A program made the position numbers and the translations under genes. Shown piece by piece: positions 1 to 64,000 of a stretch of 64,000 bases of DNA. How positions within the stretch are numbered: the first letter of the stretch is position 1; each line of letters opens with the position of its first letter. The notes beneath the pieces were generated by a model, which did no database searches, was not told where the DNA came from, and worked only from the letters and a program-made list of their open reading frames with translations. This DNA is from Phreatobacter stygius (lineage in GTDB: Bacteria; Pseudomonadota; Alphaproteobacteria; Rhizobiales; Phreatobacteraceae), in the NCBI RefSeq assembly GCF_005144885.1, contig NZ_CP039690.1, forward strand, positions 4,849,001 through 4,913,000. Reading direction: 5' to 3'.

Positions 1-740
1 TCGCGCTCGACGGCGTGCAAGGGGTCCTGTCGGTCAGCCCGGCGGACGGCAACGCGCTCGCCGCGACCATTCGTTTTCCCAGGCTGTCGGCCTTGCCGGC
101 GATCATTGCCAGGCTCAGGCGCGTTTTCGATCTGGCCGCCGATCCGCGGGCCATCACCGCCCACCTCGCCGAAGATCCGGCGCTGGCGCCGCTGGTCTCG
201 GCCCGGCCGGGGCTGCGCGTGCCGGGCGCCTGGGACGGTTTCGAGCTGGCGATGCGGGCGGTCCTCGGGCAGCAGATCACGGTCGCCGCCGCCATCCGGC
301 TCGCCGGCCGGCTGGTTCAGGCCCATGGCATGCCGCTCGCCGAACCGACGGGCCATTTGACCCATGTCTTCCCGACGCCCGACGTTCTCGCGGTTGCCGA
401 CCTGAGGACCCTCGGCATGCCCGCGAGCCGTGCCGCGACGCTCTCCGCGGTCGCCGCCGCGGTGGTTGCCGACCCCGACCTGTTCGGCGCAACCCGCGAG
501 CTCGACGAGGCCGTTGACCGGCTGCGTGCCATCAAGGGTGTCGGTCAATGGACGGCGCACTACATCGCGCTTCGCCAGTTGCGCGAGCCGGACGCCTTTC
601 CGGCCGCCGATATCGGCCTCATGCGCGCCATGGCCGATCAGGACGGCCGGCGGCCGGCGGCAAACGAACTGATGGCGCGGGCCGAGCGGTGGCGGCCATG
701 GCGCGCCTATGCCGCCCAGCATCTCTGGGCATCCGAATAG
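1..740 (+). CDS. AlkA-type DNA-3-methyladenine glycosylase, 5' partial
   Basis: Removes alkylated bases in base excision repair. The reading frame is open to the left edge, so the true start lies outside the window; a GTG at 15 is only an internal possibility. The HhH-GPD core is clear: an ERAVLGQQIT-like segment (here FELAMRAVLGQQITV), the helix-hairpin-helix around LRAIKGVGQWTAHYIAL, and the catalytic aspartate in FPAADIGL. The visible 241 residues match the AlkA catalytic half. The missing N-terminus may be an Ada-like methyltransferase (Ada-AlkA fusions are known), but that cannot be seen here. It converges on the ROK gene 13 bp away. Confidence 0.85.
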   Translation, partial: ALDGVQGVLSVSPADGNALAATIRFPRLSALPAIIARLRRVFDLAADPRAITAHLAEDPALAPLVSARPGLRVPGAWDGFELAMRAVLGQQITVAAAIRLAGRLVQAHGMPLAEPTGHLTHVFPTPDVLAVADLRTLGMPASRAATLSAVAAAVVADPDLFGATRELDEAVDRLRAIKGVGQWTAHYIALRQLREPDAFPAADIGLMRAMADQDGRRPAANELMARAERWRPWRAYAAQHLWASE

Positions 741-753
741 GCGCTGCCGCTGC

Positions 754-1971
754 TCAGGCCGGCGGCGGCCGACCGGCAAGGCCGGTCTCGTTGGTCGGCT
801 TGGACATCAGCGACAAGGCCGGCGCAAGCCCGGCGAACAGCGGCAGCGCCGCGCCCCCCAGTGCCGGCGTCTCCAGATCGACCTCGGCTTGCAGGATCGG
901 GATCCGGCGCGGCCCGGCCGGAATGCCGTCGGCCGCGAGCCTGCGCATCAGGCCGGCAAGCAGCGGCTCCGGAATGATGCCGCCAATCACGATCGCCTGC
1001 GGATCGAGCAGGTTCGACACGATCACCGAGGCGGTGCGCAGGTGGCGGGCGGCGAGGTCCATCCAATCTCCGAGCGCCGGCGCGCTTGATGCCAGCGCCT
1101 GGACATCGACCTGGGCTTCGCCTTCGGCGAGGCCGCCAAGGGCAGCCTGGGCCGCCGACAGCGAAGCATAACGTTCGAGGCAGCCACGGTTGCCGCAGGC
1201 GCAGGCGCGGCCGCCGGGATCGACAACGACATGGCCGAGTTCGCCGGCGCGTCCGGCGCTGCCACGATAGGGGTGGCCGGACAGGATCATGCCGCCGCCG
1301 ACGCCGACGCCGACATAGATGTAGAAGAAATCGCGCAGGCGCCGGCCGACGCCATAGAGCTGTTCGCCGACCGCAGCGGCGGTCGCGTCGTTTTCCACCA
1401 GCACCGGCATGTCCAGGCTCTCGGCGAGCCGTGCGGTGATCGGAAAATCCTGCCAGGCCGGCATGGAGCTCGGGCCGAAGGCGACCGGCGCGCCGTCCTC
1501 GAACACCATGGGCATGGCGACGCCGGCGCCCCAGATGCGTTCGCGCGCCGCGCCTTCCTTGGCCGCCATGGCGCGAACCGTCCGGGCGATGACCGGCAGC
1601 ACGGCATCAGGCTTCAGGCCGTCGATCGCGATGGTCGACTGATGGCGCTGGCGGCCGGACAGATCGACCAGCACGACGACCAGCCGGCGATGATCGATCG
1701 ACAGGCCGAAGGTGAAGCCGCCCTCGGGATTAAGCGCCAGATCGAGCGCCGGCGCGCCCCGGCCGCCCTGGCGCCGGCCCTCTTCGCGCAGCATGCCGGC
1801 GGCCGCAAGCTCCTCGGCGATGTTCGAGATGGTCTGCACGGAAAGGCCGGTGCGGCGGGTGATGTCGGCGCGTGACAAAGGCCCGTGCAGCCGGATGGTC
1901 TCCAAGACCACGCGACGGTTGAAGGCGCGCGCATGGCCGAGATTGGTGCCGCCGCCCGTGGATGTCGCCAT
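754..1971 (-). CDS. ROK-family transcriptional regulator (NagC/XylR type)
   Basis: A 405-residue repressor of the ROK family. The N-terminal winged helix (about residues 15-75, with LSRADITRRTGLSVQTISNI) precedes a sugar-kinase-like fold. The family zinc motif is present (CACGNRGCLERYAS, preceded by GELGHVVV), so the effector and zinc sites look intact. It is transcribed away from the carbohydrate operon starting at 2068 with a 96-bp gap that contains a 13-bp palindrome. By analogy with NagC/XylR it probably represses that operon and is released by its sugar or sugar phosphate. The effector is not known. Confidence 0.9.
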   Translation of the reverse strand: MATSTGGGTNLGHARAFNRRVVLETIRLHGPLSRADITRRTGLSVQTISNIAEELAAAGMLREEGRRQGGRGAPALDLALNPEGGFTFGLSIDHRRLVVVLVDLSGRQRHQSTIAIDGLKPDAVLPVIARTVRAMAAKEGAARERIWGAGVAMPMVFEDGAPVAFGPSSMPAWQDFPITARLAESLDMPVLVENDATAAAVGEQLYGVGRRLRDFFYIYVGVGVGGGMILSGHPYRGSAGRAGELGHVVVDPGGRACACGNRGCLERYASLSAAQAALGGLAEGEAQVDVQALASSAPALGDWMDLAARHLRTASVIVSNLLDPQAIVIGGIIPEPLLAGLMRRLAADGIPAGPRRIPILQAEVDLETPALGGAALPLFAGLAPALSLMSKPTNETGLAGRPPPA

Positions 1972-2012
1972 CGCGTCTGAACCCTGTTGCCACGCCGCCG
2001 GCTCGATGATTA

Positions 2013-2025
2013 AATCAATTTGATT
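2013..2025. promoter_or_regulatory. Palindrome in the ROK/operon divergent promoter
   Basis: AATCAATTTGATT is a perfect inverted repeat (6-bp arms around one T) in the AT-rich stretch of the 96-bp gap between the ROK gene and the first oxidoreductase. ROK repressors bind AT-rich palindromes of this general kind, so it is a candidate operator. The site is only 42 bp from the regulator start, which would also allow autoregulation. This is an inference from position and symmetry. Confidence 0.4.
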
Positions 2026-2067
2026 GAATAATCATTCGGCGGCTTTCGAGAAAGAGCTTCTGGCAAA

Positions 2068-3318
2068 ATGAGCGCGCTCGAGAAAGAGGACCCGCTGCGG
2101 TTGGGCATGATCGGCGCCGGTTTCATGGCGCAATTCCACCTGCGTGCGCTCATTGGCGTGCGCAATGTGGTGCTGGCCGGGGTGGTGTCGACGACCGCGG
2201 CGCGGCGCGAGGCCTTAGCGGCCGAAGCCAATGCCGCCGGGCTCGGACCCTGCAGGGCCTATCCGGATCTTCAGGCCATGCTCGAATCGGGCGCTGTCGA
2301 TGCGGTGTGGATCGTCAGTCCGAACCACACGCGGCTCGCGGTGATGCGAACGATCCATGCCGCGCGCAAGGCTGGCCGAACCCAGGTCTTCGCGGTCGCT
2401 TGCGAGAAGCCCCTGGCGCGCACGCTCGGCGAAGCCCGTGAGATGCTGGCCCTGGCTGAAGATGCCGGGCTGTTGCATGGCTATCTCGAGAACCAGCTGT
2501 TCTCGACGGCGGTCCAGCGCGGCCATGACATCATCTGGCGCCGTGCCGTGCCCAATGCCGGCAGGCCCTATCTCGCCCGCGCAACGGAGGAGCATTCCGG
2601 CCCGCACGAACCCTGGTTCTGGGACGGCGAGCGCCAGGGCGGCGGCGTGCTCTCCGACATGATGTGCCATTCGGTCGAGGTTGCCCGCTATCTGCTGACC
2701 GCGCCAGGTGAGCGGCGCGATGTGCTGAAGCTCACCAGCGCCAATGCGACGGTCTCGACCTTGAAGTGGCGTCGGCCGGCCTATGCCGAAAAGCTTCGCC
2801 GGCGCACCGGCGGCGAGATCGACTATGCCAATCGGCCGGCCGAAGATTTCGCCCGCGGCCTGCTGACCCTGCAGGACCCGGACGGCAATGAAGCGGTGAT
2901 CGAGGCGACAACGTCCTGGGCCTATGTCGGCCCCGGCCTGCGCATCACGCTGGAGCTGCTTGGGCCGGAATATTCCATGGAGTTCAATTCGCTCTCCACC
3001 GGGCTCAAGATCTTCCTGTCGCGCGAGGTCACCGGCAGCGCCGGCGAGGACCTGGTCGAGAAACAGAATGCCGAGCAGGGCCTGATGCCGGTGCTCGACG
3101 ACGAGGCCGGCATCTACGGCTACACCCTGGAGAACCGCTATTTCGTCGACTGTTTCCGTGCCCGCCGCATGCCGGTGGAGAGCTTTGCCGACGGCGTCGC
3201 CGTGGTCGAGATGCTGATGGCGCTCTACCGCTCGGCCGAGCTCGGGCGGACCATCGCGCTGCCGGATCCGGATCTCGAGGATTACGTGCCGCCGGTGGCG
3301 CGGCCAAAAGAACAATAA
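2068..3318 (+). CDS. Gfo/Idh/MocA family oxidoreductase
   Basis: NAD(P)-dependent sugar or inositol dehydrogenase of 416 residues. The Rossmann motif GMIGAGFMAQFH is at the N-terminus and the catalytic lysine motif appears as CEKPL near residue 114. The C-terminal Gfo/Idh alpha/beta domain follows (HSGPHEPWFWDGERQGGGVLSDMMCHSVEVARYLL). It is the first gene of the operon 2068-9313. It is about 70 residues longer than the second oxidoreductase (4620-5660), with which it shares the PHxPWFW segment, so the two may act on successive or related sugars. The substrate is unknown. Confidence 0.88.
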   Translation: MSALEKEDPLRLGMIGAGFMAQFHLRALIGVRNVVLAGVVSTTAARREALAAEANAAGLGPCRAYPDLQAMLESGAVDAVWIVSPNHTRLAVMRTIHAARKAGRTQVFAVACEKPLARTLGEAREMLALAEDAGLLHGYLENQLFSTAVQRGHDIIWRRAVPNAGRPYLARATEEHSGPHEPWFWDGERQGGGVLSDMMCHSVEVARYLLTAPGERRDVLKLTSANATVSTLKWRRPAYAEKLRRRTGGEIDYANRPAEDFARGLLTLQDPDGNEAVIEATTSWAYVGPGLRITLELLGPEYSMEFNSLSTGLKIFLSREVTGSAGEDLVEKQNAEQGLMPVLDDEAGIYGYTLENRYFVDCFRARRMPVESFADGVAVVEMLMALYRSAELGRTIALPDPDLEDYVPPVARPKEQ

Positions 3319-3353
3319 CAGCAGCCTGAACACGACGGACGGAGGAGGACAGC

Positions 3354-4601
3354 ATGACGGGTTTGACGCGACGCACCGCGCTCGGTGGGCTGGCAACGGC
3401 AGGGCTTGCCGCCGGCGGACTGGCCGGCCGGGCCAAGGCGCAAACGGCGGTGACGCTGAAGATTGCCTATCCCGCTTGGGACAGCACCGAGCAGCAGAAG
3501 GCGGTGACCGGCATTTTCGCCGATTACGAACGGCTCAACCCGAATGTGAAGATCGAGCTGATCTCTTTGCCGTTCCCGGTCCTGCGCCAGCGCCTGGTGG
3601 TCTCCGCGCGTGCCGGCGATCCGCCCGACATCGCCTATTGCGACGGCCGCTGGGTGCCTGAAATGGCCGCGCCCGGCCTGTTGCAGGACATCACCCAGGA
3701 GGTCGGCAAGCTCGACCGCGCGGACTGGTACGAGGAGCCCTGGCGCGGCGCCACGCTGAACCAGCGGCTGTTCGCCGTGCCTGACCGCATCGATCCCTGG
3801 ATGGTCTACTACAACACCGATCTGTTCGAGAAGGCCGGCATCGCCACCTTCCCGAAAACCATGGAGGAACTGGCCGAGACGGCGAAGAAGCTGACTATCG
3901 GCGGCGTCTATGGCTGGGGGCTTCTCGGCGCCAAGGATGCCAGCCTGATCAGCCGCTACATCAATTTCCTCTATGCCTTCCACGGCGACCTGTTGACGCC
4001 GGACGGCAAGAAGTCGGCCTTCGCCCAGCCGGAATCGATTGCGGCCCTGCGCTTCTATACCGACCTGCTGGTCAAGCATAAGGCCGCCCAGCCTTCCGCC
4101 ATGGCCAATGGCCTGAACGACGTCAATCAGCTGTTCCTGACCGGCCGCGCCGCCATGATCATTGACGGTCCCTGGCGCGCCGGCTCGCTGCGCGAGCAGG
4201 CGCCGAACCTCAAATGGTCGGTGGCGCAATTGCCGCCGGCGGCCGGCAAATCGCCGCGCTACCTGACCTCGTCCTGGTACTACGCCATGTTCAAGGGCGG
4301 CCGGAACCAGGCCGAGGCCTTCCGCTTCGTCGAATTTCTGCTGAAGCCGGAAAACATGGCGAAGAGCGTGGTGACCTTGCCGGCGCGAAAATCGGCGGCG
4401 CGCGACGCCCGCTTCGCCACGCCGGCCTATGCCCCCTGGCTCGCCGCCGTGCCGGCGGCCATTCCCTTCACCGTCACCGCCAAATTCACCGAGATCGCCG
4501 ATGTCGTCGGCGATGCCGTGCAGCAGGTGCTGGCCGGCCGGGCGACCGCGGAAGCGGCGGCGGCCGACGCCAGCAAGCGCATTGACGGTCTCCTCGCCTA
4601 A
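3354..4601 (+). CDS. ABC sugar transporter, extracellular solute-binding protein family 1
   Basis: Periplasmic binding protein of 415 residues for a CUT1-type carbohydrate importer. The N-terminus has a twin-arginine-like signal (LTRRTALGG followed by a hydrophobic stretch and cleavage near AKA-Q). The mature part shows family-1 features such as the segment around VYYNTDLFEKAGIATFPKT. A very strong Shine-Dalgarno (GGAGGAGG) sits just upstream of the ATG, which suits the high expression usual for binding proteins. It works with the two permeases at 5660-7384; no ATPase is encoded nearby. Confidence 0.9.
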   Translation: MTGLTRRTALGGLATAGLAAGGLAGRAKAQTAVTLKIAYPAWDSTEQQKAVTGIFADYERLNPNVKIELISLPFPVLRQRLVVSARAGDPPDIAYCDGRWVPEMAAPGLLQDITQEVGKLDRADWYEEPWRGATLNQRLFAVPDRIDPWMVYYNTDLFEKAGIATFPKTMEELAETAKKLTIGGVYGWGLLGAKDASLISRYINFLYAFHGDLLTPDGKKSAFAQPESIAALRFYTDLLVKHKAAQPSAMANGLNDVNQLFLTGRAAMIIDGPWRAGSLREQAPNLKWSVAQLPPAAGKSPRYLTSSWYYAMFKGGRNQAEAFRFVEFLLKPENMAKSVVTLPARKSAARDARFATPAYAPWLAAVPAAIPFTVTAKFTEIADVVGDAVQQVLAGRATAEAAAADASKRIDGLLA

Positions 4602-4619
4602 CCAACAGGACATGCCCCG

Positions 4620-5660
4620 ATGAGTTCTTCACCTGTACGGGTGGCCATGCTCGGAACCGGTTTCATCGCCGAGTTCCGGGCCCAGGTTTACGCGCGTCTC
4701 GACGGCGCCAAGGTCGTGTCCGTGCTCGGTCGGGACCGGACCAAGGCCGAGGCTTTTGCCGGGCGGACGCGGATCGGCCACGTCGCCACGAGCTGGGACG
4801 AATTGATGGAGGGACCCGAATTCGACGCGGTCGACCTCTGCCTGCCGAACCACCGGCACCGCGAATATGGGCTGCTCGCCGCAGCGGCCGGCAAGCACAT
4901 CCTGTGCGAGAAGCCGCTCGGCCGCACCGAGGCCGAGGCGATCGAGATGTTTCAGGCCGTCGAGAAGGCCGGTGTCGTCCACGCCTATGGCGAGAACATG
5001 ATCTATGCGCCGGACTTCCGCGAGATCCTCGACATCGTCGACCAGGGGGTGATCGGCAAGCCGTTGTGGCTGCGCGGCAAGGAGGCCCATTTCGGCCCGC
5101 ATTCGCCCTGGTTCTGGCAGAAGGAGCTGTCGGGTGGCGGCGCGCTGATCGACATGGGCTGCCATCTGATCGCGGTGTTCAACATGCTGCTCGGCAAGGC
5201 GCCCGAGGCGGTGCTCGCCCATACGCCGACGCTGTTTCACGATACCGATTGCGAGGACCATGCGATCGCGTTGATGCGCTATCCCGGCGGAGCCATCGGC
5301 CAGTGCGAGGCCTCGTGGATCCAGCGCGGCGGCATGCAGGTGACCCTCGAGATCAATGGCGAGGACGGCATGATCGCTTATGACCGTGCCGGCATCACCC
5401 AGCCGATCAAGGTGTTCACCCGGTCGAGGACCGAACGCTATTTCAGCGAGAAGCTGGAGAACGACCGCGGCTGGCTGTTCCCGACCGTCGATGAATATTG
5501 GCGCTACGGCTATTTCGACCAGATCCACCATTTCATTGACTGTATCCGCACCGGCGCCCGCCCGAAGGTGACCTTCGCCGACGGCGTGGTGGTCAACCGG
5601 ATCATGGACGCGGCCTACAGATCGGCGGCGACCGGGACCTGGCAGCCGATCGCCGCCTGA
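4620..5660 (+). CDS. Gfo/Idh/MocA family oxidoreductase (second copy)
   Basis: A 346-residue NAD(P)-dependent dehydrogenase, the usual length for this family. It has the Rossmann motif MLGTGFIAEF, the catalytic motif CEKPLGR near residue 98 and the C-terminal segment HSPWFWQKELSGGGALIDMGCHLI. It follows the binding-protein gene by 18 bp and its last base overlaps the ATG of the next permease, so translation is probably coupled. Having two different Gfo/Idh enzymes in one uptake operon suggests oxidation and later reduction or epimerisation of the imported sugar; this is inference. Confidence 0.9.
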   Translation: MSSSPVRVAMLGTGFIAEFRAQVYARLDGAKVVSVLGRDRTKAEAFAGRTRIGHVATSWDELMEGPEFDAVDLCLPNHRHREYGLLAAAAGKHILCEKPLGRTEAEAIEMFQAVEKAGVVHAYGENMIYAPDFREILDIVDQGVIGKPLWLRGKEAHFGPHSPWFWQKELSGGGALIDMGCHLIAVFNMLLGKAPEAVLAHTPTLFHDTDCEDHAIALMRYPGGAIGQCEASWIQRGGMQVTLEINGEDGMIAYDRAGITQPIKVFTRSRTERYFSEKLENDRGWLFPTVDEYWRYGYFDQIHHFIDCIRTGARPKVTFADGVVVNRIMDAAYRSAATGTWQPIAA

Positions 5661-6550
5661 TGCGCGCGCTCGCCAACAATCCGACGCTGCGCGGCTATCT
5701 GTTCGCCGCGCCGCTGATGGTCGTCCTGGCCGCGGCTGTCGTGCTGCCGGCGCTCTACAATGCGGTGCTTGCCTTCTGGCGCTATGACGCGATGCGCGAC
5801 AATTGGCGTTTTGTCGGCGCGGCCAATTTCACCGCCCTGGTCGACGCGCCGGCCTTCTGGAACGCCTTGTCGGTGACCGGCATCTGGGTCGTCGGCAATG
5901 TCGCCCTGCAGCTTGCGCTCGGCCTTGCCGTGGCGCTGGCGCTCAACACCGTCACCAGCTTCCGGGCGCTTTACAGCGCCGTCGTCATGGTGCCCTGGGT
6001 GTCGTCCTTCGTCATCGTCGCGGTGGTCTTCCTCTGGCTCTACCATCCCGACCTCGGCGTCTTGAACGACGTGCTGACGCGGCTCGGTCTGATCGACCAG
6101 CCGGTGGCCTGGCTGGCTTCGCCCGGGCTTGCCCAGTTCTCGCTGATCCTGGCCAATACCTGGAAGTTCTTCCCGCTGGTGGCGATCACGCTGTTCACCG
6201 GTCTGCAGGCGATCCCGCGCGAGCTGAGCGAGGCGGCGACCATTGACGGCGCCGGGCGTTGGCAGACGCTGCGTTATGTCATCGTCCCGATGCTCGCTCC
6301 GTCGATTGCGACCGCGGTGCTGTTGTCGACGATCTGGGCTTTCAATGCCTTCACCCTGTCGATCATCATGACCGGCGGCGGGCCTTTGCGCGCGACCGAG
6401 GTGATCGGGCTCTACATCTACAAGGTTGCCTTCGATTCCTTCGATTTCGGCCTTGCCGCGGCGGCCTCAATGGTGCTGTTCGTGCTGATCCTGGCGGTCA
6501 CCCTGGTTTATCTGCGCGTTGCCGATCCGGCGCGCGGCCGGCGGGGCTGA
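5660..6550 (+). CDS. ABC sugar transporter permease (MalF type)
   Basis: Inner-membrane permease of 296 residues with about six transmembrane segments. The EAA loop that docks the ATPase is present as ELSEAATIDGAGRWQTLRYV. The start overlaps the stop of the oxidoreductase by one base. It pairs with the MalG-type permease 3 bp downstream to form the CUT1 channel. Confidence 0.92.
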   Translation: MRALANNPTLRGYLFAAPLMVVLAAAVVLPALYNAVLAFWRYDAMRDNWRFVGAANFTALVDAPAFWNALSVTGIWVVGNVALQLALGLAVALALNTVTSFRALYSAVVMVPWVSSFVIVAVVFLWLYHPDLGVLNDVLTRLGLIDQPVAWLASPGLAQFSLILANTWKFFPLVAITLFTGLQAIPRELSEAATIDGAGRWQTLRYVIVPMLAPSIATAVLLSTIWAFNAFTLSIIMTGGGPLRATEVIGLYIYKVAFDSFDFGLAAAASMVLFVLILAVTLVYLRVADPARGRRG

Positions 6551-6553
6551 CCG

Positions 6554-7384
6554 ATGTCCGGCCCCAGGCTCGCCCATCTCATGGCCCATCTGACGCTGGT
6601 CGCCACGACCGTCTTCGTGCTGTTTCCTTATGCCTGGATGGTGGTCACCAGCATCAAGCCGGTCGCCGATGTCGTGTCCTTCCCGATCATCTGGTGGCCG
6701 GCCCGCCCGACGCTCGACAATTACGCCGCCATCCTCGCCGATCCGCGCTTCCTGCGTTCGTTGTTCAACAGCGCCGTGGTGGCGATCGCGGTCACCGGGC
6801 TGAGCCTCGCCTTGTCGATTCCGGCCGCCTACGGCCTGACCAGGCTCGCCCGGCGCGGCAGCCGCCCCATGCTGATCGGCATCCTGGCCTCGCAGTTCTT
6901 CCCGCCCATGGTGTTTTTCGTGCCGTTCTACATCATCCTGCAGACGGTCGGTCTCCTGAACACGCTGAGCGGCCTGGTCTTCGCCTATCTCTCGGTGACC
7001 TTGCCGATCTGCACCTGGATGATCGCCACGTCGCTGCGCGACATTCCCGTGGAAATCGAGGAGGCGGCCCGTATCGACGGCTGCGGCGATATCGCCATGA
7101 TCCGGCGGATCATTCTGCCGATCGCGGCGCCCGGCGTGGTCACGGCCGGCATCTTCGCCTTCGTCCTGTCCTGGCAGGAATATATCTTCGCGCTGCTCTA
7201 CACCACGTCGGAGCGGGCGCAGACCGCCCCGGTGCTGATGTTCTATCTGCTCGGCCAGCACCAGATCGACTACGGCCGCCTGATGGCGGCCGCCGTGCTC
7301 CTGAGCATTCCCATCGCCGTGCCCTTCGCGCTGATCCAGCGGCTCTACCGCAGCGGATTGACCGATGGCGGCATCAAAGGGTGA
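6554..7384 (+). CDS. ABC sugar transporter permease (MalG type)
   Basis: Inner-membrane permease of 276 residues with six predicted membrane segments and the EAA loop EIEEAARIDGCGDIAMIRR. The C-terminal ending around residue 260 is typical of MalG-like CUT1 subunits. It follows the partner permease at 3 bp and is followed at 1 bp by the SIS gene. The ATPase subunit that must energise this pair is not encoded in the window, so a shared MsmK/UgpC-type ATPase elsewhere in the genome is expected. Confidence 0.92.
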   Translation: MSGPRLAHLMAHLTLVATTVFVLFPYAWMVVTSIKPVADVVSFPIIWWPARPTLDNYAAILADPRFLRSLFNSAVVAIAVTGLSLALSIPAAYGLTRLARRGSRPMLIGILASQFFPPMVFFVPFYIILQTVGLLNTLSGLVFAYLSVTLPICTWMIATSLRDIPVEIEEAARIDGCGDIAMIRRIILPIAAPGVVTAGIFAFVLSWQEYIFALLYTTSERAQTAPVLMFYLLGQHQIDYGRLMAAAVLLSIPIAVPFALIQRLYRSGLTDGGIKG

Positions 7385-7385
7385 C

Positions 7386-8408
7386 ATGACCATGCCGATT
7401 TCAGCCTTCATTCGCGAGCAGCCCGGTGCGGTCGACCGCTCGATCGCGGCGGCCGGCCGCTTTGCCGAAACCTGGCTGCCGCCGGCCTTCGACGGCATCG
7501 CGCTGGTCGGCAGCGGCTCCTCGTTCAACGCCCTGACGGTCGCACGCCCGCGTTTCGTCGCCTCTCGGCGCGGCGCCGTGCTGGTCCACGAACCGCAGGA
7601 TTTCGTCGCCGAGCTCGGCCATCGGGCCGGCCGCCGGCCACTCGTCTTCGTCCTCTCGCAGAGCGGCGCCAGTGCAACCACGATCGCGGCCGCCCGCGCC
7701 GCGGTCGAGGCCGGCTTGCCGACGCTCGCCATCACCGCCGCGGCGGAGGCGCCGCTCGGCGCGACCGGTGCCGAGCTCCTGGTCATGCCGGTCGGCGACG
7801 AACCGGTCGGACCCAAGACCAAAGGGTTTCTCGGCTCGGTCGCCATGCTCATGGTGCTGGCCGAAGCGCTCGGCGCGCCACCCGCGCCGCGGCTGACCGG
7901 TATCGGCCTGGCACCGCTGATCGAGCCGGCCCGCGCTGCCGCCGCCGGGCTGGCGGCCGGACTTGCCGGAGCCGACATGCTGATCGTCGCCGGCCGGCGC
8001 GCCCATTACGGCGTGGCGCTGGAAGCCACGTTGAAGATCGCCGAGATGGCCGGCCTGCCGACGACAGGGCTGCCCACCGAGGAGCTGCTGCATGGCCGGC
8101 TGCACGGCCTGACCGAACGGGGCCTGGCCATCGTCATCGCGGAGGGGGCCGAGGAGGTGGCGGAGGCCGAGACGGCCGCCGCCGCCATGGCCCGGCGCGG
8201 CTGCCGGGTGCTGGTGATGAACCCGGCCGGCTCGCCCTGGCTGCCGGGCCTGGCGCTGCCGGCGACGCCCTGGAACGCGCTTGGCCTGACCTTGCCGTTT
8301 CAATGGCTGGCGGTGGCGCTGGCCGAGGCGCGCGGGCTGAAACCCGAAGTCATGCGCCACGGCGCGCTCTCCGCCGAACTCGCCATCAAGACCGACACGC
8401 GGCCATGA
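7386..8408 (+). CDS. SIS-domain sugar isomerase/deaminase (GlmS isomerase-like)
   Basis: A 340-residue protein with two SIS domains and no glutaminase domain. Seen motifs are GSGSSFNALTVARP and the phosphosugar loop SQSGAS in SIS1, and GRRAHYGVALEATLKIAEM with EELLHGRLHGL in SIS2, which resemble GlmS, FrlB and AgaS-type enzymes. It probably acts on a phosphorylated amino sugar or glycated compound made by the ROK kinase. The ATG at 7386, directly after the permease stop, is preferred over the upstream ATG at 7365, which lies inside the permease gene. Its stop overlaps the next ATG. Confidence 0.85.
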   Translation: MTMPISAFIREQPGAVDRSIAAAGRFAETWLPPAFDGIALVGSGSSFNALTVARPRFVASRRGAVLVHEPQDFVAELGHRAGRRPLVFVLSQSGASATTIAAARAAVEAGLPTLAITAAAEAPLGATGAELLVMPVGDEPVGPKTKGFLGSVAMLMVLAEALGAPPAPRLTGIGLAPLIEPARAAAAGLAAGLAGADMLIVAGRRAHYGVALEATLKIAEMAGLPTTGLPTEELLHGRLHGLTERGLAIVIAEGAEEVAEAETAAAAMARRGCRVLVMNPAGSPWLPGLALPATPWNALGLTLPFQWLAVALAEARGLKPEVMRHGALSAELAIKTDTRP

Positions 8409-9313
8409 CCGGGCCCGCGGCGATCGGCATCGACATTGGCGGCACCGCCATCAAGCTCGGGCTGGTGACCGGCGAGGGCAAGGTGCTGGCCCGGCGCAGG
8501 TTCGCCTATGCCGCCATGGCGAGCTTCGATCATCTGGCCGGCATGCTGGTCGAGGCCGTCGGCGCCATGGCTGCCGAAACGAGTCACGATGTCGCGGCCA
8601 TCGGCATCGCTGCGCCCGGCCACGCCAGACCCGGCGACGGGCTGATGATCGACGGCACGTCGAACGTGCCGCTGCTGCGCGACCGATCGCTTGCCGCGGC
8701 ACTGAAGGATCGGCTGAACCGGCCGGTCGTGACCTTGAACGACGGCGCTGCCGCAGCCTATGGCGAACTGCACTTCGGCGCCGGGCGCGGGCTCGAGCGC
8801 TTCGTCCTGATGACCTTCGGCACAGGTGTCGGTGGCGGTGTGGTCATCGCCGGCCAGGTCATCCGCGGCAACGAGGGCGAGCCCCCCGAGATCGGCGCCA
8901 TGGTGCTCGACGCCGGTGCGCGGCCCGGAACATTCGAGGCCTTCGCCAGCGCGGCGGGCTTCTCGGCAGCCTATCGCGATGCCGGGGGACCGGCCGAGGT
9001 GCCGCCGGAGCAAATCTTCGCGCGGGCGGCCGCGGGCGAGGCGACAGCGAATCTGGCGCTCGACGCGACCTGCCGACGCATCGCCCAGGCCTGCGGCACC
9101 ATGATCAATCTCCTGAACCTCGAAGCCTGCCTGCTCGGCGGCGGCATCGCGGCGGCCGGCGCTCCCTTGCGTGATCGCGTCGCAAGCCATCTGACCGATT
9201 TCGCCTGGCCCTTCCTGTGTGAGCGCACCACCATCGCTGTCGCCGCCACCGGCCAGGATGCCGGGGTTCTTGGCGCGGGCGCATGGGCTTTGGATCGCCG
9301 TCTGATCGCCTGA
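8405..9313 (+). CDS. ROK-family sugar kinase
   Basis: A 302-residue kinase lacking the DNA-binding helix of ROK regulators. The phosphate motif GIDIGGTAIKLGLV and the second ATP motif FGTGVGGGVV are intact. The cysteine cluster (CxCGxxGCxE) that binds structural zinc in most ROK kinases is absent: the equivalent region reads GEPPEIGAMVLDAGARPGTFEAF. Some ROK kinases are known to lack zinc, so activity is not excluded. The ATG overlaps the SIS stop (ATGA), placing it as the last gene of the uptake operon. Confidence 0.85.
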   Translation: MTGPAAIGIDIGGTAIKLGLVTGEGKVLARRRFAYAAMASFDHLAGMLVEAVGAMAAETSHDVAAIGIAAPGHARPGDGLMIDGTSNVPLLRDRSLAAALKDRLNRPVVTLNDGAAAAYGELHFGAGRGLERFVLMTFGTGVGGGVVIAGQVIRGNEGEPPEIGAMVLDAGARPGTFEAFASAAGFSAAYRDAGGPAEVPPEQIFARAAAGEATANLALDATCRRIAQACGTMINLLNLEACLLGGGIAAAGAPLRDRVASHLTDFAWPFLCERTTIAVAATGQDAGVLGAGAWALDRRLIA

Positions 9314-9445
9314 GCTCGGGCCACCGGAACTCACGTTCCCGCGAGCGCCGGAAGTGGTCACATTTTCGTCTCCGCTCACGTGTAAACGAAGCCACGGAAT
9401 AACTGGTGGGGCCGATCACATCGATTCAGTAGATCGTAGAATTAT

Positions 9446-9451
9446 TATAAT
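9446..9451 (+). promoter_or_regulatory. -10 box upstream of the STAS-like gene
   Basis: A perfect TATAAT hexamer in an AT-rich patch, 21 bp before the ATG at 9473. The -35 region at the expected distance is weak. It fits a housekeeping promoter for the small gene, separate from the sugar operon that ends at 9313. The rest of the 159-bp gap (9314-9472) shows only a short GGAAC/GTTCC inverted repeat near 9330. Confidence 0.35.
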
Positions 9452-9472
9452 CCAAGGATACGGAGACCGAAA

Positions 9473-9769
9473 ATGGTTGATGTAGAAGGGGCTTATGGTG
9501 CTTTCCATGAAGCCGCGAAACATTTCAGAAAAAGCACGGTTGTTGTCGACCTGACGGGGTGGGCGCGACTTGATCTGATGACTCTTGTGAACTTGTGCCG
9601 CCAGGAAGTGGACGAGGTTGGCGGATCACTGTCGCTCAGCATGGGCGACGGTGCCGTGCATCAGTTCCTGCTGCCGGAAGAAGCCGGCCATATCTCGACC
9701 CTGCTCGACGGCGTCCCCTGCACGGTCAGCGGCGGTCCGCCAGAACTGGTTCTGGCCTATCAGCCGTGA
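9473..9769 (+). CDS. Small protein, possibly STAS-like
   Basis: A 98-residue soluble protein that I do not firmly recognise. The pattern VVVDLTGWARLDLMTLVNLCRQ resembles the strand-helix core of STAS domains (anti-sigma-factor antagonists), which would place it in a signalling switch, but the sequence is too short and divergent to be sure. It has a plausible Shine-Dalgarno (GGAG) and its own TATAAT box. It stands alone between the sugar operon and the trehalose block and is followed by a terminator-like hairpin. Confidence 0.6.
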   Translation: MVDVEGAYGAFHEAAKHFRKSTVVVDLTGWARLDLMTLVNLCRQEVDEVGGSLSLSMGDGAVHQFLLPEEAGHISTLLDGVPCTVSGGPPELVLAYQP

Positions 9770-9795
9770 TCCCCTGAACCCCGGCCTGAAATCCG

Positions 9796-9834
9796 GGCGG
9801 GCCATTCCGTGGCCCGCCACCGGCGATTTTTTTT
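9796..9834 (+). terminator. Rho-independent terminator after the STAS-like gene
   Basis: A 9-bp perfect stem (GGCGGGCCA / TGGCCCGCC, 5-nt loop) is followed by a second small CGCC/GGCG hairpin and a run of eight T at 9827-9834. The second hairpin abuts the T-run. This separates the STAS-like gene from otsB. Confidence 0.65.
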
Positions 9835-9844
9835 GGGGCCTTCG

Positions 9845-9869
9845 GGAACCTTCCGGGCCCCCGGCGGTT
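9845..9869 (+). promoter_or_regulatory. Possible EcfG-type stress promoter upstream of otsB
   Basis: GGAAC (9845-9849), a 16-nt spacer, and GGTT (9866-9869) come within one base of the alphaproteobacterial general-stress consensus GGAAC-N16-CGTT. It lies about 160 bp upstream of otsB. Trehalose synthesis is a known EcfG target in rhizobia, which makes the position meaningful, but a GC-rich near match is weak evidence alone. Confidence 0.25.
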
Positions 9870-10030
9870 ATCTTTGTTCCATTCACCGACCGTATCGCTC
9901 CTCATCGCTTGTCCGAAATTCGCCATCACTGCCTGTCCAACGTGGCGCCGAACCGCACCCGCGGCACGGCGCGCTTTTCGTTGCGGCGCAGCCAAGGCGC
10001 GGGCCGTCCTGTGCTGCATCAGGTTTGAAC

Positions 10031-10891
10031 ATGTTCGATATTCGCCAATCCAGGATCTCTGACGACCCCTTGGCCAACCTTTGGCCGGACCATCCGGCCG
10101 GCCCTTCGGCCGATCACCTGGCCCGGCTGATCGCCGCCACACCGGCCGATTTCGCCCTCTATTTCGACGTCGACGGCACGCTCATCGATATTGCCGAAAC
10201 GCCGGAACAGGTTACGGCGCCTGCCGATCTCGCCGGCGACCTCGCCGCCCTGCAACGCCGGCTCGGCGGCGCCGTGGCGGTGGTCACCGGCCGGCGCCTC
10301 GCCGAGGTCGAGGCCATCCTGGCCCCGATCCGGGTCATCGGCTCGGGCATGCATGGCCTGGAGTTCCTCGGCGTCGCGGAAACCCGGCACCAAGCCGCAT
10401 CCGCGGGCGCCGTCGGACCGGAAGCGTGGGGCACGCTGCTGCCGCGCTCATTGGTCGACGGCGTGGTCAGGCTGGCCGCCAGCATCCCGGGTCTCAGGTT
10501 GGAACAGAAGGGGCCTATCCTGACCGTCCATTATCGCGAGATACCGAGCGTCGGCGCCCGGGTCGAGGCTGCCCTGGCGGTTCTGCTGGCCGATCACGGT
10601 GACGGCTACCACCTGAAAACCGGCCGGGCCGTGGTCGAGCTGATCCCCAATGGCACGTCCAAAGGCACCGCGATCGCCCGCATCATGGCGACTGCCCCTT
10701 TTGCCGGCCGCCGCCCCATCATGATCGGCGACGATCACGCCGACGAAGACGCTTTCGCGGTGGCGCGCGCCGCCGGCGGTTTCGGCCTGACGGTCGCCGG
10801 CGAACATTTCAACCGAGGTGACGAACCGTTCCGTGGCGCCGCCCATGTGCGCTCCTGGATCGCCGGCCTCAACGCGGGGCTTGCCCAATGA
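10031..10891 (+). CDS. otsB: Trehalose-6-phosphate phosphatase
   Basis: Dephosphorylates trehalose 6-phosphate to trehalose. This 286-residue HAD enzyme has the nucleophile motif YFDVDGTLIDIAE near residue 45 and the acidic motif GDDHADEDAF near residue 237, both diagnostic for OtsB. The frame is open further upstream to 9809, but the ATG at 10031 starts a normal-length protein and the upstream extension has no family similarity. It overlaps the GH15 gene by 4 bp (ATGA), so the two are co-translated. OtsA is encoded 1.9 kb downstream. Confidence 0.92.
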   Translation: MFDIRQSRISDDPLANLWPDHPAGPSADHLARLIAATPADFALYFDVDGTLIDIAETPEQVTAPADLAGDLAALQRRLGGAVAVVTGRRLAEVEAILAPIRVIGSGMHGLEFLGVAETRHQAASAGAVGPEAWGTLLPRSLVDGVVRLAASIPGLRLEQKGPILTVHYREIPSVGARVEAALAVLLADHGDGYHLKTGRAVVELIPNGTSKGTAIARIMATAPFAGRRPIMIGDDHADEDAFAVARAAGGFGLTVAGEHFNRGDEPFRGAAHVRSWIAGLNAGLAQ

Positions 10892-12672
10892 GCGACATGG
10901 CCCCTCCACAGCTCGCGGTCATCGGCAACAGCGCGATCGCCGCGCTGATCGACGACAAGGCGCGTGTCCTCTGGACCTGTTGGCCGAGGATCGACAGCGA
11001 CCCCTTGTTCTCGGCGCTTCTCGGGGGCGCCGATCCGCAACGCGGGCTCATGTCGGTCGAGCTCGACGGCATGGTTGCCACGCGCCAGGCCTATGAGCGC
11101 AACACCGCCGTGCTCACCACGCTGATGACCGCGGCGGACGGCTCGGCCATTCGCGTCACCGATTTCGCCCCCCGCTTCAAGCAATATGACCGGATCTTCC
11201 GGCCGCCCATGCTGATGCGCCGGATCGAGCCGGTCGCCGGCAATCCGCGCATCCGCGTGCTGATGCGCCCGACCTTCGCCTATGGCCGGCTCGACGGCAC
11301 GGTGGTGCCGGGCAGCAATCACGTGCGCTATGTCTCGGAAGCCGGCTCGGTGCGGCTGACCTCGGATATTCCGGTGGCCTATCTCTCGGCGGAAGCCAAA
11401 TTTGCGCCGACCAAGCCGGTCACCCTGATCGTCCATGCGGACGAGACCTTCCCCAGTTCGATCGAGGAGGTCTGGTGGTCGTTCCTGCGCCAGACGCGGC
11501 AATATTGGCTCGACTGGGCGCGTTACCTGTCGGTGCCCTATGAATGGCAGGAAGCGGTGATCCGCGCCGCCATCACGCTCAAGTTGTGCTCCTGCGAGGA
11601 GACCGGCGCGGTGGTTGCGGCGCTGACCACCTCGATCCCCGAATCGCCGCGTTCCGGGCGCAACTGGGACTACCGGTTCTGCTGGCTGCGTGACGCCTAT
11701 TTCACCGTCCACGCCCTCAACAAGCTCGGCGCGACGCTCACCATGGAGCGGTTCCTGGACTATGTGCGCACCGTCATCGCGACCGAGACCGGGCCGCGAC
11801 TGAAGCCGGTCTATGCCATCGTGCCGGAACATTCGCTCGACGAATGGATCGCCGATGCGCTGCCGGGCTTTAATGGCGATGGACCGGTTCGGATCGGCAA
11901 TGCCGCGGCCGAGCAGGCGCAGCACGACGTTGCCGGCAGCCTGATTTTGGCGGCCTCGCACATGTTCTACGACTGCCGGCTGCCGAAGATGGGCGACGCC
12001 ACGCTGTTCCATGAACTGGAGGCGCTCGGCGAGACCGCCGCAGCCATGGCCTTCGAGCCCGATGCCGGGATCTGGGAATATCGCGGCCGCAAGGCGATCC
12101 ACACCCATTCGGCCGCCATGTGCTTTGCCGCCTGCGACCGTCTGGCGAAGATCGCTCACAAGCTCGCCCTGTCCCAGCGCGAGACCTATTGGCAGGCCCA
12201 TGCCTCGCGCATTCGCGAGACTATCCTGGCACGCGCTTGGAACGAGAAGGAGGGGCTGTTCGCCTCGCGCTTCGACGGCAGCGGGGCCGATGCCAGCACC
12301 CTGCTGCTGGTCGAGCTCGGCGTGGTCGAACCGACCGACCAGCGCTTCGTCCGCACGGTCGAGACGCTGCAGCGGCGGCTGACCCGTTCGGGCTTCCTCA
12401 TGCGTTATGACGAGAATGACGATTTCGGCGCGCCCGAGACTTCCTTCAATATCTGCAGCTTCTGGCTTGCCGATGCCCTGGTCGCCATTGGCCGGCGGGA
12501 CGAGGCGCGCGCGCTGTTCGAAGCCCTGCTCGCCAGGCGCAACCATGTTGGCCTGTTGTCGGAAGACATCGATCCGGTGACCGGCGAGCTCTGGGGCAAT
12601 TTCCCGCAGACCTATTCGATGGTCGGCATCATCGTGACAGCCATGCGCCTCTCGCGGGAATGGATCCACTAG
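10888..12672 (+). CDS. Glycoside hydrolase family 15 (glucoamylase/trehalase-like)
   Basis: A 594-residue cytoplasmic GH15 enzyme. The N-terminal beta-sandwich (residues 1-230, opening QLAVIGNSAIAALID) precedes the (alpha/alpha)6 barrel with the signature GRNWDYRFCWLRDAYF and the later LWGNFPQTYSMVGII. Bacterial proteins of this type next to otsAB are described as glucoamylases or GH15 trehalases; the sequence alone does not separate these. Sandwiched between otsB and otsA it may recycle trehalose or trim a glucan. No signal peptide is seen. Confidence 0.88.
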   Translation: MSDMAPPQLAVIGNSAIAALIDDKARVLWTCWPRIDSDPLFSALLGGADPQRGLMSVELDGMVATRQAYERNTAVLTTLMTAADGSAIRVTDFAPRFKQYDRIFRPPMLMRRIEPVAGNPRIRVLMRPTFAYGRLDGTVVPGSNHVRYVSEAGSVRLTSDIPVAYLSAEAKFAPTKPVTLIVHADETFPSSIEEVWWSFLRQTRQYWLDWARYLSVPYEWQEAVIRAAITLKLCSCEETGAVVAALTTSIPESPRSGRNWDYRFCWLRDAYFTVHALNKLGATLTMERFLDYVRTVIATETGPRLKPVYAIVPEHSLDEWIADALPGFNGDGPVRIGNAAAEQAQHDVAGSLILAASHMFYDCRLPKMGDATLFHELEALGETAAAMAFEPDAGIWEYRGRKAIHTHSAAMCFAACDRLAKIAHKLALSQRETYWQAHASRIRETILARAWNEKEGLFASRFDGSGADASTLLLVELGVVEPTDQRFVRTVETLQRRLTRSGFLMRYDENDDFGAPETSFNICSFWLADALVAIGRRDEARALFEALLARRNHVGLLSEDIDPVTGELWGNFPQTYSMVGIIVTAMRLSREWIH

Positions 12673-12835
12673 GGACGCGTGAACGTTACCGACAGGGCCA
12701 TGACAGAAGTGGCCCGCGATGGCCGGGCCGATGCCGGCGGTCGGCCCGCGACGAAAGGAGCACAGGCCTAACGGCATCGTCCCGCCCGGCGAGGCGACGC
12801 CGCTGTCATTCCGCATCGCAAGCCCGAAAGCCTGA

Positions 12836-15085
12836 ATGTTCATGACCAGATTGCCCCGCATAGCCGTGATCATCACCATCGCCACGATCGTGCTGGCCGG
12901 CCTTGTCGTGGCCTTCGTGCCGCTCTCGCAGGGGCTGATCGAGCGCTGGTCGAAGCGCGACCTGGAACTGCGCTCCAGCCTGGTCTTCCGGTCGATCCGC
13001 GACCGGGTCGAGCAGGAGATGACAGGCCGGCCGGCGGATCTGGCACCGCTGTTCGAGCGCTTTACCAATGACGAGCGGATCCTGGCGCTCGGGCTTTGCG
13101 ATAGCAGGGGCAGGCTGGTGGTCGCGACCGGCCAGATGCCGCAGGTGATCACCTGCGCCGCGGTTGGCGACAACGGCACCGAAGCGGGCCGCGCGGTGCG
13201 CTTCGCCACCTTCAACAACAGCGGCAATCGCGTCATCGTCGGCGGCTATCCGGTCGGCACCGGCGGCTCCCGGGGCCGGTTGCTCATCGTCCATGAATTG
13301 CGTTTCGTCGCCGACCGGGTGCTGGAGGCGCGCTGGTATCTGATCGCCGGCGCGCTGGCCCTGATCCTGCTCGCCGGCACGCTCGCCGCGCTGACCGTCA
13401 TTCTGCTGCAGCGGCGCCTGATGAAGTCGGTGCTCGCCACCATCAACGACCTGCGCGACGGCCAGCCGAAGGTTCTCGACAAGCCCATCCTGCCGCCGCC
13501 GCCGGTGACCACCGAAATCCGCAGCCTGCTGCGCGATTTCCGCGAGAAGATCCGCCTGGAAGACGGCAGCCCGATCGAATGGTCGCCGAAGACCCTGCAC
13601 GATCTCTTGGACAATGAATTGCCGGATACCGAGGTCTTCGTGGTCTCGAACCGTGAGCCCTATATCCACAATCACGCGGATGGCAGGATCGTCGTCCAGC
13701 GGCCGGCCAGCGGTCTGGTTTCAGCGCTCGAACCGGTGATGCGCGCTTGCGGCGGCACCTGGGTCGCCCATGGCAGCGGCACCGCCGACCGGGATACGGT
13801 CGACGCGGAGGACCATGTCCAGGTCCCGCCGGGCAGCCCGGCCTACCGGCTCAGGCGCGTCTGGATGACCGATGAGGAGCAGGAGGGTTATTATTACGGC
13901 CTGGCCAATGAAGGGCTCTGGCCGCTCTGCCATATCGCCTATGTCCGGCCGATTTTCCGTGAAAGCGACTGGCAGCAATATGTCGCGATCAACCAGCGCT
14001 TCGCCGATGCGGTGGTGCGCGAGGCGACCCGGCCCGATCCGGTCATCATGGTCCAGGACTACCATTTCGCCCTGCTGCCGCGGATGATCCGCGAGCAATT
14101 GCCCAAGGCGACCATCCTGACCTTCTGGCACATTCCCTGGCCCAATGCCGAGGCCTTCGGCATCTGTCCGTGGAAGGAGGAGATCATCGAGGGCCTGCTC
14201 GGCAGCACCGTGCTCGGTTTCCACACCCGGTCGCATTGCAACAATTTCTTCGACACGGTCGACCGCTACATGGAGAGCCGGATCGATCGCGAACAGGCCT
14301 CGGTCACCCTTGGCGGCCATGAGACCATGGTCCGGCCCTATCCGATCTCGATCGAATGGCCGCCGGCGGCAATGGAGGGGCAGGCGTCGGTTCCGGACTG
14401 CCGCGCCACGGTGATCGCCCATTACGGCCTGCCGGACGATATCCGCATCGGCATCGGCATCGAACGCTTCGACTATACCAAGGGCATTCTCGACCGGCTG
14501 CACGCCATGGACGATCTCCTGACGCGTTATCCCGAATGGCTGGGCAAGCTGGTGTTCATCCAGGTGGTGGCGCCGACCCGCACCAAGCTTGCGAGCTATG
14601 CGACGCTGCAGGACGACGCCATCCGCTTGACCGAGGAGATCAACCAGCGCCACGGCAGCGAGACCTACAAGCCGATCCTCCTGGTGATCCGTCACCACGA
14701 GCCGGACGAGGTCTATCAGCTGTTCCGGGCAGCGGATGTCTGCGTCGTGTCCAGCCTGCATGACGGCATGAACCTGGTGGCCAAGGAATTCGTCGCTTCG
14801 CGCGACGACGAGGGTGGCGTGCTGGTGCTGTCGCGTTTTGCCGGCGCGTCCAGCGAACTGGGCGAGGCGCTGATCATCAACCCCTATGACATCCACGGCA
14901 TGTCGGATGCCATGCACCGGGCGCTGTCCATGCCGGAGGCGGAACGGCGCGAGCGCATGCATCTGATGCGCACCCATGTCCGCGAGCGCAATGTCTATCG
15001 CTGGGCCGGCCAGATCCTGCTCGACGCGTCCAGGCTCAGGAAGCGCCAGAAGGTTGCCGATTTCGAGGCCGGCAGCAGTCTGTAG
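12836..15085 (+). CDS. otsA: Membrane-anchored trehalose-6-phosphate synthase
   Basis: Makes trehalose 6-phosphate from UDP-glucose and glucose 6-phosphate. The GT20 catalytic domain occupies about residues 260-735 (motifs [48 protein letters not shown]). Unlike the roughly 460-residue soluble OtsA, this 749-residue protein carries an N-terminal module: TM1 about 8-30, a 135-residue probably periplasmic domain, TM2 about 168-192, then a HAMP-like linker. It may sense an envelope or osmotic signal. A 163-bp gap separates it from the GH15 gene. Confidence 0.9.
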
Positions 15086-15115
15086 ACGTCAGGCCATCCC
15101 GGGTTTGCTCGGCCG

Positions 15116-16108
15116 TCAGCGGCACCAGGCCCGCGCCGCGTAGTCGATCACGTAATGGTCCGGATCGGTGGCGATCGCCGCCATGCCGGCGAGCACCGCC
15201 TCGGGTTGGGTGAGCAGCCGGCTCGGCATGGCGCGCATCAGCGGCTCCATTGGCGCCTTGGCTTCGAAGGCGGCCCGGAAGGCCTTGTCGTCGATGAGCG
15301 GGGCGATCCGCGGCAGGATGCCGCCGGCGAGCGTCACGCCGCCGGTCGCGGCATAGATCAAGGCGAGATCGCCGGCAAAGCGCCCGATCAGGCGCCAGAA
15401 CAGCCGCACGCTGTCGCCTTCCGGCCCTTCGGGACCGGCCAGCGCACGCGCCACGACGGCGGCCTGGTCGATCGGTTCGCCGGTGTCCCCGGTTGCGCGG
15501 AGGCGGGCGCGATGAAGCCTGGAAAGGCCGTCGCCGGACAGCACGCTCTCGCTGGTGATCCGTCCGCCGACCGGCTCCAGATGTGGCCAGAGCGCCAGTT
15601 CGTCCGCGCCGACCGGGCCGAATTCGACATGGCCGGCTTCGCTGGCGATCGCCAGGTAGCGGCCGTCCACAGTGGTCAGAGCCGCCGCGCCGAGGCCGGT
15701 TCCGGGACCGAGGATCAGGCGTGGCCCGAGGGGCTGGCCGAGCTCCGGCCCGATGGCCTGGAGGCGATCGGCCGGGAAGGTCGGGATCGACAGGGCGAGC
15801 GCTTCGAAATCATGCAGCAGCAGGCCCTGTTCCAGGCCGAGGGCGGCTGCGACCGCCGGTCCGTCGAGCGTCCAGGCGGCATTGGTCAGCTTGACCTCGC
15901 GCCCGAGGATCGGGCCGGCGGCGCAGACGATCATCGAGCGGGCCGGGCGGGCCTGTTCCATTGCGGCCACCGCTTCGGCCAGGCCCTGGGCGCTGCGGGT
16001 CCCGGCATGGCCGACGGTGGCCGGCGCCGCGCCTGGCCGATCGAGCCGGGCGACACGGATATTGGTGCCGCCGACGTCGCAGATCAGGGCTGGAAGCGGA
16101 AATTGCAT
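15116..16108 (-). CDS. glk: Glucokinase
   Basis: A 330-residue Glk-family (non-ROK) glucokinase. ICDVGGTNIRVARL binds ATP phosphates; GPGTGLGAAAL and EAGHVEFGP are the other family signatures. It supplies glucose 6-phosphate, the acceptor used by the adjacent OtsA, and could phosphorylate glucose released by the GH15 enzyme. It converges on otsA with a 30-bp gap and is divergent from the MFS gene at 16305, with which it may form a glucose uptake and activation pair. Confidence 0.9.
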   Translation of the reverse strand: MQFPLPALICDVGGTNIRVARLDRPGAAPATVGHAGTRSAQGLAEAVAAMEQARPARSMIVCAAGPILGREVKLTNAAWTLDGPAVAAALGLEQGLLLHDFEALALSIPTFPADRLQAIGPELGQPLGPRLILGPGTGLGAAALTTVDGRYLAIASEAGHVEFGPVGADELALWPHLEPVGGRITSESVLSGDGLSRLHRARLRATGDTGEPIDQAAVVARALAGPEGPEGDSVRLFWRLIGRFAGDLALIYAATGGVTLAGGILPRIAPLIDDKAFRAAFEAKAPMEPLMRAMPSRLLTQPEAVLAGMAAIATDPDHYVIDYAARAWCR

Positions 16109-16190
16109 GGCGGTCTGGCTCGGTGTCGTTCGCGTGGCGCCTGTCCCGGATGTTGTCGGACGCAGGTCGCATCGTCGCAGACAACTATGG

Positions 16191-16206
16191 CGGCGGCGCG
16201 CCGCCG
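16191..16206. promoter_or_regulatory. GC-rich palindrome between glk and the MFS gene
   Basis: CGGCGGCGCGCCGCCG is a perfect 16-bp palindrome midway in the 196-bp divergent gap between glk (leftward) and the MFS transporter (rightward). It could be an operator for both promoters. In DNA of this base composition such palindromes also arise by chance. Confidence 0.25.
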
Positions 16207-16304
16207 AGGGAACCGCGTCATGGCCATGGGCGGGTCGCGCCAGATGAAGATGTCCCGACCGAACTTATCCGCGCCTCGCGCGTTGTCGGCCGAGGAGTCC
16301 GCGT

Positions 16305-17762
16305 GTGAATCGACCATCTGGCCCGCCTGACCGCGCCGACACCATTGTCGAAACCGACATTCCGGCGCGGCTCGACCGCCTGCCTTGGGGCCGCTTCCAC
16401 ACCCTTGTCGTGGCGGCGCTCGGCATCACCTGGATCCTCGACGGGCTGGAGGTGACGCTTGCCGGCACCTTGTCGGGGGCGCTCAAGGCGAGCCCGGTCC
16501 TGCAGTTCACCAACAGCGATATCGGGCTTGCCGGCAGCGCCTATCTCGCCGGCGCGGTGCTGGGCGCGCTGTTCTTCGGCTGGCTGACCGACCGGCTCGG
16601 GCGCAAGAAACTGTTCTTCATCACGCTCGGCGTCTATCTCGTGGCGACCGCCGCCACGGCCTTCTCCTGGAACCTGTGGAGCTTCATGCTGTGCCGGTTC
16701 GTGACCGGGGCCGGCATCGGCGGCGAATATGCCGCGATCAACTCGACCATCCAGGAACTGATTCCGGCGCGTGTGCGCGGCTGGACCGATCTCGTCATCA
16801 ATGGCAGCTTCTGGATCGGCGCGGCGCTGGGGGCGGTTGGGGCCATCATATTGCTCGATCCGGCGGTGATCGATCCGGAGTGGGGCTGGCGGGCCGCCTT
16901 CCTGACCGGCGCCGCCTTGGCCTTGCTCATCGTTTTCATGCGTCTGTGGCTGCCGGAAAGCCCGCGCTGGCTGATGACCCACGGCCGGGCAGCCGAAGCC
17001 GAGGCGATCGTTGCCGGTATCGAGCGGCAGTTGCGCGCCGAAGGTCATGTCATTCCCGACCAGCCCCTGCCCAAGGTCCGGCTCGCCGCGCGCCGGTCGA
17101 CCCCCTTCGCCGAGGTCGCACACACATTGTTTCAGCGGCATCGCGAGCGCACCGCCGTCGGCCTCGTGCTGATGGCCGCGCAGGCCTTCTTCTACAACGC
17201 CATCTTTTTCACCTATGCGCTGGTGCTGACCGATTTCTACGGCATCGCGTCGAGCCAGGTCGGCTGGTACATCCTGCCTTTCGCCGCCGGCAATGTGCTC
17301 GGCCCGATCCTGCTCGGGCGATTGTTCGATACGCTCGGCCGCAGGCCGATGATCGTCTTCACCTATGCCATGTCGGGCATTCTGCTGGCCCTGTCGGGTG
17401 CCCTGTTCGCCGCTGGCTGGCTGACCGCGCCGATGCAGACGCTGGCCTGGATGGTGATCTTCTTCTTCGCCTCGGCGGCGGCGAGTTCGGCCTATCTGAC
17501 CGTGAGCGAGACCTTCCCGCTGGAAATCAGGGCACTTGCCATCGCCTTCTTTTATGCCGTCGGCACCGGCGTCGGCGGGGTTGCCGGCCCCTGGCTGTTC
17601 GGCGTGCTGATCGATACCGGTTCGCGGGTGTCGCTGCTCGGCGGCTATCTGCTCGGAGCCGCCCTGATGATGGTGGCGGCTGTGGTGATGTGGCGTTATG
17701 GCGTAGCGGCGGAGCGGCGGCCGCTGGAAGAGGTCAGCCGGCCCCTGTCGTTTCTCGACTGA
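16305..17762 (+). CDS. MFS transporter (metabolite/sugar:H+ symporter type)
   Basis: A 485-residue twelve-TM major facilitator. The loop 2-3 motif GWLTDRLGRKKLF and the segment RLWLPESPRWLM after TM6 are typical of the sugar porter and metabolite:proton symporter groups. A GTG at 16305 is chosen because GAGGAG lies 6-11 bp upstream. The neighbouring glucokinase suggests a hexose, but the substrate cannot be read from sequence. Confidence 0.85.
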   Translation: MNRPSGPPDRADTIVETDIPARLDRLPWGRFHTLVVAALGITWILDGLEVTLAGTLSGALKASPVLQFTNSDIGLAGSAYLAGAVLGALFFGWLTDRLGRKKLFFITLGVYLVATAATAFSWNLWSFMLCRFVTGAGIGGEYAAINSTIQELIPARVRGWTDLVINGSFWIGAALGAVGAIILLDPAVIDPEWGWRAAFLTGAALALLIVFMRLWLPESPRWLMTHGRAAEAEAIVAGIERQLRAEGHVIPDQPLPKVRLAARRSTPFAEVAHTLFQRHRERTAVGLVLMAAQAFFYNAIFFTYALVLTDFYGIASSQVGWYILPFAAGNVLGPILLGRLFDTLGRRPMIVFTYAMSGILLALSGALFAAGWLTAPMQTLAWMVIFFFASAAASSAYLTVSETFPLEIRALAIAFFYAVGTGVGGVAGPWLFGVLIDTGSRVSLLGGYLLGAALMMVAAVVMWRYGVAAERRPLEEVSRPLSFLD

Positions 17763-17793
17763 TGCCGGGCCGCAGCCGTCCGGGAAATCCGGG

Positions 17794-19014
17794 CTAGCTT
17801 CCGGTCGCGGCCGCGCGATCGCGCTTGGCGCCCAGCATCTTGAACAGCCGGTCGCGCCGTGCGGCGACGAAGGTGTCGCGGCCGGCCCGTTTGGCCTCGT
17901 AGAGCGCCTCGTCGGCGAGTGACAGCAAAAGCCGGGTGTCGCGACCGACCCGCTTCGACCATTCGGCAAGCCCGACGCTGACCGTGATGCGCAGCGCCTC
18001 GCCCTCCCAGTCCAGCCATTGCTCGCGCGAACTCTCCACCAGCGCGCGGGCAACCGCCTCGGCGGCCTCCAGGGTGGTCGCCGGCAGGATGACGCAGAAC
18101 TCGTCGCCGCCGGTGCGCGCCAGCAGGTCATGGCCGCGCAGCCTGAGCAGCGCGCCGTCGGTGAACTGGCGCAGGCAGGCATCGCCCGCCTGGTGACCAA
18201 AGCGGTCGTTGATGCCCTTGAACCCGTCGAGGTCGATGGCCAGCAACACGAAAGGATGGCCGGTGCGGTTCGAGCGCGAACACTCCTCGTCGAGCCGCTG
18301 GATGAACCGGCGCCGGTTGGCGACGCCGGTCAGGTCGTCGAGCACGGCCAGATGGATGATCTCGCTTCTGAGCCGGTCGATGGTCATCAAGAGGAAGCCG
18401 AAATTCCACACCATGGCGCCGAACAGGGTGGTCAGCAGAAATGCCGACTGGATGCCGTTGAAGGTGAGGAAGCTCAACGGTCCGCCGATGCCGGTCACCG
18501 CCAGCGCCGCGCGCGCGATGTCGCCGACGAGCACGAAGCCCATGGCGGAGGCGGCCAGCATCATGCCGGGCGTGCGGCGCCCTTCGCGCCGGCTCAGCAG
18601 ATCCGCCATGGCGAAGCCGAGCGGAATGCACTGGCCGGCGGAATAGATGACGATCCTGGCTGCCATGTCGTCCTGCCAGACGGTGAACAGGGCCAGTGCC
18701 GCCAGCGACGCCAAGGTGATGGCGGCGGTCGCGAGCCAGGGCCGCTTCTCGCCGAGAAACTGGCGCGTGCCGACCCAGCTCATGCAGGACGCCAGGATCA
18801 AAAGGCCGTTGCCGACAAGGATCGACCCGAGTCCGGCGGTCTCGCCGCGCAGCATGGAGGCGCCGGCGCCGGCCGAGGCGATGAAGGCGCCAGCCATCCA
18901 GATGCGGCCGGCCGCAAGCTTTGGATGGGCGCGGATGACGAACAGCCAGACCAGCCCGATCGCCAGGCAGTTGGCCAGGATGACGACGTAGAGCGTCGGA
19001 ACGTCAACTGTCAT
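17794..19014 (-). CDS. Membrane-bound GGDEF diguanylate cyclase
   Basis: A 406-residue c-di-GMP synthase. About six transmembrane segments in residues 1-200 form a sensory membrane region, followed by the GGDEF domain with an intact active site (RTGGDEFCVILP) and a product-inhibition I-site RGHD five residues before it. The frame is open 31 codons upstream to 19107, but the ATG at 19014 directly precedes the first membrane helix and is preferred. No EAL domain is present. It converges on the MFS gene. Confidence 0.88.
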   Translation of the reverse strand: MTVDVPTLYVVILANCLAIGLVWLFVIRAHPKLAAGRIWMAGAFIASAGAGASMLRGETAGLGSILVGNGLLILASCMSWVGTRQFLGEKRPWLATAAITLASLAALALFTVWQDDMAARIVIYSAGQCIPLGFAMADLLSRREGRRTPGMMLAASAMGFVLVGDIARAALAVTGIGGPLSFLTFNGIQSAFLLTTLFGAMVWNFGFLLMTIDRLRSEIIHLAVLDDLTGVANRRRFIQRLDEECSRSNRTGHPFVLLAIDLDGFKGINDRFGHQAGDACLRQFTDGALLRLRGHDLLARTGGDEFCVILPATTLEAAEAVARALVESSREQWLDWEGEALRITVSVGLAEWSKRVGRDTRLLLSLADEALYEAKRAGRDTFVAARRDRLFKMLGAKRDRAAATGS

Positions 19015-19186
19015 GGTATCGCTTCCGGCCCCTGCCGCGAGCGTCTCCCTGTCGCTCGCACAAGGACGCTCCGCTGGCAAGACAATCCCCTGCAGGCTGT
19101 CATCCATAGCGCGGATATATTAACAGCGGGTCAGGACCGAGCGCGACGGAAAACCGGCGCGGCATCGCCAAGGGGAGACAGCCAGG

Positions 19187-20440
19187 GTGTCCATCATCAT
19201 TGCCGGCGGCGGCATAGGCGGCCTGATCACTGCGCTCGCATTGCACCAGAAGGGTATTGCGGCGAGCCTGCATGAACAGGTGGGCGAGATCCGTCCGCTC
19301 GGCGTCGGCATTAACCTCTTGCCCCATGCGGTGCGGGTGCTGACCGGGCTCGGCCTTGCCGACCGACTTGCCGCGGCGGCCGTGCGCACCAGGGAATTGA
19401 CCTATTTCAACAAGCTGGGCCAGTTGATCTGGAGCGAGCCGCGCGGTCTCGACGCCGGTTATGACTATCCGCAATTCTCCATCCATCGGGGAACCCTGCA
19501 GACCATTCTGCTGGAGGAGGCGGTGGCGCGGCTCGGGCCCGAGCGCATCCGGCTCGGCGAACGTTTCGCCGGCGCCACCGAGACATCGGACGGCAAGGTC
19601 GAGGCCCGCTTCACCGGCCGCAACGGTGACGAGGTCGCCAGACGCCAGGCCGACGTGCTGATCGGCGCCGACGGCATTCATTCGGCGGTCCGGGCGGCGC
19701 TATATCCCGGCGAGGGCGCGCCGATCTGGAACGGCCGCGTGCTGTGGCGCGCGATCACCGAGGATTTCCGCCCCTTCCTGTCCGGCCGGACCATGATCAT
19801 GGCTGGCCACCAGGATCGGAAATTCGTCTGCTATCCCCTGACCACCAGCCCTGACGGGGCCGGACCGGTGCGGATCAACTGGATCGCCGAATTGTCGTTC
19901 GACCGCTCCAAGGGCTGGCGCCGCGAGGATTGGGATCGCACCGCCCGGCTCGAGGACATCGCTCCGCTGTTCGCCGACTGGCGTTTCGACTGGCTGGACA
20001 TTCCAGCCCTGATGGCGGGCGCCCAGACCATCTACGAATATCCGCTGGTCGACCGCGACCCGTTGGAACGCTGGTCGTTCGGCCCGGTCACGCTGATGGG
20101 CGATGCCGCCCATCCGATGTATCCGATCGGCTCGAACGGCGCCTCGCAGGCGATCCTCGACGCCGAGGCGCTGGCCAATGCCATTGCCAGGCTCGGGCCG
20201 ACGCCCGAAGCCTTGCTCGCTTATGAGGCCGAGCGCCGGCCGCCGACCTCGGCGATCGTCCTGGCCAATCGCGGCAATGGCCCGGAGCAGGTGATGCAGC
20301 TTGCCGAGGAGCGGGCGCCCCATGGTTTTGCCGACGTTCACGACGTCATCAGCCGCGCCGAACTGGAGGATATTTCGGCGCGCTACAAACAGGTCGCCGG
20401 CTTCTCCCGCGACAAGGTCAACCGGCCCTCCGGCGGCTGA
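19187..20440 (+). CDS. FAD-dependent monooxygenase/oxidoreductase (PhzS/salicylate hydroxylase family)
   Basis: A 417-residue flavoprotein. It has the dinucleotide motif IIAGGGIGGLITALAL at the N-terminus, the DG motif IGADGIHSAVRA near residue 160 and the FAD ribityl motif LMGDAAHPMYPIGSNGASQ near residue 303. The start is GTG with AGGGGAG about 10 bp upstream. This class hydroxylates aromatic or heterocyclic substrates using NAD(P)H. It stands alone between the GGDEF gene and an MFS exporter of the opposite strand, so no pathway can be assigned. Confidence 0.87.
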   Translation: MSIIIAGGGIGGLITALALHQKGIAASLHEQVGEIRPLGVGINLLPHAVRVLTGLGLADRLAAAAVRTRELTYFNKLGQLIWSEPRGLDAGYDYPQFSIHRGTLQTILLEEAVARLGPERIRLGERFAGATETSDGKVEARFTGRNGDEVARRQADVLIGADGIHSAVRAALYPGEGAPIWNGRVLWRAITEDFRPFLSGRTMIMAGHQDRKFVCYPLTTSPDGAGPVRINWIAELSFDRSKGWRREDWDRTARLEDIAPLFADWRFDWLDIPALMAGAQTIYEYPLVDRDPLERWSFGPVTLMGDAAHPMYPIGSNGASQAILDAEALANAIARLGPTPEALLAYEAERRPPTSAIVLANRGNGPEQVMQLAEERAPHGFADVHDVISRAELEDISARYKQVAGFSRDKVNRPSGG

Positions 20441-20454
20441 CTGGAGACCAGGCG

Positions 20455-21720
20455 CTATCCCGTCAGCGTCTCGGCCCGGCGGACGGCCGGAAACAGCTTC
20501 ATCCAGATGAGCGCCACCAGCACCGTGCCGACGCCGCCGATAACACCGGCGGGCACGGCGCCGATCAGGCCGGCGACCATGCCGGACTCGAATTCGCCGA
20601 GCTGGTTCGACGTGCCGATGAACAGCGAATTCACCGCATTGACCCGGCCGCGCATCTCGTCCGGCGTCGACAGCAGCACCAGCGAATTGCGGATCACCAC
20701 GCTGACATTGTCGGCCGCTCCCATGATCGCCAGCGCGACGAGCGAGAGAACGAGATTGCTCGAGAGCGAAAAGACGATGGTGGCGAGCCCGAACGTGATG
20801 ACGGCGGCGAACATCTTCAGGCCGACCCGCGACTGCATCGACAGCCGCATCAGGACGACTGACATGGCGATCGCGCCGACCGCCGGTGCCGAGCGCAACA
20901 GGCCGAGGCCCCAGGGGCCGGTGTCCAGGATATCGCGGGCGAAGATCGGCAGCAGCGCGGTGATGCCGCCGAGCAGCACGGCGAACAGGTCGAGCGAGAT
21001 GGTGCCGAGGATCAACGGCCGGCTGCGAATGAACAGGACGCCGGAGAACACCGAATGGAAGGTGATCGGCTCGCGGCTGGGCGCCGCGCGTTCGACCTTG
21101 ATGAGCGCGGTCGCGACCGAGGCCGCGGCGAGGCAGAAGGCCGCCAGGCCAAGCGGCAGGCCGGCGCCGAGGGCATAGAGCAGGCCGCCGACCGAGGGGC
21201 CGATAATGGTGGCGGTCTGCATGGCCGAGGACGAGATCGCCAGAGCGCGCGACAGCAGATCGACCGGCAGCAGGGCCGGCAGGAGAGCCGAAAAGGTCGG
21301 ATGCTCGAACGAGCGGGCAGCACCGAGCACCGCGACCGCCGCGAAGATGGCGGGCACCGTCAGCCAGTCCTCGATCACGCCAAGGGTGACCACGGCCAGC
21401 GTCGCGGCTTCGATCACCTGGCACAGCATGACGATGCGGCGCCGGTCGAAGCGGTCGGCGACATGGCCGACCACGAAGGTCAGGAGCACCATCGGTACGA
21501 ACTGGGCGAGCCCGATCAGGCCGAGGTCATAGGCGCTGCCGGTCTTGGCATAGACATGCCAGCCGATCGCCACCGCGGCGATCTGGTAGCCGAGCGACGA
21601 CAGAACCCGCGCGATCCAGAACAGCACGAAACCCCGATGGCGCATCAGCCGGTCGGGCGGCGCGCCCGCCTCCGCGGCGGATGCCGGGTCCGGTTCGGTC
21701 AGGCTCGGCTGCACGGTCAT
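20455..21720 (-). CDS. MFS exporter (EntS/MFS_3 type)
   Basis: A 421-residue transporter with about twelve TM segments, opening with LMRHRGFVLFWIARVLSSLGYQIAAVAIGWHVY as in the enterobactin-exporter group, and GHVADRFDRRRIV in loop 2-3. The frame stays open 72 codons upstream to 21936, but those residues are low-complexity and unlike the family, so the ATG at 21720 is chosen. It is convergent with the monooxygenase and divergent from cas3. Confidence 0.85.
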   Translation of the reverse strand: MTVQPSLTEPDPASAAEAGAPPDRLMRHRGFVLFWIARVLSSLGYQIAAVAIGWHVYAKTGSAYDLGLIGLAQFVPMVLLTFVVGHVADRFDRRRIVMLCQVIEAATLAVVTLGVIEDWLTVPAIFAAVAVLGAARSFEHPTFSALLPALLPVDLLSRALAISSSAMQTATIIGPSVGGLLYALGAGLPLGLAAFCLAAASVATALIKVERAAPSREPITFHSVFSGVLFIRSRPLILGTISLDLFAVLLGGITALLPIFARDILDTGPWGLGLLRSAPAVGAIAMSVVLMRLSMQSRVGLKMFAAVITFGLATIVFSLSSNLVLSLVALAIMGAADNVSVVIRNSLVLLSTPDEMRGRVNAVNSLFIGTSNQLGEFESGMVAGLIGAVPAGVIGGVGTVLVALIWMKLFPAVRRAETLTG

Positions 21721-22020
21721 CGCTTTGGCCTGGGCTCCTGGCGCGGGGCGCCGGACGAGGTATCCAGGCTCGCGCGCGAGCTTCCTAGCCGAGATGCGCC
21801 GATCGCCCAAGCGGCAGGTGCGGGGGAACGCGAAAGTGAAGACGGTCCGTTGCTTGGCCGATGACCGGAGGCACCTGCGTGTCCCAGGCGTTGCGCGGTG
21901 ACGAATGACATTGCTCTGCATGGACTGACAAGACAATCTCGGGGGGCGATGCCTGCGTCCGCGTCGCGGTGCTCAAAAGCGTGGTTGTGGTTCATGCCAT
22001 TGGCGATTGCGGAAGATCGG
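21721..22020. other. Intergenic region between the MFS exporter and cas3
   Basis: This 300-bp divergent gap must carry the promoters of both genes. Two ATGs upstream in the cas3 frame (21994, and a GTG at 21898) are poorly placed. I see no clear repeat, leader-like sequence or hairpin in it. Confidence 0.5.
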
Positions 22021-24636
22021 ATGCCGAGATATCTCGCCCGCTATTGGGGCAAGGCGCGACCGGTCGAAGGAGCTGCGCCGTGGCATCCCCTCGCTTATCA
22101 CAGCCTCGATGTCGCGGCCGCGATGGGCGCCTTGCTGGACCTGCGCCCGCGCTGGCTCGTGGCGATCGCGGCGGCGTCGGATTTGCCTCAGCCGGAGGCG
22201 CGCCGCCGGCTGATCCTTGCCGCGGCCTTGCACGACCTCGGCAAGTTCGCCGAGAATTTTCAACAGAAGGTTCCTGCTCTGCAGCAGGAACTCATGCCCG
22301 GCGCCTTCGCGGCTGATGATGGGCGTGGCCACGGCGAGATGGGCGCCGTCCTCTGGTCCGAGTTGAACGACCGGCGCTTCACCGTGCTCAGGCGCTGGAT
22401 GGCGGCATCCTTCGCGCATCATGGCGCCCCGGTCGCGGAGTCGGCAGGGACGCGCAACGCCATCTCAAGCGCGGCGCGGGCGGATGCCATGGCCTTCATT
22501 GAGGCGATCGCGACATTGATCGGCGTACCCGGCGAACAGCGGGCAGGCAATCTCGCCGAGACCTGGCGTGTCGCCGGGTTGATGATCCTGGCCGATTGGA
22601 TCGGCTCGAACCAGCAATGGTTTGCCTATGAGCCGTCGAACCATGGGCTCGAAGCCTATTGGGCTCTGGCGCAAAGTCGGGCGAAGGCGGCGGTGTCGGA
22701 AGCGCGTCTCGAGGAGGCGGCCAGCGCGGTGCATGTCGATCTCACCACGCTGCTCGGCAGGGATGCCCTGGCCTCGCCGTTGCAGGCCTGGGCCGAGGGG
22801 CAAGGCCCCGCAGCGGGGCCACTGCTCTATCTCATCGAGGACCTCACTGGTTCCGGCAAGACCGAGGCTGCACTGATCCTTGCCCATCGGCTAATGCAGG
22901 CGGGCATGGCCGAAGGGCTCTATTGGGCCTTGCCCAGCATGGCGACCGCCAATGGCCTTCATGCCCGGTTGGACCAGGTCTATCGTAAGCTCTTCGCGTT
23001 GGATGGTGCCGTGCCCTCGCTGGTCCTGGCGCATAGTGCGCGCGACCTGAACGACGGCTTCCAGGCTTCGATCGGCCGCGGCCAGATCCAGTCCTATGGC
23101 GGCGAGGGGGCCGAGGCGATCAGCGCAGAAGCGGCCTGTGCCGCTTTCATCGCCGACGATCGCCGCAAGACCTTCCTGGCACAGGTCGGCGTCGGAACGC
23201 TCGACCAGGCGCTGCTCGCCGTCCTGCCGAGCCGCCACCAGTCGCTCAGGCTCGCCGCCCTGTCGCGACGCGTCCTGGTGGTCGACGAGGCTCATAGCTA
23301 CGACCCCTACATGGCGGTCGGGTTGGAACGGCTGCTCAAGTTCCACCATGCGCTCGGCGGCTCGGCGATCGTCCTGTCGGCGACGCTGACATTGGCGCAG
23401 CGCGAAAGGCTCGCGGCGATCTACGGCACAGTGCAAAAAGCCGCAGCTCGAAGCATGGCTTTTCCGCTCGTGACCCAGACCGGCGCGACCGGCCCGATCG
23501 AAATCCCTCTCGATGCCGCTCGCGGTACGCGCCGCGATCTTCCTTTCCGCCGCTTCGACTCGCCGGAACAGGCCATGACGGCTCTGGTCGAGGCGGCGCG
23601 CGGCGGCGCCTGTGGCGTCTATATCAGGAACACCGTGAAGGACGCCGTGGCAGCCTTCGAGCACTTGCGGGCCGCGGTCGGCGCGGGCGTCACGGTCGAG
23701 CTCTTCCACGCACGTTTCACTCTTGGTGATCGGATGGCCCGGGAGAGCGAAGCGCTTGCCCGCTTCGGGCGGGACAGCCATCCCGAAGAGCGGCGCGGGC
23801 GACTATTGGTCGCCACGCAGGTCGTCGAGCAGAGCCTGGACCTCGACTTCGATTATCTCGTTACCGACCTCTGCCCGATGGATCTGTTGATCCAGCGAGC
23901 GGGTCGGCTGCAGCGTCATGGCCATCGTCCCTCGCGCCCGCCTCCGGAACTTTGGATTGTCGGGCCCGACGCGACCGAGGATGCAGGCGTCGACTGGTAT
24001 GACGTTCCGTTTCCGTATGCGCGTTTTGTCTATCCCGACGCCGGCCAGCTCTGGCGCACCATGCGCGTCCTGACCGACAAGGGCGGCTTGACGCTGGCGA
24101 GCGGTTCGCCGCGCGACCTGATCGAGCCGGTTTTCGGGGCGAAAGCCGTTGCCCATCCTCCCGGGCTCGACGACAGCGCATTGCGGGCCGAGGCCAAACG
24201 GCAGGCCGAGCGCGCCATTGGCCACCTCAACGTGCTCAAGCTCGACGGTTTCGACCGCCAAGCCGGCGCCTGGGACAGCGACGACAAGACGCCGACCCGT
24301 CTTGGTGAGGAAACCCGTATGTTGCGCCTCGCCCGTTGGGCCAATGGCTCTTTGTTGCCTTGGTGCGAGGCTGAAACGGAAGGACGCGCCTGGCGCCTCT
24401 CGGAGATCGCGGTGCGGGCGAGGCGAGTCGCCGAGACCGAGGCGCCGGATCTCGCCGCAGCCGCGGCAATCAAGGCCGCTCAGCAAGGCTGGCCCGGTCG
24501 CTTCGATCCGCCGCCCATCCTGGCCTTGACACCGGGGGCGTTGCCCGGGGTCTGGGAGGGCGCATGGAAGGACGCGCGGGGGCAGCGGCAAGCGGTGCGC
24601 TATTCCCAGGCGACCGGATTGGAGACCATGGCCTAA
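22021..24636 (+). CDS. cas3: CRISPR-associated helicase/nuclease Cas3 (type I-E)
   Basis: Degrades target DNA after Cascade forms an R-loop. This 871-residue protein joins an HD nuclease (His22, His27, His71-Asp72 in LHDLGKFAENF, HHGAPV further on) to an SF2 helicase: Walker A GSGKTEA near residue 277, DEAH box near 422, motif III SATLT, motif VI QRAGRLQRHGH near 625. The ATG at 22021 has GGAAG five bases upstream and begins with MPRYLARYWGKA, typical of the family; earlier starts add an atypical tail. It is separated from the Cascade genes by array 1 and a toxin-antitoxin pair. Confidence 0.95.
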   Translation: MPRYLARYWGKARPVEGAAPWHPLAYHSLDVAAAMGALLDLRPRWLVAIAAASDLPQPEARRRLILAAALHDLGKFAENFQQKVPALQQELMPGAFAADDGRGHGEMGAVLWSELNDRRFTVLRRWMAASFAHHGAPVAESAGTRNAISSAARADAMAFIEAIATLIGVPGEQRAGNLAETWRVAGLMILADWIGSNQQWFAYEPSNHGLEAYWALAQSRAKAAVSEARLEEAASAVHVDLTTLLGRDALASPLQAWAEGQGPAAGPLLYLIEDLTGSGKTEAALILAHRLMQAGMAEGLYWALPSMATANGLHARLDQVYRKLFALDGAVPSLVLAHSARDLNDGFQASIGRGQIQSYGGEGAEAISAEAACAAFIADDRRKTFLAQVGVGTLDQALLAVLPSRHQSLRLAALSRRVLVVDEAHSYDPYMAVGLERLLKFHHALGGSAIVLSATLTLAQRERLAAIYGTVQKAAARSMAFPLVTQTGATGPIEIPLDAARGTRRDLPFRRFDSPEQAMTALVEAARGGACGVYIRNTVKDAVAAFEHLRAAVGAGVTVELFHARFTLGDRMARESEALARFGRDSHPEERRGRLLVATQVVEQSLDLDFDYLVTDLCPMDLLIQRAGRLQRHGHRPSRPPPELWIVGPDATEDAGVDWYDVPFPYARFVYPDAGQLWRTMRVLTDKGGLTLASGSPRDLIEPVFGAKAVAHPPGLDDSALRAEAKRQAERAIGHLNVLKLDGFDRQAGAWDSDDKTPTRLGEETRMLRLARWANGSLLPWCEAETEGRAWRLSEIAVRARRVAETEAPDLAAAAAIKAAQQGWPGRFDPPPILALTPGALPGVWEGAWKDARGQRQAVRYSQATGLETMA

Positions 24637-24779
24637 CGAGTATCCCACGCAGATCGAGCACATGCGCGCCGCGCCTGTCGCTCGGGAAGGCCATTGTGCG
24701 CCCCTGGACCCCCGGAAAAAATCGGTAGCTTTTTCGACATTGCAAATCATGCAATGAATCAAATGGTTATCGGGGATGA
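24637..24779 (+). promoter_or_regulatory. Leader of CRISPR array 1
   Basis: AT-rich leader directly before the first repeat. Positions 24730-24763 are identical over 34 nt to the leader of array 2 and include the inverted repeat CATTGCA/TGCAATG. AATCAAATGGTTA (24757-24769) matches the IHF consensus WATCAANNNNTTR exactly and ends 10 nt before repeat 1. In E. coli type I-E, IHF bends the leader to guide Cas1-Cas2 integration, so this array looks competent for adaptation and is transcribed rightward. Confidence 0.85.
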
Positions 24780-26172
24780 GTGTGCCCCGCCTGCGCGGGG
24801 ATGAACCGTCGATGGCGTCGCAGCCGAAGTCGTGCTCGAGGTGTGCCCCGCCTGCGCGGGGATGAACCGCAGGCCGTGGGGATGGCGTGATGGCCACCGA
24901 CGTGTGCCCCGCCTGCGCGGGGATGAACCGCTGTCGACGATGATCTCGCCATCGAGCAGTTCGTGTGCCCCGCCTGCGCGGGGATGAACCGGGCCTATGA
25001 GTTCGGCAAGATCCTGAAAATCTGTGTGCCCCGCCTGCGCGGGGATGAACCGGCGCTGACGCTGAAGGATGGGCCCGTCACAGCGTGTGCCCCGGCTGCG
25101 CGGGGATGAACCGTCGCCTGGCCCGGGCATCTCAGCCACCGTATTGTGTGCCCCGCCTGCGCGGGGATGAACCGCTTGCGTTTTTCCCGCGCCACCTGTT
25201 TCCGGAGTGTGCCCCGCCTGCGCGGGGATGAACCGCCCTCCAAAACGCCACGATGAACCCGCCGGGAGTGTGCCCCGCCTGCGCGGGGATGAACCGAACA
25301 CATCGACATTTTCGCCGGCGCTGCAGCGGTGTGCCCCGCGTGCGCGGGGATGAACCGGCCGGAGTTCCTGTCGGGTCTGTTCAACGCGGGTGTGCCCCGC
25401 CTGCGCGGGGATGAACCGGCGGTCAGGAGCGTCACCGAATTGAACCGCCAGTGTGCCCCGCCTGCGCGGGGATGAACCGACGGCTAATGTCGCAGTCGGG
25501 CGATATGCGGTGTGTGTCCCGCCTGCGCGGGGATGAACCGGCAGCAGGCCAGCCAGAGCGAGGCCGCGGCCGGTTCGTGATGTGTGTGCCCCGCCTGCGC
25601 GGGGATGAACCGCGCATGGTGATCGTCACGGCCACGCTCGAAATGTGTGCCCCGCCTGCGCGCCGATGAACCGTGTCAACCCGGTCACGAGCCTCGATAC
25701 CGGGGGTGTGCCCCGCCTGCGCGGGGATGAACCGACGGCTAATGTCGCAGTCGGGCGATATGCGGTGTGTGTCCCGCCTGCGCGGGGATGAACCGGCAGC
25801 AGGCCAGCCAGAGCGAGGCCGCGGCCGGTTCGTGATGTGTGTGCCCCGCCTGCGCGGGGATGAACCGCGCATGGTGATCGTCACGGCCACGCTCGAAATG
25901 TGTGCCCCGCCTGCGCGCCGATGAACCGTGTCAACCCGGTCACGAGCCTCGATACCGGGGGTGTGCCCCGCCTGCGCGGGGATGAACCGCGATCCTGGCC
26001 GGCCTCTATTCGAACCAGGGCGTGTGCCCCGCCTGCGCGGGGATGAACCGATCGAGATCTTGCGTGAGGCCGTCGACCACATGTGTGCCCCGCCTGCGCG
26101 GGGATGAACCGGCGTTGATATGGGGGACGCTTTGGAAGGGAAGGTGTGCCCCGCCTAGGCGGGGATGCTGCG
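24780..26172 (+). CRISPR. CRISPR array 1, type I-E, 23 repeats and 22 spacers
   Basis: Repeats are 29 nt, begin GTGTGCCCC and end GGATGAACCG with a CCCCGC/GCGGGG stem, as in type I-E. Starts: 24780 then every 61 nt to 25512, then 25584, 25645, 25706, 25767, 25839, 25900, 25961, 26022, 26083, 26144. Spacers are 32 nt except two of 43 nt (25541-25583 and 25796-25838). Units 25451-25705 are tandemly repeated at 25706-25960. Variant repeats: 25085, 25329 (one base), 25512 and 25767 (C to T), 25645 and 25900 (GG to CC). The last repeat (26144) is degenerate, marking the leader-distal end. Confidence 0.98.
25451..25960 (+). repeat. 255-bp tandem duplication inside array 1
   Basis: Bases 25451-25705 and 25706-25960 are the same four repeat-spacer units, including the 43-nt spacer and the two distinctive mutated repeats. 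The duplication therefore arose after those mutations, by recombination between repeats, and not by new acquisition. Eighteen spacers in the array are unique. Confidence 0.95.
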
Positions 26173-26206
26173 TCCTTGTTGGTAATCCGATCGGAGTGCC
26201 GAAATC

Positions 26207-26235
26207 TTGCAGCTCTTCCTGATACGTACTATTAT
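26207..26235 (+). promoter_or_regulatory. Sigma-70 promoter of the prlF-yhaV pair
   Basis: TTGCAG (26207-26212), a 17-nt spacer and TATTAT (26230-26235) make a near-consensus promoter 25 bp before the antitoxin ATG. It lies immediately downstream of array 1, so the toxin-antitoxin pair has its own promoter. Confidence 0.6.
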
Positions 26236-26245
26236 ACGTATCAGG
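26218..26245. promoter_or_regulatory. Operator palindrome of the toxin-antitoxin pair
   Basis: CCTGATACGTA and TACGTATCAGG form a perfect 11-bp inverted repeat separated by six bases. It covers the spacer and -10 box of the promoter. PrlF-YhaV complexes are known to repress their own promoter, and this is the expected place for the operator. Confidence 0.75.
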
Positions 26246-26259
26246 AAATGGAGACTCCC

Positions 26260-26625
26260 ATGACACGCGCCGAGTTCAAGGGATCGATCACGACCACGGG
26301 CCGTTCCGAAGCCTTGCGGCTCGATAAGGCTTTGTTCAAGGCTCATCCCGAATTCAAACAGCGGGCGAAGATCCGCGCCCACGTTCTGGGGCCGGGCAGC
26401 CTGCTGGTGACGCTGGATGCCGGCGAGGCGGAGCTGGCGCCGGCGGATGCGGTGGAGCATGATCCGGTTGTTGCGGCCTACCTGTCCTTCCTCGAACGCG
26501 ACATGCGCGAACATCCTGAACGCCTGCAGCCCTTCACCGAGGCCGATATCGCGCGCATTCAGGCGCTGACCAGGGATGTCGAGGTTTCCGATGACGATGT
26601 CATTCCCGACGATGTGACCTTGTGA
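26260..26625 (+). CDS. prlF: Type II antitoxin, PrlF (SohA) family
   Basis: A 121-residue antitoxin. The N-terminus (FKGSITTTGRSEALRLDKALFK) fits the AbrB/SpoVT-like swapped-hairpin DNA-binding fold of PrlF, and the rest should hold the toxin. An SD (TGGAG) lies 7 bp upstream. It overlaps the toxin start by 4 bp (GTGA), the usual antitoxin-first order. It sits between CRISPR array 1 and the Cascade operon on the same strand, so it might stabilise the CRISPR locus by addiction. Confidence 0.85.
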   Translation: MTRAEFKGSITTTGRSEALRLDKALFKAHPEFKQRAKIRAHVLGPGSLLVTLDAGEAELAPADAVEHDPVVAAYLSFLERDMREHPERLQPFTEADIARIQALTRDVEVSDDDVIPDDVTL

Positions 26626-27104
26626 CGCCGCCGGCCGAGCCCCTTGCCGAACGCCACGGCTGGAAGCTCTATCGTGCCTCGGCCTTTGCCGAGACCTTCG
26701 ACAGGTTGGAGGCCGAGGTTGCGCGCCTCGCGGCGGAGCGTCCGTCGGACGTCGCGTCGCATCCGAAGGCGAAATTGCTCGCGCGCATCCGCGACCTGAT
26801 CTTCGACGAAATCCCGCGCGATCCGAACGCCCATGTCTACGGCCTCGGCAAGACGCTCGGTGCCGCGCACCGTCATTGGCGTCGGGCGAAGTTCCTGCAA
26901 CGTTTCAGGCTGTTCTTTCGTTTCGACAGCGCCAGCCGCATCATCATCTATGCCTGGGTGAACGACGAAAACACCTTGCGCAAAGCCGGATCGCGCACCG
27001 ACCCCTATGCCGTCTTCGCGCGCCGCCTGGATGACGGCGATCCGCCGGATGATTGGGGGGAATTGCTGGCGAACGCCGCGGAAGTGGGGCCTCGTAAGAC
27101 TTAG
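26622..27104 (+). CDS. yhaV: Type II toxin, YhaV family ribonuclease
   Basis: A 160-residue RelE-superfamily mRNA interferase. It matches YhaV closely in remembered signature segments: HGWKLY, ARIRDLIFDEIPRDP, AAHRHWRRAKFLQRFRLFFR, IIIYAWVNDENTLRKAGS and DPYAVFARRLDDGDPPDDW. The conserved RLFFRF and YAWVNDE residues of the active centre are intact, so it is probably functional. Translation starts at GTG 26622, coupled to prlF. The cas8e gene begins 137 bp downstream, and read-through from the TA promoter into the cas operon is possible. Confidence 0.9.
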   Translation: MTPPAEPLAERHGWKLYRASAFAETFDRLEAEVARLAAERPSDVASHPKAKLLARIRDLIFDEIPRDPNAHVYGLGKTLGAAHRHWRRAKFLQRFRLFFRFDSASRIIIYAWVNDENTLRKAGSRTDPYAVFARRLDDGDPPDDWGELLANAAEVGPRKT

Positions 27105-27186
27105 CGAAGGGGGAACGAGCGAGGCAGGTGCCATTGGCCCTTTCCTGGTCGCGTACAAGCCCGATTACTGTCCAAGCACTTTGCGT

Positions 27187-27213
27187 GGGTTGAACGGTCG
27201 TTAGAATCAACCC
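27187..27213. promoter_or_regulatory. Inverted repeat upstream of cas8e
   Basis: GGGTTGA and TCAACCC form a perfect 7-bp inverted repeat separated by 13 bp, 29 bp before the cas8e start. It overlaps a TAGAAT hexamer (27202-27207), so it could be an operator for the Cascade operon. No regulator is identified. Confidence 0.35.
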
Positions 27214-27241
27214 ATAGTTGATCCACGGGCTTGGGGGAGCA

Positions 27242-28870
27242 ATGCCACTCAATCTGATCTCAGATGCTTGGCTTGAAGTCAGGCGAGCCTCGGGCCGCCG
27301 CTCCGTCGTCGCCCCCGGCGCCGTCACGGACCGGTTTGACAACGACCCGATCGTCGCCCTCGATTTTCCCCGCGCCGACTGGAACGCGGCGCTGACCGAG
27401 TTTCTCATCGGCCTGACCTGGCTCGCCATGGCGCCGCGCGACGAGGTGGAATGGGCCGATCACTTCCGCACGCCGCCCTCGCCCGACAGGCTGCAGGCGG
27501 CTTTCGCGCCCTTCGCCTCGGCCTTCGACTTCGACGGCGAGGGCCCGCGCGCCTTCCAGGATTTCGATCGGCTCGAAGCGGCCGAGATGAAGCCGCTGAG
27601 TGGCTTGCTGATCGATGCGCCAGGCGAGAACACGCTGAAGAATAATGCCGATCTCTTCGTCAAACGTGGCGGGGCAGGCGGCCTGAGCTTGCCTTATGCG
27701 GCGGCGGCATTGATCACCCTGCAGACCTATGCGCCGTCCGGCGGCGCCGGACATCGCACGTCGCTGCGCGGTGGCGGCCCGCTGACCACCTTGCTCGCGC
27801 CGGCCCGCAAGAGCCTCGCCGTCGCCACCTTGTGGGATCGCATCTGGGCCAATGTGCCGAATGCCGATCCGGAGGCCGGTCTGACGGATCTGGCGCGGAT
27901 CTTCCCGTGGCTCAGTCCGACTGCAACCTCGACCAAAGGGGAGATCGTCGCGCCGGAGGATCGGCACCCGGCGCTCGCTTTCTTCGCCTGCCCGCGCCGC
28001 ATCCGGCTTGACTTCGCCGGGGAGGTGGTGTGCGCCTTCGGCGGCAGGACTGGCCGGGGCGCCGTTGGCTATCGCACGCTCAATTACGGCGCCAATTATG
28101 TTTCCTGGGAACATCCGCTGTCGCGTTATCGGAACGACAAGAAGGCCGGAAAACTGCCGTTGCATCCTCACGTTGGCCCATCCGGCTATGGCGACTGGAT
28201 CGCCTGGTGGGGACTGAAGGATGAGAGCAATCAACCGGCCAAACCGTTCCGTCTTTGGAGCTTTCGACGCAATGAAGTCGCGGATCTGCTCACGCCCGGC
28301 GACAGCGCTGAGGCTTTCGGATTTGTGACCGATAATGCGAAGGCCATTCAATGGCTCGAGGCGCGCTTTCCCTGGGTGGCGATCCACGCCGATGCCTATC
28401 GCGAATTGCGCCCTTTGCTCGGCGACGCGATCCGCGCGGCGGATGCGGCGGCACGCGCCTTGCGCTACACCGTCAAGATCGCCTTTTTCGGGCAGCCGCG
28501 CGAGGGCTCCTATCGCCTGCCTAAAACCTTGCCCTTGGATGCATTGCCGGAGCCGGCCGAGCGGCTCTGGCGTGAAACGCAGAGCGACTTCGAAACCCTG
28601 CTGGGCAAGCTGATCCAGCGCTTCAGGGATGGTCCCGAAGCGACCATCGACCTGAAGCAGGATTGGCGCAGGACCCTGCGCCGTCACGCGCTTTTCCTGT
28701 TCGACGACACGGTCGACATCGAGGGAATGACCGATGCCAATCCGCGTCGCCTGTTATCGGCGCGGCGGCAGCTCGATTTCGCCTTTTCGGACCATGCCAA
28801 GGCCGAAGTCCGCAGGGCGCTCAATCTAAGCCCCGCACCCAAGGCGCCGAAAGATAAGGAGGCGGCCTGA
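27242..28870 (+). CDS. cas8e: Cascade large subunit Cas8e (Cse1/CasA)
   Basis: Recognises the PAM and recruits Cas3. This 542-residue protein begins MPLNLISDAWLEVRRASG, the usual Cse1 opening, and carries the conserved segment GAGHRTSLRGGGPLTTLL near residue 185. The ATG at 27242 follows GGGGGAG at 27233-27239 and is preferred to the ATG at 27218. Its stop overlaps the next ATG by one base. First gene of the cas8e-cas11-cas7-cas5-cas6e-cas1-cas2 operon. Confidence 0.95.
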   Translation: MPLNLISDAWLEVRRASGRRSVVAPGAVTDRFDNDPIVALDFPRADWNAALTEFLIGLTWLAMAPRDEVEWADHFRTPPSPDRLQAAFAPFASAFDFDGEGPRAFQDFDRLEAAEMKPLSGLLIDAPGENTLKNNADLFVKRGGAGGLSLPYAAAALITLQTYAPSGGAGHRTSLRGGGPLTTLLAPARKSLAVATLWDRIWANVPNADPEAGLTDLARIFPWLSPTATSTKGEIVAPEDRHPALAFFACPRRIRLDFAGEVVCAFGGRTGRGAVGYRTLNYGANYVSWEHPLSRYRNDKKAGKLPLHPHVGPSGYGDWIAWWGLKDESNQPAKPFRLWSFRRNEVADLLTPGDSAEAFGFVTDNAKAIQWLEARFPWVAIHADAYRELRPLLGDAIRAADAAARALRYTVKIAFFGQPREGSYRLPKTLPLDALPEPAERLWRETQSDFETLLGKLIQRFRDGPEATIDLKQDWRRTLRRHALFLFDDTVDIEGMTDANPRRLLSARRQLDFAFSDHAKAEVRRALNLSPAPKAPKDKEAA

Positions 28871-29457
28871 TGCGCGACTACCAGCGCCAATCCATCGAGA
28901 GGCATTTTCGCGAATGGTGGGAAGGCCTGACCGATGCCGGAAACGACGGCCGCAAGGCGGATCGGGCGGCGCTCGCCCGTTTGCGCCGCATTGATTTGGC
29001 GCCCTTTGGAGAGAAGCGGGAGCCGGATCTGACCTTGGCCTTCAGCGAAGCAGCCTTCCGCAATCTCTACCGTCGCATCCGCGGCATTGGCGAATTGTCG
29101 GAAGACCGCGAGCCGGACCTCGCCACCGCCGCGGTCACGCTCGCCCACATCAGGCAGGATGCCGCCAGGCGCAAGACGGCAGCCATGCTTGGCGGGCCGG
29201 ACGATGATGCGCGCAAGATGAAGGAGGTGCGTTTCCTGCGGCTGATGCGGGTTTCGACCGCGGGCGATCTGTTCAACGAGGCACGCCGGCTCTCGGCGCT
29301 GCTCGACCGGCAAGCGCCGGTCGGCGAACTCGGCGCCTCGCTGCTGCTCTGGCGTCATGTGCCGCGCGTGCGCCGCGACTGGGCGCGCGCCTATTACGGG
29401 CTCGACGTCGAGGGCCTGGAACCGACCGAAACCGATATCGCCCAAGCCGGAGCCTGA
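28870..29457 (+). CDS. cas11: Cascade small subunit Cas11 (Cse2/CasB)
   Basis: A 195-residue helical, basic protein, the usual Cse2 size. The segment REWWEGLTDAGNDGRKADRAALARLRR near the N-terminus and RLMRVSTAGDLFNEARRLSALLDR later are family-like. Two copies line the Cascade belly and stabilise the displaced strand. It starts within the cas8e stop (TGATG) and is 6 bp from cas7e. Confidence 0.92.
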   Translation: MRDYQRQSIERHFREWWEGLTDAGNDGRKADRAALARLRRIDLAPFGEKREPDLTLAFSEAAFRNLYRRIRGIGELSEDREPDLATAAVTLAHIRQDAARRKTAAMLGGPDDDARKMKEVRFLRLMRVSTAGDLFNEARRLSALLDRQAPVGELGASLLLWRHVPRVRRDWARAYYGLDVEGLEPTETDIAQAGA

Positions 29458-29463
29458 CCCTCC

Positions 29464-30531
29464 ATGACCCGCTTCCTACAATTGCACTTGCTCACGCCCT
29501 ATGCCGCCGCCAATCTCAACCGCGACGACACCGGCCGGCCAAAGACGCTCAATTTCGGCGGCGCCGAACGGCTCAGGATTTCCTCGCAGAGCCTCAAGCG
29601 CGCCTTCCGCATCTCGGATGTGTTCATTCAAGGGCTGCCCGGTGCGCTTGGCAAGCGCTCGCAGCATTTCGCCCACGAACTGGTCGCTGCGCTCATCGCG
29701 CGGGGGCTGAGCGAGGAGGAAGCCAGGGCGCGCGCCGAAGCGGTGATCAAGCACGACAAACTCGGCAAGGTGAAGAAGGGGCAGGCCGCGACCGAACAGC
29801 TCGTTCATCTCGGCCCGGACGAACTCGCGACCATCGCCGGGCTGGCCGACCGGCTGGCCGCTTCGGCTGACCTCAACGAGAAGAAGGTTCTGGTGCTGAA
29901 GGACAAGCCGCGGGCCGCCGACATCGCCATGTTCGGCCGCATGCTGGCCGACAATCCCGGCTTCAATGTCGAGGCGGCCGTCCAGGTGGCCCATGCTTTC
30001 ACCACCCACCGCGCCACCGTCGAGGACGATTACTACACCGCCGTCGACGACATCAAGAATGCCGATGACGAGGCCGATCGCGGTGCCGGTTTCATCGGCG
30101 TGCAGGAATTCGGCGCGGGGCTCTTTTATCTCTATATCTGTGTCAATGCCGATCTGCTGGTCGACAACCTCTCGGGTGACACGGCGCTCGCCGCCGACGC
30201 GGTGGAGGCTTTGATCCGGGCCGCTGCGACCGTCAGTCCCAGTGGCAAGCAGAACGCTTTCGCCAGCCGGGCCAAGGCGCGCTACGCCCTGCTCGAAATC
30301 GGCAAGGAGACGCCACGCAGCCTGGCCTCGGCCTTCCAGCATGCGGTTGGCGGCCGCTCCGGCGAGGACGACCATTTCGAGGCGTCGTACCGGCGGCTGA
30401 CCGATCTGCGCAACGGCTTTGCTGCGGCTTATGGCGAAGCGTCGCAAGGCACCGAAATGAAGGTGGCGGCGGATGGCAGCGGCAGTCTGGCCGATCTGGT
30501 CGGAGCCGGCCGAGCGGCGGTCGGGGCCTGA
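29464..30531 (+). CDS. cas7: Cascade backbone Cas7e (Cse4/CasC)
   Basis: Forms the six-copy backbone along the crRNA. This 355-residue RAMP protein opens MTRFLQLHLLTPYAAANLNRDD and contains GGAERLRISSQSLKRAFR, the classic Cse4 start, and DDYYTAVDDIKNADDEADRGAGFIG in the thumb region. It is followed 4 bp later by cas5e. Confidence 0.95.
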   Translation: MTRFLQLHLLTPYAAANLNRDDTGRPKTLNFGGAERLRISSQSLKRAFRISDVFIQGLPGALGKRSQHFAHELVAALIARGLSEEEARARAEAVIKHDKLGKVKKGQAATEQLVHLGPDELATIAGLADRLAASADLNEKKVLVLKDKPRAADIAMFGRMLADNPGFNVEAAVQVAHAFTTHRATVEDDYYTAVDDIKNADDEADRGAGFIGVQEFGAGLFYLYICVNADLLVDNLSGDTALAADAVEALIRAAATVSPSGKQNAFASRAKARYALLEIGKETPRSLASAFQHAVGGRSGEDDHFEASYRRLTDLRNGFAAAYGEASQGTEMKVAADGSGSLADLVGAGRAAVGA

Positions 30532-30535
30532 AACC

Positions 30536-31324
30536 ATGAGTGAGCGCGACTTCCTGGTCTTTCGCCTGGCCGGGCCGATGGCCGCCTTCGGCGACATTGC
30601 CGTGGGGGAGCGGCGCGGCATCTGGGATGCGCCGTCGAAATCGGCCATTCTCGGCCTTGTCGCCGGTGCGCTCGGCCTCAAGCGCGACGACACGGCAGCG
30701 CATTTAGCCCTGGAAACCGGCCTCGGCTTTGCCGTGCGGGTCGATGTGGCTGGACGGCCGCTGCGCGATTATCACACGGCGCAGGCGCCAAGTGCGCGGC
30801 GCAACGGCCAGTGGCGCACCCGCCAGGAAGAGCTCGCCGATGGGGACGAACTCAACACCGTGCTGTCGGAGCGCATCTACCGGCTGGAGGCCGCCGCCAC
30901 TGTCGCGCTTTGGAACAAGGGCAGCGAGACGCCTTCACTCGATGCGCTGGCGGAAGCACTGAAACAGCCACGTTTCACCCCCTATATCGGGCGCAAGGCC
31001 TGTCCTTTGGGCCGGCCGCCTCGGCCGCACATCGTGGTGGCGAGCGGTCTGCAACCGGCATTCGCTGCCTATGACGCGCTGGAAGCCGATGCCGACGCCA
31101 AGCTCCGCTTCCCGTGGTTCGCAACGCGCCAGGTCGAGCGGCAGCGCATCATCTGGTTCGAATGGGACGCCGGCCTCGCCGACGAGGAGCGGCAAGCGGC
31201 CGAGGGTGGCCGCATTCGCCAGCGCCGCGACGCGGTGCGCGACCGCGGTCGCTGGCAGTTTTCCGATCGCCGTGAAGGCAGCTTGACCTTCGCGCCGCCA
31301 CCAGCCGGGGAGGCCGCCGCATGA
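30536..31324 (+). CDS. cas5: Cascade subunit Cas5e (CasD)
   Basis: Caps the 5' handle of the crRNA. The 262-residue RAMP protein begins MSERDFLVFRLAGPMAAFGD with GIWDAPSKSAILGLVAGALGL next, the standard Cas5e N-terminus. The reading frame extends upstream into cas7, but the ATG at 30536 gives the family start. The stop overlaps the cas6e ATG by 4 bp. Confidence 0.93.
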   Translation: MSERDFLVFRLAGPMAAFGDIAVGERRGIWDAPSKSAILGLVAGALGLKRDDTAAHLALETGLGFAVRVDVAGRPLRDYHTAQAPSARRNGQWRTRQEELADGDELNTVLSERIYRLEAAATVALWNKGSETPSLDALAEALKQPRFTPYIGRKACPLGRPPRPHIVVASGLQPAFAAYDALEADADAKLRFPWFATRQVERQRIIWFEWDAGLADEERQAAEGGRIRQRRDAVRDRGRWQFSDRREGSLTFAPPPAGEAAA

Positions 31325-32004
31325 GCTTCCTGACCCTAGCCGAATTGCGTCGTGATACGCCCCAGGCGCGCGCCTATGCCCGGCTCTTGCTCGACAGCAG
31401 CATCGAGGACAGCGCCCACCGGCTGGTCTGGCTGTTGTTCGGCGACAAACCCGATGCCGAACGCGACTTCCTGTTCCGCGAGGCCGAACCAGGTCGCTTT
31501 CTGGTCGTCTCGCAACGCCAGCCGGCGGGCGAGGAAGCCATCTGGAGCCTGAAGAGCCGCCCCTATCAACCGGCCCCGACAAAGGGGCGACGCTACGGCT
31601 TCTCATTGCGCGCCAATCCCACGGTCAGCCTGTCCCAGCCGGGGCGGGCGCGCAGCCTGGTTCGCGACGTGCTGCTACATGCCAAGAAACAGGCCGGGCG
31701 CCCGCTGACACCGGAGGAACGGGAGGCCGCGGCGCTCGCCTGGCTGACCGCGCGCGGCGAGCGCATGGGCGTGACCTTCGACCCTATGCTCTGCCAGGCG
31801 AAGCGCTACGACCTGCTCAAGGTTTCCCGCAAGAAGGAGAAAGGAAAGGGCTCGGCACATCCGGCCGAATTCACCGTGGTCGATTTCGAGGGGGTGCTGA
31901 CCGTCGATGACCCCGCGGCTCTGGAGACGACCCTGCGCTCCGGCATCGGCAAGGGACGCGCCTATGGGCTCGGGCTCATGCTGCTCAGGCCGCTCGGCGA
32001 CTGA
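31321..32004 (+). CDS. cas6e: CRISPR RNA endoribonuclease Cas6e (CasE)
   Basis: Cuts the pre-crRNA at the base of the repeat hairpin and stays bound to the 3' handle. The 227-residue double-RAMP protein has the N-terminal SAHRLVWLLFGD, where His33 is the candidate catalytic residue, and the C-terminal glycine-rich loop GIGKGRAYGLGLMLL. The strong CCCCGC/GCGGGG stem of the repeats is its expected substrate. Confidence 0.93.
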   Translation: MSFLTLAELRRDTPQARAYARLLLDSSIEDSAHRLVWLLFGDKPDAERDFLFREAEPGRFLVVSQRQPAGEEAIWSLKSRPYQPAPTKGRRYGFSLRANPTVSLSQPGRARSLVRDVLLHAKKQAGRPLTPEEREAAALAWLTARGERMGVTFDPMLCQAKRYDLLKVSRKKEKGKGSAHPAEFTVVDFEGVLTVDDPAALETTLRSGIGKGRAYGLGLMLLRPLGD

Positions 32005-32010
32005 CGCGCC

Positions 32011-33244
<1,234 letters not shown>

Positions 33245-33369
33245 GGATCGGATCGCGGCCGCGTCCGCTCTCGATCGCGGGCCGAGGATACCCTTCAGAA
33301 CCCAGCGAAAATTCGGTGGTTTTTTCGACATTGCAAATCATGCAATGAATCAAACACTTGTTCGGATGA
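33245..33369 (+). promoter_or_regulatory. Leader of CRISPR array 2
   Basis: Positions 33321-33354 are identical over 34 nt to the array 1 leader, including the CATTGCA/TGCAATG inverted repeat. AATCAAACACTTG (33348-33360) matches the IHF consensus WATCAANNNNTTR exactly and ends 9 nt before repeat 1. Similarity is lost upstream of about 33300, so the functional leader is probably the last 60-70 bp. Confidence 0.85.
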
Positions 33370-36021
33370 GTGTGCCCCGCCTGCGCGGGGATGAACCGAC
33401 ACCGTGCTGACGGACGAACAGGTTGCCCTCGTGTGCCCCGCCTGCGCGGGGATGAACCTGCACCCGATGCTTTCCGAAGCGGGCGCCGGGAGTGTGCCCC
33501 GCCTGCGCGGGGATGAACCGGCGTCGACCACCACGTCGCTGCCGTCATGAACGTGTGCCCCGCCTGCGCGGGGATGAACCGCGGCGGGTTACGCGGGCAG
33601 CCGCCAAATCGTTGTGTGCCCCGCCTGCGCGGGGATGAACCGGGGTTGCAGCATGATCGTGGGCTTTTGCGGCCGTGTGCCCCGCCTGCGCGGGGATGAA
33701 CCGTCAGCGAACTGGTCGAATTTGGGCGTTTTCAAGTGTGCCCCGCCTGCGCGGGGATGAACCGGGCCTCCTGGGTCTGCTGCAGGGTGACGCCGAGTGT
33801 GCCCCGCCTGCGCGGGGATGAACCGGCCGGATCTCCGGCACACCCTGGCGCATCGAGGTGTGCCCCGCCTGCGCGGGGATGAACCGGCCAGCGACGGCAA
33901 ACACGGGAACCAGACCACGTGTGCCCCGCCTGCGCGGGGATGAACCGGTCCGCTTCGATCCCGATCCGGGCTACGTCGCGTGTGCCCCGCCTGCGCGGGG
34001 ATGAACCGAGATCGGTGGTGACGCGCCAGCGCTGTCTCATGTGTGCCCCGCCTGCGCGGGGATGAACCGATGGCGCTCAGCGTCGGCTGCATCGAAATCG
34101 TGTGTGCCCCGCCTGCGCGGGGATGAACCGACCGACCGCACGCCGCACTATTTCAGCGCGCCGTGTGCCCCGCCTGCGCGGGGATGAACCGCGGAGGCGT
34201 GACCATGGCGGACCCGATCAAGGGTGTGCCCCGCCTGCGCGGGGATGAACCGCACTACCTGGTCAGCCATGCCGACTATGGCGAGTGTGCCCCGCCTGCG
34301 CGGGGATGAACCGGTGTAGGGCCATGAGACGATATTGCGGTACCGGTGTGCCCCGCCTGCGCGGGGATGAACCGCAAGGCCGGATTGGCAGCTTCCCGTT
34401 CAACCCGTGTGCCCCGCCTGCGCGGGGATGAACCGTTTCCCGAGCCATCTTCGGACGTCTGAGATTGGTGTGCCCCGCCTGCGCGGGGATGAACCGCCGG
34501 AAACCGACGCCAAACTGCGCGAGGTTTCGTGTGCCCCGCCTGCGCGGGGATGAACCGTCGATTGATGTCTCGGCGGTAAGGGCGTCGAGGTGTGCCCCGC
34601 CTGCGCGGGGATGAACCGCTGTTCGGCTTCTCGCCATTGGATCACTACGCGTGTGCCCCGCCTGCGCGGGGATGAACCGATGACGAACACTTGCTCGCCG
34701 GTCAGCGCGGTGTGTGCCCCGCCTGCGCGGGGATGAACCGGTCCTGTCGCAGACGGCGAAAGACAACATCGAGTGTGCCCCGCCTGCGCGGGGATGAACC
34801 GATCCTCGAGCAGGTTGGCGAATCGCCTGCCGGGTGTGCCCCGCCTGCGCGGGGATGAACCGACGCAGGTGTGATCGAGCGGCAGCCCTGGCACGTGTGC
34901 CCCGCCTGCGCGGGGATGAACCGGGAGACGGGCACCCACTGGCCAACGGCCGAGGGTGTGCCCCGCCTGCGCGGGGATGAACCGCCGCAAATTGGGAGCG
35001 GCTGCTGTCGGGCCGCGTGTGCCCCGCCTGCGCGGGGATGAACCGCCCTCCAGGCCTTTGGCCAAGGGCCCGAGCACGTGTGCCCCGCCTGCGCGGGGAT
35101 GAACCGCATAACGGTGTCGCCGCCATGCTCTCGGTACAGTGTGCCCCGCCTGCGCGGGGATGAACCGGTCCAGGCGCCGACGGCAGCATCCGGACCCGGG
35201 TGTGCCCCGCCTGCGCGGGGATGAACCGGTACGAGCCGAGAGCATCCAGGCCGGCCGCGCGTGTGCCCCGCCTGCGCGGGGATGAACCGCGCTCGAAATG
35301 GGACGCCTGTCGCTTGCAATCGTGTGCCCCGCCTGCGCGGGGATGAACCGGTTCGCTGCGGCCGCTTTCTCGGCGAGTTTTTGTGTGCCCCGCCTGCGCG
35401 GGGATGAACCGAGCATCTAACGGCCGTCGATGGCGCTGTCATCGTGTGCCCCGCCTGCGCGGGGATGAACCGTATTCGGCAGGCTGTCAGAATATATCGC
35501 TGGCGTGTGCCCCGCCTGCGCGGGGATGAACCGCTGAGGCGGCAGGCTGGAGCCGGCCAGAGATCGTGTGCCCCGCCTGCGCGGGGATGAACCGGCCATT
35601 TCATGGCCCGAGGGACGGCGTGCGCTGTGTGCCCCGCCTGCGCGGGGATGAACCGGCGGCGACGCGCGACCTAATCAAGCTGGCCGGGTGTGCCCCGCCT
35701 GCGCGGGGATGAACCGGCCGCGGACCTGGTCCGCACTGGCTTCGGCGAGTGTGCCCCGCCTGCGCGGGGATGAACCGGACCCGCGCTATTCGACCGCCTC
35801 GCCGCAGTAGTGTGCCCCGCCTGCGCGGGGATGAACCGCCGCCGGCCCCACCGCGGCCTCCGCGCCCGGTGCGTGCCCCGCCTGCGCGGGGATGAACCGC
35901 GATCCGCGTTCGGCTCGCCGAGGACATCATCGTGTGCCCCGCCTGCGCGGGGATGAACCGACGGGTGAGCCTTGGCAGGCCGCGAAAACCCCGTGTGCCC
36001 CGCCTGCGCGTGGATGTCGGC
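33370..36021 (+). CRISPR. CRISPR array 2, type I-E, 44 repeats and 43 spacers
   Basis: The same 29-nt repeat as array 1, starting at 33370 and then every 61 nt without exception to 35993, so all 43 spacers are 32 nt. Small variants: the repeat at 33431 ends in T, the one at 35871 begins GCGTG, and the last one (35993-36021) loses the end of the stem and the GAACCG tail, marking the leader-distal end. I saw no spacer shared with array 1. Transcription is rightward, continuing the cas operon direction. Confidence 0.98.
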
Positions 36022-36090
36022 GTCCTTCAATTTATTGCAGCATTGCGCGTTGTACGGTCGGTCTTGCGGTTTCGCGGTTCTGCTCTGCAA

Positions 36091-36133
36091 CCCCTGGATC
36101 CCTTCCCCTCGCTTCGCTCGACCGGGGATGACG
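36091..36133. repeat. REP-like extragenic element
   Basis: The stretch from CCCCTGGATCCC through TCGCTTCGCTCGACC to GGGGATGACG resembles short extragenic palindromic elements scattered through alphaproteobacterial genomes. It lies in the 255-bp gap between the end of array 2 and the Fsr-like gene. The assignment rests on recalled similarity; copies elsewhere cannot be checked here. Confidence 0.4.
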
Positions 36134-36276
36134 TCGTGGTTCTTGAGCGCATCTGGCCGGCCGGCGCCCTCCCACTGATCCCGCGCGCGGCAGGTTTGCG
36201 CCAAACCATGCCGCAATCCGCGGCAAATCGCTTAAAGCATGGGCACCCGGCGAGCGCTCGCCCCAAGGCCCGATCG

Positions 36277-37467
36277 ATGACCGACCAATCCATGTCCTTG
36301 CGCGACGATGCCCGGGTCATGACCCTGATCAGCGCGGCGCATTTCTCCAGCCATTTCTTCCAACTGGTCCTGCCGCCGCTGTTTCCGGTGCTGAGGACGG
36401 CCTTCGGGGTGAGCTATACCGAGCTCGGTTTCGTCATGGCGGTGTTCTTTGCCGCCTCCGGCCTTGGCCAGGTGGCGGCCGGCTTCCTGGTCGACCGGTT
36501 CGGGCCGCAACGCATTCTGCCCATCGGCATCGGATTGCTGGCCGGCGGCATGCTGCTGGTCGGCCTTCTGCCGCATTATCCGGTGCTGCTGGCGGCGGCG
36601 GCCATCTCCGGGCTCGGCAACAGCGTGTTCCACCCGGCCGATTATGCCGTCATCACGGCGCGCATCTCGCCGCAGCGGATCGGCCGGGCCTATAGCGCGC
36701 ATACCGTCATGGGCACGCTCGGCTGGGCCGCGGCGCCAGTCACCACGCTGGCGCTGGCGCAGCAGTTCGGCTGGCAGACCGCGCTGATCCAGCTCGGCCT
36801 TGGCGGGCTTGTCCTGGCGGTGATCGTGGCGCTCGGCCATCGCCAGATCAGGGTCGAAGCGGTGGTGCGCCCGGCACATCAGAAGGCGCCGGCCTGGCAG
36901 ATGCTGCTGACCGGTCCGATCATCGCCTGCCTGGTCTATTTCACGCTTCTGGCGATTGCCCAGGCCGGCACGCAGAGCTTCCTGCCAAGCCTGCTGCCGC
37001 TGACCCAGGGGATCTCGGCGGCGGTCGCGGTCACCGCCACGACGGTCTATCTGATCGGCAGCGCGCTCGGCTCTTTCTCGGGCGGCTTCCTGGCCGATTT
37101 GACCCCCAATCACGAACGGGTGGTCGGCGCCGGGCTCGCGGCCGCGGCGCTGGCCAGCCTGGTGCTTGGCTTCGTCACCCTGCCCGAACCGCTGCTGCTG
37201 GCGGCAACCGGGCTTGCCGGCTTCCTCACCGGCTCGACCATTCCCTCGCGCGACATGCTGGTGCGCGGCGCAGCGCCCGCCGGCGCGGTCGGCACCGTCT
37301 TCGGCTTCGTTTATGCCGGGCTCGATCTTGGTTCGGTGGTCGCGCCGATCGCCATTGGCGCCTTCATCGACCATGGCGCGGCAAATTTCGCTTTCGCCTT
37401 CATTGCGGCGGCCTTGATGATCACCGTCGTCAGTGCGCTGATCGTCAAGCAGTTGCAGCACGGCTGA
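36277..37467 (+). CDS. MFS transporter, Fsr (fosmidomycin resistance)-like
   Basis: A 396-residue twelve-TM exporter. The start of TM1 (SAAHFSSHFFQLVLPPLFPVL), loop 2-3 GFLVDRFGPQR and the segment GLGNSVFHPADYAVIT are signatures of the Fsr-type efflux group. The frame is open back into the CRISPR array (35932), but that part only translates repeats, so ATG 36277 is chosen; ATG 36292 is an alternative. Its substrate is unknown. Confidence 0.85.
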   Translation: MTDQSMSLRDDARVMTLISAAHFSSHFFQLVLPPLFPVLRTAFGVSYTELGFVMAVFFAASGLGQVAAGFLVDRFGPQRILPIGIGLLAGGMLLVGLLPHYPVLLAAAAISGLGNSVFHPADYAVITARISPQRIGRAYSAHTVMGTLGWAAAPVTTLALAQQFGWQTALIQLGLGGLVLAVIVALGHRQIRVEAVVRPAHQKAPAWQMLLTGPIIACLVYFTLLAIAQAGTQSFLPSLLPLTQGISAAVAVTATTVYLIGSALGSFSGGFLADLTPNHERVVGAGLAAAALASLVLGFVTLPEPLLLAATGLAGFLTGSTIPSRDMLVRGAAPAGAVGTVFGFVYAGLDLGSVVAPIAIGAFIDHGAANFAFAFIAAALMITVVSALIVKQLQHG

Positions 37468-37490
37468 GCGCGGCCGTTCAGCGGCCGCGC
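37468..37490. terminator. GC hairpin between convergent genes
   Basis: GCGCGGCCG and CGGCCGCGC form a perfect 9-bp stem with a 5-nt loop, exactly between the stop of the Fsr-like gene (37467) and the end of the DUF805 gene, whose stop codon lies in the loop. There is no T-run on either side, so it may act as a bidirectional barrier only weakly. Confidence 0.45.
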
Positions 37491-38017
37491 AAGCCGAAAT
37501 GGGCGCGGGGCTGGCGCCGGTCGACCGGCGCCGTCCGCGGCCGGCTCACCTCGAAGGCGGGCGCGGCATCGGCATCGTCGCCGTCACTCTCGAAAGCTCC
37601 GCCCGGGATGAGCAGCAGGCCAAGCGTCACCAGGAGATTGACCAGGCCTCCGACCAGCGACGAGCTGCCGACCGGTGGCCAGCCCATGTCTTGAAGCAGC
37701 CCGACCAGCGCGTACTGATCGAAAAAGAAGAAGGCCAGGCCGAGGCCGAGGATCGGCAGCGGCGGCAAGCCCAGGTCGCGCAGGCGCTGGGTCAGCAAGG
37801 CCAGCCAGGCCCACAAGGCGATGATGCCGGCCACGACCCCCAGGGCGAGCATGGGCAATGGAACCTGCCACAGCGTCCTGACCTGGCCGCCGGTGGCTGC
37901 CGCGGCGACCATGCCAATGAGGGCAAGGACGAACCCCAGGCCGAAGCCGATGAGCAGACTGTAACCGAGATAGGCCAGCCGCCCCATGCGGCCGCCGAAC
38001 TGAAGAAAGCGTGGCAT
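37478..38017 (-). CDS. DUF805 family membrane protein
   Basis: A 179-residue inner-membrane protein of unknown function. The N-terminal GGRMGRLAYLGYSLLIGF and the mid-protein TQRLRDLGLPPLPILGLGL are the two DUF805 signatures, and four hydrophobic segments are visible. The last 45 residues are charged and proline/arginine-rich, probably a cytoplasmic tail. It ends inside a hairpin shared with the convergent MFS gene. Confidence 0.82.
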   Translation of the reverse strand: MPRFLQFGGRMGRLAYLGYSLLIGFGLGFVLALIGMVAAAATGGQVRTLWQVPLPMLALGVVAGIIALWAWLALLTQRLRDLGLPPLPILGLGLAFFFFDQYALVGLLQDMGWPPVGSSSLVGGLVNLLVTLGLLLIPGGAFESDGDDADAAPAFEVSRPRTAPVDRRQPRAHFGLRGR

Positions 38018-38154
38018 TGTCGCCCCCTCTGCGCGGCCCGCGGCAATCCATCATTTGCCCGCGGGAGTCGACGAGGCGGCATTGAACAACCTGGCGGTGA
38101 ACAAACGAATAATTCAACCGTCGCGGCACCTTGTTTTCGCGCGCTTGTCCCGCC

Positions 38155-39135
38155 TCATTCCGAGCGGATGTTGAGCGAACGGATCAACGGGATCCAGGTC
38201 TGGTCCTCCTTCTCCAGATAGGCGCGGAACTGGTCCTGGGTCATCGGCGCCGACTGGGCGCCGAGCGCGTTGAACCGGCTCTTCACCGCGGGGTCGTTCA
38301 AGACCTTGATCACCGCCTGGTGCAGGCGGGCAATGATCGGTTCGGGCGTGCGGGCCGGCGCCATCAGGCCGGTGAAGGTCTGGCCGTCGAATTCGGGGTA
38401 GCCGAGCTCGGTGAAGGTCGGCACGTCGGGCAGTTCGGCAAGCCGTGCCGGGCCGGTCACGGCCAGCGCCCGGGTGCGGTTGTCTTTCAGGAAGGGCAGG
38501 GCAACCGAGATCTGATCGAGATTGAACTGCACATGGCCGCCGACCAGGTCGTTGGTCGCCGGCGCATTGCCGCGATATTGCACGGTCATCCATTTGACCC
38601 CGAGCTTCGACTGCATCAGCTCGGACAGCAGGTGGTTGGTGGTGCCGGGCCCGGGCGAGGCCATGGTCAGCGGCGGCTGGCGGGTGCGGACCAGTGCCAG
38701 GAATTCGGCGAGCGTCTTGGCCGGCAGATCGGGATGGATCTGCAGCGCCAGCGGCGTCAGCGTCAGCGTGCTGATCGGGATGAAATCGCGGCGCCATTCA
38801 TAGGCGCGCCTGGTCCCCATTTCCGGAGCGAACAGGATCGGGCCGTTGGCGCCGATCAGCAGCGTGTAGCCGTCCGGGTCGGCCTTGGCGACGGTCTCGC
38901 TGCCGAGCAGGCCGCCGGCCCCCGGCTTGTTCTCGATGACGAAGGGCTGGCCGAGCTCCTGCTGCAGCTTCTCGGCCAGGATGCGGGCGGCGACATCGAC
39001 ATTGCCGCCGGCGGCATAGGGCACGATCAGCCGCACCGCGCGGTTCGGCCAGGCCGGAGCCTGGGCCTTGGCCGCGGTCAGTCCGATGCCGGCGAGCGCG
39101 ACGGCCGATATCACGGCGAGGGCCAGTTTGCGCAT
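38155..39135 (-). CDS. Bug/TctC family tripartite tricarboxylate receptor protein
   Basis: Periplasmic binding protein of 326 residues with a signal peptide (MRKLALAVISAVALAGIGLTA, cleavage near AKA-Q). The Bug fold signatures VRLIVPYAAGGNVDVAARILAEKL and the VIENKPGAGGLLGSE loop bind carboxylates through main-chain atoms. No TctA/TctB genes adjoin it, so it may use membrane partners elsewhere, as is common for Bug proteins. It is the last gene of the leftward catabolic operon and probably captures its acid substrate. Confidence 0.9.
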   Translation of the reverse strand: MRKLALAVISAVALAGIGLTAAKAQAPAWPNRAVRLIVPYAAGGNVDVAARILAEKLQQELGQPFVIENKPGAGGLLGSETVAKADPDGYTLLIGANGPILFAPEMGTRRAYEWRRDFIPISTLTLTPLALQIHPDLPAKTLAEFLALVRTRQPPLTMASPGPGTTNHLLSELMQSKLGVKWMTVQYRGNAPATNDLVGGHVQFNLDQISVALPFLKDNRTRALAVTGPARLAELPDVPTFTELGYPEFDGQTFTGLMAPARTPEPIIARLHQAVIKVLNDPAVKSRFNALGAQSAPMTQDQFRAYLEKEDQTWIPLIRSLNIRSE

Positions 39136-39146
39136 GCGTTTCTCCC

Positions 39147-39182
39147 AGGTGTTTGTTGTCGTTCAGGTGCTTGTTGTCGTTG
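39147..39182. repeat. 18-bp tandem direct repeat
   Basis: Two adjacent 18-bp copies differing at two bases (AGGTGTTTGTTGTCGTTC and AGGTGCTTGTTGTCGTTG) occupy nearly the whole gap between the Bug gene and the amidohydrolase gene. The repeat places duplicated sequence just upstream of the Bug gene start. Confidence 0.7.
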
Positions 39183-39185
39183 TGA

Positions 39186-40064
39186 TCAGGCGAAACCGAA
39201 GAAGCGCGCGGGGTTGTCGACCAGGATGGCCTGGCGCTCGGCGTCATCGGCGGTGGCGCGAAACAGGAAGTCGAGTAGCGCGCCTTCGTTCGGCGGCTGT
39301 TTGGTCGAGACCGGATGCGGCCAGTCGCTGCCCCAGACGATCCGGTCGGGCGCGGCCTCGATCAGCGCGCGGACGACCGGAATGACGTCGTCCCAGGGGG
39401 ATCCAGCTTTCGAGATCTTTTCGGTCAGCGACAGCATGACCCAGACATTGCCGCGCTTCACGAGGTCGAGCACCTTGGCGAGGCTCGGGTCGGCGGGCCC
39501 TCTGGTCGGATCCGGCCGGCCCATATGGTCGATCAGCAAGGGCAGGTCGAGCCGCTCGAAATCGGTGATATTGCCGATCACGCCCTCGACCTCCGGCTGC
39601 AGCTTCACATACCAGCCGAGCTCGCGGATGCGGGCAAGCGAGCGCTCGAACTCAGCCTTGTCGAAAGCGATGCCGAGGCCCTGACGGGTGAAACGGGCGC
39701 CCTTGACGCCGGCCCGGTCCAGTTGGTCGAGATAGGCGTCGCCCCGGTCGGCGAAGACGGCGGCATTGGCGCAGCCGCGATAGTTCGGGCCGGCGCGCTT
39801 CAGGCCGTCCAGCGTCACGGCGTGATCGCCGCCATAGGTGGTCGGCTGGACGATGACGCCGCGCGTGATGCCGAGGGTTCGATGCAGCGTCAAGGCGGTG
39901 TCGATGGTGGCGGTCGGCATTTCATAGACCGCACCCGGTCGGACCGGATAGCGATCCACCGGCCCGAGCACGTGGAACTGGCTGTCGCAGCTGAGCGGCG
40001 GCAGCGGCTTTGCCGGTGGCCGCGGGTTCGGGTCGAAGGGCAGATAGGTCGGCATGATCGGCAC
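39186..40064 (-). CDS. Amidohydrolase family 2 (COG3618-like metal-dependent hydrolase)
   Basis: A 292-residue TIM-barrel hydrolase related to 2-pyrone-4,6-dicarboxylate lactonase. Barrel motifs visible are CDSQFHVLGP at strand 1, LPLLIDHMGRPDP in the middle and IVWGSDWPHP at strand 8. The first histidine of the usual HxH is glutamine (QFH), as in several COG3618 proteins. It probably opens a lactone or decarboxylates an aromatic-ring breakdown intermediate. ATG 40055 is an alternative start. Confidence 0.83.
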   Translation of the reverse strand: MPIMPTYLPFDPNPRPPAKPLPPLSCDSQFHVLGPVDRYPVRPGAVYEMPTATIDTALTLHRTLGITRGVIVQPTTYGGDHAVTLDGLKRAGPNYRGCANAAVFADRGDAYLDQLDRAGVKGARFTRQGLGIAFDKAEFERSLARIRELGWYVKLQPEVEGVIGNITDFERLDLPLLIDHMGRPDPTRGPADPSLAKVLDLVKRGNVWVMLSLTEKISKAGSPWDDVIPVVRALIEAAPDRIVWGSDWPHPVSTKQPPNEGALLDFLFRATADDAERQAILVDNPARFFGFA

Positions 40065-40079
40065 GCGCTCCCGCTCGGT

Positions 40080-40723
40080 TCAGGATTTCGAGGTCTGGTG
40101 GATGGCGGCCATGGTGACGATGTCGCCGAGCGTCGCGTAGTTCGGCCCGGCCAGCCGGCAGATCGGGTCGAGCCGGCGCGTGTCCACCTTGCCGTCGACC
40201 ATCAGGCCGTCGCGCAGGTGGAATGAGAGAACTTCGCCGACCAGGAGGCGGCTGCGCGTCTCGCCGAATTCGATGCAATGGCGCAGCCGGCATTCCATCG
40301 CGACCGGCGCGATGGTCAGCCGGGGCACGCGGACATTGACGCCGGGCCGCGTCTCCAGGCCGAGCAGCTCGACCTCGCTGACCTCGGGGGATGTTCGACG
40401 GCGCTGTCATGCACGGCCGGGATCAGCGGCCGGTCGGCGATATGCACGACGAACTCTTCGCTCGTCATGATGTTCCTGGCCGTGTCCTTGTAGACACCGG
40501 CCTTCTGCCCGACGCTGATCGCCAGCATGGGCGGTTTCGGCGAGACGAAGGTGAAGTGGCTGAACGGCGCGAGATTGACCGTGCCGGTGGCCGAGACCGT
40601 GGTGACCCAGGCGATCGGCCGCGGCACGACCAGGCCGGTCAACAGCCGGTAACAGGCCTCCGCCGCCAGATCTTTCGCCTGGATGTCGATGGTCTGGATC
40701 GTGTGGGTCGCCGCCGTCGTCAT
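40080..40723 (-). pseudogene. Flavin reductase-like (FMN-binding split barrel) protein, frameshifted
   Basis: Reading leftward from the ATG at 40723, the protein starts MTTAATHTIQTIDIQ and follows the flavin-reductase fold (LLTGLVVPRPIAWVTTVSA, PFSHFTFVSPKPPMLAIS) to EHPP. It then leaves frame at the G-run 40386-40390. The following frame continues EVSEVELLGLETRPGVNV to GDIVTMAAIHQTSKS, so one C (coding strand) appears to be missing. Restored, the product is about 214 residues. It may be a real inactivation or a homopolymer error. Its ATG overlaps the RidA stop by 4 bp. Confidence 0.85.
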
Positions 40724-41106
40724 CCGCCGATCACCGCCATGAAATCGCACTGGATCAGCTTGCCGCCGTCGAGCTCCGCCTTCATCGCCTGGCGCACCGG
40801 CCGGGTCGCCGGGTCCGGAAACATGGCGAGCCATTCCCTGTTGACCGCCTCGCGCTGGCTTCGGTCGGTCATCCACACGGTGACCTTGACGATGTCGTCG
40901 GTCGAGCCGCCGCCGGCCGCCATGATCGCGCGGATATGGCCGAACATCAGGGCACATTGCGCTTCGAGGTCGGGCGCCGGGTTGCCGGTGGCCGGATCCA
41001 GCCCAAAGACGATGCCCGACATCAGGATATTGCCGAGCCGGCAGGCGGCGGGGATCGGGTTCTTGTGACCGAAACCCTCGACATAGATGCTCTGGCGCTT
41101 GGTCAT
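40720..41106 (-). CDS. RidA (YjgF/YER057c/UK114) family protein
   Basis: A 128-residue RidA-fold protein (GFGHKNPIPAACRLGNILMSGIVFGLDPATGN, VTVWMTDRSQREAVNREWLAMF). RidA proteins hydrolyse imines, and members inside catabolic operons can be 2-aminomuconate deaminases. Beside a dienoate hydratase and an FAH protein that role is plausible but unproven. The arginine that binds the substrate carboxylate in RidA is expected in the C-terminal third; here the candidate is RPVRQAM. Translation is coupled to the downstream flavin reductase. Confidence 0.87.
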   Translation of the reverse strand: MTKRQSIYVEGFGHKNPIPAACRLGNILMSGIVFGLDPATGNPAPDLEAQCALMFGHIRAIMAAGGGSTDDIVKVTVWMTDRSQREAVNREWLAMFPDPATRPVRQAMKAELDGGKLIQCDFMAVIGG

Positions 41107-41118
41107 CGTGTCGCCTTT

Positions 41119-41922
41119 TTAAGTGAAATGGCAGGAGACGGTGCCGAAAGGACCGTAATCGGCATGGATCGTGTCGCCCTTCCGGCAGTCGACCGGCCGG
41201 ATGAACGAACCCGACAGGATGACCTGGCCCGGCTCCAGCGAAACGCCGTGGGAGCCCAGCTTGTTGGCGAGCCACACGATGCCGTTGGCGGGATTGTTGA
41301 GCACGCCGGCGGCGACGCCGGTCTCCTCGATCTGGCCGTTGCGCGAGAAGATCACCGCGAGCCAGCGGAGATCCGCCTCCATCGGCTTGAACGGCCGCCC
41401 GCCAATGACGATGCCGCAATTGGCGGCATTGTCGGCGATGGTGTCGACCACCTTGCGGGTCGCCTTGGTCTCGCCGTCGACACGTTCGATGCGCGCATCC
41501 AGGATCTCGATCGCCGGCACCACATAGTCGGTGGCGTTGAGCACGTCGAAGATCGTGCAATCGGGGCCGCTGATCCGGTCCTTCAGGATGAAGGCGAGCT
41601 CGGCCTCGGCGCGCAACTGCACGAAGCGGTCGCTGGCGATCTCGCCGCCGTCGCGGAAAAACATGTCGTCGAGCAGCACGCCATAATCGGGCTCGTTGAT
41701 ATTGACCGCGTTCTGCATGGCCTTGGAGGTCAGGCCGATCTTGTGGCCCCTGATCTTGCGGCCCGCGGCGACCTTCAGCGCCACCCAGGCGCTTTGCACC
41801 TGGTAGGCGTCGTCGATGGTCATGCCGGGATGGGCGAGGCTCAGCTGTTTGATTTGCCGACCGGTACGCTCGGCCGCGTCGAGGCGGCGCGCGGCATCGC
41901 TGATCTGATCTTGCGACAGCAT
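41119..41922 (-). CDS. 2-oxo-hept-3-ene-1,7-dioate hydratase / 2-keto-4-pentenoate hydratase family
   Basis: A 267-residue HpaH/MhpD-family hydratase that adds water to the dienoate made after meta-cleavage of aromatic rings. Typical segments are GHKIGLTSKAMQNAVNINEPDYGVLLDDMF, RAEAELAFILKD with metal-binding acidic residues, and GVLNNPANGIVWLANKLGSHGVSLEPGQVILSGSF. It lies 33 bp after the FAH gene and 12 bp before ridA. The exact substrate is undetermined; 4-oxalocrotonate decarboxylases belong to the same family. Confidence 0.88.
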   Translation of the reverse strand: MLSQDQISDAARRLDAAERTGRQIKQLSLAHPGMTIDDAYQVQSAWVALKVAAGRKIRGHKIGLTSKAMQNAVNINEPDYGVLLDDMFFRDGGEIASDRFVQLRAEAELAFILKDRISGPDCTIFDVLNATDYVVPAIEILDARIERVDGETKATRKVVDTIADNAANCGIVIGGRPFKPMEADLRWLAVIFSRNGQIEETGVAAGVLNNPANGIVWLANKLGSHGVSLEPGQVILSGSFIRPVDCRKGDTIHADYGPFGTVSCHFT

Positions 41923-41955
41923 GGGGATGGTCCGTTCAGACAGGGGAAAAAGGGG

Positions 41956-42813
41956 TCAGGCCTCGTCGGTCACGCCATTGCGCAGCGTGCCGATGCCGGG
42001 CACCTCCACCTCCACGATGTCGCCGGGAATGAGCCATTTCGGCGGGTCGAAGCGGACGCCGGCGCCGGTCGGCGTCCCCGTGACGATCATGTCGCCGGGT
42101 TTCAGCGTGGCGAAGGTCGAGAGATAGGCAATGAGATAATCGAAAGGGAACATCAGCCGCCGGGTCGAGTCGTGCTGGCGCACCTCGCCATTGACCCGCG
42201 TCGTCAGCTCGAGCGGCTGGGCAGGATCGAGCGCGTCCGAGGTGACGATCCATGGGCCGATGGCGCCGGAGCGGTCGAAATTCTTGCCCTGGGTGACGTT
42301 GAACTTGGCATGGTGCAGCCAGTCGCGGACGCTGCCCTCGTTGCAAAGCGTCAGGCCGAAGATGTGGCCGAGCGCGCTTTCGCGGGGGATGTGCCGGCCG
42401 CCCTTGCCGATCACCATGACGATCTCGCCCTCATAGTCCAGCTGGGAGGAGACCTTCGGCCGTTCCAGCGGCACGCCATGGCCGACAAACGAGCTCGGCG
42501 TGCGGCAGAACAGGCTCGGATAGCTCTGCGGCGCCGAGTTGTCTTTGTATTCGGCATTGCGGTCGGCATAGTTCACGCCAATGCACCAGATCTTTTCCGG
42601 CGTTGTGATCGGGATCGTCAATTCGACATCGGCCAGCGCGTGATCGGGTGATGCGCGTTCGGCCGTGTCGCGCAGCAGCGCGGTGGCGTCGGCCGCGATC
42701 GCGTCGCGCAGCGTGGTGAACTGCCTCAGCCGGCCGCCGAGGTCGACGAGGCCGGAGCCGACGACCGCGCCGAAATGCTCGGCGCCGCCGAGCCGGAAGC
42801 TTGCGAGCTTCAT
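41956..42813 (-). CDS. Fumarylacetoacetate hydrolase (FAH) family protein
   Basis: A 285-residue FAH-fold enzyme, the first gene of the leftward catabolic operon. WCIGVNYADRNAEYKDN, the metal-ligand segment QLDYEGEIVMVIGKGGR, QGKNFDRSGAIGPW and MIVTGTPTGAGVRFDPP are characteristic. It may cleave a C-C bond or isomerise a hydroxymuconate-type acid. The ATG at 42813 is preceded by GGGAGGA; a longer open frame to 43275 overlaps the regulator and is discarded. Confidence 0.9.
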   Translation of the reverse strand: MKLASFRLGGAEHFGAVVGSGLVDLGGRLRQFTTLRDAIAADATALLRDTAERASPDHALADVELTIPITTPEKIWCIGVNYADRNAEYKDNSAPQSYPSLFCRTPSSFVGHGVPLERPKVSSQLDYEGEIVMVIGKGGRHIPRESALGHIFGLTLCNEGSVRDWLHHAKFNVTQGKNFDRSGAIGPWIVTSDALDPAQPLELTTRVNGEVRQHDSTRRLMFPFDYLIAYLSTFATLKPGDMIVTGTPTGAGVRFDPPKWLIPGDIVEVEVPGIGTLRNGVTDEA

Positions 42814-42907
42814 GACAATTCCTCCCGGGGCGCGATGGTCATCGCGCCTTGTTGTTGGGCGGATCCTCGCGGGATGTCGCTTCGACGCAATTGAAATCGC
42901 CCGTTCT

Positions 42908-42924
42908 TGTCCACATGGTGGACA
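42908..42924. promoter_or_regulatory. Candidate IclR operator
   Basis: TGTCCACATGGTGGACA is a perfect 7-bp inverted repeat with a 3-bp centre, in the 134-bp divergent gap between the IclR gene (24 bp away) and the FAH gene. IclR regulators bind short palindromes in such gaps. The match of size and position makes it a good operator candidate for both directions. Confidence 0.55.
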
Positions 42925-42947
42925 CTGGCCTTTGACCGAGGAGCATC

Positions 42948-43766
42948 GTGACCCAGCCGGAACTGCCTGAAGGGGCTGTCGCGCCCGACACTGCCGACGA
43001 CCGCCAGGGCGAGAGCGGCACCCAGAGCATCCGCCGCGCCATCGGGGTCCTGCGCATTCTCGCCATGGCCCGCGAGGCCGGTTATGGCCTGACCGATGTC
43101 GCGCGGCTGACCGGGCTGACCCGCCCGACCGCCCACCGCATCCTGCTGGCGCTGATCGACGAGGGCCTGGTCGAGCAGAAGCCGGCGACCCGCCGTTATG
43201 CCGTCGGCGAGCAGATCCAGTTGCTCGCCTTGTCGCGGCCACGCCGCTCGCCCCTGCTGGCCGCCGCCGAACCACTTCTGGACGAGCTGACGGACAGTAT
43301 CGGCGACACCCTGTTCCTGACCCAGCGCGCCGGCCTCGACACCGTCTGCGTGGCCCGCCGGCTCGGCGCCTATCCGGTGCAGGTCCTGTCGCTGAGCGTC
43401 GGTGACCGGCGACCGCTCGGCGTCAGCAGTTCGGGCCTGGCGCTGCTCGCGCGATTGCCCGACGACGAGGCCAACGACCTCCTGGCGCAGAATGCCCCAC
43501 GGCTCACCTCCTACGGCGCCACCCTGGCCCAGGCCTCGGCCTGGGTGCAGGAGGCGCGCAAGCTCGGTTATGCCGTGCGCGACCGTGGTCTGGTGCCCGG
43601 CACCCGCGCGCTCTCGGTCACCATTCGCGACCGGAGCGGCGAAGCCTTCGCCGCGATCACCTGCGCCGGTGTGATCCGGCGCATGTCACCGGCGCGCATG
43701 GAGGCGATTGCCGAGGACCTGCGCGCCGCGGCCCAGGCGGTCGAGCGGCTGCTGGCGCGGGCTTGA
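42948..43766 (+). CDS. IclR-family transcriptional regulator
   Basis: A 272-residue regulator: N-terminal winged helix (SIRRAIGVLRILAMAREAGYGLTDVARLTGLTRPTAHRIL, residues about 24-85) and C-terminal effector domain with the family ending IAEDLRAAAQAVERLL. The GTG start at 42948 has a GAGGAG ribosome site. It is divergent from the FAH-hydratase-RidA operon, which it probably controls in response to an aromatic-derived acid. Confidence 0.9.
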   Translation: MTQPELPEGAVAPDTADDRQGESGTQSIRRAIGVLRILAMAREAGYGLTDVARLTGLTRPTAHRILLALIDEGLVEQKPATRRYAVGEQIQLLALSRPRRSPLLAAAEPLLDELTDSIGDTLFLTQRAGLDTVCVARRLGAYPVQVLSLSVGDRRPLGVSSSGLALLARLPDDEANDLLAQNAPRLTSYGATLAQASAWVQEARKLGYAVRDRGLVPGTRALSVTIRDRSGEAFAAITCAGVIRRMSPARMEAIAEDLRAAAQAVERLLARA

Positions 43767-44055
43767 GCGCGACCGAGACGAGGTGTCGGTTGATCTCAAT
43801 TGATCCAAATCCGACGGCTGACTGTTAGTCCTTCCGTGGGACCGTCCATTTGAAGTGAGGTACATTCGAAGCAACAGGATGTTTCCGCATCGGAAGAGTG
43901 AAGGCGTCTTGGGATGACTGCTGTCGATCGTGTCATCCGGCCATCCAGAAATACCGGGTGGCAAAGGTGATGTCTTGCTTCCCCGTAGGGAATTGACACC
44001 AAAAGTTGAAAGTCGTTTACTTTTCTCGCGTCCCTGGGTTGTGTTGGTGTTCGCG
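43767..44055. other. Intergenic region before the envelope-hydrolase genes
   Basis: 289 bp between the IclR gene and the large alpha/beta-hydrolase gene. It is less GC-rich than the flanks, which suits a promoter for the following genes. The frame of the next gene is open from 43930 but the upstream codons look non-coding. No repeat or RNA structure was recognised. Confidence 0.45.
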
Positions 44056-47000
44056 ATGGACCACGCGGCAGGATCGGAAAGCATAGCGCCGGTCATCGTG
44101 CTGGTTCACGGCACCGTCGCCGGGTCGAGCGCCGTGAACCCGTCGCAAAATGCCAGGTGGTGGCAACGGGGAGGCCCGTTCGCGACGGGGCTCGCCGGCG
44201 CGGTCCAGGCCGCCATCGGCAATGCTCCCGACGTGGAAGAATTCCGCTGGTCCGGCGCCAATTCGGAGGTGCAGCGACGCCTGGCGGGCAAACTCCTGCT
44301 GAACCGCCTGGTGCAGCTGGAGGGCGCCGGCCGGCCGTATCACCTGATCGGCCACAGCCATGGCGGTTCGGTGATCTGGCATGCCTTGACCGCCTCCATG
44401 GCCGATGCCGCACGCCGCGCCGGTCCGGCTGCCGAAGCCTTGCCGCATCTGCGCAGCTGGGCGACGGTCGGAACCCCGTTCCTGACCTTCGGAACGTCGA
44501 AGCGGGAACTGTTCGGCGTCATCTTGCTGCTGGTCGGCTTCCTGCTCTGGCTTGCCACCTGGTCGACCTGGATCCTCGATGTCAGGTCGGTCGTTTCCCA
44601 GGCGGGCCTGATCCTGCAAAACGCCACCGACTGGTCGAAGGTCTCGACCAGCTATGCCTGGTACCGGCCGATCTGGCGCGAGACGCCAACCGTCATCGCG
44701 GCCGTGGCACTGGGAGTACTGGTCTACCTGGGGCTCAAATTGCTGGGCTGGGGGTTCCAGGTCGGCCGCCTGGCATCGAGCTGGACGCCGGCGCTGACCG
44801 CGCTCGCGGCGACCACCGGCGTTCTCGTCGCCTCCCGCACCGTGCCGTTCGTTGCCGGCCTGCACCAGGGCATTGCCGGCAAGATCGGCCTTGTCGTCAT
44901 GGCGCTGCTGCTGGCCGTCATCGTCCTGGTCGTGGTCGTCCTGCTCTTGTCCTTAGCGGGACATCTGCTCAACATGTGGGACCGCCAGGAGCGCCGGCTT
45001 CGCGCGCAGGCCGCCTACACCGCCTATGGCCAGCGCTGGTATTCCCTGGTTCACCGCCAGGACGAGGCGATCTCGGCGCTTGGGGCCTCCTTGCTGCCCG
45101 CGCCGGCCATTCGCCCGATGCAGCGCGATACCCATGGCGTGCTCAACGACAAGGTGCTGCGGGCCATTTCGGCGCTCTTCACCAAGGGGCGCGACGAGGC
45201 CATCTGGGAGGGGCTGACCCAGCGGGTCCAGGGCGACGACATGAGCGGCTATGTGATCCGCCGCGTCGGCCTCGCGCCGCCGGCCTTCACCCAGGTCTGG
45301 CCGCCGCTGTCGGGCGCGGCCGATGCGAGCATGATGGCGCTCGCCGACTCGACCGCCGGCGCCTTCGCCGCGCAATTGCGCGAGCGTTTCTCAGCCAGCG
45401 GCAAGGCCGGCGGCGAACACGATACGGTTGACCAGATCGTCAAGGACCTGTCCTTCGGCGGGCTCGTCCATAACAGCTATTTCTTCGAGGACGCAGGCCG
45501 GACCAAGGTGCGTCAGGACGTTCTGGGCTGGCTCGCCGCCCATATCATCGGCGCGACGCCGCAACCGGCTGCCGGCGCAACGCCGGTGCCTCGGCTGCAT
45601 GGCGCCTTGCGTGACACATCGGCGGCGGCGTCCGACTTCCGGCTCGCCGATGAGACACGGTTCCGCACCGTCACGATCGCCAGGCTCGGCGTCCTCGCCA
45701 TGGCTTTCGGCTCGGTCATGCTGGCGACGACAACGGCTTTCGAAACCGCCGTCCGGCCGCTGACACGCGAGGCGCAGGTCGCCGCGGCGATCGAGGCCTG
45801 GAAGCGCTCGGGAACTTTCGCCACGGCCGACGCCCCGATGGTCGGGGCTTTCGTGGTGCGCCTGGCGGCGATGGGCGAACTCGATACCGCCGCAGCCGTG
45901 CAAGCGATCTTCCGCAACATTCTGGAGCGGAATTCCCGGGCGGTCACCGGCCAGCGCCTGGCCTTTGCCTGGGGACGGGATGGAGCATTGGATCAGGGCC
46001 GCCGTGCGGAGCTCGTCGGGCAGGTGCGGACCGAAATCCTCGAGCGGGAGCCAGGCGCAGGCCTCGCCGCAAGGGCGGCGCATCTCGCCCGCGCCAACCA
46101 TCTGGTCACGCTGCACCTGATGGCCGGCATCGTCTCCAGGGACGGGCGCCTGAACCCGGATCAAGTGGGGCAGGCGGCGGAGGCCTGGGCCGCGCTCAAC
46201 GCGACCTGTCGCGACCTCGATCTCGACGCGGCCGCGCGGGTCTATCTGCCGCTGCTTCTGGCCGGGGACAGCGATCCGCAAGATGCCGTCGCCGTCCTGG
46301 ACCGCATCGCCGCTCGGCGCGAAGGCCAATGCGGCGTGCCGGACAATCCCGTCTTGAGCGACGCCGATCGCGCCTGGCAGCGCGCTTTCCTGGTCGATCT
46401 CGCGCTGGACGCCATTTCCTGGAACCAGCCCGATCTTGCCGGCAAGCTCCTGACGCTGCAGGGCGGCAGCCTGTCGCATCCGCAACCGTTGCTGGCCGCC
46501 CTCGACGGCACCCGCAATGCGACGCGGACCGCCTGCGTCAGGACCATGCAGGACATGGCCGGCCTATTGCGATCCGTGCGCCTGCCGCAGCGCGCGTCCG
46601 ACTGTTCGGCAAGGTCGGCAGAAGACCCGCCCCCGGGCTGGATCGTGCAGCCGGACTGTGACCGGTGGCGGCAGGGCACGGCAGCCAAGCTGCAGGACTA
46701 TAGCGCCGACGGAGCCCGGCTGAGATCGCTGCATGCCGATCTCGATGTCACCTTGATGAACAGCTATCGGTTCTGTCGGGTCGAACCAGGCTTCGCCGGC
46801 GGCAATCTGCGGTCCTGCGCGGCACGGCTTGCCGCGACCTGCGCGGCGGCGAGCGAGGCCGCGCAGAAGCCGATCGATCTGGCCCTCGTGCTGATCGGAA
46901 TGAGCCGTTTTTCCGAAGCGCTCGATGTCATCGGTCCGGTCCTTCAGGGAACCGACCTGTGGCTCGACGATACCGACGATCTGCTCCTGGTCGGCCTGTT

Positions 47001-47865
47001 CAACGCAGCCTTCCCGATGCCCCGCGACGCGCCGCCGCTGGGCCGGGAACGGCAGGTTCTGATCGAGGCCATCGTCGCGCAGCAGCTGCGTCTCGCTCGT
47101 CCCTGTCCGGGCCGGTCCTCGCCCATTCTCCGGCCTTGCGCGCGCGGTCCGGAGCGGCGGGCCATCAACCTGCGCAGCGCGGCCTTCATGCTGTTCGAGC
47201 TCGGCCGCAAAGCCGAGGCGCGCAGCCTGGTTGCCGATCTGGTCGCCGATATCGACCGGCGAAGCGGCTTCAACGATCGCCTGAGAGCCTCGCTTCGTGA
47301 ACTCCTGGCGGCTGCCGACGCCGCGCTCATTGTCGAATTGCGCGAGGAATCACGCCGGATGGTCACTTATCTCGGTGCCGATCTGCGTCGAAGAGGGCTT
47401 GCTGCCATCGAAGCGGCGTCGGAACAATCGGGTCCGTTCACCGCCGAGCATATCCGCGTGCTGGTCGCCATCATGGCCGTGCTGGGAGATCCCAACATTC
47501 CAGCGGTGACCGAAGCGATATCGGATCTGAGGGACAAGGAAAATACCAGGGATACCCGCGCTGCCCTGTCCCGGCAATTGGCCGGAATTCGTGCCGGGCT
47601 CGGTGATTTCTTCCTGGCCAACCGGGAGGCGAACAGCGCCGTGGCGGCCAATGAGGTTCTGGCCGGCCTGTGCACGATCCTTGATCATCACATCGAAAAA
47701 AACGACGCGCTGCGTGCGGTCAAAGGGCGTTACGGCCTGTTGGACCATCACCGCTGGCCGCAGCCTGCCCCATCCTATTTCCACACCCATGCCCGCTTCG
47801 GCTACGCCGCCGCCGCCTCGCGGCCGCTCGCCTGTCGAACCGGGCCTTCCTACGACATTGACTGA
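44056..47865 (+). CDS. Large membrane alpha/beta-hydrolase (lipase-like) with helical C-terminal region
   Basis: A 1269-residue protein I cannot name. Residues 10-120 form an alpha/beta-hydrolase start: oxyanion segment VIVLVHGT and the nucleophile elbow LIGHSHGGSVIWHAL with Ser101. Four hydrophobic segments follow (about 155-310, for example IGLVVMALLLAVIVLVVVVLLL) and a fifth near residue 545 (IARLGVLAMAFGSVMLATTT). The last 700 residues are alanine/leucine-rich helices resembling TPR-like repeats. It may deacylate lipids at the membrane. The ATG at 44056 precedes the hydrolase fold closely; a start at 43930 is less likely. A patatin gene follows after 45 bp. Confidence 0.78.
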   Translation: MDHAAGSESIAPVIVLVHGTVAGSSAVNPSQNARWWQRGGPFATGLAGAVQAAIGNAPDVEEFRWSGANSEVQRRLAGKLLLNRLVQLEGAGRPYHLIGHSHGGSVIWHALTASMADAARRAGPAAEALPHLRSWATVGTPFLTFGTSKRELFGVILLLVGFLLWLATWSTWILDVRSVVSQAGLILQNATDWSKVSTSYAWYRPIWRETPTVIAAVALGVLVYLGLKLLGWGFQVGRLASSWTPALTALAATTGVLVASRTVPFVAGLHQGIAGKIGLVVMALLLAVIVLVVVVLLLSLAGHLLNMWDRQERRLRAQAAYTAYGQRWYSLVHRQDEAISALGASLLPAPAIRPMQRDTHGVLNDKVLRAISALFTKGRDEAIWEGLTQRVQGDDMSGYVIRRVGLAPPAFTQVWPPLSGAADASMMALADSTAGAFAAQLRERFSASGKAGGEHDTVDQIVKDLSFGGLVHNSYFFEDAGRTKVRQDVLGWLAAHIIGATPQPAAGATPVPRLHGALRDTSAAASDFRLADETRFRTVTIARLGVLAMAFGSVMLATTTAFETAVRPLTREAQVAAAIEAWKRSGTFATADAPMVGAFVVRLAAMGELDTAAAVQAIFRNILERNSRAVTGQRLAFAWGRDGALDQGRRAELVGQVRTEILEREPGAGLAARAAHLARANHLVTLHLMAGIVSRDGRLNPDQVGQAAEAWAALNATCRDLDLDAAARVYLPLLLAGDSDPQDAVAVLDRIAARREGQCGVPDNPVLSDADRAWQRAFLVDLALDAISWNQPDLAGKLLTLQGGSLSHPQPLLAALDGTRNATRTACVRTMQDMAGLLRSVRLPQRASDCSARSAEDPPPGWIVQPDCDRWRQGTAAKLQDYSADGARLRSLHADLDVTLMNSYRFCRVEPGFAGGNLRSCAARLAATCAAASEAAQKPIDLALVLIGMSRFSEALDVIGPVLQGTDLWLDDTDDLLLVGLFNAAFPMPRDAPPLGRERQVLIEAIVAQQLRLARPCPGRSSPILRPCARGPERRAINLRSAAFMLFELGRKAEARSLVADLVADIDRRSGFNDRLRASLRELLAAADAALIVELREESRRMVTYLGADLRRRGLAAIEAASEQSGPFTAEHIRVLVAIMAVLGDPNIPAVTEAISDLRDKENTRDTRAALSRQLAGIRAGLGDFFLANREANSAVAANEVLAGLCTILDHHIEKNDALRAVKGRYGLLDHHRWPQPAPSYFHTHARFGYAAAASRPLACRTGPSYDID

Positions 47866-47910
47866 CCTGGATCCGAAGCGGCGCCGCCGGCAGCGGCGCG
47901 GGGGGACGCG

Positions 47911-50388
47911 ATGACCGAGACCACAGCAGCCGGCGAGGCCGCCCATGCGGTCGCAAGCTTCAGCGAGGTCTTCAGGGCCGAGCTCGACGACATCACGACA
48001 CGCCGCGGCAGGCTCGGTCGGACCGATCTCGACGCGCTCGAGGTCGCCGGGGGGCCGCGCACCGACCGCGGCCTCGCCGGCCTTGCGCTTTCCGGCGGTG
48101 GCATCCGGTCCGCGGCCTTCGCGCTTGGCGTCGTGCAGGGGCTGCACGCCCAGTCGCGCGACCAGCCGCTCAGCACGATCGAACGGATGGACTACCTCTC
48201 CACCGTTTCGGGCGGTGGCTATCTCGGCACCGCCATGACCATTTGCATGTCGGAGCGTGGCGGCCGCTTCCCCTATGGCTTGACCGGCCAGGATGCCGGC
48301 GAGACGCCCGAGACGCGGCACTTGCGCGACAATTCGCGCTATCTCGTGCGCGGCGGCATCGGCGCGGTGCTGGCTGCCTTCGTCGTCTATATGCGCGGCA
48401 TCGTGCTCAGCGTCCTGGTGCTTTTGCCGATCCTTCTGGCCGCGGCGGCACTGCTGCTGTTCATTGCGCCGAACACCTCCTGGCTCGCTGCGACCTGGTG
48501 GGTCCCGGACGGTCTCAGGCCGGCCGTCGCCGGCTACCGGATGCCGCTCAGCATCCTGATCCTGCTTGGCCTCGCGGCGCTCTGGTTCGTCTATGTGCTG
48601 CTCGTCTCGAATATCCGCATTGTCAGCGTGGCCCGGCGCCGGCTCATCGCGGAAATCGCGACCTGGGTCATGGTGCTGGCTTGCGGCCTCATTGTCATCG
48701 AGGCGCATCTGGCGATCATGCGTGCGGTTTTCGACAGCCCCCAAGCCGCCACCGGTGCCGCGCCATCGACGGCGACACCGCAGCCGCTTCTGACCTGGCT
48801 GGCCGGCTGGATCTCGTGGCTCAGTCCTGTCGTCCTGGCGATCCTGCCCTTTGTCCAGAAGCTCGGCGAAAAGGCCGCATCCGAAGCCGTTGGCGGTTAT
48901 GGCGCCAAGCTCGCCAAGATCGGCAGCCGCGCGCTGCTCCTGTTCGCCGCCGCCATCGTGCCGCTGATGATCTGGCTTGCCATGATGCTGTTGTTCTATT
49001 GGGGCGTAGGGGTCTCGGAGTGTGTCGCCGTGCCGCCCGCGACCTGCGACGGGGCCCGTTCCTACGCCCATGCGCCGGACTGGTTGTCGCGGCTGTTCGA
49101 CAAGAGTGCCGGGGCGTTCAGCTATCAGGTCGCCGTCCTCTACGGCCTTGCGGCAATAGTCTTCCTGGTCCTCTGGCGGCTTCTCAACGTCAACGCCAAT
49201 TCGCTGCACCAGCTTTATCGGGACCGGCTTGGTTATGCCTTTCTGCAGCGGCGCGCGACCGATGGCGACGGCGTTCCGGTCGAGCCTGCGGCCATGGAAC
49301 CGGCCGACGAATTCCTGCTGTCCGGCATCAATCCGGGATGCGCGGCCTATCACCTGATCAATGCCGCGGTGAATGTGCCGGGGTCGCGTTTTGCCAACCA
49401 GCGCGGCCGTAACGCCGATTTCTTCCTGTTCAGCCCCCGTTTCATCGGCTGCGAGCTGACCGGTTATGCCCCGACCCGGGCAGCCGAACGGGTGGTCGAC
49501 GGCCTGACGATCGGCACGGCCATGGCGATTTCCGGTGCCGCCGCCGCCCCCAATATGGGGATGGCATCCATCGCGCCCCTGTCGCCGACGCTGGCCTTCC
49601 TGAACGTCCGCCTGGGCCGCTGGGTGCTCAACCCGCGAGCGATCGTCGCGCTGGTTGGCAGCGGCCAGGCGACCGGCGGCCCCGGATCGACGTCCGGCTG
49701 GCCGCGCTTTCCCGGTCCGCGCTATCTATTGCGTGAGGCCTTCGCCAAATCCGGGGTGGGCGTCCGCCGCCCCGGCGCCACCACCGCCGACAATTCCTAC
49801 CTGTTCCTGACCGATGGCGGCCATATCGAAAATCTCGGCGTCTATGGTTTGCTGCGCCGGCGCTGCAAATTGATCATCGTCGTCGATGCTGAGGCTGACC
49901 CCGACTATCAATTCCCGGCGCTGGTCAGGCTCGAACGGTTCGCCCGGATCGATTTCGGCGTGAGCATCGACATGGACTGGACAGCCATCGGCGCGCGCTC
50001 CCGGCTGGTCTCCGAAGCCTGCAAGAAAGGCGCGGCGCCGACCGGACCGGCGGAAGGGCCGCACGCGGCGCTGGGCTATATCCATTACCCGGTGGTGCCC
50101 GGCGACGCGAACCCGCAGCCCGGACTGCTGCTCTATATCAAGGCGTCGCTGTCCGGCGACGAGAATGATTACGTCACGGCCTACAAGGCGGCCCATCCGG
50201 TCTTCCCGCAGGAATCGACCGCGGACCAGTTCTTCAGCGAAGAGCAGTTCGAGGTCTATCGGGCGCTCGGCGAACATATCGCCCGTCGCGTCGCCGACGG
50301 AACATCGCCGGTGGCGGCGAGGCCTGATGACAACGACTCACTCATCGCCGAATGGAACCAGCTCCTGCCCAGCATGGCGTTGAGATGA
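47911..50388 (+). CDS. Patatin-like phospholipase interrupted by a membrane domain
   Basis: An 825-residue predicted phospholipase. The oxyanion motif LALSGGGIRSAAFALGV is near residue 60 and the nucleophile is Ser100 in STVSGGGYLGTA. The second half of the dyad, Asp635 in LTDGGHIENLGVYGLLRR, lies over 500 residues later, because about six transmembrane helices (residues 145-430) are inserted between them. Patatins usually need 200-300 residues between dyad residues at most. It follows the hydrolase gene by 45 bp with a GGGGGG-type ribosome site, so the two are probably co-transcribed and both anchored in the inner membrane. Confidence 0.85.
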   Translation: MTETTAAGEAAHAVASFSEVFRAELDDITTRRGRLGRTDLDALEVAGGPRTDRGLAGLALSGGGIRSAAFALGVVQGLHAQSRDQPLSTIERMDYLSTVSGGGYLGTAMTICMSERGGRFPYGLTGQDAGETPETRHLRDNSRYLVRGGIGAVLAAFVVYMRGIVLSVLVLLPILLAAAALLLFIAPNTSWLAATWWVPDGLRPAVAGYRMPLSILILLGLAALWFVYVLLVSNIRIVSVARRRLIAEIATWVMVLACGLIVIEAHLAIMRAVFDSPQAATGAAPSTATPQPLLTWLAGWISWLSPVVLAILPFVQKLGEKAASEAVGGYGAKLAKIGSRALLLFAAAIVPLMIWLAMMLLFYWGVGVSECVAVPPATCDGARSYAHAPDWLSRLFDKSAGAFSYQVAVLYGLAAIVFLVLWRLLNVNANSLHQLYRDRLGYAFLQRRATDGDGVPVEPAAMEPADEFLLSGINPGCAAYHLINAAVNVPGSRFANQRGRNADFFLFSPRFIGCELTGYAPTRAAERVVDGLTIGTAMAISGAAAAPNMGMASIAPLSPTLAFLNVRLGRWVLNPRAIVALVGSGQATGGPGSTSGWPRFPGPRYLLREAFAKSGVGVRRPGATTADNSYLFLTDGGHIENLGVYGLLRRRCKLIIVVDAEADPDYQFPALVRLERFARIDFGVSIDMDWTAIGARSRLVSEACKKGAAPTGPAEGPHAALGYIHYPVVPGDANPQPGLLLYIKASLSGDENDYVTAYKAAHPVFPQESTADQFFSEEQFEVYRALGEHIARRVADGTSPVAARPDDNDSLIAEWNQLLPSMALR

Positions 50389-50642
50389 TCTCCGTGCAGG
50401 GCGCTCCGCGAGCGCGCGGCGTCCTGCGAGGCAATGGATATCTCCGTGGCCCAGCGGGACTCGGAGTGTCTTGTTGCGCAGCTGCCCTAGAGGGATGTGG
50501 CGGTTGTTGAGCGCTGATCGGTGAATTGGTTCCCGTTTCGGTAATCAAGGCGCGACATAAGTCTTGAATTGCTTGCCTTGTCGCGTCACGATCCAGGGCA
50601 ACAGCATGCGCATGAAGAAACCACCATCAGACAGGGTGTCCG

Positions 50643-52574
50643 ATGCGTTATTCATCGCAAGATCTGCGCGACCTCTGGGGTCGCTTCTATCGCCGTGAAG
50701 CTGAAATGGTCCGGCAATCTTTCGGCCCGGCGCGGATCGCCATCGCGCCGCCGACCGCGGAGGCCTGGCATGCGCTGGAAAGCGTTTTCCTGCGGCACGA
50801 TTACCTGATCCGCAAGGTCGATACCGGCGGCTATGCCGATCGACCGATCACCGGCGGCACCAAGCCGAGCCTGCATGCCTATGGCATTGCGGTCGATGTC
50901 GACTGGCAGACCAACCCCTACAAGAAGACGCCGGACGGGCGGAAAGTCCTGTTCGCCGACAAGCCGACGCAGGAGGAGCGGGCCCGTGAGGTGCGCTTCC
51001 TGCGCGCCGATACCGATATGACGCCGGCTCTGGTCGCCGATGCCCTGGCGATCAAGACCAAGGCTGGCCTGCCGGTCTTCGCCTGGGGTGGAGATTTCAA
51101 GACGACCAAGGACGCCATGCATTTCCAGATCGATGTCAGCCCGCAGGAACTCGCCGCGGGCGTCGACTGGGCCGGGCTCGACCTGGGCACAGGGGCGGCG
51201 GGATCGAGCGCCGGGGACAGCCCGTCGCCGGACGATGGCGAAGCCGGCGACGGACCGATCCGCTTCGGCGGGTTTCCGGCCAATGGCGGCGGCACGACAG
51301 CAACGAGCCAGGGGGGTGCAGGCATGAACCGCCAGGTTTTCTTCAACGAGGTTCGCGACGACCTGTTTTCCGGCAGCCTCAGCAAGGCGCAGGTCGCCGG
51401 CATGGAAGATCTCATCGACGTCTGGGAAGCGACCTATCGGGGACGGGACCCGCGTTGGTTCGCCTATATCCTGGCGACCGTCTATCACGAGACCGGCCGG
51501 CGCATGGTGCCGGTGCGCGAAGGCTTCGCGACCTCGACCGAGGGCTCGGTCGCAGCCGTTACCCGGCTGTTCCAGCAGGGCCGTATTCGCACCAATTACG
51601 CGCTGCCGGTCAATGGCCAGAGCTATTTCGGTCGCGGCCGGGTGCAGAACACCTGGCACGAAAATTACAAGAAGCTCGAGAAGCGCTTTGGTTATCCCTT
51701 GGTGAGCCAGCCCGATCTGTTGATCACCGATCCGAAGATCGATGCAGCGATCACGGTCGTCGGTCATGTCGAGGGCCTTTGGACCGGCCGCAAGCTGGCC
51801 GATTTCATCGATGCCGGCCGCTGCGACTATCGCGGCGCCCGCAGCATCATCGGTACCGACCGTGCCGGCGATGTCGCCAGTTACGCGGTCAATTTCGAGA
51901 ATGCCGTGGAGGCGGCCCACGCCGCGCCGCCTTCAGTCTCCGCGTCGCCTTTGGTCGCGCCGCCGCCGCGTCAGGTCGAGGCGGTGATCCCCGGGCCGAT
52001 CGGACCGATCATCGACGGTGTTCCGCCACCCATTTTCCCGGCACCAGGACCAACGCCCATGCCCGAAACGCAACAACCCGATCTCACCCGTCTCCTCGGT
52101 CTTATCGCGCAATTGCAGCAGGCCTTGGCCGCGGTGCGCCAGGCGCAACCGGTGCCGGTGGCCGACCCGGCGCCGCAACTCGCCGGCCAGCAGCAATTGC
52201 TGGCGATCCTTGCCGCGTTGCTGAGCCCGGGCGGCGTGATGCCTGCCGTGCCGCCGGTTCCAGCGCCGACACCAATTCCGGCACCGACACCGGCCTCGTC
52301 CGCCCACATTGGCCCGGTCAATGGGGCGCTCGGCGCGTCGCTCGGCGATCTCCTGAACGGCAAGAAGACCGCCATTGGCCTGATCGGCGCGCTCGCCACC
52401 AGCGTGCTCGGCAATGCTGCGCCCGGCACGACACTGGGCACGGTCGCGACATCGATCCCCATGCTCGCTGGCATGAGCGGGACCTTCCTGCCGATCTTCC
52501 TTGCGACCGCCGCCTGGGGCGCGCTCGGCAAGTTCGAGAAATGGTCGCAGACCACGCCGACGCCGATGAAGTGA
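50643..52574 (+). CDS. Endolysin-like fusion: M15 peptidase, GH19/lysozyme-like domain and hydrophobic tail
   Basis: A 643-residue peptidoglycan-hydrolase-like protein. Residues 70-165 form an M15/VanY-like metallopeptidase with zinc ligands His78, Asp85 and His160 (PSLHAYGIAVDVDW, AMHFQID). Residues 229-405 resemble the chitinase-type GH19 lysozymes of phages, with Glu283 in ATVYHETGRRM and SYFGRGRVQNTW. A proline-rich linker (410-540) leads to two hydrophobic segments (555-630). No signal peptide is seen. It is 254 bp after the patatin gene on the same strand, either a separate unit or part of the same envelope-attack cluster. Confidence 0.8.
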   Translation: MRYSSQDLRDLWGRFYRREAEMVRQSFGPARIAIAPPTAEAWHALESVFLRHDYLIRKVDTGGYADRPITGGTKPSLHAYGIAVDVDWQTNPYKKTPDGRKVLFADKPTQEERAREVRFLRADTDMTPALVADALAIKTKAGLPVFAWGGDFKTTKDAMHFQIDVSPQELAAGVDWAGLDLGTGAAGSSAGDSPSPDDGEAGDGPIRFGGFPANGGGTTATSQGGAGMNRQVFFNEVRDDLFSGSLSKAQVAGMEDLIDVWEATYRGRDPRWFAYILATVYHETGRRMVPVREGFATSTEGSVAAVTRLFQQGRIRTNYALPVNGQSYFGRGRVQNTWHENYKKLEKRFGYPLVSQPDLLITDPKIDAAITVVGHVEGLWTGRKLADFIDAGRCDYRGARSIIGTDRAGDVASYAVNFENAVEAAHAAPPSVSASPLVAPPPRQVEAVIPGPIGPIIDGVPPPIFPAPGPTPMPETQQPDLTRLLGLIAQLQQALAAVRQAQPVPVADPAPQLAGQQQLLAILAALLSPGGVMPAVPPVPAPTPIPAPTPASSAHIGPVNGALGASLGDLLNGKKTAIGLIGALATSVLGNAAPGTTLGTVATSIPMLAGMSGTFLPIFLATAAWGALGKFEKWSQTTPTPMK

Positions 52575-52737
52575 GACCGCCTTCGCCGATCCGGTCCGGC
52601 ATGACCTGCCGCGCCGGTTCGACAGGCGCGCCGCGACCGGGCGCGTCGCAAGGCTGGATATAGATCTCGCCGCTTCCCTCGGCGCGAAAGCGCTCTACAC
52701 TCCCCTCAACAATAAGACGACCGAGGAGGAGACCACC

Positions 52738-53712
52738 ATGCTGACCAGGCGTTCCGCTATTGCCGCGCTGTCGATTGGATCGATCCAGGCGGCAAGTTCA
52801 CCAGCCCGCGCGCAAGCCTTCACCAAGCAGGTGACGCTGATCGTGCCTTTCGCGCCGGGCGGCACATCCGACATCCTGGCGCGCTTCATCGGGCCGAAAC
52901 TGTCGCAGGCGATCGGCCAGCCGGTCATCGTCGACAACCGGCCGAGTTCGTCAGGCAATGTCGGCGCCGACTATGTCGCGCGGGCGCCGGGCGACGGCCA
53001 CACCTTGCTGCTCTCGGATGCCGGCACGCTGGCCAGCGTGCCCGCCTTGTTCAAGAAGCTGTCCTTCGACGTGTCGACGGACCTCGTGCCGATCGGCATG
53101 GTGTCGTTCTCGCCCTATCTCTTCGCGGTCCACCCGTCGATCGCGGCCAATACGATCGAAGAGCTCGCCGCCTTCGACAAGGCCAATCCGGGCAAGCTGA
53201 ATGTCGCGACCAGCGGCGTCGGCGCGGTCAATCACCTCACCGCGCTGGTCATAGGCAAGCGCTTCGGCATCAATTGGGGGGCGGTGCCCTATCGCGGCGG
53301 CGCCGCCGCCATTCGCGGCGTGGTGGCGAACGAATCCAATGTCATCTTCAACGGCGCCATCGCCACCTTGCCCTTCGTCACCCAAGGCCAGCTCAAGGGC
53401 ATAGCCGTCTCCGGCGAAAAGCGCCTGGCCCAACTGCCCAACCTGCCGAGCTTCAAGGAACTCAACACCCCGATCCACGACACCGGTTCCTGGCAGGGCA
53501 TCTATGCCAGCAAGGGCACGCCGCCGGCCATGGTGGCGAGACTCAACGCGGAGCTCGGCAAGATCCTCGCCATGCCCGACGTCTCGGCCAAGATCGTCGA
53601 GCTCGGCAGCGAGGTGAAGGCCGGCAGCGCCGCCGAATTCGCAGCCTGGATGACCAAGGCGATGGCCGAATGGGGCGCCATCGTCAAGGCCGAGAACCTG
53701 TCGCTCGACTGA
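52738..53712 (+). CDS. tctC: TctC/Bug family tricarboxylate-binding receptor
   Basis: Periplasmic receptor of 324 residues with a signal peptide (LTRRSAIAALSIGSIQAA, cleavage near ARA-Q). Bug signatures VTLIVPFAPGGTSDILARFIG and VIVDNRPSSSGNVGADYVA are clear. GAGGAGACC precedes the ATG. It is followed by tctB after 30 bp and tctA, making a complete tripartite tricarboxylate transporter. The ligand is probably a di- or tricarboxylate. Confidence 0.9.
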   Translation: MLTRRSAIAALSIGSIQAASSPARAQAFTKQVTLIVPFAPGGTSDILARFIGPKLSQAIGQPVIVDNRPSSSGNVGADYVARAPGDGHTLLLSDAGTLASVPALFKKLSFDVSTDLVPIGMVSFSPYLFAVHPSIAANTIEELAAFDKANPGKLNVATSGVGAVNHLTALVIGKRFGINWGAVPYRGGAAAIRGVVANESNVIFNGAIATLPFVTQGQLKGIAVSGEKRLAQLPNLPSFKELNTPIHDTGSWQGIYASKGTPPAMVARLNAELGKILAMPDVSAKIVELGSEVKAGSAAEFAAWMTKAMAEWGAIVKAENLSLD

Positions 53713-53742
53713 CCAGAACCTGCCGCTGCAGCGGAGAGCGCC

Positions 53743-54189
53743 ATGGGCCGCATCAATGTCCCCGATCTCGCCTTCGGCCTGTTCCTGGTCGGGGTCGGCG
53801 CGCTGGCGCTGGTCCTGATCAGCGATCTGCCGATGGGCACGACCGCGCGCATGGGCGCCGGATATGTCCCGCGCGCGCTTGCCGTCATCATCATCCTGTT
53901 CGGCCTGGGTCTCGGCGGCCGCGCGCTGCTCGCCGGCCATGTCGGCTTGCCCGAGATCGCCTGGCGGCCGCTTGCCCTGATCGCCGGCGCGGTCGGCCTG
54001 TTCGCGCTGCTGCTGCCGCGCCTCGGCTTGGCGCTGACCAGCCTTGCCGTCGTCATCACAGCGGGTTTTGCCTCTCACGACGTGCGCTTCAGGGAGAACA
54101 TCGTCGTGGCGCTGTCGCTCGCCGCCTTCGCGGTCGGTCTTTTCGTTTATGCGCTCGGCCTGCCGCTGGCGATCTGGCCGGTGCGCTGA
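53743..54189 (+). CDS. tctB: TctB family small membrane subunit
   Basis: A 148-residue protein with four hydrophobic segments, the small membrane component of the tripartite tricarboxylate transporter. TctB proteins are poorly conserved; the call rests on size, topology and position between tctC and tctA. Its stop is 1 bp before the tctA ATG. Confidence 0.88.
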   Translation: MGRINVPDLAFGLFLVGVGALALVLISDLPMGTTARMGAGYVPRALAVIIILFGLGLGGRALLAGHVGLPEIAWRPLALIAGAVGLFALLLPRLGLALTSLAVVITAGFASHDVRFRENIVVALSLAAFAVGLFVYALGLPLAIWPVR

Positions 54190-54190
54190 C

Positions 54191-55690
54191 ATGGATCTGA
54201 TCAGCAATCTCGCCACCGGTTTCGCCGTCGCGCTGACCCCCTTGAACCTCGCCTTCTGCCTGATGGGGGTGATCATCGGCACCCTGGTCGGCGTGCTGCC
54301 CGGCATCGCGCCGATCACCACCATCGCCATCCTGCTGCCCTTCACCTTCACGCTGCCGCCGGCCTCGGCCCTGATCATGCTTTCCGGCATTTTCTACGGC
54401 GCGCAATATGGCGGCTCGACCACCGCCATCCTGGTCAACCTGCCCGGTGAATCCTCCTCCATCGTCACCTGCCTCGACGGCCATCAGATGGCCCGGCAGG
54501 GCAGGGCGGGCCCGGCGCTGGCGATCGCGGCGATCGCCTCGTTCTTCGCCGGCACCGTCGCCACCGTCATCATCGCCACCGCCAGCGTGCCGCTGTCCTG
54601 GCTGGCGATCAAATTCACCGCGGCCGAATATTTCAGCCTGATGGTGCTCGGCCTTACCGGCTCGGTGGCGCTGGCCCATGGTTCGCCCGCCAAGGCCATC
54701 GCCATGGTGCTGCTCGGCCTCCTGTTCGGCCTGGTCGGCATCGACGTGAACACCGGCCTGCCGCGCATGACGCTCAACATCGGCGAACTCGGCGACGGCA
54801 TCGGCTTCGTGCCGATCGCCATCGGCATGTTCGGCATTGCCGAACTGGCGGTCGCGCTCGGCCGGCCGCAGGACCGCAGCCTCCTGTCGGTGGCGGTGAA
54901 GAATCTCTGGCCGAACTGGCTCGAGATCCGCGCCTGCCTGCCGGCGATGACACGCGGCACCGCCATCGGCTCGATCCTCGGCGTGCTGCCGGGCGGCGGC
55001 GCGGCCTTGTCGTCCTTTGCCGCCTATGCGGTGGAAAAGAAGGTTTCGGCCACGCCCGAGCGCTTCGGCAAGGGTGCGATCGAGGGCGTGGCGGCGCCGG
55101 AGGCGGCCAACAATGCCGGTGCGCAAACCTCGTTCATCCCGCTCCTGACGCTCGGCATTCCCGGCAATGCCATCATGGCGCTGATGGTCGGCGCCATGAT
55201 GATCCACGGCATCCAGCCGGGGCCGCAGGTGATGACCGCCCAGCCGGAGCTGTTCTGGGGCATCATCGCCTCGATGTGGCTCGGCAACCTCATGCTGATC
55301 GTGCTCAACCTGCCGCTGATCGGGCTCTGGGTCTCGCTCCTGCGCGTGCCCTATCGCATCCTGTTCCCGGCCATCGTGCTGTTCTGCTGCATCGGCACCT
55401 TCTCGGTCAGCAATTCGACCTTCGATATTGCGCTGATGCTGCTCTTCGCGGTCGCCGGCGTGTTCTTCATCAAGGTCGGCGCCGAGCCGGCGCCCTTCAT
55501 CCTCGGCTTTATCCTGGGACCGCTGATGGAGGAGAATTTCCGCCGGGCGATGAACCTGTCGCGCGGCAATGTGCTGGTGTTCCTCGAGCGGCCGATCAGC
55601 GCCGCGCTGCTGGTGGCGACCCTCGCCCTGCTGGTCGTGCTGATCCTGCCGGCGGTCAGGGCCAAGCGCGAGGAAGTGTTCCAGGAATAG
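54191..55690 (+). CDS. tctA: TctA family large permease subunit
   Basis: A 499-residue permease with about twelve TM helices. Both glycine-rich TctA signatures are present: GTLVGVLPGIAPITTIAILL with GAQYGGSTTAILVNLPGE near the N-terminus, and GVLPGGGAALSSFAAYAVEKK in the middle. The ATG at 54191 is chosen over the longer frame that overlaps tctB. It energises uptake of the acid delivered by TctC using an ion gradient. Confidence 0.93.
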   Translation: MDLISNLATGFAVALTPLNLAFCLMGVIIGTLVGVLPGIAPITTIAILLPFTFTLPPASALIMLSGIFYGAQYGGSTTAILVNLPGESSSIVTCLDGHQMARQGRAGPALAIAAIASFFAGTVATVIIATASVPLSWLAIKFTAAEYFSLMVLGLTGSVALAHGSPAKAIAMVLLGLLFGLVGIDVNTGLPRMTLNIGELGDGIGFVPIAIGMFGIAELAVALGRPQDRSLLSVAVKNLWPNWLEIRACLPAMTRGTAIGSILGVLPGGGAALSSFAAYAVEKKVSATPERFGKGAIEGVAAPEAANNAGAQTSFIPLLTLGIPGNAIMALMVGAMMIHGIQPGPQVMTAQPELFWGIIASMWLGNLMLIVLNLPLIGLWVSLLRVPYRILFPAIVLFCCIGTFSVSNSTFDIALMLLFAVAGVFFIKVGAEPAPFILGFILGPLMEENFRRAMNLSRGNVLVFLERPISAALLVATLALLVVLILPAVRAKREEVFQE

Positions 55691-55942
55691 CCGCGACGCG
55701 CGGAGCGGCGCCAGGCATGCAGCTGAGCAAGCCGTCAAGGGTACATCGATTGCGATACGGCAGTCGCGTTCCTAATCCGTGTCGGTTTGCGGACAGCAAG
55801 CGCTGAACCCTCATCGATCGCCCGTGCCACCCTATTCATGCCGACCTGCACTTGGTCGATAACCGTTCGCGAGAAAATCACTTGTCTCGCGACAGTATTG
55901 GCTTGAGAGTTGAGTAAGGCGCAGGATGCGTCGGGAGGTAGT

Positions 55943-57448
55943 ATGTTTGGCCGCGTTGTCCGTTATCTTTTGCTTGTCGTGGCGACAGCGGCCTTGGGCC
56001 AGGTGCCCGCGCAAGCCCAGCAGGATCTGCTCCGCTTCTATGGACGGCTGGATCTGGGGGTGCGCGTCGGGTTGCAGCGGAGCCTGATTTGGGTCAACAC
56101 CTTCCCGGCCATTGCCGACGGGAACATCTCCCCGAGAACCATTACCGCCATTCGCGAATATCAACGGCGGCTCGGACGGCCGGAGACTGGCTTGCTTCGG
56201 CCCGATGAGCTCGATCGACTGTTGGCGGATGCCGCCAGGGTCCGTGGCGGCGTCGGCTATCGGACGCTCCGAGACAATGCGACCGGCACGATGATCGGCC
56301 TGCCGTCGGCGCTGATTTCCTCTGCCGAACCGGTCCGGCGTGGCACGCGGTTCCGGTCGCCAGCCGGCGACATCGATCTGGTCACCATGAATGTCCCGAC
56401 CGGCGAGCGCAGCCTGCAGCAGCACTACGAGATGACGCTGAGGAGCCGCCCTCCCGCTCATTACAAGGTGTTTCGCGGCAATTGGTTTGTCATTGCCGGA
56501 TCTGAACAGAGCGGGCGCAGTTATTACGTGCGCATGCACGATTCCGGATCTTCTCTGCGTGGCTTTGCGATCAGCTATGACCCGGCCCTGACCAGCATAT
56601 TGGGGCCGGTCGTGTCCGCCATGTCGAGTGACTTCAAGCCGTATGCCGACGGGCCAAGCGTCGCCGAAGCTCAGTCGGATCTCGCGAGCCTGCGCGGATC
56701 CATGGCGGCCTTGCCATCGCCGCCCTCGCAAAACCTTCAGCCCTTGCCACCGGTCGATGCTCCGTCTCCGGCACCGGCTGCAGCACCGGCCGGCGTCGGA
56801 GGGCCATCCGAACCGATCCGCGAGAGTATCTCGACCGGCACCGGTTTCCTCGTATCGGCGCAAGGCCATTTTCTGACCAATGCTCACGTGGTGTCCAACT
56901 GCAGCGCGATCGGCATCGGCGTCTTCGGCGCAGCGCGCCTGATCGACGCCGATCAGACCAATGACTTGGCTCTGTTGAAGGTCGAAGCGCGGGTACCTGC
57001 CTCGCCCATTTCGTTTGCCGCGCGCTCGCCTGCGATCGGCGAGGAGATCATCGCACTTGGCTTTCCGCTCCAGGACATCCTTGGCAACGGCATCAATATG
57101 ACCCGCGGCGATGTCTCCGCTCTGGCCGGAATCGGCGGCGATAGCCGCTTCATCCAGATTACCGCTGCCGTTCAACAAGGAAATTCCGGTGGCCCCCTGC
57201 TGGACCGAAGCGGTCGTCTGGTTGGCGTGGTGACTTCCAAACTCAATGCGACGCGTGTCGCGCAAGTTAGCGGCGACATTCCTCAGTCAGTGAATTTCGC
57301 CATTCGTTCCGAGTTGGCCGAGCTCTTCCTCCGCCGCCATGGCCTGTCCGCTTCACTCGCGGCCAATGACGCGCCTCGCCGCGAGCCCGTGGAGATCGTC
57401 GCCTCCACACAAGAGGCGGTTCAGCAGGTGGCTTGCATCAAGCGTTGA
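55943..57448 (+). CDS. Secreted trypsin-like serine protease with a peptidoglycan-binding-like N-terminal region
   Basis: A 501-residue exported protease. After a signal peptide (FGRVVRYLLLVVATAALGQV, cleavage near AQA-Q), residues 45-100 resemble a peptidoglycan-binding helix bundle (ITAIREYQRRLGRPETGLL). The S1 protease domain covers about 290-480 with an intact triad: His in FLTNAHVV, Asp in DQTNDLALLK and Ser in QQGNSGGPLLD. There is no PDZ domain, so it is not a classical DegP. The ATG at 55943 has GGGAGGT 4 bp upstream and is preferred to the TTG at 55910. Confidence 0.86.
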   Translation: MFGRVVRYLLLVVATAALGQVPAQAQQDLLRFYGRLDLGVRVGLQRSLIWVNTFPAIADGNISPRTITAIREYQRRLGRPETGLLRPDELDRLLADAARVRGGVGYRTLRDNATGTMIGLPSALISSAEPVRRGTRFRSPAGDIDLVTMNVPTGERSLQQHYEMTLRSRPPAHYKVFRGNWFVIAGSEQSGRSYYVRMHDSGSSLRGFAISYDPALTSILGPVVSAMSSDFKPYADGPSVAEAQSDLASLRGSMAALPSPPSQNLQPLPPVDAPSPAPAAAPAGVGGPSEPIRESISTGTGFLVSAQGHFLTNAHVVSNCSAIGIGVFGAARLIDADQTNDLALLKVEARVPASPISFAARSPAIGEEIIALGFPLQDILGNGINMTRGDVSALAGIGGDSRFIQITAAVQQGNSGGPLLDRSGRLVGVVTSKLNATRVAQVSGDIPQSVNFAIRSELAELFLRRHGLSASLAANDAPRREPVEIVASTQEAVQQVACIKR

Positions 57449-57646
57449 CGATCCCCGATTTTTTGCCCAGGGCAAGCCTTCGCCAGCCCGCTGAAGATGC
57501 TTAACAATCGGTGCGCTGAGCTCTTGCCCGCCCCAGCGCGGTTCGCAATCGGGTTGCCAAAGCCACTTCCGGACCCAATATGTTGCGTCGCAGCAAACAT
57601 GTTGCGATGCAGCGTCTTCGGGCGCACTCGATCACAGGGTGCCACC

Positions 57647-58792
57647 ATGTCTGGTCTTTCTGCCTCGCTTGCGAGCCTCATGCGCCAAAGGCGCAACTGG
57701 TACGCTTCGCTGCCGTCGGCGGCGAATGCGGCGGTTCCGGGCGATGCCTCCGCCGTGGCGATCCCACTCGCCGAGACCCTTGATTTCGGCTCCAATCCCG
57801 GCCGGTTGCGCATGTTGTCCTATGTCCCGGACGGTCTGCCCGCTGACGCCCCGCTGGTCGTCGTGCTGCATGGCTGCACCCAGGATGCGGCCGGCTACAA
57901 CCATGGCTCGGGCTGGTCGCGGCTTGCCGACGAGGCCGGCTTCGCGCTGGTCTTCCCCGAACAGCAGCGCGCCAACAATCCCAATACCTGTTTCAACTGG
58001 TTCCGCCGCGGCGACATCGCGCGAGGCCAGGGCGAACCGCTGTCGATCCAGCAAATGATCAAGCGGATGCTGCGCAACCACCGGCTCGATGCCGGCAAGG
58101 TCTTCGTCACCGGTCTGTCGGCCGGCGGCGCCATGACCTCGGTCATGCTGGCGACCTATCCGGAGCTGTTCGCGGCCGGGGCGATCATTGGCGGGCTGCC
58201 TTATGGTGTGGCCGGCAATGTCCAGGAGGCCTTTGCCAGCATGAACGGCGCCAGCAGCCACGAGGCCGAAGCCTGGGGCGATCGCGTCCGCGCGGCGTCG
58301 CCATACAAGGGCCCCCGGGCCAAGGTTTCAGTCTGGCACGGCATCGACGATCCGACGGTGCGCATCGGCAATGCCCATGAGCTCGTCAAGCAGTGGACCA
58401 ATGTCCATGGTATTGGCGAGGTCGAGCCCAAACGCGTGCTTGGGCCAGGTCATGAGCGGCTGACCTGGAGCGGACCGAACGGCGGCGTCGTCGAACTCGT
58501 CACCATTGCCGGCATGGGCCACGGCGTGCCGGTCGATCCCTCGCAGGAGGGCGGCGGTGAGACCGGTCCCTATTTTCTTGATGCCGGCCTCGCCTCGACC
58601 CGCCACATCGCGGCCTTCTGGGGTCTGATTCCACCAGGGCAGGTCGACAAGCCGCGCCCGGTGGCCCCGCCGCGGCGCATGACCATGCCTTTGGCCCCCG
58701 ACATGGCGCAGCCAGACCCGGGGCTCCAGCGTCCAGGCGACGTCAATACGGTGATCGTCAAGGCGCTGAAGGCGGCGGGCCTGTTGCGCTGA
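57647..58792 (+). CDS. PHB depolymerase family esterase
   Basis: A 381-residue alpha/beta-hydrolase of the polyhydroxybutyrate depolymerase/feruloyl esterase group (PF10503-like). LVVVLHGCTQDAAGYNHGSGWSRLA provides the oxyanion hole, the nucleophile is in VTGLSAGGAMTSVML, and GMGHGVPVDP near the C-terminus holds the likely histidine. No signal peptide is seen from the ATG at 57647. The frame is open 50 codons upstream to 57497, but no family similarity is visible there. It may act on PHB oligomers or aryl esters. Confidence 0.87.
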   Translation: MSGLSASLASLMRQRRNWYASLPSAANAAVPGDASAVAIPLAETLDFGSNPGRLRMLSYVPDGLPADAPLVVVLHGCTQDAAGYNHGSGWSRLADEAGFALVFPEQQRANNPNTCFNWFRRGDIARGQGEPLSIQQMIKRMLRNHRLDAGKVFVTGLSAGGAMTSVMLATYPELFAAGAIIGGLPYGVAGNVQEAFASMNGASSHEAEAWGDRVRAASPYKGPRAKVSVWHGIDDPTVRIGNAHELVKQWTNVHGIGEVEPKRVLGPGHERLTWSGPNGGVVELVTIAGMGHGVPVDPSQEGGGETGPYFLDAGLASTRHIAAFWGLIPPGQVDKPRPVAPPRRMTMPLAPDMAQPDPGLQRPGDVNTVIVKALKAAGLLR

Positions 58793-58795
58793 ACC

Positions 58796-59242
58796 TTAGC
58801 CGAGGCTCAGGATCGCCTCTCTGATGCGCCGATAGGTGCCGCAGCGGCAAATATTGGTGATCGAATTGTCGAGATCTTCCGCCGTCGGCTTGGCGGTCTT
58901 GGCGAGCAGTGCGGCGGTGGCCATCAGGAAGCCCGGCTGGCAATAGCCGCATTGCGGCACCTGGTGGCTGATCCAGGCCTCCTGCAATGTCGCGAAGCGG
59001 GTTTGCGCCAGCCCCTCGATGGTGGTCACGTCGGCCGCGCCAAGGGCGTCGATCGGCATGCTGCAGGAGCGCACGGCATCACCGGCGACGTGCACGGTGC
59101 AGGCCCCGCATTGCGCCGCGCCGCAGCCGAATTTGGTGCCGGTCAGGCCGAGATGGTCGCGCAGCACCCAGAGCAGAGGGGTCGACGGATCGACATCGAC
59201 AGTCACCGGCTGGCCGTTCAGCTTGAATGAGAAGTGGGTCAT
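58796..59242 (-). CDS. (2Fe-2S) small subunit of a xanthine-oxidase-family aldehyde oxidase
   Basis: A 148-residue electron-transfer subunit. The plant-type cluster ligands GCGAAQCGACTV precede the second cluster ligands QCGYCQPGFL and NICRCGTYRRI. Small separate iron-sulfur subunits of this size occur in IorA-type isoquinoline oxidoreductases and periplasmic aldehyde oxidases. It is the last gene of the operon, 24 bp after the molybdenum subunit. No separate FAD subunit is encoded, in line with the IorAB type. Confidence 0.93.
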   Translation of the reverse strand: MTHFSFKLNGQPVTVDVDPSTPLLWVLRDHLGLTGTKFGCGAAQCGACTVHVAGDAVRSCSMPIDALGAADVTTIEGLAQTRFATLQEAWISHQVPQCGYCQPGFLMATAALLAKTAKPTAEDLDNSITNICRCGTYRRIREAILSLG

Positions 59243-59266
59243 GGGGTTCCTCAGCCGCAGGTCATG

Positions 59267-61456
59267 TCAACCCGACGCCTTGCCGTGGACGCTGAACACG
59301 CCCTGGCGGGACAATGGCAGGGTGCGGTGGCGCTTGGCGGTCGCGGCGAACAGGGCGTTGCACAGCGCCGCGGGAATGCCGACGGGGCCGACCTCGCCGA
59401 GACCGCCGAGCGTCGCGCGGTTTTCCAGGAAGTCGGTGACGAGCTCCGGCACGTCGGGCAGGGTGGCAACCCGGTAGCCGTCGAAATTGGTCTCGCGCGT
59501 CGTGCCACCCTCGAAGGTGATCTCGGAATAGAGCGCGCTCGACAGGCCCCAGACCACGCCACCCTCGATCATCGAGATGGCATTGACCCGGTCGAGCACC
59601 CGGCCGGGGTCGACCACCGAGACGATCCGATGGATCTTGAAGGCATCGCCTTCCAGCGACAGCTCGACCACCTGGGCGAGATAGGCGCGGAAACAATCGG
59701 CGAAAGCCATGCCGAGATAGCGGCCGGCGGGCGGGGCGCTCCAACCGCTGAGCTCGGCCGCCCGATCGAGCACGGCGAGCGCCGCCGGGTTGCCGGCCAG
59801 CAGCCGCCGGCGATAACGATAGCCATCCTGGCCGGCGGCAAGCGCCAGTTCGTCGACGAAGGATTCGAGCGCGAAATTGTTCGGTCCGTGACCGGTGGTG
59901 CGCAGCACCATGGTGGGGATCGGCAGCTCCAGCATCTTGTAGTCGACGCGCCGGTGCGCGACCGCATAGGGATGCTCCACCAGTCCTTCGACGCAGAGCG
60001 TGTCGATCATGCCGGGCTTGATCGGCACCGGCGAGACCGGCGCCAGGATGGTCGGGGCGACCAGCCGGTGATGAAAGGCCCTGGGCAGGCCTTGCGTATC
60101 GAGCACGGCGGCAAGCCTCTGCTCGAAGGCGGGGCGGAACCAGTCCTGCCGAATATCCTCCTCGCGCGACCAGATGAGCTTGACCGGCCGCCCCACCGCT
60201 TTCGAGCAAAGGGCGGCCTGGACCGCGAAATCGGCGATCAGCCGGCGGCCGAAACCGCCGCCGAGATAGGTCCTGACGACCGTTACCTTTTCGGGCGCCA
60301 CCGCAAGCACGCCGGCCAGCACGACCTGGGTCATCTGGGTGCCCTGGGTGGGTGCCCAGACCGTGACGCCGTCAGGCGTCACCGACACCGTGGCGTTCAT
60401 CGGCTCCATCGGCGCATGGGCCTGCCAGGGCGAATGATAGGTCGCCTCGATCGGCTTTGCCCCCGCCATCGCGGTTTCAGCCTCGCCGTGGCGCTCGGCG
60501 ACCACCCAGTCGGCCGGCGCGGCCATGGCGGCGTCATAACGCGCCTGCAGGCTCCGGTCGTCGAACTCGCCGCCGGGGCCCGGCCGCCAGGTGGGTTTCA
60601 GCATCTCCAGCGCCATGCGCGCCTGCCAATAGTGCTCGGCCACCACGGCGACCGCGCCACCGAGCGGCACGGTGGCGATGAAGCCAGCGACCCTTCGGGC
60701 CTCGGCGTCGTCGAAGCCTTCAAGTTTGCCGCCGATGATCGGCGCGCTCATCACGGCGGCATGGACCATGCCCGGCACCTTGACGTCCGTGCCGAACACC
60801 GCCTCGCCCGTCACCTTGGTCGGAATGTCGCGGCGCGGCAGCGAGCGGCCGCCGCCGACCAGACGCCATTGGCTCTCGGGTTTCAGCCTCGGCTCGGCGG
60901 GGACCGGCTGCAGGGCGGCGGCTTCGGCGATCTCGCCGAACCCGATCGCCCGGCCGGAGCGGCCATGGCGGACGAGGCCGGCCTCGACGGTCAATTCGGC
61001 CGCCGACACCCGCAGGCGCTCAGCGGCAGCCGCCACCAGCATCTCGCGGGCGGCCGCCGCCATCCGGCGGATCAGCCCGTGATAGGTCCGGACCGACTCC
61101 GAATTGCCGGTGAACTGCCAGTCATAGAGCGGATGCCGATAGGCCGCGCCAGCGGCCGAGAAGACGACGTCGCAGGCGGCCCAGTCGGCGCCGAGCTCGT
61201 CGGCGAGGATCGCTCCGAAGGTCGTGACGATGCCCTGGCCCATCTCGGAATGCGCACATTGCAGCCTGACCCGGCCGTCACGCCCGATGGCGATCCAGGC
61301 ATTGATGGCGACGGCAGCGCCGCCGGCCACCTGGGCGGCAACCGCGCCGGTGCCGAGGCGCCCGGCAACCAGCACGGTCAGGCCCGCCAGGCCGGCGCCG
61401 ATCAGCCCGCGCCGCGTCGTGGGCAGGTCGCCCGGTTCAATCAGTTGCTGGTTCAT
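59267..61456 (-). CDS. Molybdopterin-binding aldehyde oxidase subunit (IorB-like)
   Basis: A 729-residue catalytic subunit. A twin-arginine signal (TTRRGLIGAGLAGLTVLVAG) indicates export to the periplasm folded with cofactor. Mo-binding segments are visible: SEMGQGIVTTFGAILADELG, HAPMEPMNATV, GGGFGRRLIADF and GLGEVGPVGIPAALCNALFA, where the glutamate is the probable catalytic base. It oxidises aldehydes or N-heterocycles and passes electrons through the 2Fe-2S subunit to the cytochrome c encoded upstream. Confidence 0.92.
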   Translation of the reverse strand: MNQQLIEPGDLPTTRRGLIGAGLAGLTVLVAGRLGTGAVAAQVAGGAAVAINAWIAIGRDGRVRLQCAHSEMGQGIVTTFGAILADELGADWAACDVVFSAAGAAYRHPLYDWQFTGNSESVRTYHGLIRRMAAAAREMLVAAAAERLRVSAAELTVEAGLVRHGRSGRAIGFGEIAEAAALQPVPAEPRLKPESQWRLVGGGRSLPRRDIPTKVTGEAVFGTDVKVPGMVHAAVMSAPIIGGKLEGFDDAEARRVAGFIATVPLGGAVAVVAEHYWQARMALEMLKPTWRPGPGGEFDDRSLQARYDAAMAAPADWVVAERHGEAETAMAGAKPIEATYHSPWQAHAPMEPMNATVSVTPDGVTVWAPTQGTQMTQVVLAGVLAVAPEKVTVVRTYLGGGFGRRLIADFAVQAALCSKAVGRPVKLIWSREEDIRQDWFRPAFEQRLAAVLDTQGLPRAFHHRLVAPTILAPVSPVPIKPGMIDTLCVEGLVEHPYAVAHRRVDYKMLELPIPTMVLRTTGHGPNNFALESFVDELALAAGQDGYRYRRRLLAGNPAALAVLDRAAELSGWSAPPAGRYLGMAFADCFRAYLAQVVELSLEGDAFKIHRIVSVVDPGRVLDRVNAISMIEGGVVWGLSSALYSEITFEGGTTRETNFDGYRVATLPDVPELVTDFLENRATLGGLGEVGPVGIPAALCNALFAATAKRHRTLPLSRQGVFSVHGKASG

Positions 61457-61521
61457 CTCGGCTCCATGGGCTCAGCTCGATTCACTTGGGCGCCGATGGA
61501 AGGTTGGGCGCTGATCACAGG

Positions 61522-62097
61522 TCAGTTCGGACAGGGCGCGCCGGCGGCGGCCCAGGCCCTGAGCGCCGCCTCGAATGCGGCGCGCCCGAGCGGCGGCGGC
61601 TGGCGCTTGCCGCCCGGCGTCCAGGCCCACAGCACCAGCTTGTCCTCGGTCATATGGCGGACCAGATCATCCACCGACCGGCCGCCATTGCTGGCCGGGT
61701 CGAGAATCGTCCGGCATAGCGTTCCGGCGCCGAGGCCGGTCCAGCCCATGCTGCGTGGGGCGACATGCCAGTGCGGCGCGCCGGGCGCGCCCGACGCCAG
61801 GTTGTTGCGCTCGCCGTGACAGGCCGCGCAGGTCATGGCGGCATGGCCGTGGTCGTCAGGGCCGCGCTGGACATTCATGCCATGGGGCCGGCCCTGGTCG
61901 CCCTGGGCTGGCCGCTCGCCGCGCGGATGGCAGTTGAGGCAACGCGGGCTCTGCAGCACCGCGGCGAGCGAATCGAAAGGATGGCCGATGGCGGACGGCG
62001 AGGGTTGCGCCAGGACCGTCGTGCTGGCCGCGGCGGCGACCGCCACGATGGCCGCAAATCGCCGAAGCTGTTGCCCCCGATACCGGCTGATCGCCAT
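61522..62097 (-). CDS. Dihaem c-type cytochrome, electron acceptor of the aldehyde oxidase
   Basis: A 191-residue exported protein with two CxxCH haem sites (PRCLNCHPRG near residue 53 and AACHG-type CAACHG near 90). The signal sequence (RRFAAIVAVAAAASTTVLAQ) follows the ATG at 62097. The frame is open further to 62439, but that region overlaps the IS end and lacks similarity, so 62097 is chosen. It is the first gene of the operon and probably carries electrons to the respiratory chain. Confidence 0.83.
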   Translation of the reverse strand: MAISRYRGQQLRRFAAIVAVAAAASTTVLAQPSPSAIGHPFDSLAAVLQSPRCLNCHPRGERPAQGDQGRPHGMNVQRGPDDHGHAAMTCAACHGERNNLASGAPGAPHWHVAPRSMGWTGLGAGTLCRTILDPASNGGRSVDDLVRHMTEDKLVLWAWTPGGKRQPPPLGRAAFEAALRAWAAAGAPCPN

Positions 62098-62149
62098 TGC
62101 CTGCGCCTCCCGACGGGGCCACTTCCCGTTCGACGAAGCGCAAGCTAGG

Positions 62150-63166
62150 TGTTTGATCCCGGGCTTTGATGGTGCAATCTCGATGCAGGAATCGAGGGAC
62201 GCGCTATGGGCCAGGTTCTCCACGGGAGCGCCACGACGACTGAGGCGGTCCGTCGAGCGATACAACATAGTCAAGAGAGCCTGAGGGCTCTGTCTAAGCG
62301 CTACGGGATTAACCAGAAGACGGTCGCGAAGTGGAAGAAGCGGACCTCGGTGACCGATGTGCCGACCGGGCCGAAGAACCCGACTTCGACAGTGCTGACG
62401 ATTGAGGAAGAGGCCGTGATCGTCGCCTTCCGGAAGCATACTTTGCTGCCGCTCGACGACTGCCTCTATGCGCTACAGCCGACGATCCCGACGCTGACGC
62501 GGTCATCCCTGCACCGCTGCCTGCAGCGTCACGGGATCAGCCGCCTGCCCGAGGTCGAAGGCGAGAAGCCGGCGAAGACGAAGTTCAAATCCTATCCGAT
62601 CGGCTTCTTCCACATCGATATCGCCGAGGTGCAGACCGCTGAGGGCAAGCTGTACCTCTATGTCGCCATCGATCGCACGAGCAAATTCGCCGTCGTACAG
62701 ATCGTCAGGAAGACGGGGCGGACCTCCGCGTCAGCCTTCCTCTCGGCCTTGATCGAGGCCGTCCCCTACAAGATCCATACCGTTCTCACCGACAACGGCA
62801 TCCAGTTCACCTTCCCGCCACGGTATGCCGATGGTCCGACGGCGCGCTACGTGACGCACATGTTCGGCATGCGCTGCCAGGAGAACGGCATCGAGCACCG
62901 CCTCACCAAGGTGAAGCACCCTTGGACTAACGGCCAGGTCGAGCGCATGAACCGCACCATCAAAGAAGCCACCGTCAAGCGTTACCACTACGACAGCCAC
63001 CGGCAGTTCGAAGCGCATCTCGCCGACTTCGTCAGCGCCTACAATTTCGGGCGGAGGCTGAAGACCCTCAAGGGCCTCACACCCTACGAATTCATCTGCA
63101 AACTCTGGACAACAGAGCCTCAACGATTCAGGCTCGATCCACTCCATCAAATGCCGGGACTAAACA
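62150..63166 (+). mobile_element. IS481-family insertion sequence, 1017 bp
   Basis: Bounded by imperfect 25-bp terminal inverted repeats that agree at 20 positions; both start TGTTT (left 62150-62174, right reverse complement 63142-63166). The 6-bp flanks GCTAGG confirm transposition. It carries a single intact transposase gene. It sits in the gap between the aldehyde oxidase operon and the LysR gene, so it separates the two by about 1 kb. The intact ends and ORF suggest a recent insertion. Confidence 0.9.
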
Positions 63167-63171
63167 GCTAG
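62206..63171 (+). CDS. IS481 family transposase
   Basis: A 321-residue transposase with an N-terminal helix-turn-helix (SLRALSKRYGINQKTVAKWKKR) and an rve integrase core: DDE residues in FFHIDIAEVQ, VLTDNGIQF and NGQVERMNRTIKEA. The catalytic set looks intact. The stop codon TAG (63169-63171) lies outside the element, within the right-hand copy of the target duplication, so translation ends in host DNA. Confidence 0.93.
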   Translation: MGQVLHGSATTTEAVRRAIQHSQESLRALSKRYGINQKTVAKWKKRTSVTDVPTGPKNPTSTVLTIEEEAVIVAFRKHTLLPLDDCLYALQPTIPTLTRSSLHRCLQRHGISRLPEVEGEKPAKTKFKSYPIGFFHIDIAEVQTAEGKLYLYVAIDRTSKFAVVQIVRKTGRTSASAFLSALIEAVPYKIHTVLTDNGIQFTFPPRYADGPTARYVTHMFGMRCQENGIEHRLTKVKHPWTNGQVERMNRTIKEATVKRYHYDSHRQFEAHLADFVSAYNFGRRLKTLKGLTPYEFICKLWTTEPQRFRLDPLHQMPGLNS

Positions 63172-63206
63172 GGTGGCCACGATCTCAATGAAAATGAAAA
63201 CGCTGC

Positions 63207-64000
63207 ATGAAGGATCGTGATCTCATCGATATCAGGCGGCTCGACCTGACCGTGCTGCTGGTCTTCGCCGAACTGGTCCGGCGTCGCAAGACGACCGACG
63301 TCGCCGCCCGCATGGGCTTGAGCCAATCGGCAATCAGCCACGCCCTGTCGCGCCTGCGCGTCGTCTTTGCCGATCCCCTGTTCACGCGCCGGTCCGACGG
63401 CCTCGATCCGACGCCGCGCGCACTCGAACTCGCGCCACGCATCGAGGGCGTGATCGAAGTGCTGCGGGCCGCCATCAGCGAAGGCGGCACGTTCGATGCC
63501 GGCGGCGCGCAGCGGCTGTTTCGGCTCGCCGCCAACGACCATGTGATGAGCCTGTTGACCACGGCGCTGACCGGCCGGCTTGCCGCCGCGGCGCCGGGGT
63601 GCCGGGCCACCTGGCAATTCGGCGGTGGCGCCGATCGTTTCGAAGCCTTGCGGCGCAACACCATCGATCTCGCGATTGGCCGCGTCTTCAGGCTGCCCGA
63701 GGGCATCGTCGCCGAGCCGCTGTTCGAAGAGAGTTTTGCGGTGGTGGCGCGCAAGGGCCATCCGGCGCTGGGCCAGGGCCTGACGCTCGAGATCTATTGC
63801 GCGCTCGACCATGTGCTGGTGTCGTTCCGCGGCAATGTCCGCGGTTCCGTCGACATGGCGCTGCAGCGGATCGGGCGCGAGCGGCGGGTGCGGACCAGCG
63901 TGCCGCTGTTCTCGACCTCGCTCGCCATCATCGCGGCCAGCGATTGCATCGCGACCGTGCCGGCACGGCTTGCCGCACGCCTCGGGCCGTTCTTCGATCT
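63207..64000 (+). CDS. LysR-family transcriptional regulator, 3' partial
   Basis: The first 264 residues of a LysR regulator that runs past the right edge. The N-terminal helix-turn-helix reads LDLTVLLVFAELVRRRKTTDVAARMGLSQSAISHALSRLR, followed by FADPLFTRRSDGLDPTPRA as in the NodD/PcaQ-like group, and the substrate-binding domain (DLAIGRVFRLPEGIVAEPLFEESFAVVAR). It is divergent from the aldehyde oxidase operon and probably regulated it, but the IS now lies between them. Confidence 0.92.
   Translation, partial: MKDRDLIDIRRLDLTVLLVFAELVRRRKTTDVAARMGLSQSAISHALSRLRVVFADPLFTRRSDGLDPTPRALELAPRIEGVIEVLRAAISEGGTFDAGGAQRLFRLAANDHVMSLLTTALTGRLAAAAPGCRATWQFGGGADRFEALRRNTIDLAIGRVFRLPEGIVAEPLFEESFAVVARKGHPALGQGLTLEIYCALDHVLVSFRGNVRGSVDMALQRIGRERRVRTSVPLFSTSLAIIAASDCIATVPARLAARLGPFFD

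Follow-up and report, generated by a model that had tools for sequence, protein, structure and literature searches.

A PrlF-YhaV toxin-antitoxin pair between cas3 and cas8e of a type I-E CRISPR-Cas locus in Phreatobacter stygius

Toxin-antitoxin (TA) genes and type I CRISPR-Cas loci have been found side by side in several bacteria. At type I-E loci of Pectobacterium, RelE/ParE, HigB, PemK or HicAB genes are located downstream of cas2, between cas3 and cse1, or beside cas3, according to the sections of the report at hand (PMC6963963). In Citrobacter rodentium, the gap between cas3 and casA of the type I-E locus carries a CreTA element, which has been tested and for which the available part of the source proposes a function as guard of Cascade (PMC12055562). 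The guides of CreA and CreR, the latter described in section 3.2 of the review PMC12737573, have a characteristic signature, i.e., matches to the target at positions 1-5 and 7-11 (PMC8501985, in excerpt), and CreTA/CreR elements are described as hard to detect by similarity (PMC8501985, PMC10097628, both in excerpt). The YhaV and PrlF families are listed in PMC7251935, whose accessible part does not mention an arrangement within a CRISPR locus; a prior report elsewhere is possible.

Here, we describe a type I-E locus that carries a PrlF-YhaV pair, located in a stretch of 64,000 nucleotides of contig NZ_CP039690.1 of P. stygius, designated the window, and we compare it with type I-E loci of other genomes. 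The locus is complete (22021-36021), and its array 1 and cas8e are separated by the intact genes prlF and yhaV (26260-27104). All parts read rightward in the order cas3, array 1, prlF-yhaV, cas8e-cas11-cas7-cas5-cas6e-cas1-cas2, array 2. The features are as follows (cas genes and prlF assigned by Pfam/NCBIfam, yhaV by Pfam):

22021..24636, + strand: cas3 (HD nuclease-helicase); the ORF is open from 21898, and the start at 22021 given in an earlier note on this DNA was kept
24707..24763, + strand: leader of array 1, 88% like leader 2
24780..26172, + strand: CRISPR array 1, 23 repeats of 29 nt, the terminal repeat (26144-26172) degenerate with 5 mismatches
26216..26247, no strand assigned: perfect 13-bp inverted repeat with a 6-nt loop, putative PrlF operator, containing ACGTA-N7-ACGTA
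26260..26625, + strand: prlF, antitoxin
26622..27104, + strand: yhaV, toxin of the mRNA interferase family, GTG start, 4-nt overlap with prlF
27105..27241, + strand: interval of 137 bp between yhaV and cas8e, its last part conserved with the congener G279
27242..28870, + strand: cas8e (cse1/casA), ATG at 27242
28870..29457, + strand: cas11 (cse2)
29464..30531, + strand: cas7
30536..31324, + strand: cas5
31321..32004, + strand: cas6e
32011..32961, + strand: cas1e
32942..33244, + strand: cas2e
33298..33354, + strand: leader of array 2, 88% like leader 1
33370..36021, + strand: CRISPR array 2, 44 repeats, the terminal repeat degenerate

The earlier note, made from the letters of the window, had given the type, gene order, strand and coordinates of the locus, the placement of a PrlF/YhaV pair between array and Cascade operon, and a distance of 137 bp between the TA genes and the cas operon; profile searches and ORF positions agree with it on each of these points. 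Matches were obtained for Cas3 HD (9.6e-41), Cse1 (5.3e-85), Cse2 (3.6e-12), Cas7 (CT1975; 5.3e-96), Cas5 (4.5e-35), Cas6e (2.4e-42), Cas1e (1.4e-113), and Cas2e (1.4e-36), and all ten genes of the locus, eight cas genes plus prlF and yhaV, have open frames. The ordered gene set from cas3 to cas2e, the 29-nt repeats and the spacers, 63 of 65 of which are 32 nt long in the two arrays, assign the locus to type I-E. Within array 1, several repeat-spacer units, among them the two 43-nt spacers, are duplicated in tandem (25444-25953; 255 bp, 99% alike).

The TA module begins 43 nt behind array 1, and both products exceed the respective Pfam cut-off (PrlF_antitoxin, 3.8e-13; Toxin_YhaV, 1.8e-53), which together with the 4-nt overlap of the genes identifies it as a member of the PrlF-YhaV modules. 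A perfect inverted repeat in front of TA genes is the usual appearance of a TA operator, and the one at 26216-26247 is likely the operator of PrlF. In the mechanism that we envisage, the labile PrlF would keep YhaV inactive and the PrlF-YhaV complex would shut its own promoter at this palindrome; once synthesis stops, be it by loss of the locus or by phage-induced shutdown of the host, PrlF would vanish and YhaV would cut mRNA, the net effect being a cost on loss of the stretch.

YhaV has a single match within the whole genome of 7.35 Mb. Its closest relatives found are encoded on plasmids, namely pTi6.2 of Rhizobium rhododendri (76% identity) and pXAUT01 of Xanthobacter autotrophicus Py2 (74%), out of 317 matching plasmid records; both are paired with an upstream gene, as judged by annotation or arrangement, and both plasmids also carry ACGTA-N7-ACGTA upstream of prlF in a comparison by eye, which indicates that control travels with the module. 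A further relative, L260 from another genome of the order, has 71% identity. The window copy keeps 29 of 32 near-invariant YhaV columns and has A19, T25, and G74 where H, Q, and R, respectively, predominate (34, 34, and 35 of 37 aligned sequences), and its activity appears uncertain owing to these three departures. Decay limited to the window copy was rejected as their explanation because L260 shares two of them, A19 and T25. A viral reservoir of YhaV, with two relatives at 46 and 50% identity, was also considered and set aside.

YhaV was encoded in 14 of the 397 genomes of the order sample and in 19 of the 385 of the class sample. Cse1 matches were present in 17 genomes of the order sample, and only the genome of the window has both. 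The earlier note had suggested a search for enrichment of prlF-yhaV near type I-E cas genes, and the outcome was negative: a type I-E cas gene was found near none of the 37 other YhaV copies (36 of which were re-found by tblastn, L279 not) within the surroundings fetched, several of which end at contig ends. Other CRISPR types near these copies were looked for by array detection alone, which gave a single candidate, an array-like repeat in L243 at a distance of about 8.6 kb from yhaV. On the count of 0/37, a CRISPR-specific PrlF-YhaV family was rejected, and YhaV does not recur beside cas genes as the toxin of a family dedicated to their addiction would.

A different picture emerged for TA modules as a class. 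Type I-E loci were taken from the order sample, a Cas1-alignment scan (80 kept of 573) and a phylum sample. Among the 114 loci compared, 96 had cas3 plus cas8e or cas7, from which 21 lacking a cas8e match were dropped; the resulting 75 loci, with cas3 and cas8e on the same strand, form together with the window a set of 76. The 94 ORFs of at least 60 aa in gaps of at least 150 bp included, as recognised contents, seven toxins (YhaV, two Gp49, two ParE, BrnT, and HigB), antitoxins, one DUF29 protein and one IS200-type transposase, and the TA-bearing gaps were those of the window, G279 (L037), L046, L121 (Stutzerimonas azotifigens), L129 (S. stutzeri), L176, and L180. For comparison, 3 kb on each side were searched, where 481 of 757 ORFs were kept (ORFs >300 aa or nested were dropped) and every one of these with a length of at most 150 aa was scanned, the flank matches of two sets being the best 25 of 28 and the best 25 of 43 Pfam families. 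Seven toxins in 27.0 kb of non-array gap stand against at least six modules in 169.9 kb of non-array flank. With flank modules counted among the matches listed, the ratio of the densities is 7.3 (P 0.0007) for the 76 loci, 6.6 (P 0.002) without the window, 5.9 (P 0.007) without window and congener, and 6.3 (P 0.0013) if at least seven flank modules are counted, where all P values assume independent loci, the loci being related by descent and the flanks differing in coding content.

Screening of 149 Enterobacteriaceae genomes gave 25 regions, 7 of them without cas3 or cas8e, and thus 18 further usable loci, whose gaps were judged by eye with Pfam applied to L224 alone; one of them, with MazF-MazE, is the eighth TA gap. 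In total, type II TA modules of six toxin families occupy 8 of 94 type I-E gaps, and near-duplicate cas8e pairs are absent among these 94 loci. In five of the eight TA-bearing gaps the TA genes are antisense to cas8e. The module of L046 follows directly behind the array and is absent in its congener L047. None of ten plasmid-borne type I-E loci has an annotated gene in the gap, as far as an incomplete gene table goes, which is not surprising at a rate of 8/94.

Three further arrangements were observed in the course of this survey. In L176 (9143-11983), one gap contains a HigB-HTH pair and an adjoining two-gene unit without Pfam/NCBIfam match, by eye a nucleotidyltransferase pair. In L175 (11653-12174), a DUF29 protein (1.3e-47) antisense to cas8e is the sole recognised gap gene. 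On plasmid p1-AD3 of Roseomonas mucosa, about 60 bp lie between the end of an annotated VapB-VapC pair (L288, 1391-2022) and the type I-E cas3 downstream of it.

Within the genus, type I-E is present in 2 of 12 genomes, those of the window and of G279. In G279, the stretch from array to cas8e spans 1.6 kb and consists of a gene for a Gp49-type toxin (2.4e-15), one for an HTH_37 antitoxin (1.6e-19), a yhaV fossil and about 0.7 kb before cas8e. The fossil comprises 86 bp with 84% identity to the 3' part of the window yhaV (E 2e-21) and indicates that yhaV was present in the common ancestor of both loci, or was exchanged between them, and later decayed in G279, where a different TA pair is now present. 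The earlier note had regarded absence of the pair from close relatives, along with a lack of enrichment near cas genes, as a sign of chance insertion; intact prlF-yhaV is indeed absent from G279, but a remnant of yhaV lies in the same gap, and this former presence together with the over-representation of TA modules argues for more than an insertion in one strain. The Gp49 frame of G279 lacks the first 10 profile positions, with matching residues upstream in another frame, which may indicate an inactive toxin or an error in the draft sequence. The cas genes of G279 are open from cas3 to cas1, as far as its contig reaches, despite the loss of yhaV, and PrlF-YhaV is therefore dispensable. A shared chromosomal site was rejected, since the upstream flank of G279 has no blastn match in the window; this flank has 46 weak matches elsewhere in its own genome and by appearance belongs to a paralogous gene family. 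Protein identity between window and L037 falls along the operon from Cas1 (98%, partial) via Cas6e (96%), Cas7 (91%), and Cas5 (87%) to Cas11 (82%), Cas3 (80%), and Cas8e (79%), a gradient that suggests recombination between the loci.

The two loci are conserved at 80 of 97 positions about 27204-27300, from the end of the interval into cas8e, so that conservation immediately before cas8e begins only about 38 bp 5' of the ATG. This, together with the common strand and the distance of 137 bp, would fit a transcriptional coupling in which prlF-yhaV transcripts extend into cas8e and stress that derepresses the TA genes raises Cascade. A search of the stretch from 24600 to 27400 revealed no terminator-like site on the + strand, and read-through into cas8e is thus possible. 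The antisense orientation in five of eight TA gaps means, however, that coupling cannot be the general reason for the arrangement, and we consider it improbable for the window as well.

The gap between cas3 and cas8e is also rich in CreA/CreR-like guides. A screen for pairs of sequences with identity at positions 1-5 and 7-11, in which one member had to follow a type I-E PAM, yielded 15 pairs with at least 4/7 further matches, compared to about 0.7 expected from shuffles keeping base composition only. The PAM was AAG in 13 of these pairs. Although the screen set no condition on repeat handles, such a handle (GGATGAACCG, GGATAAACCG or a close variant) stood in front of 10 of the 15 pairs, and this recovery suggests that the screen may aid the finding of CreTA/CreR elements. 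In a handle-first search, a guide with at least 9/10 core matches to a PAM-flanked target was found in 27 of 51 gaps >100 bp, compared to 0.38 such gaps per run with random guide positions. Guide and target lie on the + strand in the alphaproteobacterial cases examined and mostly on the - strand in others. Inspection by eye of several alphaproteobacterial loci showed, behind the target, a TTGACA-like box, then a hairpin, and finally a tiny ORF preceded by a strong ribosome-binding site; these ORFs are alike in G279 (MRWHRSITT) and in the Caulobacterales contig L073 (MRWRRSNII). In L045, L050, and L051, the guide target is followed by a strong ribosome-binding site and a small ORF that is conserved (residues e.g. 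ILSEEQVAEIKARHERRETPAQI) and has no Pfam match, a candidate protein toxin or regulator under control of a Cascade guide. A strict mutual exclusion of guides and TA modules was rejected, with guides in 4 of 8 TA gaps (weak in L129 and L180) versus 23 of 31 others of at least 250 bp (P 0.22).

The gap of G279 contains such an element as well (L037, 10101-10400), with two degenerate repeats flanking a 26-nt guide. The second repeat has 7/29 mismatches compared to a minimum of 10 among 200 shuffles. The target, located behind AAG at 10216, differs from the guide at positions 6 and 12 and agrees with it at the other 17 of the first 19, and is followed by a strong ribosome-binding site and the mini-ORF. 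Every sixth base is flipped out in Cascade. At the level of sequence, G279 thus has the hallmarks of CreTA for the promoter of the mini-ORF and not for that of its protein TA; the guide block has no match elsewhere in its own genome, in a weak search of small evidential value.

Guides being common at this position, with one in the congener and a tested example in the C. rodentium gap (PMC12055562, in part), the PrlF-YhaV pair might likewise be repressed by Cascade, a crRNA-like guide taking the complex to the prlF promoter and loss of Cascade freeing the toxin. However, when the 65 spacers and the pseudo-spacer that follows array 1 were compared with the TA promoter, no seed match next to a PAM was obtained, a weak test as shuffles with base composition kept average 1.3 hits and 56 of 200 also gave zero; the stretch 26173-27260 upstream of the TA genes and of cas8e likewise has none, versus 0.7 in base-composition shuffles, and repeat-like sites with up to 8 mismatches are absent outside the arrays of the window. 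A handle-like site within cas3 (24369), with a 10/10 core match to a target behind an ATG PAM (24566) that also lies inside cas3 and about 1.6 kb from prlF, was taken as chance. The window therefore has no combination of a degenerate ectopic repeat and a PAM-flanked target at the toxin promoter as in CreTA and CrePA, and its toxin is YhaV instead of the KilA-N protein of CrePA. As the spacer, wider-stretch and handle screens revealed no convincing guide, Cascade control of PrlF-YhaV was rejected and is in our view extremely improbable, and the pair is no obvious CreTA or CrePA.

With middling confidence, we favour the reading that PrlF-YhaV is a mobile, plasmid-type module, autonomous and self-repressed, which occupies the slot used elsewhere by CreTA and makes loss of the stretch costly. 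The function of an addiction module that keeps the cas genes, which the earlier note had put forward beside a fallback role in abortive infection, is a plausible hypothesis; it gains from the over-representation of TA modules in the gap and the former presence of yhaV in the congener, and it loses from the 0/37 copies beside type I-E, the lack of CreTA-like control found, the dispensability of the pair in G279 and the 0/10 plasmid loci. The activity of the toxin, its autorepression and stabilisation of the cas locus as the cause of persistence are what we infer, and the pair may persist via addiction, abortive infection or nothing of this kind.

The last of these would apply if the junction of cas3 and cas8e were simply the one break in a tight operon, in which small modules survive and decay as neutral passengers without any role in CRISPR immunity. 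The yhaV fossil and the incomplete Gp49 frame of G279, the lack of a CRISPR link of the YhaV family, the empty plasmid loci and the module of L046 that is missing from L047 keep this reading alive, and we regard it as a real if tentative possibility. It is at odds with the finding that recognised gap genes are mostly TA genes (seven loci versus one DUF29 protein and one IS200-type transposase) whereas flanking ORFs are of many kinds, and with a TA density 6-7 times that of the flanks, flank modules being counted among the matches listed.

Since TA modules are enriched in a gap that also hosts guards ruled by Cascade, a slot for addiction elements is a fair hypothesis. In a stronger form, which we consider unlikely, the gap would be a dedicated addiction slot in which Cascade-ruled CreTA and protein TA modules replace each other, the window relying on PrlF-YhaV and G279, with yhaV fossil, HigB-like pair and CreTA-like element side by side, standing midway. 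If the slot truly selects addiction elements, CRISPR-Cas loci would have two unrelated kinds of self-protection in one and the same place, and the persistence of costly immune loci would be easier to understand. As a practical rule, the cas3-cas8e gap of type I-E loci should be inspected for hidden toxins before cas genes are deleted.

Compared with described systems, the pair of the window shares with other PrlF-YhaV type II TA modules the two families, the gene overlap and the palindrome and differs from them by its divergent subfamily and its location in a CRISPR locus. CrePA resembles it in that a protein toxin is tied to a type I locus (PMC12737573, section 3.3), but CrePA has a KilA-N toxin repressed by Cascade and a CreA guide, neither of which was seen in the window. 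The type I-F CreTA of Acinetobacter, in the gap between cas3 and csy1, is likewise a guard between cas3 and cas8 but RNA-based (PMC10097628, in excerpt), and the CreTA of C. rodentium, as far as the available part of its description goes, occupies the same gap as the window pair and consists of a mini-ORF toxin and a crRNA-like antitoxin in contrast to a protein pair without guide. The closest parallel is provided by the TA pairs of Pectobacterium, which share gap, subtype and a variety of several toxin families with the loci surveyed here. The sections of that report at hand neither mention PrlF-YhaV nor test for enrichment, nor do they describe fossils or a connection with Cascade guides (PMC6963963). 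The window, with type II TA genes in the cas3-cse1 gap of its type I-E locus, fits the pattern seen in Pectobacterium.
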